A stretch of 64,000 nt of DNA, taken from Haloferula luteola (GTDB lineage: Bacteria; Verrucomicrobiota; Verrucomicrobiia; Verrucomicrobiales; Akkermansiaceae). The notes below the pieces were generated by a model that was not told the DNA's origin, searched no databases, and saw nothing but the letters and a program-made list of their open reading frames with translations. The stretch's first letter is position 1. Each line of letters starts with the position of its first letter. The DNA is taken from the NCBI RefSeq assembly GCF_014201715.1, contig NZ_JACHFD010000003.1:1-64000 (forward strand). Direction: 5' to 3'. Shown one piece after another: positions 1-64,000 of the stretch. A program made the position numbers and the translations under genes.

Positions 1-485
1 AGGCGTTGAAGAAGCCTTGAAGAAGGTCCGGCAGGATACCGCACGAGGTCGGCAAGGCGCCGGCGGCTTCCCTTTCCTGATGGTCCCGGCCTCCGCTCAT
101 CAAGGCACGCTGCCGCCCTTGGTCGCGTGGGAGGGCGACCAGCGGAAACTGCGGTTGGAGATGAGGCCCGAGGCCCATCATTCGATCAGCGATCCAACCC
201 CCATCGGCTGCGGCAAATGCAGATTCCGCCGATTCCAGAGTGCTGACGGCTGAGAACAGACCTTGGGGGAGCGGCTGGAATCGCTGTTTCGGCACTCTCA
301 TTTCACATCCAGAGGCGACGCACTCGCTCGAAGTTTGGAGCCCATCATTCCGTGGACTCCAAGGGTCGAAGCTCCATTCGCACCAGCATGCTGTCCCCGT
401 CTTCCACCTTGTGGGCCGTCCTCAGATCCCTCCCATCCTGAAGCTGGAGCTCCGGCCAGAGTTCTCGCAACTCGCAACCGAATAA
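1..485. other. gene-poor left edge
   Basis: I see no convincing gene here. Short open frames exist on both strands, but their translations are rich in Pro, Arg and Ser, show no domain motif, and look like chance frames in GC-rich DNA. A gene running in from the left cannot be excluded, but no frame entering at base 1 stays open with a recognisable product. Confidence 0.5.
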
Positions 486-518
486 GATCCCTTCCCATCC
501 AGTGATTGGGGAAAGAAC

Positions 519-875
519 GGCATCGACTCCGACTTCTGCTCTATCTCGGGCTGCGGAAAAAATGCCTGCGACCCGGCGCGGGCAGGCGCGACCCGGCACC
601 CCCTCTCCATCCGCACCGAATCCGGCCGTCCTCTCTGCGACGGGATGCGAAGCAAGGTCGACAATTCCGGAGGCCGCGAACGCTACAGCCACCGCATGGG
701 CATCATCGAACCCGCTCTCGCCAACATCCGCCATGCCAAAGCCATGAACCGTTTCGACGATCGAGGACGTCGCAAGGTCTCCGCCCAGTGCCGACTCGAC
801 GATATCGTGCACAACCTAGGCAAAATCGCTCTCTCTCGGCCGGGTTACGCCACCGGCGAGCCCGCCACGGGGTGA
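519..875 (+). pseudogene. transposase remnant, C-terminal end (IS1182-like)
   Basis: The last part of this frame (about 645-845) reads RERYSHRMGIIEPALANIRH, then a KAMNRF block and VHNLGKIA. From memory this is the pattern at the C-terminus of IS1182-type DDE transposases (YxRRxxxxEPvFgNIr...RGrxKVxxQ...VHNixKl). The frame is closed by a stop at 483, and the catalytic domain is absent upstream, so this is a dead fragment rather than an active element. I see no terminal inverted repeats around it. The long minus-strand frame over the same bases is its antisense shadow. Family assignment is by memory of the motif only. Confidence 0.5.
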
Positions 876-1025
876 ATCCCCCTTGCCTCACAGCATGGGT
901 GGCCCCGGCAGGGCGTCACAGGAGCCCATCACCAGGTGCCACGACCCCGCAAGGGAAACGCCCGCCCGGAAATCGAAAACGACGTCCATCACTCGGCACC
1001 ATCGGAAGGCAACGGTATGACGGGC

Positions 1026-1481
1026 TCAACCGGGGTTTTCCGATGGTCTCGTTTGGCCTTTTTGTTTCAGCAACTTGGTAACCTGAAACCGACTTTGAAA
1101 GTGGTGTGCGGTCGTCGGCACGAAAGGAACATCCTCGAATGCCTCGTTGGGAATCCCGGTGAATCCTCCTGTCTCATATCCGCGAAATCGAGCAACGGTG
1201 CCACGCTCAGGAATCGAAATATCGATCCATCCAAACACAAGAAGTTCGATCACTATCGGTTTCGTCAGTGCGTGCGTTCCGACCCGCTTCACCTCAATGA
1301 GCTTCTTGCCGAGGTGCGCGCGAAGGCGAGTGTCCTGATCGTCGACAATTCGCCCCTCAATCTCGATCATCTTGCCAAATCCGGCACCCAACTGTGAAGA
1401 AATCGAGATGCCTTCCCCTTGGTCCTCGGCTGCGCAATGAAGAGCCGTCGCTGCAAAGAGGATTGCGTGGAGGAGTTTCAT
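1026..1481 (-). CDS. small secreted protein, unknown function
   Basis: This encodes about 151 residues from the ATG at 1481. A start at 1496 is also open, but 1481 puts a typical signal peptide at the N-terminus: MKLLHAILFAATALHCAAED has a basic start, a hydrophobic core and an Ala/Cys-rich cleavage region. The mature part is short and polar, with no motif I recognise. It carries two Lys-rich patches and a Lys/Gln-rich C-terminus ending near TKLLKQKGQTRPSENPG. No Shine-Dalgarno is obvious. It stands alone in a gene-poor stretch next to a transposase remnant, so it may have been acquired or be a leftover. Function is unknown; it is likely exported. Confidence 0.55.
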   Translation of the reverse strand: MKLLHAILFAATALHCAAEDQGEGISISSQLGAGFGKMIEIEGRIVDDQDTRLRAHLGKKLIEVKRVGTHALTKPIVIELLVFGWIDISIPERGTVARFRGYETGGFTGIPNEAFEDVPFVPTTAHHFQSRFQVTKLLKQKGQTRPSENPG

Positions 1482-2540
1482 CTTCTGGCGCGTCATAGCA
1501 CCAACTGCCTGACGGCAGCCGCGCGTTGACTGTGGTTTGAGGATTGAAATCACGGTGAGAATTCGACTCCGACTCCGAGCGGGGCAGCGGTCATTCGCGT
1601 CAACCTAGTGCGACAATCGATGGGTTGTCAGTCGATTGAATTCACAAAAAACGAGAAGAGGCTTGATAGGGATAGAGCTCCGGCAAAATCGGCATGTTCG
1701 GTGCCAACTTCTTTCCGAGTCTCCCAGATCTCGAATTCATCGCAAGATCATTGGGCCTGATCGTCAGGCATTCCCACAAATTCAGTGGAGCGGGATTCCT
1801 CTTCGCCCTGCTTCGCTCCGTGACCATGGGCGACTGCTCGCTCGACCACCTCCCAGCACGAGCTGGAGTGAGACCTTGACATGAGGGTTCGAGTCCTAGG
1901 CGGGATACGATGAAGGCCCTTGAGCAGAAAAGCTCACAGGCCTTCGCCTTTTCTGAATATGGTGAAACTCGAGAGAAGCTCCGGAGAGGGAATGGAAGTA
2001 GGATTCGCTCCGAGCAGGTCTCCCCAGTGAGTTGAGTCCTGATCTTTATGGAAACTCGAGCTTCCAGAGCGTCCAATCCTCGCCCAGAGCCGACCTGCAC
2101 CCCTCCGTATCACCATTTCGCGAAACCATCCCCCCACCCTGCTCTCTCCTCACTCCAAGAAGCCTCCCCTCCATTTTTTGTGACGCACGGTGATCGGTGA
2201 GTTTTCCTGTGTGGCGCCCACCACCGCTTCACAATGCTCGCTGTGGAGTTCGCGACCTTCGTGAAGCCGGTTCGGCAAAAGGGCGACTGGCGAACTCCTT
2301 CGAAGTTTCCCGCTCCCGGATCTGGGGGAAATCTTCGGCTGCTGCCCATTAGGGTTCTTGGAAACCGGATCGATGAACTGCGCTGTCCCTGCCTTGATGG
2401 CGCACCAGCGAGGCTGAAAAGCTCTTCCTCACCAACCCACCTGGAACGCCGTGGAAGCCAGGGAGCCACCTGAGTGTCTTCTTCGATTCCCATGGTCGTT
2501 TCACGGATCCCCTGTCGAAAGGATCTCTCCCGCACTCCCT
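1482..2540. other. long stretch without a convincing gene
   Basis: Frames of up to about 150 codons occur on both strands, but none shows a domain, signal peptide or good start. The one structured element is an intrinsic terminator at 1912-1950, preceded by a tRNA T-arm-like string near 1886-1900. I see nothing else between 1951 and 2540. Confidence 0.5.
1912..1950 (+). terminator. orphan intrinsic terminator
   Basis: GAAGGCC (1912-1918) pairs with GGCCTTC (1939-1945), and inside it TGAGC (1921-1925) pairs with GCTCA (1932-1936) across a short A-rich loop. The T-rich tail gccTTTT follows on the plus strand. No protein gene ends just upstream. The sequence before it includes GGTTCGAGTCC, which resembles a tRNA T-loop, so it may end an untranslated RNA or a decayed tRNA. 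Confidence 0.6.
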
Positions 2541-2569
2541 AAAAAAAGGCCGCGGAGAACTCCGCGACC
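2541..2569 (-). terminator. terminator of the pgk-tpiA operon
   Basis: On the minus strand, after the tpiA stop, the CGCGGA/TCCGCG stem (2551-2556 with 2561-2566, extended by two further GC pairs) is followed by seven T residues (2547 to 2541). This is a textbook rho-independent terminator and marks the end of the glycolytic operon. Confidence 0.85.
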
Positions 2570-2598
2570 TTCCAAGGATTCGTTAGGCAAACTTCCGA

Positions 2599-3369
2599 TT
2601 AGGAAGCGGTGCCATTCTCGATGATTTGGAGGAAGCTAGAGGCTTCGAGTGCTGCACCCCCAATCAGGGCTCCGTCAATGTCCGGGCAGGCCATGAGCTC
2701 CGCGGCATTGGCAGGCTTCACGCTGCCGCCGTATTGGATGCGAATTTTGGCTGCGGGCTCGCCACCGAAGGCTTCCGCCACCAACGAACGCACAAATGCA
2801 TGGGCTTCCTGTGCTTGCTCGGCGCTTGCCGTCACACCGGTTCCGATGGCCCACACCGGTTCGTAGGCGATCACGGTTTCCTGCAAATCCTTTTCAGTGA
2901 ATCCTGCAAGGCCCTTGGTGACCTGACGGCGAAGCACTTCTTCCAGCTGACCCCCTTCGCGCTCAGCAAGAGTCTCGCCGATGCAGAAGATGGGCTTCAG
3001 CTTGAACTCGCGAGCTTTGAGCATCTTCGCGTTGATCACGTCGTCGGTCTCACCATAGATGGAGCGACGCTCACTGTGCCCCAGAATCACGTAGTGAACG
3101 TAGAACTCCTTGAGCATCACTGCGCTCACTTCTCCCGTGTAGGCACCGCTATCATACTCCGAACAGTTCTGAGCGGCCAACGCCACGGCAGTGACATTGC
3201 CAAAAAGCTCACTGGCCTTGGCCAACGAAACGAAGGGCGGAGCAATGACCAGGTCGCACGGAAAGGTCTGGTGCTGAACGTGAGGAAGAAGAGCACGGGC
3301 GAAATCCTCCGTTTCGGAGGGACCCTTGTTCATTTTCCAGTTGGCGGCAAAAATCGGCTTCCGGTTCAT
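2599..3369 (-). CDS. tpiA: triosephosphate isomerase
   Basis: The enzyme interconverts dihydroxyacetone phosphate and glyceraldehyde 3-phosphate in glycolysis and gluconeogenesis, in the cytosol. The 256-residue length is normal. The phosphate- and substrate-binding start AANWKMN carries Lys12, the electrophile motif ILGHSERR carries His98, and the catalytic base sits in AYEPVWAIGTG (Glu170). The C-terminal phosphate-binding motifs (IQYGGSVK and IDGALIGGAALE) are complete, so it should be active. It lies 37 bp downstream of pgk on the same strand and is followed by a strong terminator, so the two genes form one operon. Confidence 0.97.
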   Translation of the reverse strand: MNRKPIFAANWKMNKGPSETEDFARALLPHVQHQTFPCDLVIAPPFVSLAKASELFGNVTAVALAAQNCSEYDSGAYTGEVSAVMLKEFYVHYVILGHSERRSIYGETDDVINAKMLKAREFKLKPIFCIGETLAEREGGQLEEVLRRQVTKGLAGFTEKDLQETVIAYEPVWAIGTGVTASAEQAQEAHAFVRSLVAEAFGGEPAAKIRIQYGGSVKPANAAELMACPDIDGALIGGAALEASSFLQIIENGTAS

Positions 3370-3406
3370 GCTTTGATTTCAGTTGGTTACAGCATCCACC
3401 ATGCCA

Positions 3407-4603
3407 TTAGGCTTCATCAAGAGCTGCCACACCGGGCAGTTCCTTGCCTTCGAGCAATTCAAGGGAGGCACCGCCTCCAGTGGAAATGAAGGTGACTTTG
3501 TCGGCGATGCCAAACTTGTTGGCCGCCGTGACGGAGTCGCCGCCACCGACGATGGTCACTGCATCGGTCGCAGCCACCGCTTCGGCCACCTTCTGGGTGC
3601 CCTTGGCGAAGCTGCCAATCTCAAACACTCCCATGGGACCGTTCCAGACGATGGTCTTCGAGGATTTGACCTCCTTGACGAAGTCCTCAATGGCTTGGTC
3701 GCCGATGTCGATGCCTTCCCAATCCGCAGGAATCGCCCCACCCTCGGCGTAAGGAGCCGTCACTTGGGTTTCGGCACCGTCCTTGAATTCTTGCGTGATG
3801 CGAGTATCGGCCGGGAGCAAGAAACGCACGCCCTTGGCGTCGGCGTTCTTGAGAATGTCGAGGGCGAGCTCAAGCTTGTCGTTCTCCACCAGGCTTTTTC
3901 CGATCTCGTAGCCCTGGGCCTTGCGGAAGGTGTAGGCCATGGCTCCACCAATGATGAAGGCATCCGCCTTCGCCATGAGGGCGTTGATCACCTCGATCTT
4001 GTCAGAAACTTTGGCCCCACCCATAATGACCAAGAATGGACGTTGGGGCTCGGCCAGCTTGTCGACCAAATACTCCAGTTCCCGAGCCAGCAGGAAGCCC
4101 ATCGCGCTGGTAGCAACAAAATGGGTCACTCCCTCGGTAGAGGCGTGCGCACGGTGAGCGGTGCCAAAGGCGTCGTTGACAAAAATCTCCGCCGATCCGG
4201 CGAGTTGCTTGGCGAACTCCGGGTCGTTCTTTTCCTCCGCGGAATAGTAGCGTGTGTTCTCCAAGAGAAGCACGTCGCCCTCAGCCAACCCTGCGCGCAA
4301 GGCGGCCACTTCTTCACCCACGCAATCTGGAGCCATGGTCACCGACTTGCCGAGCAACTCCGAGAGGCGTGCTGCCGCAGGTGCCAGGGAAAACTCCGGT
4401 TTGGGCTCACCTTTCGGACGACCGAGGTGCGAGCACAGCACCAACTTGGCTCCGCCCTCGATGAGATGACGGATGGATGGAACGGCGGCTTGGATCCGGG
4501 TGTCATCGGTAATGGCTCCATCTTTGAGCGGAACATTGAAGTCCACACGCATGAGCACTTCCTTGCCTTTGACGTCGAGATTCTGAATCGAGAGTTTAGC
4601 CAT
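3407..4603 (-). CDS. pgk: phosphoglycerate kinase
   Basis: This cytosolic enzyme transfers a phosphate from 1,3-bisphosphoglycerate to ADP. The frame is open for 33 codons upstream, but ATG at 4603 (MAKLSIQNLDVKGKEVLMR) matches the family's usual N-terminus and gives 398 residues, the normal size. The substrate-binding VLMRVDFNVPL, the hinge region and the nucleotide-binding C-terminal GGGDSVTAANKFG are all visible, as is the STGGGASLELLEGKELPG ending. It is first in the operon with tpiA. The 137-bp gap to eda on the other side must hold both promoters. Confidence 0.97.
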   Translation of the reverse strand: MAKLSIQNLDVKGKEVLMRVDFNVPLKDGAITDDTRIQAAVPSIRHLIEGGAKLVLCSHLGRPKGEPKPEFSLAPAAARLSELLGKSVTMAPDCVGEEVAALRAGLAEGDVLLLENTRYYSAEEKNDPEFAKQLAGSAEIFVNDAFGTAHRAHASTEGVTHFVATSAMGFLLARELEYLVDKLAEPQRPFLVIMGGAKVSDKIEVINALMAKADAFIIGGAMAYTFRKAQGYEIGKSLVENDKLELALDILKNADAKGVRFLLPADTRITQEFKDGAETQVTAPYAEGGAIPADWEGIDIGDQAIEDFVKEVKSSKTIVWNGPMGVFEIGSFAKGTQKVAEAVAATDAVTIVGGGDSVTAANKFGIADKVTFISTGGGASLELLEGKELPGVAALDEA

Positions 4604-4740
4604 GGCGGCGGGAGTGCTGCACCTCGCGTCGACGAGAGTCAAGCATCGGGTGGACCATCGGGCCTGGATGACGGAGGGAGTTCGATTTGACGGAACGAAC
4701 ACTTGCCTCGGGAGGCTTTCGAGCCTTTAACCTCGGTTTC

Positions 4741-5361
4741 ATGATCGAAGGAATTCTTGAGAAGCGGATTTGCCCGGTGGTGGTATTGGATCACGTCGAA
4801 GATGCCGAGCCCCTGGCGGATGCCCTGTTGGAAGGTGGACTCAATGTGATGGAGATCACTTTTCGCACTGATGCAGCGGCCGATTGCATTCAAAAAATCG
4901 CCAACGACCGCCCTGAAATCATCGTCGGGGCAGGAACACTCTTGTGCCCAGAACAGGTCCAACGTGCCAAAGATTCCGGAGCTACCTTTGGATTGGCCCC
5001 TGGCCTCAATCCTCAAGTTCTGGCCAAGGCCAATGAACTGGAGCTTCCCTTCTGCCCAGGGGTGATGACCCCCACAGATATCGAAGAAGCCCTCGGACTC
5101 GGGTGCGACTTGCTCAAGTTTTTCCCGGCCGGCCCAGCCGGTGGGCCGAAATTCCTCAAGGCCCTCGCCGGCCCCTACGCCCACACCGGAGTGAAGTTCA
5201 TCCCTACCGGAGGCATCAACCGCGCCAACATGCGCGAATATCTCGACCTCTCGGTGGTGGGAGCAATTGGTGGAAGCTGGATGGTGGATAGTGTTTTGGT
5301 GAAGGAAAAGCGTTGGGCGGAAATCACTTGGCTGACCCGGGAAGCCCTCGCCGCAGTTTGA
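4741..5361 (+). CDS. eda: 2-keto-3-deoxy-6-phosphogluconate aldolase (KDPG/KHG aldolase)
   Basis: It cleaves KDPG to pyruvate and glyceraldehyde 3-phosphate, or the related KHG to pyruvate and glyoxylate. I place the start at ATG 4741 (MIEGILEKRICPVVVLDHVE), giving 206 residues; the frame is open a further 18 codons upstream, but those residues do not fit the family. The catalytic Glu (VMEITFRT, Glu38) with Arg42, and the Schiff-base Lys in LLKFFPAG (Lys126), match Glu45, Arg49 and Lys133 of the E. coli enzyme. No Entner-Doudoroff dehydratase is nearby, so it may act on sugar acids imported from elsewhere. It is followed 49 bp later by ilvA. Confidence 0.93.
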   Translation: MIEGILEKRICPVVVLDHVEDAEPLADALLEGGLNVMEITFRTDAAADCIQKIANDRPEIIVGAGTLLCPEQVQRAKDSGATFGLAPGLNPQVLAKANELELPFCPGVMTPTDIEEALGLGCDLLKFFPAGPAGGPKFLKALAGPYAHTGVKFIPTGGINRANMREYLDLSVVGAIGGSWMVDSVLVKEKRWAEITWLTREALAAV

Positions 5362-5410
5362 CCCCAAACTCGCGGATTGCTCTGTCGCCGGTTTCGCGCA
5401 GCTTGGGGCT

Positions 5411-6958
5411 GTGGAAACCGGTGAAGCTCTCTCCGCCAACCGCCGCCTTCGTCAGGAAATCCTCCTGGCTCGCGAGCGGGTCTATCATTTTGGAAAGCCC
5501 ACTCCTTTGGATGCTCTCGGCATCGAAGGGCTCGATATTTGGATCAAGCGTGAGGACATCTCCCCAATCAAAGCCTACAAATGGCGGGGAGCCGCCAACC
5601 GCATGGCGTCTTTGTCGGTTGAGGAAAAAGCGCGGGGCGTCGCCACGGCGTCTGCTGGCAATCACGCTCAGGGAGTCGCCCTCGCCGCCGCTCGGTTAGG
5701 TGTCTTCGCACGGATTTATATGCCCCGCTCCACCCCTCGAGTCAAAATCGAGGCAGTCCGTCGTCTCGGCGGCGAACAAGTGGAAGTGATCCTATCCGGC
5801 GATAGCTACGATGAAGCCATGGCCGCCGCCCTTTCCGGTGCCGAAGCTTCCGGCGCGACCTATGTCCACGCCTACGACGACCTCAAAGTCATGGCCGGGC
5901 AAGGCACCTTGGCCGATGAAGTGGTGCTTTCCGGGCAAGGCCCTTTCGACGTGGCCTATCTCCAAATCGGGGGCGGCGGCATGGCGGCGGGCGTCTCCGA
6001 ATGGCTCAAAACGTATTGGCCGGAAATCGAGATCGTCGGCGTCGAAGGTATCGATCAGGCCTGCATGGGAGCTGCCGCCACGGCGGGCGAACCGGTGACC
6101 CTCGATCAGGTGGATCTTTTTTGCGATGGAACTGCCGTCCGCAAAATTGGCAGCCATCCGTTCAAGATATTGCAGTCCCGTCTCGACCGACTGATCACCG
6201 TCACCAACGACGAAGTCGTCGGAGCCATCCGCTGCCTTTGGGAAGGCCTGCGATGCATCGCGGAACCCTCCGGGGCCATGGGCCTCGCGGGAGCCCTCAA
6301 GGAATCTTCATCACTTCAGGGAAAGCGAGTACTCGTGGTGCTTTGTGGAGCGAACATCGACTTCCTGAAGCTCGGACAGCTGGCACTATCTCAAACGTCC
6401 GGCCGAGCTCGCACACGAACCCTGAGCGTGCGCATTCCAGAGCGCCCGGGAGCCATGCTTCAGCTGCTCCATTCGGCATTCGCTGGTGCAAATATCGTCG
6501 ATTTCCAATACGGCAAAACCAGTGAACGCGATGCATGGCCGGTCTTCACCCTACAGACCGACTCCACCGAGGACCTGGATGCCGTATCGACGCGCCTCAA
6601 CGGGCAAGGCTTCGAATGGCGGTTGCGGGAAGATGCCGTGGATGTGCGATTTCGTGCCATTCCGCTCCGTCAAGACCTCCTGTCACACCCGGTTTTCTTG
6701 CGCCTCGATTTCTATGAACGGGAAGGAGCGCTTCGCGACTTCCTTCGCGCCCATCTCCCCTCGGACGCCAACCTCTGCTACTTCAATTACCGGAGTTCCG
6801 GTGAACGCATTGGACGCGCTCTGATCGGCATCGAATTCCCCTCTTCGCAGGCTGCCCAATCGTTTCTTGAGGGCAGCTTCCGAACAGGAGAGGGCTACCG
6901 GTTATGCGAACCCCTCGATCCCGAGACGACGGGTCGCCTGCTCGGTCAGGGGAGCTGA
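5411..6958 (+). CDS. ilvA: threonine ammonia-lyase, biosynthetic
   Basis: This PLP enzyme deaminates threonine to 2-oxobutanoate, the first step of isoleucine synthesis. It has 515 residues from a GTG start, the full biosynthetic length. The catalytic half shows [17 protein letters not shown] with the PLP-binding Lys57, SAGNHAQG, and the phosphate-gripping loop GGGGMAAG. The last 170 residues hold two ACT-like regulatory subdomains (the first begins [12 protein letters not shown]), so feedback control by isoleucine is expected. No isoleucine leader peptide or attenuator is visible upstream. It is probably co-transcribed with eda, though their functions are unrelated. Confidence 0.94.
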
Positions 6959-7005
6959 GAGGCTGATATCCAACCCTTCTCCATTTGGGCTGAGGGCTTG
7001 CGCCA

Positions 7006-7022
7006 ATACCCTACCCCAGTAT
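7006..7022. promoter_or_regulatory. candidate DmeR operator
   Basis: ATAC (7006-7009) and GTAT (7019-7022) form a dyad around a C-rich 9-bp core (CCTACCCCA). A short inverted repeat flanking a G/C tract is the known layout of RcnR/CsoR-family operators. It ends one base before the AGGA Shine-Dalgarno (7023-7026) of dmeR, which suits autorepression. The match is by eye. Confidence 0.5.
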
Positions 7023-7032
7023 AGGACCAGTC

Positions 7033-7308
7033 ATGGCACATTTGTCCGGGGACAACACCAAGCTGATCCAAAGGGTCCGACGCCTGAAGGGACAGCTCGA
7101 AGGCATCGAACGCATGCTCGTTGATGGCGAGGACTGCTACAAAATCCTGCAAAACACCGCGGCCTGCCGAGGCGCGCTCAATTCACTGACCCGTCAGCTG
7201 ATGGAAGAACACATCGTCCATCACATTGAGCAGGAGGCCAGCGCGAGCGAGCCCATCAAGGCCGCATCCCGGGACCTCAGGGAGATTCTTCACAGCTACC
7301 TCAAATAA
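7033..7308 (+). CDS. dmeR: RcnR/CsoR-family metal-sensing repressor
   Basis: This 91-residue, all-helical repressor belongs to the CsoR/RcnR family, which binds G/C-tract operators and lets go when metal binds. The Ni/Co ligand set of RcnR is present at the same positions: His3, Cys35, His60 and His64, with an extra His63. The copper-type CsoR pattern is therefore not expected, nor is the formaldehyde-sensing FrmR role. A good AGGA Shine-Dalgarno lies 6 nt before the ATG. It starts 5 nt before the DmeF transporter gene, the same pairing as the dmeRF operons of rhizobia, so it most likely represses that operon until Co or Ni rises. Confidence 0.88.
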   Translation: MAHLSGDNTKLIQRVRRLKGQLEGIERMLVDGEDCYKILQNTAACRGALNSLTRQLMEEHIVHHIEQEASASEPIKAASRDLREILHSYLK

Positions 7309-7313
7309 TTCCG

Positions 7314-8285
<972 letters not shown>

Positions 8286-8328
8286 CATCTCGAGAGGCAC
8301 TTGAGATCGCGATCGCCCGAAGAAAGAC

Positions 8329-8362
8329 TTGCCATTTTTGCCAAACTTGGCCATTTCGCCAA
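8329..8362. promoter_or_regulatory. tandem ArsR operator candidate
   Basis: Two similar 16-mers lie 18 bp apart, TTGCCATTTTTGCCAA (8329-8344) and TTGGCCATTTCGCCAA (8347-8362). Each is a TTGnC/GCCAA dyad, and GCCAA-AC-TTGGC (8340-8351) forms a third dyad bridging them. They end 3 bp before the arsR ATG, the expected place for autorepression by an ArsR dimer. Confidence 0.6.
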
Positions 8363-8365
8363 GCC

Positions 8366-8692
8366 ATGAAGGCATTGGAAAGCGACCGCCTCGTTCAGGT
8401 CATCAAGGCTCTGGCCCATCCCACCCGCCTTGAAATCGTCCAACTGTTGGCTTCCGGCACCCAAAGCGTCGGTGCTCTCCAAGCGCATGTCGGAGGCGAT
8501 TTGTCGACGGTCTCCAAACACCTCACTCTGATGCGGAAAGCGGGCTGGATCCGCTGTGAAAAGCAAGGTCAGCAAGTGATCTACCAGCTGGCCTGTGAGT
8601 GCCTCCCGACTTTCCTCCATTGCATCCAAGACATCGCGGCTTCCGACTCCAGCTGCGGATGCGAATCTGAATCCGAATCCTGTTCCCTTTGA
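8366..8692 (+). CDS. arsR: ArsR/SmtB-family arsenic-responsive repressor
   Basis: This 108-residue winged-helix repressor shows the typical ALAHPTRLEIVQLL start and a DNA-reading helix in GDLSTVSKHLTLMRKAGW. The helix-3 CVCDL thiol site of the E. coli-type ArsR is missing. Thiols cluster later instead: Cys64, Cys77, Cys79, Cys86, and an acidic Cys-rich tail (Cys97, Cys99, Cys106). As(III) sensing through C-terminal cysteines is therefore likely. It is first of four genes (arsR, DUF6428, arsC, acr3) with overlaps or short gaps, and a dyad pair lies just upstream. Confidence 0.9.
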   Translation: MKALESDRLVQVIKALAHPTRLEIVQLLASGTQSVGALQAHVGGDLSTVSKHLTLMRKAGWIRCEKQGQQVIYQLACECLPTFLHCIQDIAASDSSCGCESESESCSL

Positions 8693-9174
8693 TGAGAGCG
8701 ACCTATCGATCCTTGCTCACTACCCTCCGAAGCCATCCTCAACATGCCGTCGAAGTGGTGCTCCCGAACGGAGAGTCCATCCCCGCCCATTTTCACATCA
8801 CCGAAGTGGGACATGTCTCCAAGTCCTTCCTCGATTGCGGAGGCCAACGCCACACCTTGGAATGGAGCAGTCTGCAGGCATGGGTGGCCGATGATATCGA
8901 TCACCGACTTTCCGCAGAGAAATTGGCGCGCATCCTCGAACGGGCGCAGACCCTCCTTCCGAGCTCCGACTTGCCGATCGAGATCGAATGGGAAGTCCCC
9001 CACTGGACACAACTTCCCGTCTTGAAGGTCGAAGTCACCGGCCACTCCCTCCGTCTTCACACCGAGTTCAAACACACGGACTGCCTGGCCAAAGACATCT
9101 GCTTGCCCGATTTCACCTTGCCTCCTCTTCCCGGTCAGAAGGCTCTTTGCACTCCTGGTTCCGGTTGTTGCTAA
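8692..9174 (+). CDS. DUF6428-like protein of the ars operon
   Basis: This 160-residue protein begins at the ATG at 8692, which overlaps the arsR stop by one base (TGATG), so translation is coupled. I recognise the sequence as the DUF6428-type protein often found in ars operons of Bacteroidota and relatives. The N-terminal half has PAHFHITEVGHV, with two His in an HxH pattern. The centre has LDCGGQRHTLEW, and the C-terminus ends in Cys residues (KALCTPGSGCC, plus DCLAKDICLPDF). No signal peptide or membrane span is visible. The thiol- and His-rich make-up would suit binding As(III) or an arsenic adduct, but its role is unknown. Confidence 0.72.
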   Translation: MRATYRSLLTTLRSHPQHAVEVVLPNGESIPAHFHITEVGHVSKSFLDCGGQRHTLEWSSLQAWVADDIDHRLSAEKLARILERAQTLLPSSDLPIEIEWEVPHWTQLPVLKVEVTGHSLRLHTEFKHTDCLAKDICLPDFTLPPLPGQKALCTPGSGCC

Positions 9175-9186
9175 CTCTGTCTCCCG

Positions 9187-9609
9187 ATGATTCTCGTCCT
9201 TTGCACCGGAAACTCCTGCCGCTCGCACATGGCAGAAGGCATTCTCCAACGAGCCCTTGGCCCGCGAATTGAGGTCGCCTCAGCAGGCTCCAAGCCGGCG
9301 GGTTACGTCCATCCGCTGGCAGTGGAAGTGATGGCTGAGATCGGCATCGATCTCCATTCTCACCGCTCCAAGTCATGGGAGCAATTCTTCGACCGACCGG
9401 TGGAAACCGTCATCACTGTTTGCGGCAATGCCGACCAGATTTGCCCGACCTTTCCCGGCCAAGCGCATCGACTCCACTACCCCTTCGACGATCCCGCCCA
9501 CGCCACGGGAAGCGAGGAGGAACAGCGGGTCGTCTTTCGACGAGTCCGAGACGAAATCCTGAAGGTCTTCACCGCCTACGCCGATGGCCGCCTCGCCTCC
9601 CATGCGTAA
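9187..9609 (+). CDS. arsC: arsenate reductase, thioredoxin-linked (LMW phosphatase fold)
   Basis: The enzyme reduces As(V) to As(III), which Acr3 then exports. The 140-residue protein has the LMW-phosphatase P-loop CTGNSCRS at the N-terminus (nucleophile Cys6, Arg12). The two resolving cysteines are in [10 protein letters not shown] (Cys79 and Cys86), spaced as Cys82 and Cys89 are in S. aureus pI258 ArsC. The Asp of the DP loop is in FDDPAHATG. The thioredoxin-coupled class, not the glutaredoxin class, is therefore clear. It overlaps the start of acr3. Confidence 0.92.
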
Positions 9610-10702
9610 AAAAGAACCATCGGTGGTTTCGCGACTGTCGTTTCTCGACCGCTACCTGACCGTTTGGATCTTCGCCGCGATGGTCCTCGGAGTCGTCCTG
9701 GGAAGGTATGTGATTCACGATCCTGAGGCATTTTTTGCCCCGATGATGTTCGGCACGACCCACGTGCCCTTGGCGATCGGACTGATCGTCATGATGTATC
9801 CTCCCTTGGCGAAAGTTCGCTACGAAGAACTCCCGCGAGTTTTCTCCAACCCTCGGCTTCTCGGGCTATCCCTCGTTCAGAATTGGATCATCGGACCGGT
9901 CCTCATGTGGATCCTCGCCGTCTTGCTGCTTCGGGACCAGCCGGAATACATGATCGGAGTGATCCTGGTTGGCCTCGCTCGCTGCATCGCCATGGTTCTG
10001 GTCTGGAATGACTTGGCAAAAGGCTCCGCCGAATATGCCGCAGGTTTGGTGGCACTCAACAGCATCGCTCAGGTCCTATTTTACAGCACCTACGCTTGGC
10101 TATTCATCACGGTGCTTCCCCCGTGGATCGGTCTGCAGGGAGCTGTGGTCGATATCTCCATGCGGGAAGTCTTCCTTTCGGTGCTCGTCTATCTGGGGAT
10201 CCCATTTCTTGCCGGCATGCTCTCTCGCTGGGGCCTGACCCGCCTCAAAGGATCCGCATGGTATGAGTCCCGATTCCTTCCGCGAATTGCCCCCCTGACG
10301 CTCGTTGCGCTGCTTTTCACCATCGTCCTGATGTTCACCACTCAGGGCCGAGAAATCGTCGCCCTGCCCCTTGATGGACTGCGCATCGCGATCCCCTTGC
10401 TCATTTATTTCGCCGTGATGTTCTTCGTCAGCTTCCTCATGGCCTCGCGGTGGGGTGCGGATTATCCGAGAACCGCCAGCATTGCCTTCACCTCGGCAGG
10501 CAACAACTTTGAGCTGGCCATCGCCGTCGCCATCGCTGTTTTTGGCGTCGACTCCAAAGTGGCATTCGCCGCGGTGATCGGGCCGCTCGTCGAAGTTCCA
10601 GCCCTCATTGCCCTCGTTCATGCTTCGAGCGCACTTCGACGACGGATCTTCCCAGGGAGACCTGAAACGGAGATCTCTCCCCTCTCAAGCCCAAAAGATT
10701 GA
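9602..10702 (+). CDS. acr3: arsenite efflux transporter, ACR3 type
   Basis: This inner-membrane protein of about ten spans pumps As(OH)3 out of the cell. The family's conserved Cys sits in [18 protein letters not shown] in the fourth span, and the second signature ([20 protein letters not shown]) is in the ninth. The start is either ATG 9602 (MRKKEPS, 366 residues) or ATG 9584; both overlap the end of arsC, which argues for translational coupling. It is the last gene of the ars operon. I see no clear terminator before rplI 86 bp later. Confidence 0.93.
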
Positions 10703-10730
10703 GTTTTCTAAGGGGAATTCACCATTTTCC

Positions 10731-10759
10731 TTGACTGGAAATCCCCCTACAACTACCTC
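10731..10759 (+). promoter_or_regulatory. possible sigma70-type promoter of rplI
   Basis: TTGACT (10731-10736) and TACCTC (10754-10759) are 17 bp apart, and the rplI ATG is 29 bp downstream. The -35 box is good and the -10 box is poor. Confidence 0.3.
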
Positions 10760-10788
10760 CCCGCCCCCACGAACGACCATTAGACGTC

Positions 10789-11265
10789 ATGGCAAACGCA
10801 CAAGTGATTCTCCGCGAAAAGATCGAAGGACTCGGCGCCGAAGCCGATGTCGTCAAGGTCCGCGCCGGCTACGCGCGCAACTTCCTGGTTCCCCAAGGCA
10901 AAGCCTATGAGGCTTCCGAGGAAAACCTTAAGCACGTTGAAGACCTCAAGGCCGCCCGCGCCCAGCGCGAAGCCGAAGAGCTTCAAGCCGCTCAGGCACT
11001 GGCCACCAAGATTTCCAAGCTTCGTCCGAAGTTCACCCTTTCCACCGGTCAAGGTGGCAAGGCTTTCGGTTCGGTGACTTCGATCGACATCCACAAGGAG
11101 CTCGAAGCGGCCGGCATCGAACTGGACCGCCACGCCATCGAGCTCGAAAAGCCGATCAAGCGCTCCGGCAAAAACGAAGTGGTGGTTCGCGTGCACCCCG
11201 AGGTGACGACCACCCTCACGATCAACGTCGAGGCAGGCGAAGGTGCTGCCGAAGGCGACGAGTGA
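10789..11265 (+). CDS. rplI: 50S ribosomal protein bL9
   Basis: bL9 binds 23S rRNA at the base of the L1 stalk. The N-terminal domain has the family pattern VILREKIEGLG...VRAGYARNFLVPQGKA, and a long helix links it to the C-terminal domain. The 158-residue length is a little over the usual 149, through an acidic tail (GEGAAEGDE). It is not next to rpsF or rpsR here, which is unusual compared with many bacteria. A terminator follows within 20 bp, so it appears monocistronic. Confidence 0.95.
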   Translation: MANAQVILREKIEGLGAEADVVKVRAGYARNFLVPQGKAYEASEENLKHVEDLKAARAQREAEELQAAQALATKISKLRPKFTLSTGQGGKAFGSVTSIDIHKELEAAGIELDRHAIELEKPIKRSGKNEVVVRVHPEVTTTLTINVEAGEGAAEGDE

Positions 11266-11283
11266 TCGATTGATTTCTTCCCG

Positions 11284-11317
11284 ACGGGCGGATCCTTTCT
11301 GGGGTCCGCCCGTTTTG
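11284..11317 (+). terminator. intrinsic terminator of rplI
   Basis: ACGGGCGGA (11284-11292) pairs with TCCGCCCGT (11305-11313), and TTTT follows directly. It separates rplI from tgt. Confidence 0.85.
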
Positions 11318-11342
11318 ATGTCAGCCAGCAACCACCGCCCGC

Positions 11343-12464
11343 ATGTTCGAAGTTCTCCAACGCGATCCCTCCAGTAAGGCCCGCACCGGCCGTATGGCCT
11401 TGGCCCACGGCGTCGTGGAAACTCCGATCTTCATGCCGGTCGGAACGCAGGGCTCGGTCAAAACACTGCATCCCGACGAGCTGGAGTGGCTCGGAGCCCA
11501 GATCATTCTCGGCAACACCTATCACCTCTGGTTGCGCCCAGGCCACGATCTCATTCGCGAGATGGGAGGTCTCCACGGTTTTGCCGATTGGAAACGTCCC
11601 ATTCTGACGGACTCTGGAGGGTTCCAAGTTTGGTCGCTTTCCAAATTGCGCAAAATCACCGAAGAGGGCGTGCGTTTCCAGAACCATCTCGACGGATCCA
11701 AAATGTTGCTCACTCCCGAGCGCAGCATGGAGATCCAAGCCGCACTCGGCTCGGACATCGCGATGCTTTTCGACGAGTGCCCGCCATACCCCTGCGAGCG
11801 CCAGTATGCCGAGAACTCCCTCGCCCAGACCACCCGTTGGGCCCGCCGGTGCAAGGAATGGATCACTCAGCACGAACCCCGCTCGGGCGAGGGCCGACAA
11901 TGCCACTTCGGCATCGTCCAAGGTTCCGTGTGGGCGGAACTCCGCGAACGCTCGGCCCGAGAACTCGTCGACCTAGGATTTGACGGCTATGCCATCGGTG
12001 GCGTTTCGGTCGGGGAACCCGAAGAGGAAATGTTTCGCGCCATCGACCACAGTGTGCCGTTCCTACCCGAGGACAAACCCCGCTATGCCATGGGCCTCGG
12101 CACCCCCCCGCAAATTCTCGAAATGATTGGCCGTGGGGTGGATATGTTCGATTGCGTCATGCCCACGCGGGTCGCCCGCCACGGACAGGTGTTCACACTC
12201 GATGGACCGATTCACATCAAAAACCTCGAGTTCGAACGCGACCCGCGCCCACTTTGCGAATCCGCTCATCCCCACGTCGCAAGGTTCTCCCGCTCCTACA
12301 TCCGGCACCTTTTCCGGGCCGGGGAAATCCTCGCTTTGCGGTTGCTTTCCTTTCACAACCTGCATTTCCTCCTCGGCCTCACCGCCCAAGCCCGGGCGGC
12401 GATCGAGGCAGGAAACTTCCTTGAATTCAAAGATTCCTTCATCCGGCGTTACACCAAGGCATGA
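11343..12464 (+). CDS. tgt: tRNA-guanine transglycosylase
   Basis: It swaps guanine 34 for the queuosine precursor preQ1 in GUN-anticodon tRNAs. The 373-residue protein has the catalytic Asp in ILTDSGGFQVWSL (Asp90) and the nucleophile in MFDCVMPTR (Asp270), plus GGVSVGEP and the RHLFRAGE motif. The usual zinc site CxCxxC before RxYLRHL is not canonical: here it reads LCESAHPHVARFSRSYIRHL. Cys305 is kept, but the second Cys is Ser307 and the third is absent, with His309 and His311 nearby; the fourth ligand His338 is present. It overlaps yajC by 4 nt, heading the conserved tgt-yajC-secDF group. Confidence 0.93.
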   Translation: MFEVLQRDPSSKARTGRMALAHGVVETPIFMPVGTQGSVKTLHPDELEWLGAQIILGNTYHLWLRPGHDLIREMGGLHGFADWKRPILTDSGGFQVWSLSKLRKITEEGVRFQNHLDGSKMLLTPERSMEIQAALGSDIAMLFDECPPYPCERQYAENSLAQTTRWARRCKEWITQHEPRSGEGRQCHFGIVQGSVWAELRERSARELVDLGFDGYAIGGVSVGEPEEEMFRAIDHSVPFLPEDKPRYAMGLGTPPQILEMIGRGVDMFDCVMPTRVARHGQVFTLDGPIHIKNLEFERDPRPLCESAHPHVARFSRSYIRHLFRAGEILALRLLSFHNLHFLLGLTAQARAAIEAGNFLEFKDSFIRRYTKA

Positions 12465-12808
12465 TCACACTTCTCGCGCTTCAATTCCTCGCCCAGAACC
12501 CTGCTCCCAAAGGCTTGGGAAACCCTCTGGTCATGATGGTCCTGATGATCGTCATGTTCTACTTCCTGCTGATTCGTCCGCAGCAGAAGCAGCGCAAAGA
12601 TCTGCAGAAACGCATTGATGCCCTGAAGACCGGTGACCGCGTGATCACGACCGCCGGCATCCACGCTCTCGTTCACCACATCAAAGACAAGACCGTGACC
12701 CTCAAGATTGCCGAAGGGGTGCTGGTTGAGTTCGACAAGCAGGCCATTGCCTCCGTCCAGAAGAAGGACGCTCCCGCCGCTGATACCAAGGCGGTCGAAT
12801 CCAAATAA
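12461..12808 (+). CDS. yajC: Sec translocon accessory subunit YajC
   Basis: This small single-span inner-membrane protein associates with SecDF and YidC. Its 115 residues hold one membrane segment (VMMVLMIVMFYFLLIRPQQK) followed by the family's RPQQKQRKDLQKRI and the GDRVITTAGIHA strand. The start overlaps the tgt stop (ATGA), and secDF starts 18 bp downstream, the standard order. Confidence 0.93.
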   Translation: MITLLALQFLAQNPAPKGLGNPLVMMVLMIVMFYFLLIRPQQKQRKDLQKRIDALKTGDRVITTAGIHALVHHIKDKTVTLKIAEGVLVEFDKQAIASVQKKDAPAADTKAVESK

Positions 12809-12826
12809 TCCTTTCCCCATCCCACG

Positions 12827-15265
12827 ATGTCTCCCGTGCTCGGCGTCACTTTGATTTCCGACCCGTTGGCCCTTTTCCTTTCGGGCCTCGCGTTGTTGAT
12901 CCTCTTCATCTGGTACTTCGCGACCGATTCTGACCGCCGTAAGCGGAACGTCGGCACGGTTCTCACCCTCGGTGTCTGCGCGCTTTCCCTGCTCGCGCTC
13001 TGGCCGCCGAAGGATAGCCTCAAGGGCGGCATCGATATCGTTGGGGGGTCGGCATTCACCCTAAAGGTGAAGCCAAATGTGGATGAGACCACCGGCGAGC
13101 CCATCCCGCTTTCCCAACGCGACCTCGACGAAGCGGTTCGCGTCATCGAAAAGCGTTTGTCGGTCACGATTCCCAACTCCGAACCGTTGGTGGTCAGCAG
13201 CGGCACGGACTCGATCATCGTGCAGGTTCCCGGCATGGAACCGGAAGTGGCGGCCGAAGTCCGCGTGGCCCTTCAGAAGGTTGCCAAACTGGAACTTCGT
13301 GAGGTCAGCAACGAAAGTGCCATGGTCGCCAAGGCCGTTGCCGATGGCGACGAGGTGGTTCCCGGTTATGCCGCCTTCGAACACAAAGGTGAAGATCGCG
13401 ACGGAGAACCCTTCACGGAATATCTTCTGCTCAGCAAACGCACCGCCATCAGCGGCTCCGACGTGGCCGATGCGTGGCCACAGCAACAAGGCTCCGACTT
13501 TCAGGTCGGCATCAAGTTGACCTCTGAAGGTGGGAAGAAAATGGAAAATCTCACCGGCAGCATGAGCCCGGGTCGGGATCGCATTGCGGTCCTCCTCGAC
13601 GGTGAGGTCCTCACGGCGCCTGTGGTGCAGACCGTCCCGCTCGGGCAAAGCTTCGTCATCCAAGGACAGGACTCGTTCAAAGCTGCCGACAAGCTCGCCG
13701 GTCAATTGCTCAACCCCCTTCAGAACGCTCTCGAAATCTCCGAAGAACGCTCGGTCTCCCCGACTCTGGGCGCTGCCGTGGTGAAACAAGGGCTCACCGC
13801 TGGTGTCGCCGGCCTCGCCTTCACCGCCATCTTCCTGTTCATCTACTACCGCTCGGTGGGTCTGATCGCCGTCCTCGCTCTGATCGTGAACTCGATCATC
13901 ATTTTCGGCGCGATGGCCCTCTTCAACTTCACCTTCACCCTGCCGGGTATCGCAGGCATCGTCCTCACGATCGGCATGGCGGTTGACGCCAACGTGCTGA
14001 TTTACGAACGACTCCGTGAAGAAATTGAAGCAGGAAAGTCGCTGCATACCGCGATCGACACCGCCTACGCCAAGGCCTTCTCTGCGATTTTCGACTCCAA
14101 TATCACCTCGCTGATCACCGCCGTCATCCTCTTCTGGAAGGCCAGCGGCACAGTGTCAGGATTCGCCGTGACGCTGACCATCGGCCTCGTCGGTTCGATG
14201 TTCTCCGCCATCCTGGTCACTCGCGTGATCTTCCGCTGGCTGCTCGACTCAGGCCTGATGAAGAAGGTCACCCTGATGAACTTCTTCCGGAAATCCAACT
14301 TCGACTTCCTCGGCAAGCGTCGCTTTTCCCTCTCCCTATCGACCGTCTTGGTGCTGGGTTGCCTTGGCACCCTCGCCATGAAAAAGGAGGCCGCTCTCGG
14401 TGTCGACTTCACCGGCGGTAGCCTCATCAGCTTCCAGTTCCCTGAAGGCTTTGATAGCTTGCCGCACTCAGACGCCGACAACGCCCTCAAGGATCTCGAC
14501 CTTGCGGCCAATCCCGTGGTGCAAGAAGAGCGCGTCCCAGGTAGCGGTGAGTTGCTGACCATCCGCTGTGCCGCCGAGGATGCCGCCAAAGTCGAGGAAC
14601 AGATGCGCAAAGCGTTCCCTGATCCGCTCGCCACTCGCGTTCCGGTCGCCGAGGGTTCCGACGAGACGAAATACCTTGTCGAGGCAACCGTCGAATCCGT
14701 CTCTGCCACCGCAGGAAAGGCATTCCTTTTGAACTCAGGAGTTGCCCTCGGCATTGGCCTTCTCGCCATCTTTGTCTACATCGCTCTGCGTTTCGAATTC
14801 GCCTTCGCTCTCGGCGCCTTCCTCGCACTGATCCACGACGTGATCGCCGCAGTGGGGATCGTCATCCTGCTTGGCGGTGAACTCTCCCTGATCCACGTGG
14901 GCGCCATCCTCACGATCGCTGGTTATTCGATCAACGACACCATCATTGTCTTTGACCGCATCCGCGAATCTCTGCTCACCAGCACCGGGCGCATCAAGGA
15001 CCTCATGAACGAGGCTCTCAATGCCACCCTATCGCGGACGATGCTGACCTCCCTGACGACCATCTTTACCGTCGCCATTCTCGCCATCTTCGGCAGTTCC
15101 GGGCTGCGCGACTTCTCGGTGATGATCCTCATTGGTTTGGTCGTCGGCACCTATTCATCGATCTTCGTGGCCTCTCCCGTCGTGTTGATTGCGGCTCGCA
15201 AGAAGAACCTCCGCGAGCAGGTCATCGAATCGAGCATGATCGAAAAAGGTCAGGCCGAAGCCTGA
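12827..15265 (+). CDS. secDF: protein translocase subunits SecD and SecF, fused
   Basis: This 812-residue inner-membrane protein uses the proton gradient to pull secreted chains out of SecYEG. The SecD half starts with a short membrane segment, then GGIDIVGGSAFTLKV, a large periplasmic domain, and a membrane block with the GMAVDANVLIYERLREE motif. The SecF half begins near residue 500 with GVDFTGGSLISFQF and ends with the second six-span block carrying GYSINDTIIVFDRIRE. Fused SecDF is common in Verrucomicrobiota. A terminator follows at 15291, and the gene's end overlaps the convergent NnrS gene by 16 bp. Confidence 0.96.
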   Translation: MSPVLGVTLISDPLALFLSGLALLILFIWYFATDSDRRKRNVGTVLTLGVCALSLLALWPPKDSLKGGIDIVGGSAFTLKVKPNVDETTGEPIPLSQRDLDEAVRVIEKRLSVTIPNSEPLVVSSGTDSIIVQVPGMEPEVAAEVRVALQKVAKLELREVSNESAMVAKAVADGDEVVPGYAAFEHKGEDRDGEPFTEYLLLSKRTAISGSDVADAWPQQQGSDFQVGIKLTSEGGKKMENLTGSMSPGRDRIAVLLDGEVLTAPVVQTVPLGQSFVIQGQDSFKAADKLAGQLLNPLQNALEISEERSVSPTLGAAVVKQGLTAGVAGLAFTAIFLFIYYRSVGLIAVLALIVNSIIIFGAMALFNFTFTLPGIAGIVLTIGMAVDANVLIYERLREEIEAGKSLHTAIDTAYAKAFSAIFDSNITSLITAVILFWKASGTVSGFAVTLTIGLVGSMFSAILVTRVIFRWLLDSGLMKKVTLMNFFRKSNFDFLGKRRFSLSLSTVLVLGCLGTLAMKKEAALGVDFTGGSLISFQFPEGFDSLPHSDADNALKDLDLAANPVVQEERVPGSGELLTIRCAAEDAAKVEEQMRKAFPDPLATRVPVAEGSDETKYLVEATVESVSATAGKAFLLNSGVALGIGLLAIFVYIALRFEFAFALGAFLALIHDVIAAVGIVILLGGELSLIHVGAILTIAGYSINDTIIVFDRIRESLLTSTGRIKDLMNEALNATLSRTMLTSLTTIFTVAILAIFGSSGLRDFSVMILIGLVVGTYSSIFVASPVVLIAARKKNLREQVIESSMIEKGQAEA

Positions 15266-16476
15266 TCTCGATCTCGTTTTCTTTCTCCGCGGCTCAAGGG
15301 ACGGTGCTTCCTTGAGCCGTTTTTATGGGCCGTTACGAGCGCACTCCGAAGTCGCCAAGACCAGAAAACGAGCGTCCCACTCCACACCAACGCGGCATAG
15401 TTGAAATGCGAGATGCGGATTTTGGGGACGAACTCGGGAGTCCATCGAGTCGCAGCCGTGAAGAGCAGTAGCCCCCAGACGACCTTGAGCCCTTTCATTG
15501 GCCTCCCATCAGAGTCGGTTCCCCTCGCCTGCCCCAAGACGACCCGGGTCGCAACGCTCAAGACCGCCCCTCCTGCAGCCCCGATGAACATGGCGTGCAA
15601 CAGACCGATTCGAAGCGGGGGCAAGGCGGTAGCCGCCAGCCAACCCACGGCCGCTGCAGCCGGCACCCAGCGCAGCGCGAACTCTCCGGCGTCGCCACTC
15701 TTCCTCCAACCCGTTTCCGCAAGCGCGAAGGCAAACGCGAGGGTGACCGCGACCACGCGCAATACCATCCCCAGTCGACCGCTCCCCATGGCTTCCAGAG
15801 CGATGCTGAAAATCAAGATCCCCCCAGCCAGCCAACAGGGGATGCCCGTCCGCAACCAAGAACGGACATTCCCCTGCGCCTGCACGTGGACAGAAGTCTG
15901 ACCCCAAAAACGCGAGAGCCCTAGAGGAATCAAGCCCATCAAGGGCAACCACAGAAATCCCTGGAACAACATCAGCCGCCAAAACGTTCTCCAGGTCGGG
16001 TCCAAAGGACAGCGAACATCCAGGGCGAGAGCGAACTCCGCCATCGCCGCTCCGCCCCATCCTGCCGCTACCAAAAACAGCCCAGGCGGCGGGAGCTTCG
16101 ATCTGCCAACGATCCCCCTCACCACCAGGCTGACGGTCAGCCCGATCAACCAGAAGCCTCCAACGCCGTCCGCTACGGAGATTTGTTGAAACCACCACAG
16201 TCCCGCCATCACACTGATGAGGCTGATAAACAGCAGGCATTCGAAGCAGCTCCACGGGAACGCACCGGTCATTCTCGGACCGGCCGTCCCCATGAAACCT
16301 GCAATGAAACATCCTCCAAAGCCGAGAACCATGAATCGCGCGTGTGCCTCCATGGGCCAGCCATCGATCCAGCCGCAGAAATGCAGGGGCCACAGCGCGA
16401 CCCCCAGAACCGAGAGTACAATGCCGAGAGGAAAAAACACTCGGTGAGGCTCTCGGGCGATCGGTTCGATCTTCAC
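15250..16476 (-). CDS. nnrS: NnrS-family membrane protein
   Basis: NnrS proteins are heme- and copper-containing multi-span membrane proteins linked to nitric oxide stress and denitrification; their exact reaction is not settled. The 408-residue protein has about 12 hydrophobic spans. It shows the family pattern near the start (MEAHARFMVLGFGGCFIAGFM...TAGPRMTGA), with candidate metal or heme ligands His and Cys, and GLLHAMFIGAAGG later. It is the third gene of an operon with two radical SAM genes, 20 bp after the second. Its charged tail (about 20 residues) is encoded antisense to the secDF terminator, and the two genes overlap by 16 bp. Confidence 0.85.
   Translation of the reverse strand: MKIEPIAREPHRVFFPLGIVLSVLGVALWPLHFCGWIDGWPMEAHARFMVLGFGGCFIAGFMGTAGPRMTGAFPWSCFECLLFISLISVMAGLWWFQQISVADGVGGFWLIGLTVSLVVRGIVGRSKLPPPGLFLVAAGWGGAAMAEFALALDVRCPLDPTWRTFWRLMLFQGFLWLPLMGLIPLGLSRFWGQTSVHVQAQGNVRSWLRTGIPCWLAGGILIFSIALEAMGSGRLGMVLRVVAVTLAFAFALAETGWRKSGDAGEFALRWVPAAAAVGWLAATALPPLRIGLLHAMFIGAAGGAVLSVATRVVLGQARGTDSDGRPMKGLKVVWGLLLFTAATRWTPEFVPKIRISHFNYAALVWSGTLVFWSWRLRSALVTAHKNGSRKHRPLSRGERKRDRDQASA
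15291..15325 (+). terminator. secDF terminator lying inside the nnrS coding end
   Basis: GGCTCAAGG (15291-15299) pairs with CCTTGAGCC (15310-15318), followed by GTTTTTATG on the plus strand. These bases also encode the Arg/Lys-rich C-terminal tail of the NnrS protein on the other strand. Confidence 0.85.
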
Positions 16477-16496
16477 GGTCTCCCCTTTCCCTGCAC

Positions 16497-17729
16497 CTAG
16501 CCCTTCTCAGACGAAAGCGCCTCGGTCAGCTGGGGAGCAATCTCTTCGTCGCTGAGATAACAGCCGGGATCCGACCCGAAATAGTCGACATTTGCAAATG
16601 CCGCCCGGGTCCGGAATCCACCCCCGCAGCGGTCGAACCAACGGCAGCCTCCGCAGCGACCATGCATGCGCACTTTTCGCTCGGCTGAACTCAATGCTCC
16701 CAGGGAACGAATCTCTTCAAGCACTGCCGACGATGGCTCATACTGGCCGTCCCAAATGGAAGAAAACGGAGTCTTCTTCACATTGCCGAGGATCACGTCC
16801 TGCCAGAATTGATCCGGATGAACGTTTCCTTGCGTATCAATGTTCGCGATTCCCCGTCCTGAACTGTTCGCCCCTCCTCCATTCCACCCCAGAAGCTGTT
16901 CCGCTTGGGCGAGGTGCGGGTGATTCTCCCTCCGCATCCGGACCAGCAAATAGGCCCCATCCGCTGGCTGAGTCACCGTGAGAACCTCACGGGTTTGTCC
17001 TCTCTGATTCCAGTCTTCGACTTTCGCAATCAGGGTATCAATGGCTCGCCGTGATTCGACCGCATCCAGCAATTGCATCTTGCCGCCGCGGCCGGCCGGA
17101 ACGAGATGATAGAAGCACACTCGCTGAATTTCCTCTTGTTCGATGAAGTCGAGGATCGCGTCGATATTCTGAACATTGTGACGCGTTAAAGTCAGCCGCA
17201 GCCCGGTTTTCTGACCGACATCGTGGCAATTCCGAAACCCGCGAACCGCCGCTTCGAAGGCTCCCTTTTTGCCACGAAACTCATCATGCACGGCCCCAAT
17301 CCCGTCCAACGAAATTCCCACATAGGCCACCTGCGCCGCTTTTAAGGCCGCCGCCTTCTCGGGCGTGATCAGCGTGCCATTCGTGGAAATCGTCAGCTTA
17401 AGACCCGCATCCGAGGCCAGATTCACCAGGTCGAGAAAGCGGGGGTGAATGGTCGGTTCTCCCCCGGAAAGCAACAGTGAAGGGATCTTATAAGCCGCGA
17501 GATCTGCCACCACCGATTGCATTTGCTCCCATTCCAATTCACCAGGATAGCGAGCCGCCATCGAGTCGGAATAGCAGTGCACGCAGCGGAGATTGCAGGT
17601 GCGGGTGATGTTCCAGACCACGATCGGCTTGCGCTCGCGGGCAGCGCCCGGAGCTTGATGGCCATGGCCATAGCGAAGGTGATCGGCAGGCTGGGCCTGC
17701 CCGGTCCAAAGTCGGGTGAGGTTGATCAT
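16497..17729 (-). CDS. radical SAM/SPASM protein, NirJ/AhbC family
   Basis: Members act on the siroheme-derived tetrapyrrole 12,18-didecarboxysiroheme: NirJ in heme d1 synthesis, AhbC in the alternative heme b route. The start at 17729 (MINLTRLW) fits the family, although the frame is open further upstream. The radical SAM cluster motif is TCNLRCVHCYSDS. LLSGGEPTIHPRF and ISTNGTLIT follow, then the family-specific block with NSSGRGI and HPDQFW. The SPASM end reads GRCGGCRWFDRCGGG and DPGCYLSDEEI, as in NirJ/AhbC. It overlaps the preceding radical SAM gene by 4 nt. Which of the two roles applies cannot be told from sequence alone. Confidence 0.85.
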   Translation of the reverse strand: MINLTRLWTGQAQPADHLRYGHGHQAPGAARERKPIVVWNITRTCNLRCVHCYSDSMAARYPGELEWEQMQSVVADLAAYKIPSLLLSGGEPTIHPRFLDLVNLASDAGLKLTISTNGTLITPEKAAALKAAQVAYVGISLDGIGAVHDEFRGKKGAFEAAVRGFRNCHDVGQKTGLRLTLTRHNVQNIDAILDFIEQEEIQRVCFYHLVPAGRGGKMQLLDAVESRRAIDTLIAKVEDWNQRGQTREVLTVTQPADGAYLLVRMRRENHPHLAQAEQLLGWNGGGANSSGRGIANIDTQGNVHPDQFWQDVILGNVKKTPFSSIWDGQYEPSSAVLEEIRSLGALSSAERKVRMHGRCGGCRWFDRCGGGFRTRAAFANVDYFGSDPGCYLSDEEIAPQLTEALSSEKG

Positions 17730-18793
17730 GCGATGGCTGTGGGTTGGTAAATGCAGGAAGGATCCTCCGCAAAGGGATCGCCGGTGACGCCATAAGCACG
17801 GGCCCGCGAGCCCCCGCAAATTCGGCGAAACTCACAGCGCCCACATTTTCCTCCGAGCGCGTCGGAGTCACGGAGGCTAACAAACAAGGGATGATGTCGG
17901 TAAATCTCGCCTGGATGAGACGAGCGAACATTGCCGCATACCAGAGGAAGGAATCCACTCGGGCTCACTTCGCCGGTGTGAGAAATGAACATCACTCCCC
18001 GTCCGTCGCGGATGCCGAGGGGGGAACGCATGCCTTGGCGCCCTCGCGTTCCGCCTTTGCCGCGTTGGGCGAGGACTCGACGAAAGTGATGCCCCTCCGT
18101 CGTTTTGACAGCAAAGGGGGCTTCGCCCACCAGATCGGCCAGCTCTTGAAAAACCCCCTCGATCGCCTCCGGGCTCGCCATCTCCTTCGCTCCAGCCCTT
18201 CCGGTGGGGACCAAGAGGAACACGCTCCACATGGCGGGCTTGAGCCGGAACATCAGTTCCTTGAATGCAGGGAACTCTTCCCGATTCGCACCGGTGAGCG
18301 TCGTGTTGATCTGGATCGACAAGCCCGCATGATGGGCTCTCTCCACCGCCTGCAAGGTCTGCTCGAAAGTTCCTCCGACACCACGAAATCGGTCGTGAGT
18401 CTCCGCACAGGCACCATCCAGACTCAGCGAAATGCGCTGGATTCCAGCCTCCCGGATACGATGAAAATCCGTGTTCAGGAGCCGTGGAGTGGCGGAGGGA
18501 CTGAGTCCCACTCGCAATCCAAGATCCGAACCATAGCGGGCGAGCTCAAGCACGTCGCGGCGCATCAGCGGATCTCCGCCGGTAAGGATCAACATCGGCG
18601 GTGCCAACTCGGCAAGTTGCTTCATCAACTCCCGAGCTTCCAGCGCATCCAACTCGTCAGGATGCCGTCGCGGTTGGGCCTCAGCCCGGCAATGCCGACA
18701 CGCCAGCGCGCACGCGCGGGTCACCTCCCAGAAAACCAGAAAGGGACGTTGGCTAAAGGGATCGACCGGAGGTGCAGCACTCAAAGCAACCAT
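17726..18793 (-). CDS. radical SAM/SPASM protein, TIGR04053-like
   Basis: This second radical SAM protein has about 355 residues from ATG 18793, or 364 from ATG 18820. The iron-sulfur motif is FWEVTRACALACRHCRAEA (CxxxCxxC), with ILTGGDPLMRRDV and SLDGACAETHDRFRG after it. The C-terminal SPASM-like part is GKCGRCEFRRICGGSRARAYG followed by DPSCIY. The usual CGGC is CGGS, so one cluster thiol is missing. I recall this architecture as the family near heme-synthesis radical SAM enzymes of the AhbD type. Gene order (this, NirJ/AhbC-like, NnrS) suggests a modified-heme or NO-related pathway. The substrate is unknown. Confidence 0.78.
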   Translation of the reverse strand: MVALSAAPPVDPFSQRPFLVFWEVTRACALACRHCRAEAQPRRHPDELDALEARELMKQLAELAPPMLILTGGDPLMRRDVLELARYGSDLGLRVGLSPSATPRLLNTDFHRIREAGIQRISLSLDGACAETHDRFRGVGGTFEQTLQAVERAHHAGLSIQINTTLTGANREEFPAFKELMFRLKPAMWSVFLLVPTGRAGAKEMASPEAIEGVFQELADLVGEAPFAVKTTEGHHFRRVLAQRGKGGTRGRQGMRSPLGIRDGRGVMFISHTGEVSPSGFLPLVCGNVRSSHPGEIYRHHPLFVSLRDSDALGGKCGRCEFRRICGGSRARAYGVTGDPFAEDPSCIYQPTAIA

Positions 18794-18823
18794 GGCGCAA
18801 GGACAATGCCCTTGCGCCATGGT
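18789..18823. repeat. 14-bp perfect inverted repeat over the radical SAM start
   Basis: ACCATGGCGCAAGG (18789-18802) and CCTTGCGCCATGGT (18810-18823) are exact reverse complements with a 7-nt loop. Each arm contains an in-frame ATG for the radical SAM gene on the minus strand (18820 and 18793). The mRNA hairpin would bury both start codons. No T-run follows, so it is not an obvious terminator. Confidence 0.8.
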
Positions 18824-18850
18824 CGGCGACCACGCCGTGAACGTGATCTA

Positions 18851-18869
18851 CCGCGCATATTCTGCGCGG
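18851..18869 (-). terminator. short hairpin after the pseudopilin gene
   Basis: CCGCGCA (18851-18857) pairs with TGCGCGG (18863-18869) around a 5-nt loop, 15 bp past the pseudopilin stop. A T-run is lacking, so it may be a weak terminator or a processing site. Confidence 0.4.
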
Positions 18870-18884
18870 CTTCAAAACTCAAAA

Positions 18885-19544
18885 TCAGAAGTTCTTCACA
18901 TCGTCGGAACCGGAGAAATTGTCTGCCTTCTCTCCGTCCTTGCCGTAAGACCAGATGACATAGCTCTGGTAGAGAGGCTTGACGTCATTCCATTCGGCAA
19001 ATCCATCCGTATTGAGAACCTTGTCGTTCACCCCACCAGTGTCTTCTTCTTCGAAGGGCGGCACATTGACGGCGATCATCAGCTCGCGGCCCCAGAAGTC
19101 GTAGATTTTACCGTCCTTACGATAAACACCATTCCGAGGTTGTTCCTCATACTTCGGCTCAATGTAGGAGTTGTCCTTGTAGTTGAGATCGCGACCCGCA
19201 AGGAAATCGCCACTTGGATTCTCGGGCTCTGCATTTTCGTCGTGTCCCAAGAGCGCTCCGAAAAGCATCTCCGTGCCATTGTCACCGCCTGGCACACCAT
19301 ACAGCACGTCGCGACCGGAGTCCCGATTCCGCTCCGGAATCGGCGGGGTGCGATAGTCCACTTCAAACATCTCCATGCTCACCGCCAGGTTCCGCATTTG
19401 GTTGAGAGCCGAGGTGCTCTGGGCCTTGGAAATGCCCTTTTTCGCCATCACAAACGCGAGCGAAGCCAGCACCGCGATGATCACGATGACAACGAGGAGC
19501 TCCACCAGCGTGAAGCCCCGAGAACGGGACGAAGGTTTCTTCAT
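18885..19544 (-). CDS. type II secretion pseudopilin-like protein
   Basis: The N-terminus is a prepilin signal: a basic leader KKPSSRSRG, then FTLVELLVVIVIIAVLASLA, with Glu at position +5 after the predicted cleavage site. Prepilin peptidase should cut before the Phe. The start at 19544 gives 219 residues and a short leader; the frame is open for 37 codons more, which I consider untranslated. The globular part is acidic and ends in SGSDDVKNF, a tail style I associate with the many pseudopilin-like proteins of Verrucomicrobiota. No secretion-system genes are adjacent. Its role, such as minor pilin or surface protein, is open. Confidence 0.82.
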   Translation of the reverse strand: MKKPSSRSRGFTLVELLVVIVIIAVLASLAFVMAKKGISKAQSTSALNQMRNLAVSMEMFEVDYRTPPIPERNRDSGRDVLYGVPGGDNGTEMLFGALLGHDENAEPENPSGDFLAGRDLNYKDNSYIEPKYEEQPRNGVYRKDGKIYDFWGRELMIAVNVPPFEEEDTGGVNDKVLNTDGFAEWNDVKPLYQSYVIWSYGKDGEKADNFSGSDDVKNF

Positions 19545-19565
19545 GTGGGTCTTTAGCCGATTCAT

Positions 19566-19903
19566 TGGACTGAGAGCGACGCTACACTTCGCCGCGGGCG
19601 CGTCCAGCCCCCAATACCCTGCAGGGGGCAGGGAATCCTCGCAAGCCACACCCACCTTCCAAAACGAGCCGACCCCTACGACCCTGTCCTCCCCATGGCC
19701 GACCCGAGGGACCGCGGAACCCGATCCACAAGAACCATGGGGTGCGCACCCTACTCAAAGAAGTCCGCCTAACAGCATGACTGATCGGACCGGGCTGATG
19801 AGCGTCGATCCTGAAGGGAGATCAGGATGAGAAATCGAGTTCTCATTCCGGCCCTTCCTGGTTCGCGCAAAACCATCCTTGAAAACCTTTTCCTCAAAAA
19901 GGC
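19566..19903. other. intergenic region without a gene
   Basis: Nothing recognisable lies here beyond possible promoter sequence for the pseudopilin gene. Short frames carry no motif. Confidence 0.5.
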
Positions 19904-19904
19904 G

Positions 19905-19937
19905 AAGGGCACTGACTCATTACGAGTCAGTGCCCTT
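19905..19937 (-). terminator. terminator of the initiator tRNA gene
   Basis: AAGGGCACTGACTC (19905-19918) and GAGTCAGTGCCCTT (19924-19937) form a perfect 14-bp stem with a 5-nt loop. On the minus strand it follows the tRNA by 3 nt and is trailed by CGCCTTTTTG. Confidence 0.85.
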
Positions 19938-19940
19938 CAT

Positions 19941-20017
<77 letters not shown>

Positions 20018-20132
20018 ATTCCTTTTTTTGTCCGCCCCTTCCGGCGCGGGCCGGCAGACTACTCATGAGCCGACTCCACGCAAGAGGTTTTTACCTCTTT
20101 TCTCGGAAAGTTTTTCCGACTGGAATCGGCAC

Positions 20133-21032
20133 GTGCCGATCAGCGCTCCTCCGACCCTGACCTACCTCACTGCCGAGACTTGGCGGCAACTGCGTGAGGA
20201 CCACGCGTTGCGCGCGGAGCGCCGCACTCAGCCCGCTCTCAAGCGACGTGCCGAACAACGTCCGCATCCGATCGAAGACTTCCTCTTCACCTACTATACT
20301 TTCTCTTTTTCGAAGCTACGCGAGTGGCATCCGCCCATCGGGGTCGCACTGGAAGCATCGACACCCCTCCCGTCCTGTTGGCAGAAAGCCCCATATTCCT
20401 TTTCGGACGGATGGCTGTGGGCGGATCCATCTTCCCTCCCGTCGAAAGAGTTCGAACGAATCCGTTGGATTCGCGATCTCTTGGTCTCCACCCGTCACCG
20501 CCCTGCCCACTTCGGCTGCTATGGGATGCACGAATGGGCCATGGTCTATCGGGGGAAAGATATTCGGCATCACGAGACGGCTCCCCTGCGTTTGAGCCAG
20601 GAAGATGTGGATCGCTTCGTCGAATCGCGGCCGATTCAGTGCTCCCATTTCGATGCATTCCGGTTCTTCGCCCCAGAGGCTAAGCCTCTCAACAAACTCC
20701 AGCCGGGCCTCTGGACACGCGCCGATCACGAACAACCCGGTTGCGTTCACGCCAACATGGATCTCTACAAATGGGCGGGGAAAGCCATGCCATGGGTCGG
20801 AACCGAACTATGGTTCGCGTGCTTCGAATTGGCCCTGCAGTTTCGCGACCTCGATATGCGGGCGAGCCCCTACGATTTGAGCGAGTTCCATCTTGAACCC
20901 ATTGCCATCGAAACGGCTGAAGGACGTCGCGCCTATGAGACGGAACAACGCCGTCTCGCTGCTCTCGCGACGCCCCTGCGAGACACCTTGATTGCCCTGC
21001 TTGATCAGGTTCTATCGGCCCGCTCCGACTAG
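20133..21032 (+). CDS. protein of a family often labelled 3-methyladenine DNA glycosylase; function unproven
   Basis: I place the start at GTG 20133 (299 residues), because the upstream part of the open frame runs through the tRNA gene. Conserved blocks include HPIEDFLFTYYTFSF, HFGCYGMHEWAMVYR, QCSHFDAFRFF and HANMDLYKWAGKAMPW, then DMRASPYDL. The same blocks occur in actinobacterial proteins that databases often call 3-methyladenine DNA glycosylase. I know of no biochemical proof and see no helix-hairpin-helix motif, so I treat that name as doubtful. The several conserved His, Cys and Asp residues would suit a metal-binding enzyme. It converges on the kinase gene with a 4-bp overlap. Confidence 0.75.
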   Translation: MPISAPPTLTYLTAETWRQLREDHALRAERRTQPALKRRAEQRPHPIEDFLFTYYTFSFSKLREWHPPIGVALEASTPLPSCWQKAPYSFSDGWLWADPSSLPSKEFERIRWIRDLLVSTRHRPAHFGCYGMHEWAMVYRGKDIRHHETAPLRLSQEDVDRFVESRPIQCSHFDAFRFFAPEAKPLNKLQPGLWTRADHEQPGCVHANMDLYKWAGKAMPWVGTELWFACFELALQFRDLDMRASPYDLSEFHLEPIAIETAEGRRAYETEQRRLAALATPLRDTLIALLDQVLSARSD

Positions 21033-23383
21033 CGCGGAATGCGTCGAAAAACCTGATCCCAGAACTCAGCACGCTCAGTGCTGGTTTCCAACCACTTGGC
21101 CACCGCTGTTTTGGCTCGTTGGGGATCACCGCTCAGATAGTCGAAAGCGAAGGCTTGTTCGTGCCAATCCGCTCCATCTCCCGAGGAAGAGGCTGCCACC
21201 CGGTGCAGCGCAATCAATGCGTCGGCACTGAGTTCCGACCAGCCGAGATGCCATTCTTTTCCTGCGGCGGTGGCCACGACGATCCCTCCCTCTTCGCCGC
21301 GTAGAACTCTTGGAAAGCTTCGTCCGTCTCGGGTCTGCACCGTGCCCTCAGCAGCCACCCGCCGGGACTCAAGTCCCTTCAAAAAAGACTCCGCATCCTG
21401 GATCAGAGACATCAGCAATTGCCGACTCTTCTCCGCATCGTCTGTCGGCGGGCTCCAAGCACTGAGAGCTTCGGTCGCTCCCTGGTAGTCCAAGCCACGA
21501 AGATTCCCCCAAACGTCCTCGGGGACATCGGGCTCAGCGGGTCCTTTCGGCTCGACCGGTTTCACCGCCGCCCGCGTCATGCCGAGCCGCCAAGTCCTCA
21601 CGTGAAAGGAAGCCCGACCCTGAGTGGCGAGCGAACGATCCAACTCGCCCAAAGCATCGGCTCGTTGCCGTGCCTCCTCAGGGGGCAGATCATAATTCTC
21701 CGGCTCCGCAGTCCTCAGCCGCTCATCATCCGAAAGGTAGCGACGGGCGAGCACCGCCGTCTCGTCATCTGCCTTGGCCAGCTCTTCCAGCATCGGCCTG
21801 GCCATGTCAAATCGACCTTGGTCCCAATCTTTCAATGCCGCCAACCACAAGAGCAGATGATCCAAGGAGGAATCGCCCGTGGTGGGGAATACCCTCACTG
21901 GCGGGAACTCCACAAGCGCGGCAAAGGCATCCAAACAGGCCTCCCTCATCGCAGGATCGAGGGTGTCCGCCCCCCGAATATGCTCGAGCCCTGCACGCAG
22001 TTCCTCCCTTGCCTGTGCGGACTCCCCCGCAAGCCAAGCACAGGCAACCGCTTCACAAGCAGCCTGCATTCCCGTCGGCTGCATCACCTCCGGGTGGTCG
22101 CGAACCTCTCCATAAAGCCCCCGCGCTTCATCAAAGCGATCCTCCAGCAAGGCCGCTTCCGCTTCACGGTAAGAACGGACAATTCCGGACGCCAGTGAAG
22201 GGACCGGCCTCGGGAGACCCTCTTCCTTATCCGTGGAGTCTGGGCCAGGCGATGGCGTGGGCGAAGAAGGCGTGGCCACCTCTGTGGATGCCGGAGAGGA
22301 GTTGAGCAAATTCACCCCCAGCATGGCGATGGCGGCGATGCCGAGAAGCCCGCCGGCAACCATCGCGATTTTCTCCGTTCGGCTCGCTGCACGCCGGGTC
22401 CTTGGAGTTCGTAGCCCTTCGCTGGGGTTTTCTCCGCGGCTGGCAGCGCGCAAGGCCGCCAGTAGCTCCTCGTACGAGGAGTAGCGATCCCCAGGCCGAT
22501 AGGCCATGCATCGGTCGATGACTTTCGCAGTCGGTTCGGAAACCCAAGGTGCGACTTCTCGCAGCGGCTGAATGGCCATCTTGGCCTGGCGAAGCCTCAG
22601 GGTATCCATCGACTCTTCATCGCATGGCGGCACGCCCGCAAGGGCATGGTAGAAGGTCGCCCCGAAAGCATAAATGTCCGAACGAAAGTCCTCGACATGG
22701 CCTTCGACCGTCTCAGGAGGGACGTAGTACGGCGTTGCCCAGAATTCAGACGCTTTCGCCATGCCTTCCTGAGTGACCAGAGCGAGTCCGAAATCGACCA
22801 ACTTGGCCGACCCGTTGGCGTCGAGCAGGATGTTCCCAGGTTTCACATCGCGGTGAATCAGCCCTGCAGCCTTCGCCGCCTGCAATCCTGAAGCGACCTC
22901 GACTGCGAGCGGCAGGCACTCATCCTCCGGAATGCGTCCCCGGTCTCGAATCGGCTGCTCGAAATGCCCGCCCGGCACCAACTCCATGGCGATGTAAAAT
23001 CGTCCGAAGGCCCTGCCGGTGGTGAAAACCCGAACCACATTGGGGTGGCTGATCGAGGCGGTGATGCGGGCTTCCTGCTCGAATGCCTCCATGCGGCGGG
23101 TCACTGAGGAGTATTCTTCACTGAGAATCTTGACCGCCACCTCCCGCCCCAAGGTCGAATCCACCGCGACGAAGACCATGCTCATGCCCCCGACTGAATG
23201 GCGACGTTCCAGCCGGTAAGGCCCGAACTCCCTCTTCACCCGATGATGCTCTCCGCAGGCCGGACAAGCCACATTGGTGAAAGGCCCGACCTCAGAAAGA
23301 TCCATCACCGCACCACACGCGTCGCATGGGATCAGGTTCTCTGGGTCGTCTTCCAGCATCTTGAACGCACTATCCACGGCCAT
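21029..23383 (-). CDS. membrane Ser/Thr protein kinase with N-terminal zinc ribbon
   Basis: Domain order in the 784 residues: a zinc ribbon with Cys20, Cys23, Cys40 and Cys43; a Hanks-type kinase domain (about 55-315); one membrane span near 339-360; and a periplasmic or external part rich in helices, which may contain TPR-like repeats. Lys85 (VAVKIL), the catalytic loop HRDVKPGN (Asp179, Asn184) and DFG (Asp197) are intact, so it should be active. The glycine loop is odd, HSVGGMSMVF, with the first and last Gly replaced by Ser. No phosphatase or known substrate gene is adjacent. Such kinases are numerous in Planctomycetota and Verrucomicrobiota. Confidence 0.88.
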   Translation of the reverse strand: MAVDSAFKMLEDDPENLIPCDACGAVMDLSEVGPFTNVACPACGEHHRVKREFGPYRLERRHSVGGMSMVFVAVDSTLGREVAVKILSEEYSSVTRRMEAFEQEARITASISHPNVVRVFTTGRAFGRFYIAMELVPGGHFEQPIRDRGRIPEDECLPLAVEVASGLQAAKAAGLIHRDVKPGNILLDANGSAKLVDFGLALVTQEGMAKASEFWATPYYVPPETVEGHVEDFRSDIYAFGATFYHALAGVPPCDEESMDTLRLRQAKMAIQPLREVAPWVSEPTAKVIDRCMAYRPGDRYSSYEELLAALRAASRGENPSEGLRTPRTRRAASRTEKIAMVAGGLLGIAAIAMLGVNLLNSSPASTEVATPSSPTPSPGPDSTDKEEGLPRPVPSLASGIVRSYREAEAALLEDRFDEARGLYGEVRDHPEVMQPTGMQAACEAVACAWLAGESAQAREELRAGLEHIRGADTLDPAMREACLDAFAALVEFPPVRVFPTTGDSSLDHLLLWLAALKDWDQGRFDMARPMLEELAKADDETAVLARRYLSDDERLRTAEPENYDLPPEEARQRADALGELDRSLATQGRASFHVRTWRLGMTRAAVKPVEPKGPAEPDVPEDVWGNLRGLDYQGATEALSAWSPPTDDAEKSRQLLMSLIQDAESFLKGLESRRVAAEGTVQTRDGRSFPRVLRGEEGGIVVATAAGKEWHLGWSELSADALIALHRVAASSSGDGADWHEQAFAFDYLSGDPQRAKTAVAKWLETSTERAEFWDQVFRRIPR

Positions 23384-23459
23384 CGCCGCGTGAAAACTTC
23401 AATTCCACCTGATCTCCGCGCCTTGCCGCCGCCAGCCATCGCCAGTAAACACGGGCCGG

Positions 23460-24383
23460 ATGGAAATTGAAGTGGACGGAGATGCCGGCAGCCGATTGGA
23501 CGCCTTCCTGGCCGGGCGGCTGAGTGAGCTTTCGCGCTCCCGCATTCAGGCGTTGATTCGCGAACAGCATATTCATCGCAACGGACAACCCGCAAAACCT
23601 CGGGACCCCGTGGCTCTGGGCGATATCATTCGCATCGACCTTCCCGAGGCCGTGCCCGCAGAAGCTCAACCGGAAGACATTCCTCTCAGTGTCCTTTATG
23701 AGGACGAAGATCTCATCGTGATCAACAAATCCGAGGGCATGGTGGTGCACCCCGCGGCGGGCAATCCTGACGGCACTTTGGTCAATGCCCTCCTCCATCA
23801 CTGCCAAGGCAAACTTTCAGGGATCGGCGGCGTCGAACGCCCCGGAATCGTCCACCGGCTCGATAAGGATACCTCGGGATGCATGGTGGTCGCCAAAGCC
23901 GACACCGCGCACCGTTCCTTGGTTGATCAATTCGCCGGACGAACCACCGCCAAGCGATATCTTGCCGTCGTGCAAGGCACCCCATCCCCCCGGGCCGACA
24001 CGATTTTCACCCACATCGGGCGGCACCCGGTGAACCGGATGAAAATGAGCGTTCTCACTCCCCCTGCCGGAAAAGCCTCGATCACCGACTACCAAGTGCT
24101 GGCGACCGACCCTGCAAGTCGGAGTTCACTGGTGCTGTGCGACCTGCACACCGGGAGAACCCACCAAATCCGGGTGCACATGCTGCATCTCGGGTGCCCC
24201 TTGATCGGCGATCCTCTCTATGCCAAACCCTCCCGCCAACAGGCCCAGCCCGGGCGCATGATGCTCCACGCATGGCAATTGGAGTTCGATCACCCGGCCA
24301 GCGGCGAGCGCATGGCTTTCGAAGCCCCAATCCCACCAGAATACACCCCTTGGTTGCAGATGGCGCCCACCTTCCCTTGCTGA
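23460..24383 (+). CDS. rluD: RluA-family 23S rRNA pseudouridine synthase (RluD-like)
   Basis: The enzyme isomerises uridines in helix 69 of 23S rRNA if it is a true RluD. An N-terminal S4 RNA-binding domain (residues 10-60, with LSRSRIQALI) is followed by the catalytic domain with the signature HRLDKDTSGCMVVAK, in which the Asp is catalytic. TKRYLAVV-like and GRTHQIRVH blocks follow. The 307-residue length is normal. It is divergent from the kinase gene with a 76-bp gap, and the small gene at 24395 follows 11 bp later. Confidence 0.9.
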   Translation: MEIEVDGDAGSRLDAFLAGRLSELSRSRIQALIREQHIHRNGQPAKPRDPVALGDIIRIDLPEAVPAEAQPEDIPLSVLYEDEDLIVINKSEGMVVHPAAGNPDGTLVNALLHHCQGKLSGIGGVERPGIVHRLDKDTSGCMVVAKADTAHRSLVDQFAGRTTAKRYLAVVQGTPSPRADTIFTHIGRHPVNRMKMSVLTPPAGKASITDYQVLATDPASRSSLVLCDLHTGRTHQIRVHMLHLGCPLIGDPLYAKPSRQQAQPGRMMLHAWQLEFDHPASGERMAFEAPIPPEYTPWLQMAPTFPC

Positions 24384-24394
24384 TTTTCACCACC

Positions 24395-24664
24395 ATGGAC
24401 TTGCCCTTCAACGAAGACGACGAAGCCGATCGTTTTTTTCACGACTTGCTTGATGCCGTCGACCAGCAACGCGTCTCGCCACAGACACCTTTCGTCGCGA
24501 AAACCGTCGATCGTCTGATCCGCGAGGGCTTGGAGGAAGATGAAGCTCGGGAGGCCGTCGCCCGATGTCTGGCGGAGGAAACGGACCGCGTCCTGCGTTC
24601 TGGTCGCCCCTTCGATCTTGAGGCTTATCGCAGGTCGCTGGACAAAATCAGCCCAGGCTCCTGA
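24395..24664 (+). CDS. small acidic conserved-looking protein, unknown function
   Basis: It encodes 89 residues starting MDLPFNEDDEADRFFHDLLD, with a strongly acidic N-terminus and two amphipathic helices. No membrane span or Cys is present. The gene lies 11 bp after rluD and is probably co-transcribed. Its last 40 bp overlap the convergent rodA gene. The codon pattern and helix-favouring composition look real, but I do not recognise a family. Confidence 0.6.
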   Translation: MDLPFNEDDEADRFFHDLLDAVDQQRVSPQTPFVAKTVDRLIREGLEEDEAREAVARCLAEETDRVLRSGRPFDLEAYRRSLDKISPGS

Positions 24665-25857
24665 GCATCTTTCTTGGGATCCATCTCGACGGCCGCCTTG
24701 ATCGGCTTTCGGTGAACCCAGACGCTCTGGACCAATCCCAGGAGGAACATGCACATCAGCACGAAAGTTCCTGAGTAGCTGATCAACGGCAGCGGAATCC
24801 CCGTGATGGGCATCAATTGGATGCACATGCCGATGTTCTCAAATACGTGCGCAAAAAACAAAGCGACGACTCCCCCCACGAGCATGCAGCCCATGGGGTC
24901 ACGGGCGTAGGAAGCCACAAACAGGCAGAGCACCAGCAACACGGTGAAGCCCGAGATCAGTAGCAACCCGCCTTTGAATCCCATCTCCTCTGCGAAAACC
25001 GGAAACACGAAGTCGTTGTGGGCCGTTTTGAACGGAATCATCCTGCGATCATGGATGGAGCCCTGGTCGGCATTTGCCATGAACCCGGTCCCATTCCAGC
25101 CTGCGTGTCCCACCGCAATCGCGATGTTATAGGGCGCCCACGCCGTGTCAGAGATATCGACGGGACGCTCGGCCAGCAAATCGAGGAACAGTTCAATCCG
25201 CTCGGTGCCCCGGTCGGAAACCTGAGGCAAGATCACGTAGTAAAGCGGTGGAATCGCCGCCGCTCCGACCAGGAGGAGAAAACTCAGGTATCGGAACGGA
25301 ACCCCGCCGACCACCATCGCCACGAGAGCCACGGGGAGCCAAACCAAGGCCGACCCCATATCCCCCATCTTGACCACCAAAAGAAATGGGATGCCGGTGA
25401 TGGCGCCGACCAGGATGATCTTGGTGATCGGTTCGTCCAGCAGCCACCCGATTTTCGGGATCTTCCGCCCCAGCCGAGGCAAATCCTGCAGCAGCCACCC
25501 AAGCATCAAGATCCCCGAAGCGATGGCGAGTTGGGCGGGTTGGAAACTCACCCCTCCAATGGTGAACTGGTGAACGTCCGACGCGGAGTTCATGATCATT
25601 CCGCAGAGCACCAAGGCCACGCCATAAATCGGCAGCGCCAACCAGCGAAACCATCGGTAATCAAAAAGCGCAGTGGCGAAGTAAACCCCGCTGCCGAGCA
25701 GAATCCATTTTTTCTGCAGGTTTGCATAATAATGGCCCCCTTCCGGCAAGTGTCGGGCAGCGCTCTCGATCGCAAACACACCGGTGGCCAGGAGACCGAA
25801 CATCACGATCACCAACCACCAGTTCATCCCGAGCAATTTCCGCAACAAAGGCGTCAT
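24625..25857 (-). CDS. rodA: SEDS peptidoglycan polymerase, RodA type
   Basis: RodA polymerises lipid II into glycan strands for cell elongation, in partnership with a class B PBP. The start at ATG 25857 (MTPLLRKLLGMNWW) gives 410 residues; upstream codons are Arg-rich and unlikely. About ten membrane spans are visible, with SEDS features such as MNSASDVHQFTIGGVSFQPAQLA, the DMGSALVWLP block, and GIPLPLISYSGTFVL near the end. RodA is favoured over FtsW because of that ending and the lack of a cell-division context. No mreB, mreC or PBP2 gene is adjacent. Confidence 0.88.
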   Translation of the reverse strand: MTPLLRKLLGMNWWLVIVMFGLLATGVFAIESAARHLPEGGHYYANLQKKWILLGSGVYFATALFDYRWFRWLALPIYGVALVLCGMIMNSASDVHQFTIGGVSFQPAQLAIASGILMLGWLLQDLPRLGRKIPKIGWLLDEPITKIILVGAITGIPFLLVVKMGDMGSALVWLPVALVAMVVGGVPFRYLSFLLLVGAAAIPPLYYVILPQVSDRGTERIELFLDLLAERPVDISDTAWAPYNIAIAVGHAGWNGTGFMANADQGSIHDRRMIPFKTAHNDFVFPVFAEEMGFKGGLLLISGFTVLLVLCLFVASYARDPMGCMLVGGVVALFFAHVFENIGMCIQLMPITGIPLPLISYSGTFVLMCMFLLGLVQSVWVHRKPIKAAVEMDPKKDAQEPGLILSSDLR

Positions 25858-25989
25858 TCGGCGGCGACCGTCCCTCATCCCTGCCCTGCTAGCAAGTCTA
25901 CAAACCCTGACCACTGAAGGACGCCGCAAACCGAGGTCGGCTGCGTCGACACCTTGCACGCAGCCAACACCTCACCCATGGTTCACGCC

Positions 25990-26487
25990 ATGAAACGTGT
26001 TTCCGGTGCCGCCATCATTCTGGCTCTGATCTTGATGAGCTGGTGGTGGTTTTCTCCCACCCAGATCATCAAGCGTCGCGTCGCCTCGCTGATCGATACG
26101 GTGCAGGTTCCAACGGGAATGAGCGAAATCGGGAGAAAATCCCGGGGGGCCCACCTCGCCGATCATCTTGCAGCCAGTTTGGAAATTCATCCCCCGAAAC
26201 ATTTCTTCCAAACCCTACCCGCCTCGCTCAAGCGCGACTCAGCGGCCGCAGGCTATGCCTTCTTTGCCACGACCGTCCGCCGGATTTCTCTGGAAGATCT
26301 CGAATTCGATCAGATCGATCGAGACGGCAATCGTGCTCACGTCGTTTTCCACCTCGATGCCATCGTCGAAATGCCCTCGGTGACACCAGTTGATGGGATC
26401 CTTCACTTCGACACCCAGTGGATCCTCGACCCGGACCTCGGCTGGGTGATGCGCTCGATTCAATGGCACCAAACAGGGCGCCAATGA
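25990..26487 (+). CDS. membrane-anchored protein of unknown function
   Basis: About 165 residues start at ATG 25990 (25978 is also possible). A single N-terminal hydrophobic segment (VSGAAIILALILMSWWW) anchors or exports it. The rest contains a helical stretch, then alternating strands (RAHVVFHLDAIVEMPS, GILHFDTQWILDPDLGWVMRSIQW) like a small NTF2- or SnoaL-like fold. That likeness is a guess from pattern only. It is divergent from rodA and lies 106 bp before araB. Confidence 0.6.
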   Translation: MKRVSGAAIILALILMSWWWFSPTQIIKRRVASLIDTVQVPTGMSEIGRKSRGAHLADHLAASLEIHPPKHFFQTLPASLKRDSAAAGYAFFATTVRRISLEDLEFDQIDRDGNRAHVVFHLDAIVEMPSVTPVDGILHFDTQWILDPDLGWVMRSIQWHQTGRQ

Positions 26488-26593
26488 GGCCTCGTCATTG
26501 GGCCCTCGTTTCCACCCACTAAACGTTTCCTATCTTTCTTCATGACCCAACTCCTGATTCCCTTTTCAGGATTTGGTGATCACGATTTCCGGC

Positions 26594-28261
26594 ATGTCTT
26601 ACACGATCGGCATCGACTATGGGACCAATTCGGTTCGAGCCTTGGTGGTCCGCGTCTCTGATGGCGCGGAACTCGGCACCTGTATTTTTGACTACCCCTC
26701 TGGAAAGCAAGGAATTCTGCTGGATCCCACGGATCACCATCTGGCCCGTCAAAGCCCTGCCGACTACATTCAGGGCGTCGAAATTGCCGTCAAGGGAGCG
26801 CTTTCCCAAGCTGCGGAAACGGATGGCTTCTCCGCGGACCAAGTGATCGGCATCGGTGTCGATGGCACCGGATCGAGTCCGATTCCAGTCGATGCCAACA
26901 ATCGTCCGTTGGCGCTGGATCCTCGATTCACGGCCAACCCCAACGCGCATTGCTGGCTTTGGAAGGACCACACATCGATTCGGGAAGCCGCCACGATCAC
27001 CGCGAAGGCAGGTGAGCTGCGACCTCAATTCCTTGCTAAAATTGGCGGAACCTATTCATCGGAATGGTTTTGGGCCAAGATCTGGCATTGCCTCAACATC
27101 GACCGCGAAGTGTTTGACGCCGCCTTCTCGTGGGTGGAGCTGTCGGACTTCGTGCCCTCCTTGTTGGCGGGCGTGACGGATCCTCGGAAGATCCAGCGCG
27201 GAGTTTGCATGGCAGGTCACAAAGCGATGTATGCCGAGGACTGGGGAGGACTCCCTGACAAGGAATTCCTTGCTGCGCTCGATCCAGCGCTCGCCGACTT
27301 GCGGGACCGGCTTTTTGACCAAGCCTGGGATGCGTCCCATCTGGCGGGAACCTTATGCTCGGAATGGGCCGCCAAACTCGGCCTCCCTGAAGGCATCGCC
27401 CTCGCCATCGGGGAAATGGACGTCCACTATGGTTCCATTGGCTGCGGGGTGGACGAAGGAACCCTGGTCAAAGTCATTGGAACCTCAACCTGCGACTGCG
27501 CGGTGGTTTCCGCCGATAAGGAAGTTGCGGACATCCCCGGGATCTGCGGCATCGTGAAGGGTGCCATCCTCCCTGGCTTCTATGGTGTCGAGGCCGGGCA
27601 ATCGGCGGTGGGCGATATCTTCAAATGGTTCGTCGAAGGGGTGCTTGGCGACGTGACTCAACACGGACCGCTCACCGAGGAAGCCGCCCGCCTGCGACCT
27701 GGGCAATCCGGCTTGCTGGCCCTCGATTGGAACAACGGCAATCGCACGATCCTCGTGGATCAGATGCTCACCGGCTTGATGTTGGGCCAGACCCTTCACA
27801 CCAGCCGCGCCGAGATGTATCGCGCGCTGATCGAAGCCACCGCCTTTGGGGCCCGAGCCATCATCGAGAGGATCAAGGAATTCGGCGTTCCTGTCGAACG
27901 GGTCGTCTGCTCGGGCGGTATCGCGGAGAAGAATGCGATGTTGATGCAGATCTATGCCGACGTCACCGGTTGCGAAATGCGAGTCGCCCGCTCCAGCCAA
28001 GCATGCGCCTTGGGCTCTGCAGTCGGAGCCTCCGTCGTAGGTGGAGCCTATCCTGACTTTGCCACGGCCCAAGCGGCAATGACCGGGCTCAAGGACGTCA
28101 CCTACCATCCGATCCCGGAAAATCAGGCCATCTATGACCGCCTCTACGCTCTCTACCGGCAGCTTCACGATGCCTTTGGCGGCGTTGTCGAATCCGCCTC
28201 ACTGGGCCATGTCATGAAAGACCTGCTCCACCTCAAGGCGGAAGCCAACCGTCAAAGTTGA
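26594..28261 (+). CDS. araB: ribulokinase
   Basis: This FGGY-family kinase phosphorylates L-ribulose (and related ketopentoses) to the 5-phosphate. The start at ATG 26594 gives YTIGIDYGTNSVRALVV, the actin-fold phosphate-1 motif, and 555 residues, which fits AraB rather than shorter xylulokinases. Other visible blocks are IGIGVDGTGSSPIPVD, the FGGY-like GNRTILVDQMLTGLMLG and the adenosine-binding VVCSGGIAEKNAM. No isomerase or epimerase gene is close. The next plus-strand genes are a secreted glycosidase and rhamnose mutarotase, so a sugar cluster is likely. Confidence 0.9.
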   Translation: MSYTIGIDYGTNSVRALVVRVSDGAELGTCIFDYPSGKQGILLDPTDHHLARQSPADYIQGVEIAVKGALSQAAETDGFSADQVIGIGVDGTGSSPIPVDANNRPLALDPRFTANPNAHCWLWKDHTSIREAATITAKAGELRPQFLAKIGGTYSSEWFWAKIWHCLNIDREVFDAAFSWVELSDFVPSLLAGVTDPRKIQRGVCMAGHKAMYAEDWGGLPDKEFLAALDPALADLRDRLFDQAWDASHLAGTLCSEWAAKLGLPEGIALAIGEMDVHYGSIGCGVDEGTLVKVIGTSTCDCAVVSADKEVADIPGICGIVKGAILPGFYGVEAGQSAVGDIFKWFVEGVLGDVTQHGPLTEEAARLRPGQSGLLALDWNNGNRTILVDQMLTGLMLGQTLHTSRAEMYRALIEATAFGARAIIERIKEFGVPVERVVCSGGIAEKNAMLMQIYADVTGCEMRVARSSQACALGSAVGASVVGGAYPDFATAQAAMTGLKDVTYHPIPENQAIYDRLYALYRQLHDAFGGVVESASLGHVMKDLLHLKAEANRQS

Positions 28262-28290
28262 TCTGCTGCCTGCACGCCCGTCCTTCCACC

Positions 28291-28322
28291 AGCCACCCCG
28301 GAGTTTTTGCGATGGGGTGGCT
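28291..28322 (+). terminator. hairpin after araB, terminator candidate
   Basis: AGCCACCCC (28291-28299) pairs with GGGGTGGCT (28314-28322). No T-run follows, so termination is uncertain; it may instead stabilise the araB message. Confidence 0.4.
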
Positions 28323-28346
28323 TCTGATCCCGTTCCTCCCGATCGC

Positions 28347-29906
28347 ATGGTAACCTCGGTGTCCCTCCATTCACGTCTTTGGCTCGTTGGCCTGCTGAGT
28401 CTCAGTTCCCACCTTGATGCAAGACAATGGGTCTTCAAGGGCATCCCTGAGCCCGTTGAGGCAGACCTCGTGACCGAGAACCATGGATTCGTGGTGATGA
28501 CGGGCGACAATGGCAAAAGCTTTGAACTCCCCCTTGAGAACTTCACTCCCGCGAATCAGGCCTACATTCGCGTCGCCGCGGCCAAGCGTCCCGTTGAACC
28601 CTTCCCCCCCGCGGAAGCGGTCACGCAACGCAAACGCTACCAATCGACCGAGAGTGAACAGATCCTCGATACTTTCGTCAAAATCGGGCCCGCGAGCGAA
28701 TTGCACCTGACCGGAACGGACGATCCTCTGCGCGGCAGTTCCGTTCATTTTACCGCTGCTGACGGCTGGCTCTTTTTCGATCACATCAAGCCTTCGGAAG
28801 TGATCGAAAAATTTATCGACCGAATGCTCGTCAACGGATCGATCGCAGAACTCGATGTCAATTTGCGTGTCGCAGCTCATGCCTCAGGAACCGTCGTCAT
28901 CCCTCAAGGACCGGAGTTTTCCGCATTGGATCTCCACGGTGCCGCCAACCTCGCCGGACCTCGGGTCGGCTGCGTCAGCTACCGGAAATACGGTGGCTCC
29001 GACTTGCCCAAGTCGGGCTCATTTCTCCTACGCCGTGGTTACATGGCCACCCTCGCCGAAAATGAAGACGGCACGGGATTTAGCAAAAACTACGTCGCCC
29101 AGGACCATGATGTGCTCGTCGATCGACTCCCCAAAGAACTGATCGATCGTCTTCAGTTTGTCCGTGTATTTCCCTGGAACTGGTGCAGCAAGAAAGGCAT
29201 CGCCGGAGGAATCCACGATGGATTGCAGTGCGGATGGTTCTACGACTGGAATATTGGTGCCCGCTCGTCTCCGGACCTCGAGTATGTGGCAATCCGCCAA
29301 AATCAACACTGGCCCGGAATGGATCAGGATTGGCGAGCCAAGGGCATCAACCATCTGCTCGGTTTCAATGAACCGGACAAGAAGGACCAAGCCAACATGT
29401 CCGTCGACGCCGCCATCGCCAATTGGCCGACCCTCCTCAAAACGGGACTCCGGCTTGGCTCTCCTGCGGTATCGGATGGGGGGCTCGGCTGGCTATACGA
29501 CTTCATGACCAAGGCCGACAAAGCAGGCCTACGGGTCGATTTTGTCGCCGTCCATTACTACCGAGCCGTGCCTGACCCCGGGGATGGGCGGGCTGCCGCC
29601 GCGTCGATGAAGGGGTTCCTCGACGACATCCATCGCCGGACCGGCCGCCCCATCTGGATCACTGAATGGAACAACGGCGCCAATTGGACCCCTCATCGCG
29701 ATCCCAGCGAAACGGAACAGAAACGCGCCATCGAAGCGATGATCGAGATGCTCGACGAAACGCCCTATGTGGAGCGCTACGCCCTCTACAATTGGGTCGA
29801 GGAAGGTCGCAAGCTCAAGCGCGATGATCAATCGCTCACACCGGCAGGCGTTGCCTATCGAGATCACCCTTCCCCGGTGTTTTTCGAACAACCGAACTAC
29901 AAATGA
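28347..29906 (+). CDS. secreted glycoside hydrolase, GH128/Asl1-like, with SHD1-type N-terminal domain
   Basis: The start at ATG 28347 yields a signal peptide (SLHSRLWLVGLLSLSSHLDA) and about 519 residues. Residues 28-85 (RQWVFKGIPEPVEADLV...FELPLENFTPANQAYI) fit the SHD1-like module common in secreted Planctomycetota and Verrucomicrobiota proteins. The C-terminal half is a TIM-barrel of the Asl1/GH128 type, a family with beta-1,3-glucanases. The acid/base is in LLGFNEPDKKDQA and the nucleophile in PIWITEWNNGANW. The region between is unassigned. The stop overlaps rhaM by 4 nt, tying it to sugar uptake. The real substrate is not known. Confidence 0.82.
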   Translation: MVTSVSLHSRLWLVGLLSLSSHLDARQWVFKGIPEPVEADLVTENHGFVVMTGDNGKSFELPLENFTPANQAYIRVAAAKRPVEPFPPAEAVTQRKRYQSTESEQILDTFVKIGPASELHLTGTDDPLRGSSVHFTAADGWLFFDHIKPSEVIEKFIDRMLVNGSIAELDVNLRVAAHASGTVVIPQGPEFSALDLHGAANLAGPRVGCVSYRKYGGSDLPKSGSFLLRRGYMATLAENEDGTGFSKNYVAQDHDVLVDRLPKELIDRLQFVRVFPWNWCSKKGIAGGIHDGLQCGWFYDWNIGARSSPDLEYVAIRQNQHWPGMDQDWRAKGINHLLGFNEPDKKDQANMSVDAAIANWPTLLKTGLRLGSPAVSDGGLGWLYDFMTKADKAGLRVDFVAVHYYRAVPDPGDGRAAAASMKGFLDDIHRRTGRPIWITEWNNGANWTPHRDPSETEQKRAIEAMIEMLDETPYVERYALYNWVEEGRKLKRDDQSLTPAGVAYRDHPSPVFFEQPNYK

Positions 29907-30223
29907 CACCCCTCCGAAAAGCCTTCGTGATGTCGGTTCATCCTGGAGCAGAGGACGAATACGAACGCCGTCATCAGCCCATTTGGGCAGAATTGGAGCA
30001 AGTTCTGCGCGACCACGGCGTCTCGAACTACTCGATCTTTCTTCACCCGGTGACGCGACAGCTTTTTGGCTACGCGGAAATCGAAAGCGAAGATCGCTGG
30101 GATGCCATCGCCCAAACCGAAGTGTGCCAGCGCTGGTGGCACCACATGTCCGAATTGATGCCCAGCCATCCGGACCACCGCCCCCAGAGCACTTCCCTGA
30201 AAGAGGTGTTTCACCTCGATTGA
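29903..30223 (+). CDS. rhaM: L-rhamnose mutarotase
   Basis: It interconverts alpha and beta anomers of L-rhamnose so that the isomerase can use both. The 106-residue size is exact. KAFVMSVHPGAEDEYERRHQ carries the catalytic His region, and CQRWWHHMSELMP and EVFHLD complete the family pattern. It is translationally coupled to the GH128-type gene. No rhaA, rhaB or rhaD is in the window. A broader L-sugar mutarotase role is possible. Confidence 0.9.
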   Translation: MTPLRKAFVMSVHPGAEDEYERRHQPIWAELEQVLRDHGVSNYSIFLHPVTRQLFGYAEIESEDRWDAIAQTEVCQRWWHHMSELMPSHPDHRPQSTSLKEVFHLD

Positions 30224-30690
30224 GGCCCCACTTCACCGAAGCGTTGCGCGAGGACTTTCCGCCGATATTCGAAAATCCGCTCTAGCTTCGGTCTCACCAC
30301 GGTCTCGTGGGCAAGCTCACCCAATGGCCAAAACGGGACCGCGTAGTGGACTTGATCGAGCATCCTCACACCACCTTCCATCGCCTCAAAATGATGGCGA
30401 TGATGCCAGAACGCGTAGGGCCCAAAGCGCTGCTCATCGATGAATGAACAGCGTTCCTGGACGGCCCGAATCTCCGTTACCCATGGCACCCAGATTCCGG
30501 GAAAAATCATCACCTTGTAGGTGATGATTTGACCCTCGTGCATCACATCCGACAGGCAGCTCTCGATCCGAAACCCCAACTCAGTCGGGGTGATTTCGTC
30601 GAGATTGCGTGGGGACGAGAAGAAGCTCCATGCCTCATCGAGGGACAAAGCCAGATCTTGGGATTGCTCAAGCAGGTGAATTTTCTGCAT
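30211..30690 (-). CDS. SRPBCC-fold (START/Bet v1-like) protein
   Basis: The start at ATG 30690 (MQKIHLLEQSQDLALSLDEA) gives 159 residues; earlier codons in the frame are Arg-rich. The pattern is an SRPBCC cavity protein: a first strand (IHLLEQSQDLALS), helix DEAWSFFSSPRNLDEITP, a bent sheet, and a long C-terminal helix (RPKLERIFEYRRKVLAQRF). Relatives are ligand-binding proteins, sometimes mislabelled as cell-division inhibitors. It converges on rhaM with a 13-bp overlap. The ligand is unknown. Confidence 0.78.
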   Translation of the reverse strand: MQKIHLLEQSQDLALSLDEAWSFFSSPRNLDEITPTELGFRIESCLSDVMHEGQIITYKVMIFPGIWVPWVTEIRAVQERCSFIDEQRFGPYAFWHHRHHFEAMEGGVRMLDQVHYAVPFWPLGELAHETVVRPKLERIFEYRRKVLAQRFGEVGPQSR

Positions 30691-30735
30691 CTTACGCCAA
30701 TCTGGCACCCGCCGATCGCGTCGCAAGCAAGGAAG

Positions 30736-31134
30736 TTACGGGAGCTCAGAGGCCTGTAGCCAATCGCCTCCCGGAAGCGGCGTCAGTTCCTGGACGCTCC
30801 CCTTCCAAGTCCACACCCATGCTTCCGTTGGGTGCGAATCGATCGGCAAACCTTCTGAAATCTGCACCAAAGGCAGCAAGATCCGGTCGTATTCGTCGCC
30901 CTCAAATTCATCAAGTTCCGCCAAAACCTCGGGCGGAACCTCAAACAGCTCACCACGGACTTCGGTGGCATCCCCATCCGGGACGAAGGCGGGATAAGCA
31001 AATTCCCGGTAGCAATCGACCCGGTAGAGTCGGCCTCGGACCGAAGCTTCGCCCAAAAACCGGGACGACTTCATCCGGTGTCCATTCGAACCGTCACGCC
31101 TCAAGGTGCCGTAGACCAAGACTCGCTCCGTCAT
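30736..31134 (-). CDS. gamma-glutamylcyclotransferase-like (AIG2/GGACT) protein
   Basis: The 132-residue protein has the family's N-terminal phosphate- or substrate-loop VLVYGTLRRDGSN. The catalytic Glu lies in LAELDEFEGDEYDR, the usual ELDxxEG motif. Such enzymes cyclise gamma-glutamyl amines or peptides to 5-oxoproline, but the substrate cannot be read here. It starts 4 bp after obgE ends, so it is the second gene of that operon. Confidence 0.85.
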   Translation of the reverse strand: MTERVLVYGTLRRDGSNGHRMKSSRFLGEASVRGRLYRVDCYREFAYPAFVPDGDATEVRGELFEVPPEVLAELDEFEGDEYDRILLPLVQISEGLPIDSHPTEAWVWTWKGSVQELTPLPGGDWLQASELP

Positions 31135-31138
31135 CGAT

Positions 31139-32185
31139 TCAGGCGCGATACGCCACAGTTTCGTTCAAGTAAGCTCTGAGTTCATCCAAACCAGTCTCTT
31201 CCTCTGCTGAAATCGGAATGATCGTCTGCTTCGGAAAGCGATCCCGGAAGGCTTGAAGCAGTTCTTCCGAGCCTTCGAGATCCATCTTGTTCGCCACGAT
31301 CATCCAAGGGAAAGCCGCGAGTTCCTCGTCGTACTCACGCACCTCACGGCGCAGAATTTCCAGGTCGGAAATCGGATCACGTCCTTCACTGCCCGCCATG
31401 TCGATGACGAACATGAGCACTCGGCAACGCGTGATGTGGCGAAGAAATTCATGCCCAAGTCCGCGGTTTTCGTGAGCACCTTCGATCAACCCCGGGATGT
31501 CCGCCACGGTGCAACGGCGGAAATCTCCGAATTCCACCACTCCCACCACGGGTTGAAGCGTCGTGAATGGGTAACTCGCCACCTTCGGGTGAGCATGCGA
31601 TAGTTTCCCGATCAGTGTCGACTTGCCCGCATTCGGGAATCCGACCAGACCGGCATCAGCGATACGGCGCAATTCCAGGTAATACACGCCCCCTTCCCCT
31701 TCGGTTCCAGGAGTGAATTCCGTTGGAGTTTGATTGGTCGCGGACTTGAAATTCGTGTTGCCCTTTCCACCGATTCCTCCGTGGCAAAGGATAAACTCCT
31801 GACCATTGTCGGTGAGGTCCGCGATCGGTTCGAGATCGATCCCCTCATCGCTGCGCTCCATCTGTACGGCTTCCTGCATCGTGGCCGCATTGGCCCGATA
31901 CACCACCGTCCCTGGAGGAACCCGACCGATCTTCACTTTCCCGCTGCGGCCGGTGCATTTGTAGCGTCCCCCGTGCTGGCCGTTTTCGGCAAGCAACTTG
32001 GGATCATAGTGATAGGAGCGCAGATTGTCCGTTGAAGGATCGACGATCAGTTTGACGTGACCTCCATGGCCCCCATCGCCGCCATCCGGTCCACCTCTCG
32101 GAACGAACTTCTCGCGCCGGAAGGAAACGTGGCCGTTTCCTCCGTCACCTGCCTTCGCGAAGATTCGGATGTGGTCGATAAACAT
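31139..32185 (-). CDS. obgE: Obg-family GTPase
   Basis: This essential GTPase acts in 50S assembly and stress control. Its glycine-rich Obg domain (residues 1-158, with GGDGGHGGHVKL and GGRYKCTGRSG) is followed by the G domain. G1 is GFPNAGKSTL, G3 is ADIPGLIEGAHENRGLGHEFLRH, and G4 is NKMD. The 348-residue length is standard, without a long C-terminal extension. The usual rplU-rpmA neighbours are missing. It heads an operon with the cyclotransferase-like gene and is divergent from yqgE (193-bp gap). Confidence 0.95.
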   Translation of the reverse strand: MFIDHIRIFAKAGDGGNGHVSFRREKFVPRGGPDGGDGGHGGHVKLIVDPSTDNLRSYHYDPKLLAENGQHGGRYKCTGRSGKVKIGRVPPGTVVYRANAATMQEAVQMERSDEGIDLEPIADLTDNGQEFILCHGGIGGKGNTNFKSATNQTPTEFTPGTEGEGGVYYLELRRIADAGLVGFPNAGKSTLIGKLSHAHPKVASYPFTTLQPVVGVVEFGDFRRCTVADIPGLIEGAHENRGLGHEFLRHITRCRVLMFVIDMAGSEGRDPISDLEILRREVREYDEELAAFPWMIVANKMDLEGSEELLQAFRDRFPKQTIIPISAEEETGLDELRAYLNETVAYRA

Positions 32186-32378
32186 GAGCTTGGCCGCGCC
32201 CTTTGCGCGATGAAGACCCCGGCGTCCAGTCCTTTCTGAAACGAATCCGCCATCGGGTGATGCCCACCATGCACGGCCTCATCGCTGTGAACAAGGCCCA
32301 GGTGCGGAGGACGGAAAACACCACTTCCGGAATTCCGGATTCGCCATCGGTCACCAAGATCGTATCTTCCCCCCAACC

Positions 32379-32927
32379 ATGGCAGGCACCTCCACCCGGC
32401 TTTCCGGTTCGCTCCTCATCGCAAGTCCCACTTTGCGCGATGGCACTTTTGACCACTCGGTGGTCCTCCTCGCCGAACATTCGAAGCAAGAGGGCGCCTA
32501 TGGAGTGATTCTGAATCAACCCACGGGACGTGAGGTTTCCCACTTTTTGAATGAACCTCAATTTGCCCCGCTATCGCGAGTTCCAGTCCACATGGGCGGT
32601 CCCGTGTCACGGGATCAGTTGATCTTCGGGGCATTCTCCCGTGGACCCAAGAACCGCCTGCGGTTCTCCCTGCGCCTGTCCGTTGAAGATGCCATCCGCC
32701 AAGTCAAAACGCCGGGCGTCGTGCTCAGGGCTTTTGTTGGCTATTCTGGATGGTCCGCCGGGCAGTTGGAAGGAGAACTCCAGCGAGACGCTTGGATCAC
32801 GGCCAAAGCGAACGCCGATCTTCCAGGCCGACCCTTTGACCACACCTTGTGGCGGGAGCTTCTCGAAAGCCTCTCGCCCTTTCATCGCCTGTTGGCCGAC
32901 GCCCCGCCGTTTCCCGAGTGGAACTGA
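32379..32927 (+). CDS. yqgE: YqgE/AlgH-family protein
   Basis: A 182-residue cytosolic protein of unknown biochemical role. Family blocks are LSGSLLIASPTLRDGTFDHSV near the start, then GVILNQPTG, MGGPVSRDQL and the FVGYSGWSAGQLEGEL motif. The ending WRELLESLSPF matches homologues. It lies alone, divergent from obgE. Confidence 0.92.
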   Translation: MAGTSTRLSGSLLIASPTLRDGTFDHSVVLLAEHSKQEGAYGVILNQPTGREVSHFLNEPQFAPLSRVPVHMGGPVSRDQLIFGAFSRGPKNRLRFSLRLSVEDAIRQVKTPGVVLRAFVGYSGWSAGQLEGELQRDAWITAKANADLPGRPFDHTLWRELLESLSPFHRLLADAPPFPEWN

Positions 32928-32968
32928 TCGGAGAGGCGCCCTCAGCACCGATCCCAAGACCTTCCAGT

Positions 32969-33928
32969 TCAGTGCTCCGATCCTTTCGCGGGCACCGAGC
33001 TCGGCACCGGAAAACTCAGCAGTGGCGCGGCAACGCCCTCGCTGGTCACCCAAACCCGGTCACCCTTCGCAGAAAAGGCAATCGCCTCTGCTTGGAAGAG
33101 CGTGTGGGATCCCAAAATCTCCCACGGTCGGGATAGCGCGCTTTGCCACGATTCATTCTCCCCTCGCCGAGCAAGCATCACCCCTTGGTAGCTGACCACG
33201 GCCGCCAACCTCCCATCTCGGGAGAAGTCCATGCCGGTCGCTTGCTTTCCGTAGGGATGGAAGGGCATTCGCGGCGGCACCGGAATGCGCGCGCATTCCC
33301 CGACGAATTCAGCCTTTACCGGAACTTCGCCCACCGGGCTCTCCAAGCTCAATCGATAGAGCCGGGGCACGGCTTCACGTTTGCTCAGGAGGTAAATGGC
33401 TTGCTCCTGCGCGTCGACCGCCACCGATTCGCAATCTCTTGGCCCATCCGGATATTCGAAAAGCCACTTCCGAAAAACCGGCTGGTGACCTTGGAGAAGC
33501 TCCCCATCCTCGGGCAAAACAGGCTCCTCAGCCAGATAGATCACACCATACGGGCGGGATGACGCATTGTCCCCAACATCTGCCACCAGCAACCACGATT
33601 TCCCTTTCCACCGAAAGCTTGCGAGGTCTTCCCAATCCAGGTTGCTCGCGCCTTCCAGCCTCACCGTGCCACGAAAGCGCCCGTTGGTCTCAGACAAGTG
33701 GAGATCCGCCGTTCCTCCGCTGTCATTGATCTGCCACAGAAACCTATCATCCCGCGACGAAACCGCCAAACCACTCGACTCTCCAAGCCCCGCATCACTG
33801 AACACCACCTTTTCGGCAGGCTCGGAAGGCGGCACGGCACACGACGGAACCGCTGCCATCGTCAAGACCATCAAACCGATCCAACACCCCTTGCCCCTTC
33901 CGCTCGCATTTCCGCGAAGTCGACTCAT
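32969..33928 (-). CDS. outer-surface lipoprotein with beta-propeller-like repeats
   Basis: The frame is open for 140 codons upstream, but those overlap purB and are not domain-like; ATG 33928 gives a signal peptide with lipobox VPSC, so a 319-residue lipoprotein. The mature part shows repeated strand pairs with GSSGLAVSSRDDRFLW-, DLASFRWKGKSWLLVADVGDN- and QAEAIAFSAKGDRVWV-like blades, typical of a beta-propeller such as the SdiA-regulated or 'DUF839-like' secreted type. The DVGDN segment resembles a calcium-binding turn. No enzyme residues stand out. The start lies 97 bp from the divergent purB start. Confidence 0.7.
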   Translation of the reverse strand: MSRLRGNASGRGKGCWIGLMVLTMAAVPSCAVPPSEPAEKVVFSDAGLGESSGLAVSSRDDRFLWQINDSGGTADLHLSETNGRFRGTVRLEGASNLDWEDLASFRWKGKSWLLVADVGDNASSRPYGVIYLAEEPVLPEDGELLQGHQPVFRKWLFEYPDGPRDCESVAVDAQEQAIYLLSKREAVPRLYRLSLESPVGEVPVKAEFVGECARIPVPPRMPFHPYGKQATGMDFSRDGRLAAVVSYQGVMLARRGENESWQSALSRPWEILGSHTLFQAEAIAFSAKGDRVWVTSEGVAAPLLSFPVPSSVPAKGSEH

Positions 33929-34024
33929 GGCGGAAGTCTGACTCAGCTCGCTCACCCGACAAGCTCCAGCCTGCTGAAACTTCCCGTTCTTGCCTCCCCC
34001 GTCGCAGCACGCTACGCCGACGTC

Positions 34025-35443
34025 GTGATTCCCAATGTCCTCGCCGAACGCTACGCCTCTTCCGCCTTGCAAGCCATCTGGTCCGCCGAGGGCCGCATCG
34101 TGCTCGAGCGGGAGTTCTGGATCGCCGTGATGAAGGCCCAGCGCGACCTCGGCCTGGACATCCCGGAGGAGGCCATCGTCGCTTACGAACAGGTCAAAAA
34201 CCAAGTCGACACCGCCTCCATCATGCAGCGCGAGCGGATTACGCGGCACGATGTCAAAGCACGGATCGAAGAGTTCAACGAGCTCGCAGGCCACGAACAT
34301 GTCCACAAAGGCATGACTTCCCGAGACCTCACCGAAAACGTCGAGCAACTGCAGGTCTTTCGCTCCCTCCAGATCATTCGCGACAAATCCGTCGCGACCC
34401 TGGTCCGGTTTTCAAAACGCGCCGCCCAATGGGCCGATCTCGTCATCACCGCTCGCACCCACAACGTCGCCGCTCAGCCGACTACCTTTGGGAAGCGCCT
34501 CGCCATGTTCGGTGAGGAAATGCTTTCCGCCCACGCCGCCGTTCAGGATTTGGTCGACCGCTACCCCGTCCGGGGCCTCAAAGGAGCCGTCGGAACCCAA
34601 ATGGATCCGCTTTCGCTCTTCGAAGGAGACGCATCGAAAGTCGCAGAGTTGGAAAAGCGCGTGGTCGCCCACCTTGGGATGCCGGCTCTCTGGACCAACG
34701 TCGGTCAAGTGTATCCCCGCTCTCTGGATTTTCGCGTCGTGGCCGCCCTGACCGATCTGGCGAGCGGTCCATCCTCCTTCGCCAAAACTCTCCGTCTGAT
34801 GGCCGGCCATGAGACGGCCAGTGAAGGATTTGCCCCGGGACAAACGGGTTCAAGCGCCATGCCTCACAAAATGAACTCGCGTTCATGCGAGCGGGTCAAT
34901 GGCTTCCATGTCATCCTCAAAGGTCATCTCGCCATGGCCGGTGGCCTCGCGGGTGACCAATGGAACGAAGGCGATGTCTCCTGTTCCGTCGTTCGCCGGG
35001 TGATGCTTCCCGACGCGTTTTTCGCCACGGATGGCCTTTTCGAGACCCTCCTCACCATCCTCGATCAGATGGACGCCTATCCTGCGGTGATCGCGAAGGA
35101 AAATGCCCATTACCTCCCCTTCCTCATGACCACCACCATCATGATGGAAGCCGTCAAAGCGGGAGTCGGCCGCGAGACCGCTCACAAGGCGATTAAAGAA
35201 CACGCCGTCGCAACCGTGAACGACCTACGCACCGGTAAAGTGACCACCAACAACCTCATCGAGCGCCTCGTCGGTGATGACCGCATTCCACTTTCCGCCG
35301 ATCAGCTGACGACCCTCGTGCAGGCCGGGGAGCGCAACGCCGGTGCCGCACAAGCCCAGATCCAAGCGTTTGTGGGAACCATTGCCGAACTTGCTGAGCG
35401 CCATCCCCAGGCAGCCCAATACACTCCGGGATCGATTCTCTGA
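34025..35443 (+). CDS. purB: adenylosuccinate lyase
   Basis: It cleaves adenylosuccinate to AMP and fumarate, and SAICAR to AICAR, in purine synthesis. Conserved regions are KGMTSRDLTENVE, ITARTHNVAAQPTTFGKRLA and the fumarase-superfamily signature GSSAMPHKMNSRSCER, with the catalytic Ser in the loop. The start is uncertain: no ATG matches the homologous N-terminus, so I use GTG 34025 (IPNVLAERYASSALQAIW), giving about 472 residues. The open frame extends more than 100 codons upstream with non-homologous Arg- and Pro-rich sequence. It is a single gene, followed by a strong hairpin. Confidence 0.93.
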   Translation: MIPNVLAERYASSALQAIWSAEGRIVLEREFWIAVMKAQRDLGLDIPEEAIVAYEQVKNQVDTASIMQRERITRHDVKARIEEFNELAGHEHVHKGMTSRDLTENVEQLQVFRSLQIIRDKSVATLVRFSKRAAQWADLVITARTHNVAAQPTTFGKRLAMFGEEMLSAHAAVQDLVDRYPVRGLKGAVGTQMDPLSLFEGDASKVAELEKRVVAHLGMPALWTNVGQVYPRSLDFRVVAALTDLASGPSSFAKTLRLMAGHETASEGFAPGQTGSSAMPHKMNSRSCERVNGFHVILKGHLAMAGGLAGDQWNEGDVSCSVVRRVMLPDAFFATDGLFETLLTILDQMDAYPAVIAKENAHYLPFLMTTTIMMEAVKAGVGRETAHKAIKEHAVATVNDLRTGKVTTNNLIERLVGDDRIPLSADQLTTLVQAGERNAGAAQAQIQAFVGTIAELAERHPQAAQYTPGSIL

Positions 35444-35458
35444 GCTTTGACCGGGGCA

Positions 35459-35486
35459 TTCCGGAGCTCCAATCCGAGCTCCGGAA
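35459..35486. terminator. strong hairpin between convergent genes
   Basis: TTCCGGAGCTC (35459-35469) and GAGCTCCGGAA (35476-35486) form a perfect 11-bp stem with a 6-nt loop, lying between the purB stop and the end of the CAP gene. Neither strand has a T-run after it, so it may stop both transcripts poorly or protect 3' ends. Confidence 0.55.
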
Positions 35487-35505
35487 CGGCCGAGCCGCAG
35501 GGCCC

Positions 35506-37680
35506 TCACTTCGGCTCGATGGCCCACCGCGCATAGACAGCGGGGCTCTCCACAAAACACTCCCCGATCAGAAGATCATCCGTCCACAACACGGAGGCCC
35601 CGGTATCGCTCCATTCTTGGAGATCGGTCGAAATCTCCATGCGGTAGTCGACGTCTTCCTTCAGCTCGGCGAGCGGCAACTCCAACCGGATAACTGAGTC
35701 GAACATCGACACCTCGGACGTCAAAACTCCAGGTTCCGAGGGATTCGTCGATAGGGCATATTCCAATCCGTCGCTCAGCCCGTCTCCATCGAGGTCTCCT
35801 TCAAATGCCCCTGAAGCCGTTGGGTAATCGGCGGCAATCCATTCACCAAATCCGCCGACAGCTTCCACAAAGGTGACCGAATGGCTGATCGGCGATGGAT
35901 ACTTGCGTCCACCCAGCTCCGTCCAAGGCACCAAGCCGCGCTGCATTCCCACCCACGGGGCTTCGCCAAGAGTCTCTTCATCGAGACGCACTGAGTCGGC
36001 ATGGCTCGATGGCAGAAGGGTCGATTTCGCAGTCACCCAATCCGCATTCGAAATCGAAATATCGTCGATGAAACACCCGATTCGGTTGTCATTGCCCGTA
36101 TAAATGCTCCCCGACGCATATCTCAACACGAAGCGGATCCACACCGACTCGCCTTCTTCCAGGTCGATATTCCGGGCGGAGAAATTGGCATCCACAGCAT
36201 TGTTGCCGACCACGCTGTCCACCACGGTCCAATTCGACTGATCATGGGACACCTCGACATCGAGATACTCCCCAGATCCCATGTAGCCGCGCTTCAGGAA
36301 ATACTTCAACTTGCTGCCGGACCCCGTGATGGTCTCCCGCAAAATAGAAAGAGTCTGAGAAGGAGGCAATCCACTGCCACTCGGCAAGGTGAGACGCATC
36401 CGAAACGAACGAGAACCCGATTTTTTGAAATTGGAAACCGAAAGCTCGTAGGTGTCATCCGTGCCATCTTCGATGAACTCCATCGTCCCATTCTCCGCGC
36501 CCTCCTCCCAATCCGCAGAGCTTGTCGTCAACACATCCACCCCTTGGGCATCAGCGGCCGGAATGGCCTGAAAATGATAGTTGGCACCCGTCAAAGGAGG
36601 CGTTGCCGTGCCCGTCAACGGTTGCTCCATCCCCAGCTCATCCGGATCGAAAACCGTCACCTCGTAGCTGTAACTCTCGGTCTCCCCAAGGATCTCAATG
36701 CCATCAACGTGGACCGTAAAGACCTGATCCGCATCGACATCGGTCTCCGCCCATTCCGAGGGAATCGACCAAACCAAAGTCGGGGCTCCTTGACCGAGAA
36801 GCTCTTGATCCGTGATGGTCGCCGCGATCTCCCCATCCGGCCCCGTCATCGTCACCGTCGCTTTTGAAAAGTCCGCGTTCGGATGACTGAGTGACCAAAG
36901 ACGCGTCATCAATGCATCGGGAAAAAAGCCCGCCGAGGGCCAAGGCACATACTTCGGCTCGTAAGAAACCTGCTCGGAAGGACTCTGAATCACATACAGC
37001 ACATTGGTGGGCAACAGCGTGTCGGTCCCATTTCCGGGAGTGTTGCCGGTGGCAAAGTCGGTGCTCCCCTGATTGAGCAACCACCGTCGGTGACCTGCCG
37101 TCGGATTTGAAATCACGCCCTTTTCCTCCTCCCGCAAATAGGCATCCACCGCATCCGGACCGTGATATCCAATAGCTAGATTGCTGCGATAGGCCGCATT
37201 CCAAGCCGCCAGAGTCCAACAGGAATAGGGCAAGGCCGGTGGCGGTTCGTGACTGATTTGCCCCGCCCACGAAAACATCACAGCCGCGATCTCTGCGGCT
37301 TCCTGCTTGGTGTCGCTTACGCTCGGCTTGTATGGATCTGTGGTGCCAATCACGACCGTGGACCCGGTATTCACCAAAGTGTCGGCATGCACTCCAGCCA
37401 TGGCCCGGAAGAAATTGATGCGCCGTTCAATTTTCTCGATGTACGCCACCGAAACCGTTCCCGGACTGCAAATCGCGTAATTCCCGGTCCAGTCCATCAC
37501 CTCATCAGCATCGCTGGAACTGGTGTAGTACCGGTTCCAAAACGCCATCACCGCAAGACGATCCTGGGTGTCGACCGACAGCTCCGTCGTTGGAATCTCC
37601 GCACCAAACGAAAGCTTCGCAGTGCTGCAAAACACCGTAAGAAGCATCCCCCACGACCATTGATTGAGAATTTGCTGCAT
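35506..37680 (-). CDS. large secreted CAP-domain protein
   Basis: The 724-residue protein starts with a signal peptide (LLTVFCSTAKLSFGAE). Residues 60-200 resemble a bacterial CAP/SCP domain: an N-terminal helix, ISHEPP with a conserved His-Glu, WNAAYRSNLAIGYHGPDAVDAYLRE and GHRRWLLN. Beta-sandwich regions follow, then LDGDGLSDGLEYALSTNPSEPG, a calcium-binding thrombospondin type 3-like motif. The tail (YRMEISTDLQEWSDTG...ARWAIEPK) is like other Verrucomicrobiota secreted proteins. It is the last gene after rsmE; an AT-rich stretch (37700-37745) may hold its own promoter. Function is probably extracellular binding or adhesion. Confidence 0.75.
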   Translation of the reverse strand: MQQILNQWSWGMLLTVFCSTAKLSFGAEIPTTELSVDTQDRLAVMAFWNRYYTSSSDADEVMDWTGNYAICSPGTVSVAYIEKIERRINFFRAMAGVHADTLVNTGSTVVIGTTDPYKPSVSDTKQEAAEIAAVMFSWAGQISHEPPPALPYSCWTLAAWNAAYRSNLAIGYHGPDAVDAYLREEEKGVISNPTAGHRRWLLNQGSTDFATGNTPGNGTDTLLPTNVLYVIQSPSEQVSYEPKYVPWPSAGFFPDALMTRLWSLSHPNADFSKATVTMTGPDGEIAATITDQELLGQGAPTLVWSIPSEWAETDVDADQVFTVHVDGIEILGETESYSYEVTVFDPDELGMEQPLTGTATPPLTGANYHFQAIPAADAQGVDVLTTSSADWEEGAENGTMEFIEDGTDDTYELSVSNFKKSGSRSFRMRLTLPSGSGLPPSQTLSILRETITGSGSKLKYFLKRGYMGSGEYLDVEVSHDQSNWTVVDSVVGNNAVDANFSARNIDLEEGESVWIRFVLRYASGSIYTGNDNRIGCFIDDISISNADWVTAKSTLLPSSHADSVRLDEETLGEAPWVGMQRGLVPWTELGGRKYPSPISHSVTFVEAVGGFGEWIAADYPTASGAFEGDLDGDGLSDGLEYALSTNPSEPGVLTSEVSMFDSVIRLELPLAELKEDVDYRMEISTDLQEWSDTGASVLWTDDLLIGECFVESPAVYARWAIEPK

Positions 37681-37720
37681 TGAAATTCAATGACTTCTTA
37701 ACCCACAATCCTCAGATCAT

Positions 37721-38452
37721 TCAATCAGATTTATAGTTAATTGATTGTGAGAAGTATCGGAAGACAGATGCACCATACAGAGCCGCCGTTTCGCTGCGCA
37801 AAACCGTCGCTCCCAAGGTCACAGGAACCCACCCACTCCTCATGGCATCGTCCATTTCGTCGGCGGAAAAATCTCCTTCCGGACCTACGAGAAACGTCGC
37901 GCTTCGGATCGCACCGGCTTGTTCGAGCACCGAATGAAACGGACGAGGTTCCCCGAACAAAGCAGCCACACAACGCAAATCCCCACCGTCCATCGACACC
38001 CACTCGGAAAAGCGAACTGTGTCGTGAATCACCGGCAGACGACTGCGCCCACATTGCTTGCAGGCTTCTAGAGCAATCCGTCGCCACTTTTCAGGCTTGT
38101 CATCCCCCGGCTTCACGACGGCATGGCGAGTGGCGAGAGGCTGAATCTGATCGACGCCCAACTCCACCGCTTTCTGGATCAGCCACTCCATCCCTTTCCC
38201 CTTGATCACGGCCTGTGCGAGCGTGAGTGAAATCGCTGCCTCCGGCTCGATCGCAACCTCCCCGAGCTTCAAGCGGACTGCCTGCTTGGAAAGCGCCACG
38301 ATCTCCGCTGGAGCCGAACGCCCTCGACCATCGAAGACATGAATCCGGTCTCCCACCTTGGCCCTCAGCACCCGAACACAGTGCACCGCCTCCTCGCCCG
38401 TCAGCTCGGGAGCCGCGTTCCATGCATCTGGGTCGAGGAAAAATCGGGCCAT
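37721..38452 (-). CDS. rsmE: 16S rRNA (uracil1498-N3)-methyltransferase
   Basis: The SPOUT-fold enzyme methylates U1498 of 16S rRNA using S-adenosylmethionine. The start at ATG 38452 (MARFFLDPDAW) fits the family and gives 243 residues. An N-terminal PUA-like domain (VHCVRVLRAKVGDRIHVFDGRG) precedes the catalytic half with ALEACKQCGRSRLPVI and the knot motif FLVGPEGDFSADEM, then LGATVLRSETA. It sits 7 bp after dnaJ as the third gene of the grpE-dnaJ-rsmE operon. Confidence 0.93.
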   Translation of the reverse strand: MARFFLDPDAWNAAPELTGEEAVHCVRVLRAKVGDRIHVFDGRGRSAPAEIVALSKQAVRLKLGEVAIEPEAAISLTLAQAVIKGKGMEWLIQKAVELGVDQIQPLATRHAVVKPGDDKPEKWRRIALEACKQCGRSRLPVIHDTVRFSEWVSMDGGDLRCVAALFGEPRPFHSVLEQAGAIRSATFLVGPEGDFSADEMDDAMRSGWVPVTLGATVLRSETAALYGASVFRYFSQSINYKSD

Positions 38453-38459
38453 GCCGTTC

Positions 38460-39602
38460 CTAGCTGCCAAAGAACTTCTTCGCCTTTTCGAAGAAGGACT
38501 CCTGCATCGGAGAATTGTGCTCGCCAATCGACTCCGCGAACTCCCGCAGTTTGTCCTGCTGTTCTGAATTCAGCCGCGTCGGGACTTCCACGTGAACTTC
38601 GACATGCAGGTCGCCTTTGCGACCTCCGGAGAGCGCCGGCATCCCCCGTTCCCGCAGTCGGAACAAAGTGCCGCCCTGAGTTCCGGCAGGGATCTTGATC
38701 GACGCCCGACCTTCCAGCGTGGGCACTTCCAGCTCACCGCCCAAGGCCGCTTTGCTGAATGGCAATGGCATCCGGCAATAGAGATCGTTGCCATCGCGCT
38801 CGAAAACCTCGTGCGCCTTGACGTGCAGGAACACATAGAGATCGCCCGCAGTGCCTCCGCGCACCCCGGCATCGCCGTTTCCGGACGAACGCAAGCGCGT
38901 GCCATCATCCACCCCCGCAGGAATGCGAATCTTGATTCGGCTCGGCCGAGTCGTGCGACCTTCACCACCACAATCCGAGCAGGGATCGGAAATCGTTTCC
39001 CCGGTGCCCCGGCATTCCGGGCAGGTGGTCTGCTGGATAAAAATGCCTGCCTGCCGGGCGACCACACCGCGGCCACCGCAAGTCGAGCAAGGTCGGCTCC
39101 CTCCGCCACTGCGAGACCCCGTGGCATTGCAGGTGCCACAGGCCACATTGTGCTCGATCTCCAGCTCCTTCTCCGTCCCACGAGCTGCCTCTTCGAGGGA
39201 GATCTCCAAATCGTAGCGCAGATCACTACCGCGCTGCTTGCCGCTGCGCTGACGGCGGCCACCACCAAAGAATTCCTCGAATCCGCCGCCAAATGCCCCA
39301 CCGAAAACCTGGGAGAACAAATCCATCGGATCGTGGAAGCCGCCAAAGCCGCCACCACCGTATCCACCCCCGCCTCCGGAGAAGGCCGCATGACCGTAAC
39401 GGTCATAGGCGGCACGCTTGTCTGGATCACTCAGGACCTCGTAGGCCTGACCCAGCTCCTTGAATTTTTCCTCCGCTTTGGCGTCACCCGGATTTTTGTC
39501 CGGGTGGAACTTCACCGCCAACTTGCGATAGGACTTCTTGATTTCCTCGGGGGTCGCAGTTTTTGCCACTCCCAGGATCTCGTAAAAATCGCGATCAGCC
39601 AT
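38460..39602 (-). CDS. dnaJ: chaperone DnaJ
   Basis: This Hsp40 co-chaperone stimulates DnaK's ATPase. The J domain (1-70) has the HPD in [11 protein letters not shown] Gly/Phe-rich linker follows, then four CxxCxGxG zinc motifs ([32 protein letters not shown]). The C-terminal substrate domains are complete; total 380 residues. It lies 5 bp after grpE. No dnaK is within the window. Confidence 0.97.
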
Positions 39603-39607
39603 CTTCT

Positions 39608-40177
39608 TCAGCTTTCAGCAGATTCCGGAGCCTTGGCCACCACCACCGAAGCCGGGCGCAGCAAACGATCACGCAGCAAATAACCCCGACGCGTCACACG
39701 CAGCACGGTGCCCTCCTCCACCTCGCTGGACTCTTCTTGAGAGACCGCGTCGTGCAGATTCGGATCAAACGGCTTGCCGGCCGCCTCAATCACCGTGGCT
39801 CCGCAATTTCCGAGGAAATCATCGAGTTGCTTGCGCACCATCGACATTCCGATGAACACCATCGAGCCCTTCTCCTGCTCGGCCGCTTGCATGCCCATTT
39901 CGAAATTATCAAGAATGGGCAGCAACTCCTCGAGCAGCGACTGATTGGCATAACGCACCGACTCTTCCCGTTCCCGGGCGGCGCGCTTGCGGAAATTCTC
40001 CAAATCGGCGGCTCCACGCATGGCAAGATCCTTCCATTTCAAGATGTCCTGCTCCAACGCAGCCACCGTATCGAGTTCATCGGCTTCTTGGGCGGCCGCG
40101 GCAGCTTCCGCTGCGGCATCGGTCTCCGCGGGATCAAAAGGTTCTTCGACGGCTTCCTGAGATTCGTCACGTTGCAT
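39608..40177 (-). CDS. grpE: nucleotide exchange factor GrpE
   Basis: GrpE releases ADP from DnaK. The 189-residue protein has an acidic, Ala-rich N-terminus, a long coiled-coil helix ([20 protein letters not shown]) and the beta-domain with [12 protein letters not shown]-like sequence ([22 protein letters not shown]) and [20 protein letters not shown]. It opens the grpE-dnaJ-rsmE operon. A TTGACG box lies just upstream on the minus strand, with a poor -10. No CIRCE element is seen. Confidence 0.93.
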
Positions 40178-40228
40178 GGCCGCTACCTGTCACGCTCCGC
40201 CCATCCCGTCAACCCCCTCCGGACTCGA

Positions 40229-41671
40229 TCAACGTCGTTCCAACACCAGAAGCGTGATATCATCCATCTGTGGACCTCCCCCAGCAAAGGCTTCCACCTC
40301 CCTCCGGATCGCCGTCATCACGGCTTCCGCCCCAAAGGGCGCCGCCGAGAGGAAGGTATCCTCAAGCCGTTTCATGCCGAATTCCTGCTCGTTGGCATCG
40401 ACGGCTTCCTTCACCCCATCGGTATAAAAAAGCAGGCAATCCCCGGACTCCATTTCGAAGTCCATCGGCCGCGTCACCCTCTCGAAGGCAGGACCATCGT
40501 CCACACCAATCGCCAATCCCGGCGGACGGATCTTCTCCACCTTGCGGGTGGCGCATCGATAGCAAAGTGCTGTCTCGTGCCCGGCACGAACCAACTGCAT
40601 TCGCGATCCATCCGGGGAAATCACCCCGTAAAACAGACTGATGAACATGTCCTCCCGCATGTCAGAGAACAGCTGCCGATTGACGATGGCCAGCACCTCT
40701 CCGGGATCACTGCTGCTATCCGCCTCCGCACGCAGCACGCTGCGGCACATCGCCATCATGATTCCTGCCGCGACCCCTTTCCCCGATACGTCGGCAATCA
40801 CCACGCCATGACTGCCATCTGCCAGCTGCAAGTGGTCATAGTAATCGCCGCTGATGATTCGCGCAGGGAGATTCGTGCCCGCCACCCGATATCCGGGAAT
40901 GATCGGATCTCCTTGCGGAAGGAGAATACGCTGCACCTCACTGGCGCTTCGGAGATCACTCTCGATCATCCGCTTCTCCGCTGCCTCCCGGTAAAGAAGG
41001 GCATTCCCCAAGGCAAAGGCTGATTGCTCAGCCGCCGACCGAAACACCGAAAAATCGTTGGGACTGAACTCGGGATCGTCCTCACCTCGAGCCACCGCCA
41101 ACACGCCAAGGTCTTTTCCGCTGTGACGCAGCGGTGCAATCAACGCGGCAACCTCGCCACCTCCAAAGCCGTGAAACGCATCCCGGAATGCTTCGTGACT
41201 CTTCAAATCTTCGACCTGCGTCGCCTGCCCCGCCTGCAAAACATTGCCCAAGACGCCCTGCGAAATGGATTCCTGAGCCAACCGCACATGGCTCTCCATC
41301 ACCCGCGGATCCTTCTCTGCCCGCTTGATCACTTCGGGCGGCACCCCCACCAGCGGAGGGCAATTCTCGGAAATATGTTTCGGCTGAAGAAACTCCCCCG
41401 TGTCATCAAGCAGGTAAACAGCTCCGCCACGGGAGTTCACGACCCGCGTCACCCCCTCGACAATCACCCGATACAATCCGAGCTGTCCGGATTCCCTGCC
41501 GATCGCCTCACCCAGATCATGGAGGTAATCGAACATCCGCGCCTCTTCATCTTCGAAGGCACGAAGCTGATCCCGTTTTCGCTTCAGGCGTCGCCGCAAT
41601 CGTCCGATCAACAGCAGGCAGATGACCAGCGTGATCCCGAGTGCGATGAAGCCGTGGGAATGGTTCATCAT
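40229..41671 (-). CDS. membrane-anchored GAF-SpoIIE/RsbU-type protein phosphatase
   Basis: One N-terminal span (GFIALGITLVICLLLIGRL) is followed by a short coiled coil, a GAF domain (about 60-230, sensing), and a PP2C/SpoIIE phosphatase domain. The metal-binding Asp residues show in IISGDYYDHLQL, VVIADVSGKGVAAG and the final QMDDITLLVLE. This class dephosphorylates STAS-type anti-anti-sigma proteins. The upstream gene, overlapping by 4 nt, is just such a STAS protein. It is 480 residues and ends the aminotransferase-CPBP-STAS-phosphatase run. The signal for the GAF domain is unknown. Confidence 0.88.
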   Translation of the reverse strand: MMNHSHGFIALGITLVICLLLIGRLRRRLKRKRDQLRAFEDEEARMFDYLHDLGEAIGRESGQLGLYRVIVEGVTRVVNSRGGAVYLLDDTGEFLQPKHISENCPPLVGVPPEVIKRAEKDPRVMESHVRLAQESISQGVLGNVLQAGQATQVEDLKSHEAFRDAFHGFGGGEVAALIAPLRHSGKDLGVLAVARGEDDPEFSPNDFSVFRSAAEQSAFALGNALLYREAAEKRMIESDLRSASEVQRILLPQGDPIIPGYRVAGTNLPARIISGDYYDHLQLADGSHGVVIADVSGKGVAAGIMMAMCRSVLRAEADSSSDPGEVLAIVNRQLFSDMREDMFISLFYGVISPDGSRMQLVRAGHETALCYRCATRKVEKIRPPGLAIGVDDGPAFERVTRPMDFEMESGDCLLFYTDGVKEAVDANEQEFGMKRLEDTFLSAAPFGAEAVMTAIRREVEAFAGGGPQMDDITLLVLERR

Positions 41672-42201
41672 TTCGGATCCGCCTGGGAGTCCGGCGGCAC
41701 CTGCTTCTTCAGCACGTCGAGGACGTTTCTGAAGCGCTCGGCATTCGCCTGACTGGTCGATGCGAGATCGCGGTGAGCGTCGAAGACGTGACGCGCACGC
41801 TCACCCATCGCCTGGGCAGCCTTGGGGGCATAGGGTTTCAGTGAAGAGCGAATCTCGTCGACCTTACCTCGCCAGCCAGCGCCGAGAGGCTCGATTTCCA
41901 GCAGATGGTCCAAGCCCAAATCTTCCAGTGACTGGCGATTCTTGGCACCTGGGGTGGCAATCTGAACGCCCCCTCCCGTCCTCCGCAAGCGGGTCGAAAG
42001 CCCGGCCAAGGTGCCCATGAAAGTAGAGTCCATGCCGGTGCAGGCTTCGAGATCGATGACGAAGTGCTTCTGACCGTCCTTCTCCGCCGACTGCGCGCAA
42101 TCCTTGAGCGCTGGGCTTTGAAGGAACGATCCCTTGCCTTCGCATCGAATCCACGTGAACCCGTCGAAGGTTCCCCAGAGAATGGCGTTTTGCTCGTTCA
42201 C
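41668..42201 (-). CDS. STAS-domain protein (anti-sigma factor antagonist-like)
   Basis: A GTG at 42201 is preceded by a good Shine-Dalgarno (AAAGGA, 5 nt away), giving 177 residues; the frame is open further but antisense-like. The STAS domain (about residues 10-110) has the phosphorylatable Ser59 in ACTGMDSTFMGTLAG. A C-terminal 65-residue helical extension follows, which is longer than in SpoIIAA or RsbV. When dephosphorylated by the adjacent phosphatase it would bind an anti-sigma kinase or another partner. No such kinase or sigma factor is in the window. Confidence 0.85.
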   Translation of the reverse strand: MNEQNAILWGTFDGFTWIRCEGKGSFLQSPALKDCAQSAEKDGQKHFVIDLEACTGMDSTFMGTLAGLSTRLRRTGGGVQIATPGAKNRQSLEDLGLDHLLEIEPLGAGWRGKVDEIRSSLKPYAPKAAQAMGERARHVFDAHRDLASTSQANAERFRNVLDVLKKQVPPDSQADPK

Positions 42202-42278
42202 GTATTCCTTTGTCTCGCGTCTGCGAAACACGTGGCAACCTACGCCTGCAATGGGCTGCCGGTCAACCATCCATCGGC

Positions 42279-43067
42279 CTACCACAACCCGGTTTTGCCC
42301 GTATACAGGATGAAAATCCCCATCAGGCCGTTGGCAACCGCGTGCATGATCACGCAAGCTCCCAAGTTTTTGCTCCAAACCGTGAGCAGATACGTCAGGG
42401 AACCGTAAATGATCGCCCCACTGTAATCGACCGGTGCATGGGCCAATACGAAACCGGCCGTCACCACGCCAAATGCCAGCCAGGAATGCCTGCCAAAGGG
42501 CTGCTTCCAATACGGGCCGTTCCAATCGGAAACCAACCGCATCAGAAACGACCGCCAGAAAATCTCTTCGACCAACGCCACCACCACCACCGCGCGCAGA
42601 AAACGAAACGCCAGCGATAGAAACCACGCCGGACTGTGCACCGCGAAATAATCCCCGGGGTCGAAGCCGCCTTTGCGATCTTCGACTCCCAAACCTGTCC
42701 ACCATCCCTCGCCCTGCGGCTGCCAGTGATCCCAAATCACCGTCGGCAATAGCCAGAACCCAATCCCGACCGCGCCGAAAATCGCGCCGATCAGGGACCA
42801 TCGCAGGTTCCAATGGAATTCGTAGCTTCGCCACCAACGACCGAGAAGCACGAGGCAGGCCACCGACTGGATCGGATAGATCCATTGTTCCGGAGACTTC
42901 CTCCACCACGGGGCGCTGGGAAGATCACTGGCGAAGAAACTCCCCGCCAGTTGCAGCACCAATAGGAATCCCATGAACACCGCGAACGGAATCACCTGCC
43001 GGCGAATCCATCGGTCCGGCTGGTTCCAACGTAGCGGCTCTGCAGGACTCTCAGGGGTGGCCATCAT
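42279..43067 (-). CDS. CPBP-family intramembrane glutamic protease
   Basis: A 262-residue membrane protein with about eight spans. The CPBP catalytic motifs are clear: EEIFWRSFLMR (EExxxR), GFVLAHAPVD with the first His, and VIMHAVANGLMG with the second. The family includes bacteriocin immunity proteins, CAAX-type proteases and proteases tied to exosortase systems; I cannot tell which from this sequence. It starts 3 bp after the aminotransferase stop, so it is in that operon. Confidence 0.85.
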   Translation of the reverse strand: MMATPESPAEPLRWNQPDRWIRRQVIPFAVFMGFLLVLQLAGSFFASDLPSAPWWRKSPEQWIYPIQSVACLVLLGRWWRSYEFHWNLRWSLIGAIFGAVGIGFWLLPTVIWDHWQPQGEGWWTGLGVEDRKGGFDPGDYFAVHSPAWFLSLAFRFLRAVVVVALVEEIFWRSFLMRLVSDWNGPYWKQPFGRHSWLAFGVVTAGFVLAHAPVDYSGAIIYGSLTYLLTVWSKNLGACVIMHAVANGLMGIFILYTGKTGLW

Positions 43068-43070
43068 CGA

Positions 43071-44237
43071 TCAAAGTCGGCCCACAAAAGCCTGCATTTT
43101 GTCCATCGCCACCTGCAAATCTTCAAAGGCCGTCGCATAGCAGCATCGCAGGAAACCTTCGCCGCTCGCACCAAATGCGCTGCCCGGCACCGCCGCCACG
43201 CCTTCCTCCTCCAGCAATCGCATGGCGAATTCCTTGCTGCTCAGCCCGGTCTCTCGGATGTCCGGGAAAACATAGAATGCCCCGCCCGGCGAATGGCAAC
43301 TCAGGCCCATCTCATTGAGCCGCTTGACGAGGAAATCCCGGCGCAACCGGTAGCTCTCACGCATTTCCGCGACGGCTGGGAGACCATTTTCCAACGCCTC
43401 GAGAGCCGCCACCTGACTGGTGATCGGCGCGCATAGCATCGAATACTGGTGAATCTTCATCATCGCCTCCACCACCGGCTGCGGTGCGCATGCGTAACCC
43501 AAACGGAATCCCGTCATCGCAAAGGCCTTCGAAAAACCATGCAGCAAGACGGTGCGCTCGCGCATCCCGGGCAATGAGGCAATCGAAACGTGAGGCTCAC
43601 TCAAATCGTAACGCAACTCCGAGTAAATCTCATCGGTCAGCACCATCAAATCGTGCTCAATGCACAATTTCGCGATCCCTTCGAGGTCCTCACGGGTCGC
43701 CGTGGCACCTGTCGGATTCGTCGGGAAATTCAACATCAGCACCCGACTCTTGGGCGTGATCGCCGCGGCCAAAGCCTCTGGCTTCAACGAAAATCCATCC
43801 CGCTTGCGAGTCTCCACGGCCACCGCCTCGCCATACGCCATCACGATGCTCGGCGAATAGGAAACGTAGCAGGGCTCGTGGAAAATGACCTCATCGCCCG
43901 GATTCAACAAAGCCCGCAGCGCCAAGTCGATGGCCTCCGAGACCCCCACCGTCACGAGAACCTCACTGACGTCGTAGGACACACCGAAAAAATCCTGCAC
44001 ATACCCGCTGATCGACTTCCGCAGGGACGGCAATCCTAGGTTGGAGGTGTAGCTGGTCTGACCTTTCTCCAACGAATAGATGGCGGCCTCGCGAATGTTC
44101 CAAGGAGTGACAAAATCCGGTTCGCCCACACCGAGGGAGATGATCCCCTCACGGCCTTGGACGAGTTCAAAGAAATCGCGGATGCCCGACCGCGGAACGG
44201 ACGCAACTTGTCGGGCAATCTTTTGGGTGTAGTCCAT
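43071..44237 (-). CDS. class I/II pyridoxal-phosphate aminotransferase
   Basis: The 388-residue enzyme has fold type I motifs: SLGVGEPDFVTPWNI, NFPTNPTGATATRED, DEIYSELRYD, and the PLP lysine in LLHGFSKAFAMTGFRLGYA. The C-terminal RCCYATAFEDL holds the carboxylate-binding Arg. It resembles aromatic or alanine/aspartate aminotransferases of the AspC-like subgroup, but substrate specificity is not readable. It is downstream of the alpha/beta hydrolase (61 bp gap) and heads the run through CPBP, STAS and phosphatase genes. Confidence 0.88.
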   Translation of the reverse strand: MDYTQKIARQVASVPRSGIRDFFELVQGREGIISLGVGEPDFVTPWNIREAAIYSLEKGQTSYTSNLGLPSLRKSISGYVQDFFGVSYDVSEVLVTVGVSEAIDLALRALLNPGDEVIFHEPCYVSYSPSIVMAYGEAVAVETRKRDGFSLKPEALAAAITPKSRVLMLNFPTNPTGATATREDLEGIAKLCIEHDLMVLTDEIYSELRYDLSEPHVSIASLPGMRERTVLLHGFSKAFAMTGFRLGYACAPQPVVEAMMKIHQYSMLCAPITSQVAALEALENGLPAVAEMRESYRLRRDFLVKRLNEMGLSCHSPGGAFYVFPDIRETGLSSKEFAMRLLEEEGVAAVPGSAFGASGEGFLRCCYATAFEDLQVAMDKMQAFVGRL

Positions 44238-44298
44238 GGTACAAGCCCGACCTATCCGGGCGCGGCCTTTCTAGTGGGATACCTCATTCCTGCAATCC

Positions 44299-45216
44299 TC
44301 AATCCTTGGAATGCAGAAAGTCGCGAATCTGTTTGGCCACCTCCCCCGGGGCCTCTTCCGGTGGCACATGCCCCACCCCTTCGAGTTTCTTGACCGGAAC
44401 CTCCCCAGCCATCGATTTCACCGCCTCAAGCGGAATGATCCGGTCCGCACTCCCACTCAGGATCATCACCGGCTGGGAAATCGATTCGATCCCCACCCGC
44501 GACGTCTCAAGATCCACCAAAGAGGCCCCAAAACCGCGATAGGCATCGTGCAACCCTTCCACCAAGAGCTCACTGCGATAGGCAAAGAACGTCTCATCAT
44601 CCAACAGATCCGGATCTGCATACGCTCTCTCAAACATCAAGCGTAGCCGCGAAGGATCCTCCAGCCACCAGCGAAATACCGGATAGCCCGCCTCACGAAT
44701 CCACGCCGACTTAAGCAGACCGTGCGACCCCGCCCCCATCTGCAGCGCCGGACTGATCAACACCACCTTGCGCACCTTCTCGGGAAACGTTGCCGCGAAC
44801 CTCAATGCCAGATCCGCTCCGTAAGAATGACCAACCAGATCCACCATTCCTCCATCCCATTGTTCCAGAAACCCTCCCAACATCGCCACTTGCCCATCCG
44901 GAAAATAGGCATCTGCTGATCGCGGACGCTCACTCCATCCAAAGCCACTCAAATCTGGGGCCCATACCCGGCCTTCCCTGGCAAGGAGTGGCCCAAGCCG
45001 GCGAAAGACCCGGCTCGATTGCCCAAACCCATGGATCAGCAAGACCGGCTGCCCCCCCTTTCCCCACTCCAAGTAATGCACTTGCTGGTCACCGACCTTC
45101 ACCCATTCCCGCTCAGGCAAACTTTGCCGCACTTCTCGGAAGGGAACCAGAGGACAGCACCCGGACCACCCGAACCCCATCAGCAGCCATCCCGCTTTCA
45201 ACGCCCCTCCTTTCAT
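44299..45216 (-). CDS. alpha/beta-hydrolase, probable lipoprotein
   Basis: A 305-residue alpha/beta-hydrolase starting at ATG 45216, with AAGGA nine bases upstream. The N-terminus (KAGWLLMGFGWSGC) could be a lipoprotein signal. The catalytic triad is Ser in VDLVGHSYGAD, Asp in LSGSADRIIP and His in LEGVGHVPPEE; the oxyanion motif LLIHGFGQSSR is standard. It may act on esters or lactones at the cell envelope. Divergent from the RND pump with a 104-bp gap. Confidence 0.83.
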   Translation of the reverse strand: MKGGALKAGWLLMGFGWSGCCPLVPFREVRQSLPEREWVKVGDQQVHYLEWGKGGQPVLLIHGFGQSSRVFRRLGPLLAREGRVWAPDLSGFGWSERPRSADAYFPDGQVAMLGGFLEQWDGGMVDLVGHSYGADLALRFAATFPEKVRKVVLISPALQMGAGSHGLLKSAWIREAGYPVFRWWLEDPSRLRLMFERAYADPDLLDDETFFAYRSELLVEGLHDAYRGFGASLVDLETSRVGIESISQPVMILSGSADRIIPLEAVKSMAGEVPVKKLEGVGHVPPEEAPGEVAKQIRDFLHSKD

Positions 45217-45320
45217 CGACTCATTCCTTGGCTGGTGTTTCCCCGCCTGCAAGGATTTGTCAAATTCCGGGGAATCCCCCGCTAGACCCAGCCTCCAACC
45301 CACCGTAGAAGCCCCGCAAC

Positions 45321-48300
45321 ATGATTCGCTGGTTCGCACGCAACGATATCGCGTCCAATTTCCTCATGATCGCCATCCTGGTTCTCGGGGGATGGACCGT
45401 CATGAACCGCGTGCCGTTGGAAGTACAACCCAGCATGCACTTCAACGAAGTCTTCGTTCACGTCAACTACCGCGGTGGCTCGCCTGAGGACGTCGAGCGC
45501 AATGTCATCGTGCCCATCGAGCTCGCACTCGAAGGCATGCCCGGCGTCAAACAAGTCACCTCCAGCGCCCGCGCCAACTTCGGTGAGGTCAAGGTGCTCG
45601 CTCAGGACCACGTCGACTCCCTTGAACTCCAGGACGAAGTGCAGCTCCGCGTGGATGGCATCGTCACCCTCCCTCAGGAAATCGATCCCCCCCGGGTTTT
45701 CGTGCCCGACACCTCCAAATGGATGGATGTGATCAAAGTCGCCATCACCGGCGACATGGACGTCAACGACCTCATCAAAGCAGCCCGTCGGGTGCGTGAC
45801 GACCTCCAGGAACTGCCCGGGATTTCTCAAGCCGCCATTCAGGGAGAGACTCGACAGGAAATCTCCATCGAGGCCGACCTCGCCCGGCTCCGGGATTTTG
45901 ACCTCGGCTTCACCGACCTCGCCGATGCCATCCGTCGCTCGTCCATTGACCAACCCGCCGGCCGCATTCAGACCGACGAGGGCGCCATGATCATCCGCTC
46001 CCGCGGACAGGCATTCACCAAGGAAGAATTCGAAAACATCGTCGTCTCAAACCATCGGGGTGCCAATGTCCGCGTCAAAGAAGTCGCCCACGTGACCGAC
46101 GGCTTCGAAGAAGGCGGCAAAATCATGCGCTTCAATGGGCGCCCCGCCCTGCTGGTCGAAGTTCTCCGCCTGAACGAGGAAAATGCCCTCGATATCGCCG
46201 ACAAGGTCAAAACCTACGTGGCGACTCAGGAAAGCCGCTTCCCCCAAGGCATCGAACTCTACATTTGGGACGACAGCTCCATCGAACTCCGCGGACGCTT
46301 GGGCACCCTCTTCAGCAGCATGCTGCAAGGAGGCCTCCTTGTTCTGGTGGTGCTCGGTTTGTTCCTGCGTCCACGACTCGCCATCTGGGTCGTCGCTGGC
46401 ATTCCGGTCGCCTTCGCCGGGGGGCTCCTGATGATGCCCTACTTTGGCATGACACTCAACTCGATGAGCATCTTTGGCTTCATCATCGTCATTGGCCTCG
46501 TGGTCGATGATGCCATTGTCACCGCTGAAAACGTTTACACCAAGCTTCGCAACGGAGAGGACCCGATCACCGCCGCCGTCGATGGCGCCAAAGAGGTCGC
46601 CGTGCCCGTCACCTTTGGGGCTCTCACGACCGTCGTCGCATTCCTGCCTCTCCTGGGTTTCGAAGGCTTTTACGGCAATTACACCAAACAAATCCCTCCC
46701 GTCGTCGCCGCGGTCCTTCTGTTTTCGCTCATTGAGTCGAAGCTCGCCCTTCCCAGCCACCTCAAGCACATCCCGGTTGGCCGCACCCGCCTCGGCCCCT
46801 TTGCCCGCTTTCAGAAAAGCATTGCCGACGGCCTCGAAACTTTCATCGAACGCTTCTATCGGCCGTCTCTCGAATCGGCTACCCGCCACCGCTACACCAC
46901 CATTGCCGTCTTCCTTGCCATTGCCATGTGCTCCTTTGGCCTCGTGAAAAGCGGCCGACTGGGTTTCGTCAACATGCCTGCCATGGATCGCAACCGCATC
47001 ACGGCTCGCATCCAAATGCCACGCGATACTCCGATCGAGACCACCGACAAGCGAGTGAACCGGATCGTGAGTGCCGTCGAAATCCTACGCAAAGAGTTCG
47101 TCGATCCCGGCAACGGCCAGTCGCTCATCGGCGACGTCCTGACCAGCGCCGGGGGCCATCCTGGTCGCCCTTGGGCTGATCCTCGAGAAGGCTTCGTCAT
47201 GCTCTCCGTCACCGATCCCGGTGATCGCACCGAACCCGGCCCGAAGAACAGCGACATCGCCAAACGCTGGCTCGAACTCGTCGGGGACATCCCCGATGCC
47301 CAGTCGTTTTGGATTTCAGGCGACCGCGGCGGTGGCGGCAGCAGCGATGAAATGGAGGAAATGCGCATCGAACTCCGTGGTCCCGAAGGCGAACTGAAAG
47401 CTGACCTCGCCGACCAAATTGTCGAAGAGTTAGAAGCCTACGAAGGCATTGCCGATGCCTGGAGCGATCAAGGACGCGTGCGTCCCGAAATCCACGTGAC
47501 GATCAAACCAGAAGGCGCCTCCCTCGGGCTCTCCCAACGCGACATCGGCGGGCAGATCCGCTCCGCCTTTTTCGGTGACGAAGCCCAGCGAATCCAACGC
47601 GGCCGCGATGACATTCGCGTCATGGTTCGCCTGCCCCAGAAACAACGCGAGTCGCTTCATACCTTTGAAGACCTCCGCATTCGCACTCCCGATGGAGGCA
47701 ATGCTCCTCTCAAATCCATCGCGACGGTCTCCTTGGAGAACGCCAAGTCCGACATCTATCGCGTCGATGGCGCCCAAGTCACCGGGATTGGCGCCAAGCC
47801 CCTCGACGAAACCATCGATCTCATCGCCATTGCTCGGGACATCGGTCCCCGTCTGGACGCCATTCTTAATCACCACTCCGAATACTCCTGGCGTTTCACC
47901 GGATACATTCAGGAGCACGAGGAAACCGGTCACCGCATTTGGATTGCGGGCATTGGGCTCTTTCTCGCCCTCTACGCCCTGCTGGCCGTGCCCTTCAAAT
48001 CGTTGATCCAGCCCTTCGTGGTGCTCCTCGCCGTGCCCTTTGGCATCATCGGAGCCCTCGCCGGGCACCTCATTCTCGGACTCACCCCCTCCTATCTCTC
48101 CGTCTTCGGCATGCTCGCTCTTGCCGGGGTGGTCGTGAATGATTCCTTGGTCATGGTCGACTTTGCCAACCAACGGCGGCGCGCTGGTGATCGCAGCCTT
48201 CAAGCCGTCACTGATGCAGGGAGCCGCCGCTTTCGGCCCATTCTACTGACCTCTCTGACCACCTTTGTCGGCCTCCTTCCGCTCATGCTGGATCCATCGC

Positions 48301-48509
48301 TGCAGGCCCAGTTCCTGATTCCCATGGCGGTGTCGCTTGGCTTTGGGATTCTCTTCGCCACCTTCATCACCCTCTACCTGATTCCCTCAGGCTATTTGGT
48401 CGCCGAAGACATCGTGCGCGGAACCCAAAAAGCCTGGGCTTGGTATCGGAAACCATTTCAGCGCGAACCGGAAGAGCCAGCGGAAGCACCGGCCCCTCCC
48501 GCGTCCTGA
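45321..48509 (+). CDS. RND-family efflux transporter, inner-membrane subunit
   Basis: A 1062-residue protein of the AcrB/MexF type, with twelve spans and two large periplasmic loops. Proton-relay Asp residues are in GLVVDDAIVTAENV in TM4, and the second half shows GVVVNDSLVMVDFANQRR, also typical. The motif ARNDIASNFLMIAILVLGG opens the protein. It is grouped with the broad 'hydrophobe/amphiphile efflux' class; metal-type (CusA) residues are not evident. No periplasmic adaptor or outer-membrane TolC-type gene is adjacent, so partners must be elsewhere. Confidence 0.93.
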   Translation: MIRWFARNDIASNFLMIAILVLGGWTVMNRVPLEVQPSMHFNEVFVHVNYRGGSPEDVERNVIVPIELALEGMPGVKQVTSSARANFGEVKVLAQDHVDSLELQDEVQLRVDGIVTLPQEIDPPRVFVPDTSKWMDVIKVAITGDMDVNDLIKAARRVRDDLQELPGISQAAIQGETRQEISIEADLARLRDFDLGFTDLADAIRRSSIDQPAGRIQTDEGAMIIRSRGQAFTKEEFENIVVSNHRGANVRVKEVAHVTDGFEEGGKIMRFNGRPALLVEVLRLNEENALDIADKVKTYVATQESRFPQGIELYIWDDSSIELRGRLGTLFSSMLQGGLLVLVVLGLFLRPRLAIWVVAGIPVAFAGGLLMMPYFGMTLNSMSIFGFIIVIGLVVDDAIVTAENVYTKLRNGEDPITAAVDGAKEVAVPVTFGALTTVVAFLPLLGFEGFYGNYTKQIPPVVAAVLLFSLIESKLALPSHLKHIPVGRTRLGPFARFQKSIADGLETFIERFYRPSLESATRHRYTTIAVFLAIAMCSFGLVKSGRLGFVNMPAMDRNRITARIQMPRDTPIETTDKRVNRIVSAVEILRKEFVDPGNGQSLIGDVLTSAGGHPGRPWADPREGFVMLSVTDPGDRTEPGPKNSDIAKRWLELVGDIPDAQSFWISGDRGGGGSSDEMEEMRIELRGPEGELKADLADQIVEELEAYEGIADAWSDQGRVRPEIHVTIKPEGASLGLSQRDIGGQIRSAFFGDEAQRIQRGRDDIRVMVRLPQKQRESLHTFEDLRIRTPDGGNAPLKSIATVSLENAKSDIYRVDGAQVTGIGAKPLDETIDLIAIARDIGPRLDAILNHHSEYSWRFTGYIQEHEETGHRIWIAGIGLFLALYALLAVPFKSLIQPFVVLLAVPFGIIGALAGHLILGLTPSYLSVFGMLALAGVVVNDSLVMVDFANQRRRAGDRSLQAVTDAGSRRFRPILLTSLTTFVGLLPLMLDPSLQAQFLIPMAVSLGFGILFATFITLYLIPSGYLVAEDIVRGTQKAWAWYRKPFQREPEEPAEAPAPPAS

Positions 48510-48519
48510 ACCCACCGCA

Positions 48520-49191
48520 TCAAAGCGGAAGCTTTTCCTGCTCTCCGAGGTGGCGGGGTCGGGTTCCTAAAATGCGCACATCGAGCCACATTTTCACCCG
48601 CGCACCGACCTCCCTCCATCGGGTCTTCCACCCCCCTTGGCCCTTCACATCCCGGGCATTAAAACCGACGGCTTCCAACCCCTGGGCCCTCGCCAGATAG
48701 AGCGCTCGCTCATTTTGAAAGCGCTGTGTGATGAAGGTGACTTCCTTCACCCCAAACACCTCCTTCGCTCGCACCACCGAGTCCAAAGTACGCAACCCGG
48801 CGTAGTCGCACACAATTTTATCGGCTGGCACCCCAGCCGCCACCAAGGCCCGCATCATTCGCAGCGGCTCATTGTAGTGCTTGGTCCGATTATCTCCGGA
48901 TACAATCACGCAGCTCAACTTTCCCGCCTTCCAAAGCTCCGCGGCGGCATCGATCCGGTAGCGAAAGTAGAGATTCTCCCGCCCCTCAATCCGATCGTCA
49001 CAGCCAAACACCAATCCCACCCGACCCGTCGGCACCTCCTCAACCCGGTCGAAAACCCGTCCCGAGGCCGCAAAGACGGCCGCCAAATTCATCCATCCCA
49101 CCGCGAGTACAAATCCCAGCACCAGGGTCGCGACGAGAAGCAGCAGCCGTTTCCACCACGGTTTGCCATGAGCGCCTCCTCTTTTCTTCAC
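48520..49191 (-). CDS. sanA: SanA-like DUF218 envelope protein
   Basis: This 223-residue protein has one N-terminal membrane span (LLLLVATLVLGFVLAVGW) and a DUF218 domain facing the periplasm. Motifs are VGLVFGCD, CVIVSGDNRTKHYNEP and DYAGLRTLDSVVRAKEVFG, then FITQRFQNERALYLA, as in E. coli SanA, which affects outer-membrane integrity and vancomycin resistance. It is last in the maf-lipid kinase-sanA operon, overlapping the kinase stop by 4 nt. Confidence 0.88.
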   Translation of the reverse strand: MKKRGGAHGKPWWKRLLLLVATLVLGFVLAVGWMNLAAVFAASGRVFDRVEEVPTGRVGLVFGCDDRIEGRENLYFRYRIDAAAELWKAGKLSCVIVSGDNRTKHYNEPLRMMRALVAAGVPADKIVCDYAGLRTLDSVVRAKEVFGVKEVTFITQRFQNERALYLARAQGLEAVGFNARDVKGQGGWKTRWREVGARVKMWLDVRILGTRPRHLGEQEKLPL

Positions 49192-50162
49192 GTTTCAGGC
49201 ACACCCACGGTTTTTCGCAGCGACCCCAGGAAGTGTTTCATCGCTTCCTCCCACCGGGTACCAATTGGCTTCTTCGGAGCCAACACCCGAAGGCGTTCGG
49301 GTTGATCATCGCCGAACACCACCCGCTTGGTTCTACCCACCAGCTCGCCATCCACCTCCAGTGGCACCTCGCGCTCGCTTTCGACCACGCAAGACTCCGT
49401 CTGCAAATACACCACCGTTGACTCGTCGAACGCCACCCCACGAGAGGCGATGCCACGTAGCGAATCGAGCACCAATCGATATCCCGCCTCTTTGAAAACC
49501 AGAACATCCAACTTGCTGTCCTGATTGTCAGCCAAATGGAACAACCGGATTTGGCCGCCATACAATGAGCCGTTGCCCGCAAGCACCGCAATGCCCTCCG
49601 TCTGCAAGCCCTCCGCTGTCGTCACCCGCATCACCGGCGGGTCCTCACCCAAAACTTTGACCGCCGAGAGCAGATACGCCAACGGACCCAGTACCTTTTT
49701 GCTCTCCCAGGTGGTCTCCTCAATCACCGCCGCATCAAAACCCACTCCCGCCATTTGCACGAAAGGCGTACCATTCGCCTCAAAGAGATCCACCTCTCGG
49801 ACATTTCCTTCAAGAATCACCTCAAAAGCCCGATCCAAGTTGTCATACGGAATCCCCAGCTCCCGGGCAAAAACGTTCATCGTCCCGGTGGGCAACACCC
49901 CCAATGCCGTTTGGGTTCCCGCCAAGCCCTTCACCACCGCATTGAGGGTTCCATCACCGCCCGCCGCAATCACCATCGGTTCTCCCTCGGCGGCAAACCT
50001 GGACGCCAAGGCATGGGCTTCCTCCGCAGATCGGGTCGCGTAAAGCGCCAAGCCTGCCGCATTGTCCATCAAGAACTCCAACGCCCGGCGGCCCCGTTGA
50101 CTGCGCGCCTTGGGATTGAAAAGAACCGGATATCGAGGCGGGAGGATCACGCCCCCAATCAA
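49188..50162 (-). CDS. diacylglycerol/lipid kinase family protein
   Basis: A 324-residue soluble or peripheral kinase of the DgkB/YegS family. The nucleotide motif is VIAAGGDGTLNAVVKGLAG, followed by LGVLPTGTMNVFARELGIP. The C-terminal lipid-binding sandwich has GVGFDAAVI. The annotated start is TTG 50162, immediately after the maf stop; GTG 50150 is an alternative. The lipid substrate is unknown. Operon with maf and sanA. Confidence 0.87.
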   Translation of the reverse strand: MIGGVILPPRYPVLFNPKARSQRGRRALEFLMDNAAGLALYATRSAEEAHALASRFAAEGEPMVIAAGGDGTLNAVVKGLAGTQTALGVLPTGTMNVFARELGIPYDNLDRAFEVILEGNVREVDLFEANGTPFVQMAGVGFDAAVIEETTWESKKVLGPLAYLLSAVKVLGEDPPVMRVTTAEGLQTEGIAVLAGNGSLYGGQIRLFHLADNQDSKLDVLVFKEAGYRLVLDSLRGIASRGVAFDESTVVYLQTESCVVESEREVPLEVDGELVGRTKRVVFGDDQPERLRVLAPKKPIGTRWEEAMKHFLGSLRKTVGVPET

Positions 50163-50163
50163 A

Positions 50164-50730
50164 TCACGTGACCAACGCGCCGCAAGCCTTCAACCGCTGG
50201 ATCAACTCCTCCATCGGCAATCCCATCACATTGTCGAAATCGCCGTCGATGCCCTCAACCAAGCGCTCCCCATGCTCCTGAATCCCGTAGGCCCCTGCCT
50301 TATCAAGCGGATGGACCCGCTCAAAATACTCCGAAATCGCCTCATCATCGAGAACATGGAACCGCACCTTGGTCGCCACCACAAAAGTTTCCCCCTTCCC
50401 ATCGGCCGATCTCAAACACACTCCGGTTCTCACCTCATGAGCCCGCCCCGATAGCTTCTGCAACATCGCCCGCGCCTCCTCAAGATCACGTGGCTTCCCC
50501 AATACCTCGCCACCCACCTGCACCAAAGTGTCCGCGGCAATGATCCATTCCCCGGGCCCCACCTCAACACCCGCCGCTTTGATCTCCGCATTGGCCTGAC
50601 AAAGCTCATCCCAAGGACGAGCCCCCGGTGGCAGTTCCTCGGCCGCCGAGGGTCTCACCACAAACTCCAAACCCTCACGAGCCATCAACTCCTTCCGCCG
50701 CGGCGATCCCGATGCCAAAACCAATGTCAT
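50164..50730 (-). CDS. maf: Maf-family nucleotide pyrophosphatase
   Basis: It hydrolyses abnormal or canonical (dTTP/UTP-type) nucleoside triphosphates. The 188-residue protein has LVLASGSPRRKELM at the start, AADTLVQVGGEVLGKPRD with the catalytic Asp, the RTGVCL strand and AGAYGIQEHGERLVEGIDGDFDNVMGLP near the end. It is the first gene of the minus-strand operon and divergent from znuA. Confidence 0.93.
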   Translation of the reverse strand: MTLVLASGSPRRKELMAREGLEFVVRPSAAEELPPGARPWDELCQANAEIKAAGVEVGPGEWIIAADTLVQVGGEVLGKPRDLEEARAMLQKLSGRAHEVRTGVCLRSADGKGETFVVATKVRFHVLDDEAISEYFERVHPLDKAGAYGIQEHGERLVEGIDGDFDNVMGLPMEELIQRLKACGALVT

Positions 50731-50802
50731 GCCCCTTCCCTAGCCATTCCTCCGATCCTGCCAAGACCATCGTCCTTCCGCGCGACGGCCCTCAACACCT
50801 CA

Positions 50803-50824
50803 GCAACTATCGCAAAGGAGTTGC
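50803..50824. promoter_or_regulatory. dyad upstream of the znuA-like gene
   Basis: GCAACT (50803-50808) and AGTTGC (50819-50824) form a 22-bp dyad, with a second nested dyad CGCAA-N5-TTGCG (50811-50825). It lies 31 bp before the GTG start in the maf-znuA divergent gap, a place expected for a Zur-type metal regulator. The core also contains AAAGGAG, so part could be a leader ribosome-binding site. A four-codon frame (ATG 50844) ends across the GTG. Confidence 0.4.
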
Positions 50825-50854
50825 GTTTCAACCCACCCATGTTATGGGCCCCGG

Positions 50855-51739
50855 GTGATCCGAACCATGCTGCTCCTCATGCTCAGTGTCCTGGGTGCCT
50901 CCGCGAATCTGAAAATCGCGGTGCTTCACCCCCTGCTCGGTGATCTCGCGCAGCAAGTCGGAGGCGATCGAGTCACGGTGACCGATCTCCTAGGGCCGAA
51001 TGGCGATCCTCACCACTTTGAGCCCACACCCGCCCAACTTCGGCAGGCCGGATCACTGGACCTTGTCCTCGCCTGTGGTGTCGGCCTCGAGGCGGATCTT
51101 CCGACCCTACGCAGTCTTCTCCCCCCGGCGACCCCGCTATTCGAAGTCGGCTCCACCCTTCCCACCATTGAGGGAAGCTGCGCGGATCCCAGCCACGATC
51201 ACTCGACCCATCAACACGGCAAAGACCCCCACTGGTGGCACTCCGTCGAACAAGTTCGCCGCGCCGTCACGTCCCTCGAAACCGAATTCACCCGGCTCGA
51301 CCCCGACGGCCAAAAAACTTATCACGACCGCGCTCTCGCTTACCGCCAAACTCTCGACGCTCTCGATCGCTGGGTTCGCCGGGAAGTCGCCCGCATTCCT
51401 CGCGACCGCCGAATCCTCGCGACCTCCCACGCCGCCTTCGGCTATTTCTGCCACGAGCACGAGTTTCAACAAGTCGCCGTCCAAGGATTGACCCGAGAGC
51501 AAATGCCCGACGCCCAGACCCTGGCCAAAACCTTCTCCCAGCTTCGCAGTCAACACGTCCGCGTCATTTTCCCGGAAAAAGGAAATAACCCGGCGACCTT
51601 GCAAGCCCTCGTCCAAGATGGCGGACTTCAGCTGGGCCCTGCACTCGATGCCGATGGCACCCACTCCGCCAGCTTCGAGGCGATGATGCGTTCCAACGTC
51701 GCGGCCATTCGTCAGACTCTCACGACGGCCCCTCACTGA
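50855..51739 (+). CDS. znuA: metal ABC transporter substrate-binding protein (ZnuA/TroA type)
   Basis: A 294-residue cluster A-I binding protein starting GTG 50855 (ATG 50867 also possible), with a signal peptide (LLLMLSVLGASANLK). Metal ligands by pattern: His in DPHHFEPTPAQL, His of ATSHAAFGYF, a Glu or Asp toward the C-terminus (DADGT). A short His-rich loop (DPSHDHSTHQHGKDPHWWH) marks it as zinc-type rather than manganese-type. No ZnuB permease or ZnuC ATPase is adjacent, so it is an orphan binding protein here. It abuts yraN tail to tail with zero gap. Confidence 0.85.
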   Translation: MIRTMLLLMLSVLGASANLKIAVLHPLLGDLAQQVGGDRVTVTDLLGPNGDPHHFEPTPAQLRQAGSLDLVLACGVGLEADLPTLRSLLPPATPLFEVGSTLPTIEGSCADPSHDHSTHQHGKDPHWWHSVEQVRRAVTSLETEFTRLDPDGQKTYHDRALAYRQTLDALDRWVRREVARIPRDRRILATSHAAFGYFCHEHEFQQVAVQGLTREQMPDAQTLAKTFSQLRSQHVRVIFPEKGNNPATLQALVQDGGLQLGPALDADGTHSASFEAMMRSNVAAIRQTLTTAPH

Positions 51740-52192
51740 TCACGATTCCTCGAGGCTCACATTTTCTACGGAGTTCACACGCGGACGCTCCCCGTCGGTA
51801 AGCAGGATCTCCAGAACGTCGTATCTCCATGGGAAATCGCGGCGACCCAGCAATCGCAACCACTCATTGGCGCCACGGCGGATCAGTCGGCGCTTGTCTC
51901 GATTCACCGCATCCAGAGGCCGGCCGAAGCCCTCACGGGTCCGGGTCTTCACCTCGACAAACAGCAACAAGGCTCCTTGCCGGGCGACGATGTCGACCTC
52001 TCCTCCGCCCGGTGCGCGAAAATTGCAGGCGAGAACTTTTGCCCCCTGAGCTCTTATCCATGCCTTCGCCACCCGCTCTCCAAGGCGACCCACCTCCGCA
52101 GGTGTCAGAGACTCACCCCTGCTCGTCTTCAAACAGCAGGGAGCATTGAGCAACCGGCTGAAACGAGTGACGATGAATGCGACAAGGCCCAT
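51740..52192 (-). CDS. yraN: YraN/UPF0102-family nuclease-like protein
   Basis: The protein of about 150 residues carries the restriction-endonuclease-like core: GRLGERVAKAWIRAQG, then GGGEVDIVARQGALLLFVEVKTR, where Asp and the ExK pair are the expected metal ligands. Start assignment is unsure: ATG 52192 overlaps rnhB by 80 bp, while TTG codons further in would give a 131-residue form closer to the family size. It follows rnhB in the usual rnhB-yraN order. Confidence 0.82.
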   Translation of the reverse strand: MGLVAFIVTRFSRLLNAPCCLKTSRGESLTPAEVGRLGERVAKAWIRAQGAKVLACNFRAPGGGEVDIVARQGALLLFVEVKTRTREGFGRPLDAVNRDKRRLIRRGANEWLRLLGRRDFPWRYDVLEILLTDGERPRVNSVENVSLEES

Positions 52193-52742
52193 GGCGTTGA
52201 AGAGCTTCGAGGTGCGCCTTCGTACCATAACCCATATGACGCTCAAAGCCGTATTGCGGAAACTCCCGAGCCCACTCAAGCATCATTCGATCTCTGGACA
52301 CCTTGGCCACGATGCTCGCAGCCGCGATCGAAAGCGACCGTCCGTCACCTTTCACCACGCCTTGATGATCGACCGGAAAACCTGCGACGGGCAAACCATC
52401 GATCAGGCAATGCTCCACATCGGCGCCCAAAAGCCGCACCGCCTCCGCCATCGCACGATGCGTGGCCCTTAGAATGTTGATGCGGTCGATTTCCTCGGAC
52501 TCCACCGAAGCCATCGCCCAGCGGACCGAAGGGTCTTCCGTCAAAACCGTGAAAAGCAGCTCACGACGTTTGGCAGAAAGCTTTTTGGAGTCATTCAAGC
52601 CTGCACACTGGAAACCTTCTGGTAGCACCGCCGCCGCCGCCACCACCGGGCCCGCCAAAGGACCGCGGCCGGCTTCATCGACCCCCGCAATCACCTTGAA
52701 TCCACGGTCGCGGCAGGCGGCTTCGAAGCTCAGATCAGGCAT
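52113..52742 (-). CDS. rnhB: ribonuclease HII
   Basis: It removes RNA from RNA/DNA hybrids and misincorporated ribonucleotides. The 209-residue protein has the catalytic DEAGRGPLAGPVV (Asp and Glu), the DSKKLSAKRREL block, the third acidic residue in HCLIDGLPV, and GDGRSLSIAAASIVAKVSRD. All four acidic residues appear present. It is between the CAP lipoprotein gene and yraN on one strand. Confidence 0.94.
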   Translation of the reverse strand: MPDLSFEAACRDRGFKVIAGVDEAGRGPLAGPVVAAAAVLPEGFQCAGLNDSKKLSAKRRELLFTVLTEDPSVRWAMASVESEEIDRINILRATHRAMAEAVRLLGADVEHCLIDGLPVAGFPVDHQGVVKGDGRSLSIAAASIVAKVSRDRMMLEWAREFPQYGFERHMGYGTKAHLEALQRHGPCRIHRHSFQPVAQCSLLFEDEQG

Positions 52743-52749
52743 TCCTGAT

Positions 52750-53322
52750 TCAGAACGAACGCATGCGGTCGGTCAATGTCTGGGAAGAGAGATCCTTGGT
52801 CGCAAAAATCTGGGTCACGTAGACCATCCCGTCATCGGCCACGTAGACCCCCATCCCGGCGCAATCCCACTTCTGACGGAGGTTGTAGAGGTGCTTCTTC
52901 GATTGCACCCAAGCTTGGGTAATCTCACCAGCAACGTCGCCACCCGCTTTGCCGCCTGCGACGTTCTCCGCTAAGGAAAGCATGCCATAGCCCCTCTGCG
53001 CCATCAGCACCCGCTCCTCGAAGCCGACGTGGCTGATGTTCTCCGAACCCAGCGTGAATTTGCCCCGGTTTCTCGCCATGAACTCGCAATGAGCTTGGGC
53101 GAGGCGATCCAACCCAGGGTGACTCGGCAACGCCGATCGCCCGATCGAACCGCGAAACCGATTCACCGACGATTCCAACTGGGACTTCAGGCCACTCGAA
53201 CCTTTCGACTCGACCGGATGCTGCGACATCGCCACTCGGGTCGTATCGAGACTCTGAGCGCATGAAGCAAGGAACAGGAGCCCTCCGGCTCCCACGACTT
53301 GAAACAGATGTTTCGGGAACAT
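52750..53322 (-). CDS. CAP-domain lipoprotein
   Basis: The 190-residue product has a lipobox signal (GLLFLASC). A CAP/SCP domain follows: helix LESSVNRFRGSIGRSALP, LAQAHCEFMARNRGKF, the sheet GSENISHVGFEERV, AENVAGG, and WDCAGMGVYVADDGMVYVTQIFA at the end. One of the usual His ligands is altered to Cys (AHCEFM), which may alter metal binding. It is probably on the outer surface or periplasm. It leads the minus-strand run into rnhB and yraN (8-bp gap). Confidence 0.82.
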   Translation of the reverse strand: MFPKHLFQVVGAGGLLFLASCAQSLDTTRVAMSQHPVESKGSSGLKSQLESSVNRFRGSIGRSALPSHPGLDRLAQAHCEFMARNRGKFTLGSENISHVGFEERVLMAQRGYGMLSLAENVAGGKAGGDVAGEITQAWVQSKKHLYNLRQKWDCAGMGVYVADDGMVYVTQIFATKDLSSQTLTDRMRSF

Positions 53323-53991
53323 GCAGGTAGTGGTGTGGGACGAAAAGGAACCGGGAGGGAACGATTCCCTTCGGATCCCAACTCAACAATCGCAATTCGT
53401 CAGGACAAAAGTCACATCAGGGGGTTACGAAATCACGTGCCTCGTGAAATTACGGTGCCACGTAAGATTCCCCATCGGTTTGAAGCAGGCCTCAGGCCAT
53501 CCATTCGCCGCGCCCGTCCCTCGATCGGTAGTTCCCGACCTCCGACTCATCGCGGCTTTCAGCAGGGTCATGGCTTCACGGACTCTGAAGACTCAGATCC
53601 GAAAAGTGGGATCTCAGGAAGTCACCCGCGATGCGATGCACGGAGGCCCGAATATCGACGCTCTGGAAGCCCTCTGCCCCACGGATGACGGCGTTTTCAC
53701 AAGTGGATTTTCCGCTTCATTCCCTCCTTGGGGCTCGGCTAACTCCATCACCCCTGGCCGTCTTATCATGAAACTCGCCTACGAGGGGCTCATGCGATTC
53801 CATGACATTTCTGGCAGAAACCAACCCTCATCCGATACCTCCGCACAGAACCGAGGGACTTCCTATATCGACCCTCGGGTTTTCGCCGCAGGCGACCCTG
53901 GGCCAAATGGCCGAAAACGAACCGGTCCGTTCCCATGCGCCCTCCGGGGTGCAGCACCTTTCGGAATCACGCAACGGATCGGTGGCCATCC
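53323..53991. other. intergenic region of 669 bp without a convincing gene
   Basis: A plus-strand frame of 310 codons crosses this region but continues antisense through the response regulator gene and has no domain motif, so I reject it. No terminator with a T-run follows the response regulator. I see no RNA gene. Confidence 0.5.
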
Positions 53992-54690
53992 TCAGTCAAT
54001 GCATCCCCATTCGAAGCGGTATCCCTTCCCCCTGAGGGTAACGATGTACTGTCGGTGGGAGGTATTCGTTTCGATCTTTTGGCGTAGCCATGAGATGTGC
54101 ACATCGACCGTCCGCTCCGTGATGTGGGGTTGGTCCGCCCACACTTGCGAGAGGATCGATTCCCTGGACAAAGTGGAACCTGCATTCTTGACGAGAAGCT
54201 GGAGCAGCTCCGATTCCTTCGTGGTGAGATGGATCGACTCGCCATTCCGATAGACCTTCGATTGGGTGAAATCTGCGATGGTGTCGCCAAACTGAATGGA
54301 GGATCCTTCCCCCAAGTAGGACTTTCTTAGCCGGCGAAGGAGGGCATGGACGCGGGCGACCAGTTCGTCGGGATCGAAGGGTTTTACCATATAGTCGTCC
54401 GCCCCACTTTGAAGGCCTCTGACGCGGTCATGAACGACCCCACGGGCGGTCAACATCAGGATCCCACCTCCGAATCCTTCTTTCCGAACTTCATGGCAGA
54501 TTTCGAAACCCGACTTGCCTGGGAGCATCAGATCGAGAATGAGCAAATCAAACGGCTCGGACCGAGCACGACGGAATCCTGCCTCGCCGTGAGCCGAAGA
54601 CTCCACTTCATGGCCTTCGGAGCGTAGAAGATCCCCGACCACTTCGGCAATGGCGGATTCGTCTTCGATCAGCAGGATCTTGGCTGTCAT
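53992..54690 (-). CDS. OmpR/PhoB-family response regulator
   Basis: A 232-residue regulator with a receiver domain (acidic Asp10, Glu11, phosphoacceptor Asp53 in LLILDLMLPGKSG, Lys in DYMVKPFD) and a winged-helix DNA-binding domain (LTTKESELLQLLVKNAG, ERTVDVHISWLRQKIE, TLRGKGYRFEW). It overlaps the sensor gene by 4 nt, with the sensor upstream and regulator second, which is less usual than the reverse. Its probable site is the CTTAA direct repeat at 56371. Confidence 0.93.
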   Translation of the reverse strand: MTAKILLIEDESAIAEVVGDLLRSEGHEVESSAHGEAGFRRARSEPFDLLILDLMLPGKSGFEICHEVRKEGFGGGILMLTARGVVHDRVRGLQSGADDYMVKPFDPDELVARVHALLRRLRKSYLGEGSSIQFGDTIADFTQSKVYRNGESIHLTTKESELLQLLVKNAGSTLSRESILSQVWADQPHITERTVDVHISWLRQKIETNTSHRQYIVTLRGKGYRFEWGCID

Positions 54691-56321
54691 GGGCAGTGGG
54701 GAGCGAGCGGCAGTCGGAGAGTGAATACCGATTCGCGGCTGTCGCTGGAAACGGAAATCGTTCCGTCGTGAGCTTCCATGATTTCCTTCACCAATGCGAG
54801 TCCAAGTCCGCTGCCTCGGATCTGGGCATCGCGAGCGGCGGAGCCTCGGAAGAACGGAGTGAAGATCTCCTTTTGCTCCTCAGCCGGGATGCCCATTCCC
54901 CGGTTCGAGATCTGGACGATGGCTTGTTCACCATCGCAGAAAACATGGATTCCGATCCATCGATCGCTCCCACCATATTTCGCAGCATTCGAGATGAGGT
55001 TTTGCACCGCTCTTATCAAGGCAGCTTCGTCCGCCATGACCTGGACGGGGTCACCCGCCATGTGAACATCGATCTGCAAGCCGGTGGTTTCAGGCGCTGT
55101 ATTTGCCAAAGCGGTTTCGACGACGCGCTGGAGGGGCAGAAGAGTTGGTTTTGATCCGTGGCCTCTCTGTTTTGTGGTGGAATAATCGAGCACCTGCTGG
55201 ACCATGCCATCGAGCTGCTCCGCATGTTGGAGGATCATCCCAGCGTAACGGTGAATGGCCTCCGGCTCTCGCACAATCCCCCGTTTCAAGTTGTGCGCCG
55301 CTCCGCGAATCACCGTGATCGGCGTCCGAAGTTCGTGAGAAACCCCGGCGACGAAGTCCACCTGAGCTTCGGCCAGTCGACGAGACTTGCGCGTCTGTCG
55401 AACCAGGGCGAGGCCCGCCGCAAAGATCAAAGCGTTGACACCCATCGCGAGCGTCAGATTCCTTCGCTTGGAAGCGGCAGCGATCGTTTCCAGTGCTCCT
55501 GCCTCGCGATGTGTGACCAATGTCCACAGCGGGTTCTGCGGTCGGCCAGTCCGATCGTCTGGGCTCTGACCTTGGAAATGGAAAGACATCTGGATCGGGT
55601 TTTCCCGGGCATCTCGCGGTCCCATTTCGAAGATCGGGAGTGCGTTCCGCCGGTTTCGAGAGATCACCTCGATCCGATAGGGGAAGCTCCCTCCTTGATC
55701 GAAATGCTTCTGGGCAAGTTGAGGCAGCCAGCGGTTGCGCAAATCGTCGCGGTCGATTTCAAGGATGAACCAACCGGCTTCGGCCGGACCGCTGGCTCGC
55801 GAGCTACCGGCCCCCGTGCCATGTCCGCCACGGATGGGGAACTCAAGGAGCAATCCCTCCGGATCCGCGAAAGGAGGAGACCCGCCACGGGATTTCCTCA
55901 GAAGATTCGATTCGAGAGCCGCCCAGCGATCGGGCCACGCTTGCGGCTGCTGAGCCCCGGTAACAAGATCGATTCCCTTCAACTCCAACGATGCCCCTGA
56001 TGGGCGGGCGATTGCCATCCGGGAAAACCGTAAGGGTGAGTGTTGTTGGTTCCACTCCCGCACCCGACGGGCGAAGTCCTCTTCGCCGATCTCTCGTGAA
56101 TTCCCAGGGACCAAGGCCTCACAATGGAGACGCAATTCGCTGTCAAATTCACTGCAAAATCCACGGGCGGCAACCTCTTGGCGATCTTTCAGACTTTCCA
56201 GCTCCGCCGTCGACAGTTCCGCTGTCCACCGAAACTGCAGCACCGTGAGCGCCAGGCAGAACACCGCCAACAACATCAGGAATCCGTGATCGATCCATGC
56301 AGGAGGGCGTCTTCGGTTCAC
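54687..56321 (-). CDS. sensor histidine kinase with two membrane spans
   Basis: I place the start at GTG 56321; TTG 56366 is also open. It then has 544 residues. TM1 (about 14-30) and TM2 (about 290-308) enclose a large periplasmic sensor domain of some 250 residues without a recognised fold. The HisKA domain shows the phosphoacceptor His329 in VSHELRTPITVIRGAAHNL. The HATPase part has N box VQNLISNAAKYG, G1 NRGMGIPAEE, F box and the G2 motif GSGLGLALVKEIMEAH. It is divergent from the DUF3500 gene. Confidence 0.92.
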   Translation of the reverse strand: MNRRRPPAWIDHGFLMLLAVFCLALTVLQFRWTAELSTAELESLKDRQEVAARGFCSEFDSELRLHCEALVPGNSREIGEEDFARRVREWNQQHSPLRFSRMAIARPSGASLELKGIDLVTGAQQPQAWPDRWAALESNLLRKSRGGSPPFADPEGLLLEFPIRGGHGTGAGSSRASGPAEAGWFILEIDRDDLRNRWLPQLAQKHFDQGGSFPYRIEVISRNRRNALPIFEMGPRDARENPIQMSFHFQGQSPDDRTGRPQNPLWTLVTHREAGALETIAAASKRRNLTLAMGVNALIFAAGLALVRQTRKSRRLAEAQVDFVAGVSHELRTPITVIRGAAHNLKRGIVREPEAIHRYAGMILQHAEQLDGMVQQVLDYSTTKQRGHGSKPTLLPLQRVVETALANTAPETTGLQIDVHMAGDPVQVMADEAALIRAVQNLISNAAKYGGSDRWIGIHVFCDGEQAIVQISNRGMGIPAEEQKEIFTPFFRGSAARDAQIRGSGLGLALVKEIMEAHDGTISVSSDSRESVFTLRLPLAPHCP

Positions 56322-56370
56322 ATCCCGAGAATAGGCGCCAAACTGGCACGGGCAATTCCTCAGCAACTTT

Positions 56371-56385
56371 CTTAATATTCCTTAA
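56371..56385. promoter_or_regulatory. CTTAA direct repeat, candidate response-regulator site
   Basis: CTTAA at 56371-56375 recurs at 56381-56385, a 10-bp spacing that would place both on one face of the helix. OmpR/PhoB-type regulators bind such direct repeats. It is between the sensor kinase start and the DUF3500 start (39 bp before its ATG). Confidence 0.5.
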
Positions 56386-56423
56386 CATGACAGAATCGCT
56401 GGGGGCCGCGATGATCGCCAGCG

Positions 56424-58496
56424 ATGACCCCAAACCCTCACTCCCCTCGATTCCATCGCCGTTGCATCCGGTTCCATCGATTTCCTTCGGCGCTGCTTTT
56501 CGCATCCTTCCTTGGCTGCACCGGTTCCACCCTCGCCACCACGACCTCCGAAAACACCGATGCCGTGGTGTCGGCCGCCAATGCGTTTCTCGCTACTCTC
56601 ACCACGACGCAGAAAACCGCGATCGATTCGACATCGAATGTCACCAATGGTGGCACCAATTCCTCCTGCCTCTACAACTCCACTTTGGCGAATGTTGAGA
56701 ACTGGTCGAACATCCCGGTGGCTGCGTCGACGCGCAATGGCCTGCAATTCTCCGCTCTCACGACTCTCCAACTCAACGCCGCCCTCGCCGTGGCCGATGC
56801 CGCGCTGAGCGACTCAGGAACGACACTTCTGGAGGAAATTCGACTGGCCGACCAATACATCAGTGGTGAAGTGACCAACTCGAAAGGCTCCACCTCTGGG
56901 ATGTGGGGGTACGAGAAGTACTACATCGCCTTTGTCGGCACTCCCTCGACTTCCAGCGCGTGGACGCTGCAGCTTGGCGGCCATCACCTCGCCTACAACA
57001 TCACCTACAACGGAAGCTATACCTCCTGTTCGCCGATGTTCTTTGGCACCGAGCCAAACAGCTGGACCTACAACGGATCCACTCACGCTCCCTTGGGGAC
57101 CCTGAGAACCCTCATCACTTCCCTGCGCCCCACCCTTACCTCCTCCGCTCTGCTCAGCGGCACTTACTCCGATGTGGTGTTCGGTCCGAACGGAACCGGA
57201 TCCCACGATACGAACCAACCGAAATCTTACCCCACCAGTGGGCGCGGACAGCTCTACTCCTCCCTCAATTCGACCCAGCAGGGGTTGGTGATCGACTACA
57301 TCACTGATGTGATCGGCAATCATGCCGGTCCCCGTGCAGATGAACTCCTGGCGATCTATTTGAGCGACGAAGCCCTGGCGGAAACCTACATCGGCTATTC
57401 CGGATCCTCTTCGACCTTTTCCACTTCAAGCAGCTACTTCCGGGTGGATGGGCCGCGATTGTGGATCGAGTTCATCGTCCAAGGCGGGGTGTGGGACATG
57501 TCCGGCATCCACGATCACGCGATCTATCGGGACAAGCTGGGCGACTACGGCGCCGCCTATGGTTCCACGACCGTTTCCACTACGCTCCAGCCGCCCTCGA
57601 TCAGCACGCAACCTGCCAGCCAAAGTGCGAGCAGTGGAGATTCTGTCACGCTTTCAGTGACCGCCGCGTCGTCGGGGACGGGTACTTCCACCTTGTCATA
57701 CCAGTGGTTCAAGGATGGAGAAGCCATCTCGAACGCCCTCTCCTCCACTTACACCATCAGCTCCATCGATGCGGAGGATGCCGGCGACTATTCAGTATGG
57801 GTCATCAGCACAGGCGGGCTTGCCGAGAGTTCGGCGGCCACTTTGACCGTCGCCGACAGCCCGGAAATCACCACCACCTCTCCACTAGCCAGTGGAATCG
57901 TGGGAGCGTCCTATTCGGAAACGCTCACCGCCAGCGGTGGCACTTCGCCCTACACTTGGAGTCTTGCATCGGGCAGCCTGCCTGATGGCCTTGCCCTTTC
58001 TTCGGCAGGCGAAATCTCCGGCACCCCAACTGCGGCGGGAGTCTACGAATTCACCTCAGAGGTGACCGATAGTCTTTCGGCCACGGCTTCCACTTCGTTC
58101 TCCTTGGAAATCCTAGAGCCGTTTGACGTGTTTCTTTCCGAATACTCGGTAGGAGACGCGAGTGACGATGACGACAACGACGGAGTCAGCAATCTGCTGG
58201 AATTCCTGCTGGGCGGAGACCCGACCACGGCGGATTCCTCGATCCTTCCAGTGGGGGTGTACGAAAGCGATGCTTCGTCATTTGTCGCCACCTTCAATAT
58301 CACGGTGCCGACGGGATCGGTCACCTGGGAGAGCCAATACAGCATGGATCTCGAAACCTGGACCACCGCCGAGGACGGCACCGATGGAGTGACGGTGGAC
58401 ACAGCCGACCCGCTGGATGGACAAAGCGCCGTCACGGTGACCATCCCATCATCGGAGGACGCGCTCTTCTTTCGGATTCACGCGACCGCTCCCTGA
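56424..58496 (+). CDS. secreted multidomain protein with DUF3500 and Ig-like domains
   Basis: The 690-residue protein has a long signal peptide. Residues 45-385 fit DUF3500, with QLGGHHLAYNITYNGS, a FFGTEP block and SGIHDHAIYRDKLGDYG; conserved His pairs suggest a metal site. Then come an Ig-like domain (about 392-480), a He_PIG-type domain (about 485-570, with SGIVGASYSETLTASGG and GEISGTPTAAG), and an acidic DDDDNDGVSNLLEFLLGGDP motif similar to TSP3. The tail WESQYSMDLETWTTAEDG...FFRIHATAP matches other secreted proteins in this window. It sits 6 bp upstream of the HupE gene, so they are co-expressed. Confidence 0.82.
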   Translation: MTPNPHSPRFHRRCIRFHRFPSALLFASFLGCTGSTLATTTSENTDAVVSAANAFLATLTTTQKTAIDSTSNVTNGGTNSSCLYNSTLANVENWSNIPVAASTRNGLQFSALTTLQLNAALAVADAALSDSGTTLLEEIRLADQYISGEVTNSKGSTSGMWGYEKYYIAFVGTPSTSSAWTLQLGGHHLAYNITYNGSYTSCSPMFFGTEPNSWTYNGSTHAPLGTLRTLITSLRPTLTSSALLSGTYSDVVFGPNGTGSHDTNQPKSYPTSGRGQLYSSLNSTQQGLVIDYITDVIGNHAGPRADELLAIYLSDEALAETYIGYSGSSSTFSTSSSYFRVDGPRLWIEFIVQGGVWDMSGIHDHAIYRDKLGDYGAAYGSTTVSTTLQPPSISTQPASQSASSGDSVTLSVTAASSGTGTSTLSYQWFKDGEAISNALSSTYTISSIDAEDAGDYSVWVISTGGLAESSAATLTVADSPEITTTSPLASGIVGASYSETLTASGGTSPYTWSLASGSLPDGLALSSAGEISGTPTAAGVYEFTSEVTDSLSATASTSFSLEILEPFDVFLSEYSVGDASDDDDNDGVSNLLEFLLGGDPTTADSSILPVGVYESDASSFVATFNITVPTGSVTWESQYSMDLETWTTAEDGTDGVTVDTADPLDGQSAVTVTIPSSEDALFFRIHATAP

Positions 58497-58502
58497 TCGG
58501 AA

Positions 58503-59756
58503 ATGAAGACCATCTTGCTTCTCTTGCTGGCACTCGTCGGCATGGCCTGCGGTCACAACATGCCGGGGTCCTCCGTGGCCCTTGATTTCCAGCCGAACTC
58601 GGTGAATGCGGAGCTAATTCTCCCACTTCAGGAGCTGGAACTGGCCTTCAAACGACCGTTGCTCAAGGAGCCCAAGTCCGCATTCACGCTCCACGAGGCA
58701 GAGCTGCACTCCTACCTTGTCGAGCACGTCCGCCCGGTATCTTCCGATGGTCGTGATTGGAATGTGGAAGTGATGGAAATGCATCTTCAGCTCGACACAG
58801 AGCCCTTCGATTTAGTCGCGACACTTCACCTGACTCCGCCACCGGGAGAAAGTGCGAGACACTTCCGTTTCCACTACTCTGTGATCAACCATGAGGTGAT
58901 GTCTCACTTCGCCACCGTCACGGTGAGATCGGATTGGAACCAGTCGGTGTTTTCCGACCACCCCGAGCCGCTCGGCATGCTCCAATATACCGTCACCTAT
59001 CTCGATGTTGATCGCAGCCAGGGCTCGTGGTTGCAGGGGTGCCGCACGGTTTTCCGACACGGCATGCACCACATCTCAGAAGGAACTGACCACCTGTTGT
59101 TTCTCCTCGTGTTGTTGCTGCCTGCACCGTTGCTGGCCACAGGAAAACGATGGCGTGGCCATCGAGGAACGAAACCGACGATTGCCGGCCTCCTCAAGAT
59201 CATCACCGCGTTCACCTTGGGCCATTCCCTAACGCTGATCGTCGCCGGCCTCGGGTGGGTAAACCTTCCGTCGCAGCCGGTTGAAGTTCTGATCGCGCTT
59301 TCGATTCTCGTGTCCGCCGTGCATGCCGTGCGGCCTTTGTTCGCAGGCCGAGAGGCCTGGGTCGCGGCAGGTTTCGGTCTGGTGCACGGTCTTGCCTTCG
59401 CGAGCACCTTGGAAATCTATGGATTCTCCCGGGGTTACCTGCTGCTCACGATCGTGGCGTTCAATTTAGGCATCGAGGCGATGCAATTGATGGTGGTGGC
59501 CTGCGTGATCCCATGGATCGTCATCCTTGGCCGGACGAAAGCCTATACCTGGCTTCGGCAATCCGCCGCGTTCTTTGCTGCTGCGGCAGCCATCGGATGG
59601 ATCGGCGATCGCAGCTTCGGATGGGGAAACCCCATCGAGCCAGTGGTCGCCTCCGTCTCTTCCCACGCTGGCTGGATCGTCGCGGCACTGGCGTTGGCAG
59701 CCATCACCGTGTTGCTTCGAAGCGGCCCCACCCAAAGAGCGGCGGCAACCGACTGA
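58503..59756 (+). CDS. HupE/UreJ-family membrane protein
   Basis: HupE/UreJ proteins are metal permeases or accessory proteins, some shown to carry nickel. This 417-residue member has a signal peptide, a 190-residue external domain, and then about six or seven spans. The family core holds His-rich motifs: RHGMHHISEGTDHLLFLL, FTLGHSLTLIV and GFGLVHGLAFASTLEI. Those His and Asp residues are candidate metal ligands. It follows the DUF3500 gene by 6 bp and ends at a terminator candidate. Copper or nickel substrate is not decided. Confidence 0.86.
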   Translation: MKTILLLLLALVGMACGHNMPGSSVALDFQPNSVNAELILPLQELELAFKRPLLKEPKSAFTLHEAELHSYLVEHVRPVSSDGRDWNVEVMEMHLQLDTEPFDLVATLHLTPPPGESARHFRFHYSVINHEVMSHFATVTVRSDWNQSVFSDHPEPLGMLQYTVTYLDVDRSQGSWLQGCRTVFRHGMHHISEGTDHLLFLLVLLLPAPLLATGKRWRGHRGTKPTIAGLLKIITAFTLGHSLTLIVAGLGWVNLPSQPVEVLIALSILVSAVHAVRPLFAGREAWVAAGFGLVHGLAFASTLEIYGFSRGYLLLTIVAFNLGIEAMQLMVVACVIPWIVILGRTKAYTWLRQSAAFFAAAAAIGWIGDRSFGWGNPIEPVVASVSSHAGWIVAALALAAITVLLRSGPTQRAAATD

Positions 59757-59818
59757 ATCCTCTTCTATCCATCCCGTCGCTGGGGTGTTTGAAGAGACGG
59801 CAAGAAAAGTCGTGATTC

Positions 59819-59866
59819 CACCTCGGGGCGGCGCGTCACAAGCTCGATCTGCTGAGGTGCTTTTTT
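59819..59866 (+). terminator. terminator candidate after the HupE gene
   Basis: CACCTC (59819-59824) and GAGGTG (59854-59859) are complementary with a long loop, followed by C then TTTTTT. The long loop lowers confidence, but the T-run is strong. Confidence 0.5.
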
Positions 59867-59886
59867 CTTAAATCCGATAGCGATGG

Positions 59887-60726
59887 CTACGGTGCCGAAG
59901 CATCGGGCTTGATGCCCAATGGATCCGTCAACTCACGGATATGAGGCGGAATTTGGCTGGTGATCCAACTCTTTCCCTCCGGCGCGTCGGGCGAGTCCTG
60001 CCGGGTAATCCGATACACGAGAGAACCGTCCGATTGGCTTTCATATCGAATGGAATACGCTCCTGAAACCTCATGTCCCCACTTTCCGAAAGCTTCGTCT
60101 GCGCGGCTGCACGTCAGGAATGCCGCTGCCCTTTCAGATCCGAGAGTGTCCTCGGCATCCTGATAGAATTGCCGGCGGATGGCATCGCCGTCGAACGGAT
60201 CGACACCGAACCAAAGCCGATCTTCCCTCTGCTCCGACCGGAGCCCTTCATGCTGACGAACAAGGACGCGATCTTTTACTTTCGCCCAGCTCCGTTCCAG
60301 CCGAGCTTTCTCAGATTCCGTCATTCCTAGCGCCTCCGCCACGGGATCGCCGTCGGAGAAAAGGACCCTGCGTTGTTCGAGCACGGGTTGGGTGATTCGC
60401 GTCAGGCTGACAATCACAGCGGGGTCCAGACCGATCATCGGACGGACGGGATCAACAGTCGTATGATTGGCTTGAGGTCTTGCTGTGAGCTTGGAGGCCA
60501 GGATCGGCGCCTCCTCGTGATCGTGAGTCTCCTGATGATTTCGAGACATCGTCAGTCTCGTCGGAGTGGACCCTTGGTCGATGGCTCCATGGCGAGGCAC
60601 TCGAGCCCCTACCCCCATCCCGATGACCAATCCCCCGCAAAAGACACCCACAAGGACGCCAAGGGGGATCCGAGAAACCCCGCCCGAATCCTTCGGGCGG
60701 GGCGATGGATGACTCGGTCGGCTCAT
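59887..60726 (-). CDS. membrane-anchored protein of unknown function
   Basis: 279 residues with a proline-rich cytoplasmic start, one span near 20-42 (PLGVLVGVFCGGLVIGMGV), then a soluble helical domain. The His-rich patch RNHQETHDHEEAP follows. A helical segment holds ESEKARLERSWAKVKDRVLV. It has no recognised family. Its start overlaps the LamG protein's stop by 4 nt, so it is made with that secreted protein and may help in its export or anchoring. Confidence 0.68.
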   Translation of the reverse strand: MSRPSHPSPRPKDSGGVSRIPLGVLVGVFCGGLVIGMGVGARVPRHGAIDQGSTPTRLTMSRNHQETHDHEEAPILASKLTARPQANHTTVDPVRPMIGLDPAVIVSLTRITQPVLEQRRVLFSDGDPVAEALGMTESEKARLERSWAKVKDRVLVRQHEGLRSEQREDRLWFGVDPFDGDAIRRQFYQDAEDTLGSERAAAFLTCSRADEAFGKWGHEVSGAYSIRYESQSDGSLVYRITRQDSPDAPEGKSWITSQIPPHIRELTDPLGIKPDASAP

Positions 60727-62576
60727 GGAGTGACTTCGATGCCAAGAGCATCAATGTAAAGAGAGTCCAGTGTCCGATTGCCTTGGGAGCGATTGGTGTC
60801 CTTTACCCGAATCTGAACGCTGCCGCTCAATCCCGCAGGCAGTTGGGCGATCTGCGCCACATTGTCGTCAGCGACTTTCGTGATGGTGAGAACGTCAGTG
60901 AAGCTCACCCCATCCGTTGAATAGGCAAAGACGAAGTCGTCCCCTTCCAGATTGACGCTATGGTAAGCCTCGACTGACAATTCCACTTGGGAACCGCCGG
61001 ATCCAAGGTCAAAGGTCCAAACGTGTTCAAGGTAGGAATAGCGGCGATTTTGTCGTCCTCCTGATTCGATCTCACGAAGTTCCTCGTAGCTATTATCCGA
61101 GCTGAGGGTGCTGGAATAGCTGCCGCTGACCATCGTTCCGGCGACGACCGTTTCCCCATTGGCGCGATAGGTGGATGCACTCGGCTGCGGATCGACAGTC
61201 ATTTGCAGAGTCGCAGAGTCGCTCAATCCTCCACCGTCGGTCACCTGAATGGTCCATTGATTGGTGCCAACATCTTCCGAAGATGGAATGCCACTTAGCG
61301 TGCCATCTGTCGAGACGGAGAGCCATGCCGGCCCACCCACGACTGCGAAGTACAGCGTGTCCCCTGCATCCGGGTCGCTGGCATCAGCGGAAATACTACC
61401 TTCATAGTTCGTTCCCTGAGTCGCATTCACTTTGATGAGCAACGATGATGCGAATGACGGCGCATGATTGGATGACGATGTCTGGGGTGTCGCCGAAGCC
61501 TCTGCTGAGAAGCCACTCTCACCATACTCGTTCGAAGCAGTCGCAACGTAGTAGTAGGTGACCCCGTTGGAAAGGCCGGTATCCAGATACTGCAAGCCGG
61601 TCACTTGGGTGGCCACAGCTGTGTATGGCCCCCCACTATTTCCACTACGATACACACGATAGCTCGTCGCATCACTTGCGGCATCCCAGATCAGCGTAGT
61701 TTGAGTGTCCCCTGCCATGGCAGAGAAATTCAACGGCGCCGAAGGTGCAGATGGTCCCGCGAGAGGAGATGGGTCCGAGGTGACGGTCTCAGGTCCAGCC
61801 TGATAGTTGCCCAGCACCTGTTGGGAGCTAAGCGCATAGTCATAAATACGGAATTCCTCGAAAGTCGCGTCAGAGTTGCTGTCTGACGACCAATTCGAGC
61901 GCCCGAGCCAAACATTGACGTCATCGAGAGTGCTCGGCCCCAAAAGACTTGGCACCGAACCGATCTGCACACCATTTTTGTACAGATACCAAGTGGAAGC
62001 GGCGTTGTCGAAGGTGACGACGACATGCATCTGAGAGCCGATGTCTGTCGCGCCAGTGATGTCCAGACCTCCGCCTCCCGTGAGACCGAGGCCTCCGCGT
62101 TCGAAGCGCATATCGTTGGAGGTGCCAACCGTCGCTGTGATCTCGAGGTAATCCGATCCGTAAAACGAGCTGCCGGTTGTGGTGACCTCTCCCACGGAAT
62201 TGTTCCCGAAGTCGAGGATACGCGACATGCTTTGCTCGCTATGAACGGTGAGCCAAACTTCGTAGCTGGCCTCGGAGAGGCCGGGGAAGATCTCGCCCGA
62301 TCCTGATACGGAGCCATTGGGGAGGTCGATGTATGGAGCACTTGCGGAGGAACCACCCATGAGTCGGACTCCCGACCCAGTAGCGCTGGCGCCACTTCCG
62401 CGGATCGAAGCGTGCGCGGTTCCAATCGAATCGGCGAGTTGGGAGCCATCGCTGAGCGATCCACTTGCGTTATCGAAGCGGTAGCGGTGGATCGGTCCGT
62501 AGGTGAGAGCCTCCTGTGCCTGTGAGGAGGCGGCGAACGCCGCAAGCATGGCGGCGATCTTGAGAACTGATTTCAT
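60723..62576 (-). CDS. large secreted LamG/FN3/Ig-like protein
   Basis: The start at ATG 62576 gives a signal peptide (SVLKIAAMLAAFAASSQA) and 617 residues. Domain order: a LamG/concanavalin-type lectin domain (about 25-235, with YLYKNGVQIG and FEEFRIYDYALS), a fibronectin type III domain (about 250-345), a cadherin- or putative-Ig-like domain (about 350-440, with DASDPDAGDTLYF and DGGGLSDSATLQM), and a C-terminal sandwich. Such proteins bind carbohydrate at the surface or in secreted form. It is 23 bp downstream of the M11-like metallopeptidase and coupled to the membrane-anchored gene. Confidence 0.82.
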   Translation of the reverse strand: MKSVLKIAAMLAAFAASSQAQEALTYGPIHRYRFDNASGSLSDGSQLADSIGTAHASIRGSGASATGSGVRLMGGSSASAPYIDLPNGSVSGSGEIFPGLSEASYEVWLTVHSEQSMSRILDFGNNSVGEVTTTGSSFYGSDYLEITATVGTSNDMRFERGGLGLTGGGGLDITGATDIGSQMHVVVTFDNAASTWYLYKNGVQIGSVPSLLGPSTLDDVNVWLGRSNWSSDSNSDATFEEFRIYDYALSSQQVLGNYQAGPETVTSDPSPLAGPSAPSAPLNFSAMAGDTQTTLIWDAASDATSYRVYRSGNSGGPYTAVATQVTGLQYLDTGLSNGVTYYYVATASNEYGESGFSAEASATPQTSSSNHAPSFASSLLIKVNATQGTNYEGSISADASDPDAGDTLYFAVVGGPAWLSVSTDGTLSGIPSSEDVGTNQWTIQVTDGGGLSDSATLQMTVDPQPSASTYRANGETVVAGTMVSGSYSSTLSSDNSYEELREIESGGRQNRRYSYLEHVWTFDLGSGGSQVELSVEAYHSVNLEGDDFVFAYSTDGVSFTDVLTITKVADDNVAQIAQLPAGLSGSVQIRVKDTNRSQGNRTLDSLYIDALGIEVTP

Positions 62577-62599
62577 GGTCTTGTAAGTTTCAGAGGATT

Positions 62600-64000: not shown

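Follow-up and report, generated by a model that had tools for sequence, protein, structure and literature searches.

A two-component system divergent from a DUF3500-HupE gene pair in Haloferula luteola: a candidate inducible extracytoplasmic enzyme module

The question raised by this locus is what task could join a sensor kinase and its OmpR-type response regulator to a DUF3500 protein and a HupE_UreJ_2 membrane protein, whose genes, as defined by open reading frame (ORF) calls and profile search, diverge from those of the regulatory pair. The window, that is the whole stretch of 64,000 nucleotides of Haloferula luteola DNA that was analysed, holds all four genes, the 6-bp gap between the DUF3500 and HupE genes (58497-58502) and a CTTAA repeat with 10-bp spacing, as given in a preliminary description of this DNA; the range delimited there, 54687-59866, leaves most of the regulator gene outside. 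That description proposed a metal acquisition system, in which a DUF3500 capture protein feeds a permease under the control of its own sensor. The answer that we tentatively favour, with somewhat less than even confidence, is an inducible extracytoplasmic enzyme module, namely a DUF3500 metalloenzyme controlled by the two-component system (TCS), acting on a plant-derived or aromatic substrate and provided with its own metal-handling partner, where we infer the substrate, the metal and the signal. The features of the locus are the following.

53992..54690, minus strand: OmpR/PhoB-type response regulator (Response_reg and Trans_reg_C)
54687..56321, minus strand: sensor histidine kinase, likely start GTG 56321 (ORF as called 54687-56366, from TTG 56366)
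56370..56392, plus strand: probable operator, tandem TTAAYA/TTAACA half-sites with 10-bp spacing, TCTTAATATTCCTTAACATGACA
56424..58496, plus strand: DUF3500 protein of 690 aa whose N-terminus looks like that of an exported protein (assessed by eye)
56550..57551, plus strand: DUF3500 domain with a fold predicted to resemble that of ApmL; invariant His pair GGHH and HDH with RD..DYG
57591..58112, plus strand: Ig-like (Ig_3) and He_PIG domains of the DUF3500 protein (Pfam profile matches)
58503..59756, plus strand: HupE_UreJ_2 membrane protein, 417 aa, with an N-terminal extracytoplasmic domain
58554..59018, plus strand: anglerase-like domain at the N-terminus of the HupE protein, starting with His18 (codon 58554-58556) and covering residues 18-172
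59052..59531, plus strand: HupE_UreJ_2 transmembrane domain (profile match)

Signal peptides were judged by eye throughout. The Ig_3 and He_PIG domains are probably extracellular spacers. A promoter scan gave one weak match, which was left out of the argument.

The DUF3500 protein matches its family profile (PF12006) with 170.9 bits (cut-off 27.2), and DUF3500 is present in 218 of the 288 genomes of the order. H160, H161, H336 and H338 are invariant in all 98 DUF3500 domains compared. The predicted structure, a modest model with a mean pLDDT of 73, matches one solved structure, the dehydratase ApmL (9X86; Z 20.1, rmsd 3.2, 248 of 255 residues), in which the GHH and HxH motifs are kept. A role of DUF3500 as a metal trap is thus unlikely, since the model matches an enzyme and the four histidines are invariant. 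ApmL (Amc20), a dehydratase of amipurimycin biosynthesis, shares the fold over nearly its whole chain, whereas the window protein looks exported, has Ig-like domains and shares 23% identity with ApmL where the two align; moreover, 9X86 is annotated as a dehydratase, not as an oxygenase. Literature searches on 9X86, Amc20 and amipurimycin/ApmL returned nothing relevant, with no ApmL paper among the matches listed, and no tested bacterial function was seen in the literature passages naming DUF3500. In the available passages of one paper, a DUF3500-containing fungal protein, AN10530, is proposed as a putative 1,2,3,5-tetrahydroxybenzene dioxygenase (PMC12388069); the likeness is one by description alone, to a fungal catabolic enzyme of putative function. 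Dioxygenase_C (PF00775) is not among the nine families matched by the window DUF3500 protein at E values up to 1, and its likeness to intradiol dioxygenases would be a functional analogy only. One distant DUF3500 gene adjoins a FAD_binding_3 gene.

The structural models point to the N-terminal domain of HupE, not to DUF3500, as the metal-binding candidate. The protein matches HupE_UreJ_2 (PF13795) over residues 184-343 with 140.3 bits (cut-off 24.5), and the model of its N-terminal domain, predicted as an Ig-like beta-sandwich of Ang-1 type, has 9GCE as its best PDB match (Foldseek E 9.4e-5), with an alignment that runs from model residue 18 and chain residue 1 (VIA; Z 12.0, rmsd 3.0, 136 aligned residues). 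A PDB sequence search with the HupE profile gave no match. According to the accessible portions of PMC12537917, 9GCE is the copper-binding anglerase Ang-1, Ang-1/Ang-2 domains are fused to a HupE/UreJ_2 permease, and HupE/UreJ_2 proteins with a His1 domain are proposed to act in metal capture and uptake, with a Kd for copper of 62-74 nM. Like the anglerases, the window protein has a PF13795 membrane domain, an exported N-terminal domain and a conserved His at what may be the mature N-terminus. His18 is invariant in 14 aligned partners (14 of the 20 paired copies described below) and is preceded by Ala in nearly all of them, with ACG before the His in the window protein and the cleavage judged by eye. 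Unlike them, the window domain is 13% identical to 9GCE in the VIA alignment, has two further histidines, H130 and H135, that at least 90% of the 14 aligned partners share, and is encoded directly behind DUF3500, a word absent from the main text of PMC12537917; stand-alone His-starting versions also exist beside DUF3500. The metal-capture pair proposed at the outset thus stands in one half, as the HupE N-terminal domain is likely metal-handling (His18, 9GCE), but not in the other, as the supposed capture protein DUF3500 matches an enzyme.

The pairing of the two genes was followed across genomes. When 84,980 species genomes were scanned for DUF3500, 13 loci emerged, 11 of them with a HupE-type or His-starting gene directly behind DUF3500. 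In a quick tree of 98 DUF3500 domains (one row per gene, duplicates removed by hand, rows below 220 aa to be dropped, which none was), all 20 paired copies fall within one 24-row clade (SH-aLRT 87) that covers three phyla, and pairing changes state three times, against a mean of 18.5 after shuffling. In each of the 20 pairs the two genes are neighbours on the same strand, and in seven they overlap by 4 bp; the constant partner of DUF3500 is the exported His-starting part, which occurs with a membrane part in 12 and without it in eight. The other 78 domains are unpaired, a number that includes three (L008, L047 and L057) with fewer than 210 bases downstream, too few to assess and entered as unpaired. 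Two Nocardiopsis copies and L104/L105 lie inside the paired clade without such a partner. The next gene was read as the longest same-strand ORF near the end of DUF3500, so that a short His-starting gene without a profile match may be missed, and for L041, L042 and L119 the pairing was taken from this reading alone. No profile match was obtained for the partners encoded at L041 and L042, and at most a slight one for the Yoonia partners, the second of which precedes a gene that by eye resembles an EamA-type transporter; the partner of L090 has also a weak profile match (E 1.2e-6). L119 and L127 denote a single gene, and likewise L094/L123, L095/L124, L041/L070, L042/L071 and L090/L103/L128 denote one gene each. 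EF-hand-like His-starting proteins (A8) match the HupE-type ones (A7) over 39 N-terminal columns with a probability of 15%, which is too weak to show a common origin.

Adjacency to HupE as a general property of DUF3500 was rejected, as none of 30 ordinary loci (L007-L036, L008 having 209 bases downstream) has a profile-matching partner. The second DUF3500 gene of the same genome as the window (C16) has no partner, and two HupE genes with a similarly long matched stretch, considered as hidden pairs in G101 and G130 (L072, L073), have no adjoining DUF3500. No paper linking DUF3500 and HupE was among the matches listed in the literature search. Read at the level of gene neighbourhoods, the DUF3500-partner pair is real and old, and its conserved element is the exported His-starting protein or domain, not the permease. 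The co-occurrence beyond close relatives expected from the preliminary description was found in this comparison for the DUF3500-HupE pair, and the paired copies as a whole lie in a clade of three phyla.

As for the TCS, the alignment places the kinase start at GTG 56321, in the same column as the ATG of two orthologues; the ORF as called begins almost at the CTTAA repeat, and with the start at 56321 the intergenic region becomes 56322-56423, with the repeat inside. The extracytoplasmic domain of the kinase, of about 250 aa, has no Pfam match, found no match in a sequence search against solved structures and is present in six of the 288 genomes of the order. The best NCBIfam scores are PnpS and PhoR for the kinase, all far below the curated cut-offs (PhoR_proteo, 156.8 bits against 334.2), and MtrA, RpaB and PhoB for the regulator, all below theirs (PhoB, 197.7 against 296.2). 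The metal-sensing systems CusRS, CopRS and CzcRS share the general architecture of a kinase with an OmpR-type regulator, but the window TCS scores far below the curated cut-offs for the heavy-metal sensor kinase TIGR01386 (CusS-type; 114.3 bits against 292.55), the Cu/Ag kinase family (93.6 against 423) and the heavy-metal response regulator TIGR01387 (182.7 against 279.2). Among the loci scanned, the kinase profile has strong matches only in G251 and G146 and a weak one in Yoonia, so that by this measure the TCS is outside the general DUF3500-partner module.

The picture of kinase neighbours comes from six genomes. In G209 the same TCS is divergent from an intradiol dioxygenase gene (PF00775, E 2.9e-21), while in G146 and G157 a glucuronoyl esterase gene adjoins the TCS genes (73% identity between the two); no metal genes were recognised at these loci. 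With such neighbours of its relatives and scores below the metal-sensor cut-offs, the TCS gives no support to a metal-sensing role. No aromatic-catabolism gene was seen beside the window locus or beside the pairs of other phyla that were inspected.

Metal acquisition with shifted roles, somewhat unlikely in our judgement, is the alternative that survives best: the His-starting domain of HupE would catch copper or nickel for its own permease, and DUF3500 would free the metal from organic chelators, for example polyphenols. It draws on the capture and uptake function proposed for HupE/UreJ_2 proteins with a His1 domain in the passages cited above (PMC12537917) and on the retention of the permease in 12 of the 20 paired loci, whereas the other eight have no permease domain and no adjoining HupE gene was read there, and the TCS lies outside the metal-sensor families, with relatives that adjoin genes not recognised as metal genes. 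In those eight pairs the His-starting protein lacks a permease domain, so that uptake through the permease, by which the preliminary description joined the two proteins, is not supported as the link between them.

That pairing outlives the loss of the permease, with every pair adjacent on one strand and seven overlapping, would also suit a single physical complex, with the His-starting domain as the redox- or metal-active partner (copper donating electrons or carrying out oxygen chemistry), DUF3500 as the holder of the substrate and metal transport in a secondary role. We regard this as quite improbable: a weak oxidase activity of copper-loaded anglerases is reported in the accessible portions of PMC12537917, but neither oxidase nor peroxidase activity was substantial in that study, and in L041/L042 and Yoonia the partner sequences depart from that of the HupE-type domain.

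The favoured enzyme module would be switched through the tandem site. The CTTAA pair lies at 56371-56375 and 56381-56385, and CTTAAN5CTTAA occurs once in the 64-kb window, against a shuffle mean of 0.02. TCTTAAYAYTCCTTAACAYGACA is kept across the intergenic regions of three complete loci whose surrounding sequence has diverged, and was matched in nine of the 135 loci compared, all nine being copies of those three. Exact matches to the 17-bp core are limited to this locus in three genomes, G000, G146 and G251; G094, where DUF3500 has no adjoining kinase, has none, and sites with two mismatches elsewhere are G000:C4 and G094:C190. The 10-bp tandem site was first noticed at DUF3500 loci and then turned up at kinase loci in G157, G209 and G215. 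All six kinase loci have it, but the search pattern was derived from their sites, so that this agreement is built in. None of 16 relatives that lack the kinase contains an exact match; because chance seldom yields one, this absence mainly excludes a general box. When a single mismatch is tolerated, most of these 16 match a reversed control pattern as often as the site pattern itself, or more often. Taken across genomes, the tandem site is more than chance, and the repeat at 56371-56385 singled out in the first description proves to be a conserved site that travels with this kinase. It also adjoins, in G157, a CitMHS/SLC13 transporter gene and, in G209, a gene with sigma-70 region 2, which indicates a regulon that is not confined to aromatic compounds.

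A stress regulon of the cell-envelope or phosphate type, with a PhoBR/PhoPR-like envelope sensor, TTAACA repeats and an exported pair that repairs or remodels the surface, is very unlikely. TTAACA direct repeats resemble PhoP boxes, and PnpS, PhoR, MtrA, RpaB and PhoB are the best NCBIfam scores of the TCS, yet all of them fall far short of their cut-offs, and an exact site missing from all 16 relatives without this kinase does not look like a general Pho box. An accident of a mixed operon under the TCS, bringing together two common exported proteins, is already disfavoured and hardly credible: most DUF3500 genes are indeed unpaired (78 of 98, three not assessable), but pairs occur in a single clade only, where they persist through three phyla at close spacing, and the 30 ordinary loci of the same order (one with 209 bases downstream) have no profile-matching partner.

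In the inducible enzyme module that we favour, the regulator would bind the tandem TTAACA site and activate the DUF3500 and HupE genes, which would be translated together. DUF3500 would act outside the cytoplasm as a metal-dependent enzyme, with a compound from plants or a polyhydroxylated aromatic as its most likely substrate. The His-starting partner would bind a transition metal, copper in the first place, and would supply it to DUF3500 or handle metal around it, metal import through the HupE permease being an optional extra. A bolder form, rather unlikely as a whole, is that one DUF3500 clade represents a new class of exported four-histidine metalloenzyme acting outside the cytoplasm on polyhydroxylated aromatic or other plant-derived compounds, with a dedicated metal donor of the His1 (mono-histidine-brace) type that is fused to or freed from a HupE permease depending on the lineage, the window version being switched on by a compound-sensing TCS via the tandem TTAACA operator.

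A His-starting domain is retained next to DUF3500 even where there is no permease, which suggests that its exported counterpart in HupE proteins can have uses besides metal import. Collectively, a fixed partner of metal-binding type, a solved enzyme fold and a rare regulator with relatives near a ring-cleavage dioxygenase give DUF3500 a concrete role that can be tested, the first such idea for this common family.

A sensor histidine kinase and an OmpR-type regulator (together the two-component system, TCS) are transcribed divergently from two genes for a DUF3500 protein and a HupE-type protein.

Leftward (-): sensor kinase and OmpR-type regulator
Rightward (+): DUF3500 protein with Ig-like and He_PIG domains
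Rightward (+): HupE_UreJ_2 protein, 6 bp from the DUF3500 gene

The kinase start at GTG 56321 is preferred over TTG 56366, because the ATG of two orthologues occupies the same alignment column. Past the regulator lies a CAP-family (SCP-like) gene (52750-53322; 21.8 bits, barely above the Pfam cut-off of 21.1). On the minus strand, an adjoining gene (60726-62627) encodes a protein with LamG and He_PIG domains, and a nearby one (62600-63946) a protein with ricin-type lectin-like repeats, recognized by eye; both are likely exported surface proteins.

The DUF3500 gene and its downstream partner form a conserved pair. In the order Verrucomicrobiales, DUF3500 occurs in 218 of 288 genomes and HupE_UreJ_2 in 133 of 288, and orthologues of the window DUF3500 protein (59-68% identity) are found in three other genomes. 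The full four-gene locus, arranged as in the window, is present in G146 and G251. In G094, from the same family as H. luteola, the gene after DUF3500 overlaps it by 4 bp and encodes a 187-aa counterpart of the HupE N-terminal domain that lacks the membrane part, and the TCS is absent beside it; in G021 and G139 (L041, L042) a 186-aa His-starting protein overlaps DUF3500 by 19 bp. Among ordinary DUF3500 loci of the order, 30 were checked and none has a profile-matching partner. A remote, shorter DUF3500 group (frames of 304-334 aa, Pfam model matched in the first half only) occurs in two genera of the H. luteola family (G143, G154, G231, G243, G248, G269, G273); where both are listed, the HupE match lies on another contig or far away.

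Beyond the order, the orthologue alignment was run against 84,980 species genomes, and two peptide patterns, GGHHLAYN among them, picked out 13 DUF3500 loci. Ten (L079-L088) have a HupE-type partner directly downstream by profile match. In an eleventh, L090 of Yoonia maritima, the next gene overlaps by 4 bp and encodes a 180-aa His-starting protein that the profile matches weakly; the remaining two, from Nocardiopsis, lack a partner directly downstream. Profile searches around L082 (DUF3500 matches in 8 of 325 genomes) and around Yoonia (in 16 of 318) brought further pairs: L093, with a complete HupE; L094 and L095, both lacking the membrane part; and L119, the second from Yoonia. Apart from re-found query loci, the remaining matches are unpaired. 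A tree built by a quick method from 98 DUF3500 domains gathers all 20 paired ones in a single clade of 24 rows (SH-aLRT 87); pairing has to change state 3 times on it, against a shuffled mean of 18.5. Paired rows of known phylum belong to Verrucomicrobiota, Pseudomonadota and Myxococcota; the adjacency noted in the preliminary description extends beyond close relatives.

That description had proposed DUF3500 as a metal-capture protein; an enzyme is more likely given its fold, its conserved residues and the company of its relatives. The domain model (14 rows, mean pLDDT 73.1, pTM 0.78) has a single clear structural relative, 9X86 (Foldseek E 3.4e-14; VIA Z 20.1 over 248/255 residues, runner-up Z 3.2; sequence profile E 1.5e-37), annotated as ApmL, a dehydratase in the biosynthesis of amipurimycin, and named Amc20 in the sequence file. 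All 98 domains carry H160, H161, H336 and H338, 97 carry R342 and 95 carry E322, in a set with 12 rows from a scan favouring GGHHLAYN and 86 from other searches; the GHH and HxH motifs are also kept in ApmL. According to a review (PMC12388069), a fungal DUF3500 protein has been proposed as a putative dioxygenase converting 1,2,3,5-tetrahydroxybenzene to 5-hydroxydienelactone, a distant DUF3500 gene in the class of Yoonia (G808) lies 18 bp upstream of an FAD_binding_3 gene, and a unique-gene list of a Rhodococcus strain (PMC8416521) places a DUF3500 locus tag near 3-(3-hydroxyphenyl)propionate hydroxylase. The histidines suggest that the enzyme may need a metal.

The partner is characterized by a conserved first histidine and, in the model of the window protein, an anglerase fold. 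His18, the first residue past a signal peptide-like stretch, is invariant with V132 across 14 aligned partners, at least 90% of which conserve H130 and H135 of the H-x-V-x-x-H stretch around V132; in another alignment, all seven sequences keep the first His, namely the window, G251 and G146 proteins, the domain from G094 and the other three HupE paralogues that H. luteola encodes. For the AlphaFold2 model (11 rows, mean pLDDT 75.9, pTM 0.59), the best match is 9GCE, an Ang-1 domain with bound copper (Foldseek E 9.4e-5; VIA Z 12.0, rmsd 3.0, 136 residues), the aligned ranges starting with residue 18 of the model and residue 1 of the chain; ZrgA and PA4063 rank next, each having entries that contain zinc. 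PMC12537917 gives copper binding by anglerase at 62-74 nM and proposes that captured metal is fed to a permease; the word DUF3500 is absent from its main text. The pair may, less probably, serve metal import, a rival reading supported by the 12/20 loci that keep the permease. However, the other eight partners (L038, L041, L042, L080, L090, L094, L095, L119) lack the membrane domain and still stand beside DUF3500, which speaks against import as a purpose common to all pairs and against permease feeding, as earlier suggested, as the link between the two proteins. Of the arguments on what the partner does, this persistence is the strongest.

The kinase sensor domain occurs in 6/288 genomes, and the CTTAA repeat between kinase and DUF3500, a candidate operator, travels with it. 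H. luteola, G146 and G251 share the conserved tandem site at their DUF3500 loci, and TTAAG-N5-TTAAG lies close to the kinase gene at each of the other three kinase loci. The pattern TTAAGNANTRTTAAG, derived from these six loci and hence present there by construction, has 1, 1, 1, 9, 2 and 1 exact matches in the six genomes, eight of those in G157 being outside the kinase locus, and none in 16 others scanned alongside; sites at one mismatch carry no weight, since most of the 16 show no excess over a reversed control. The window TCS scores far below the cut-offs of the metal-sensor families tested, which leaves a metal-sensing TCS unsupported. Window-type TCS genes are absent from the inspected pairs outside Verrucomicrobiota. 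In Yoonia maritima (L128:9526-14295), an unrelated response regulator and kinase lie about 1 kb upstream of DUF3500 and its His-starting neighbour, a second case of a TCS near such a pair.

The kinase also keeps other company. In G209, the kinase-regulator pair is divergent from a gene for an intradiol dioxygenase, whose export signal was recognized by eye, with the tandem site in between and an FGE-sulfatase-domain gene next; a 3-kb contig of G215 carries an identical site and a kinase closely similar to that of G209. A glucuronoyl esterase gene precedes the kinase in G157, where further exact matches occur ahead of a GDSL esterase and, arrayed, near a CitMHS/SLC13 transporter. The regulator gene of G146 is followed by GDSL and glucuronoyl esterase genes; the glucuronoyl esterases of the two genomes are 73% identical. 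In G157, an array of ~205-bp tandem units holding the operator sequence lies at two contig ends (C45, L169 from 8311; C44, L170 to ~735) with 3 and 4 exact copies, seven in all, and might act as a promoter with several sites or as a decoy that binds the regulator. A second exact site in G209 (L137:4548-5150) lies upstream of a sigma-70 region 2 domain gene, which may put an alternative sigma factor under control of the regulator in that genome.

The individual parts of the locus are of known kinds; their combination, its distribution and the company of the regulator were not found in the literature searched. All in all, the TCS would respond to an organic signal, probably plant-derived or aromatic, and its regulator would activate the DUF3500-HupE genes, a direction that we infer; DUF3500 may then act on plant-derived or aromatic compounds, with its partner supplying the metal.
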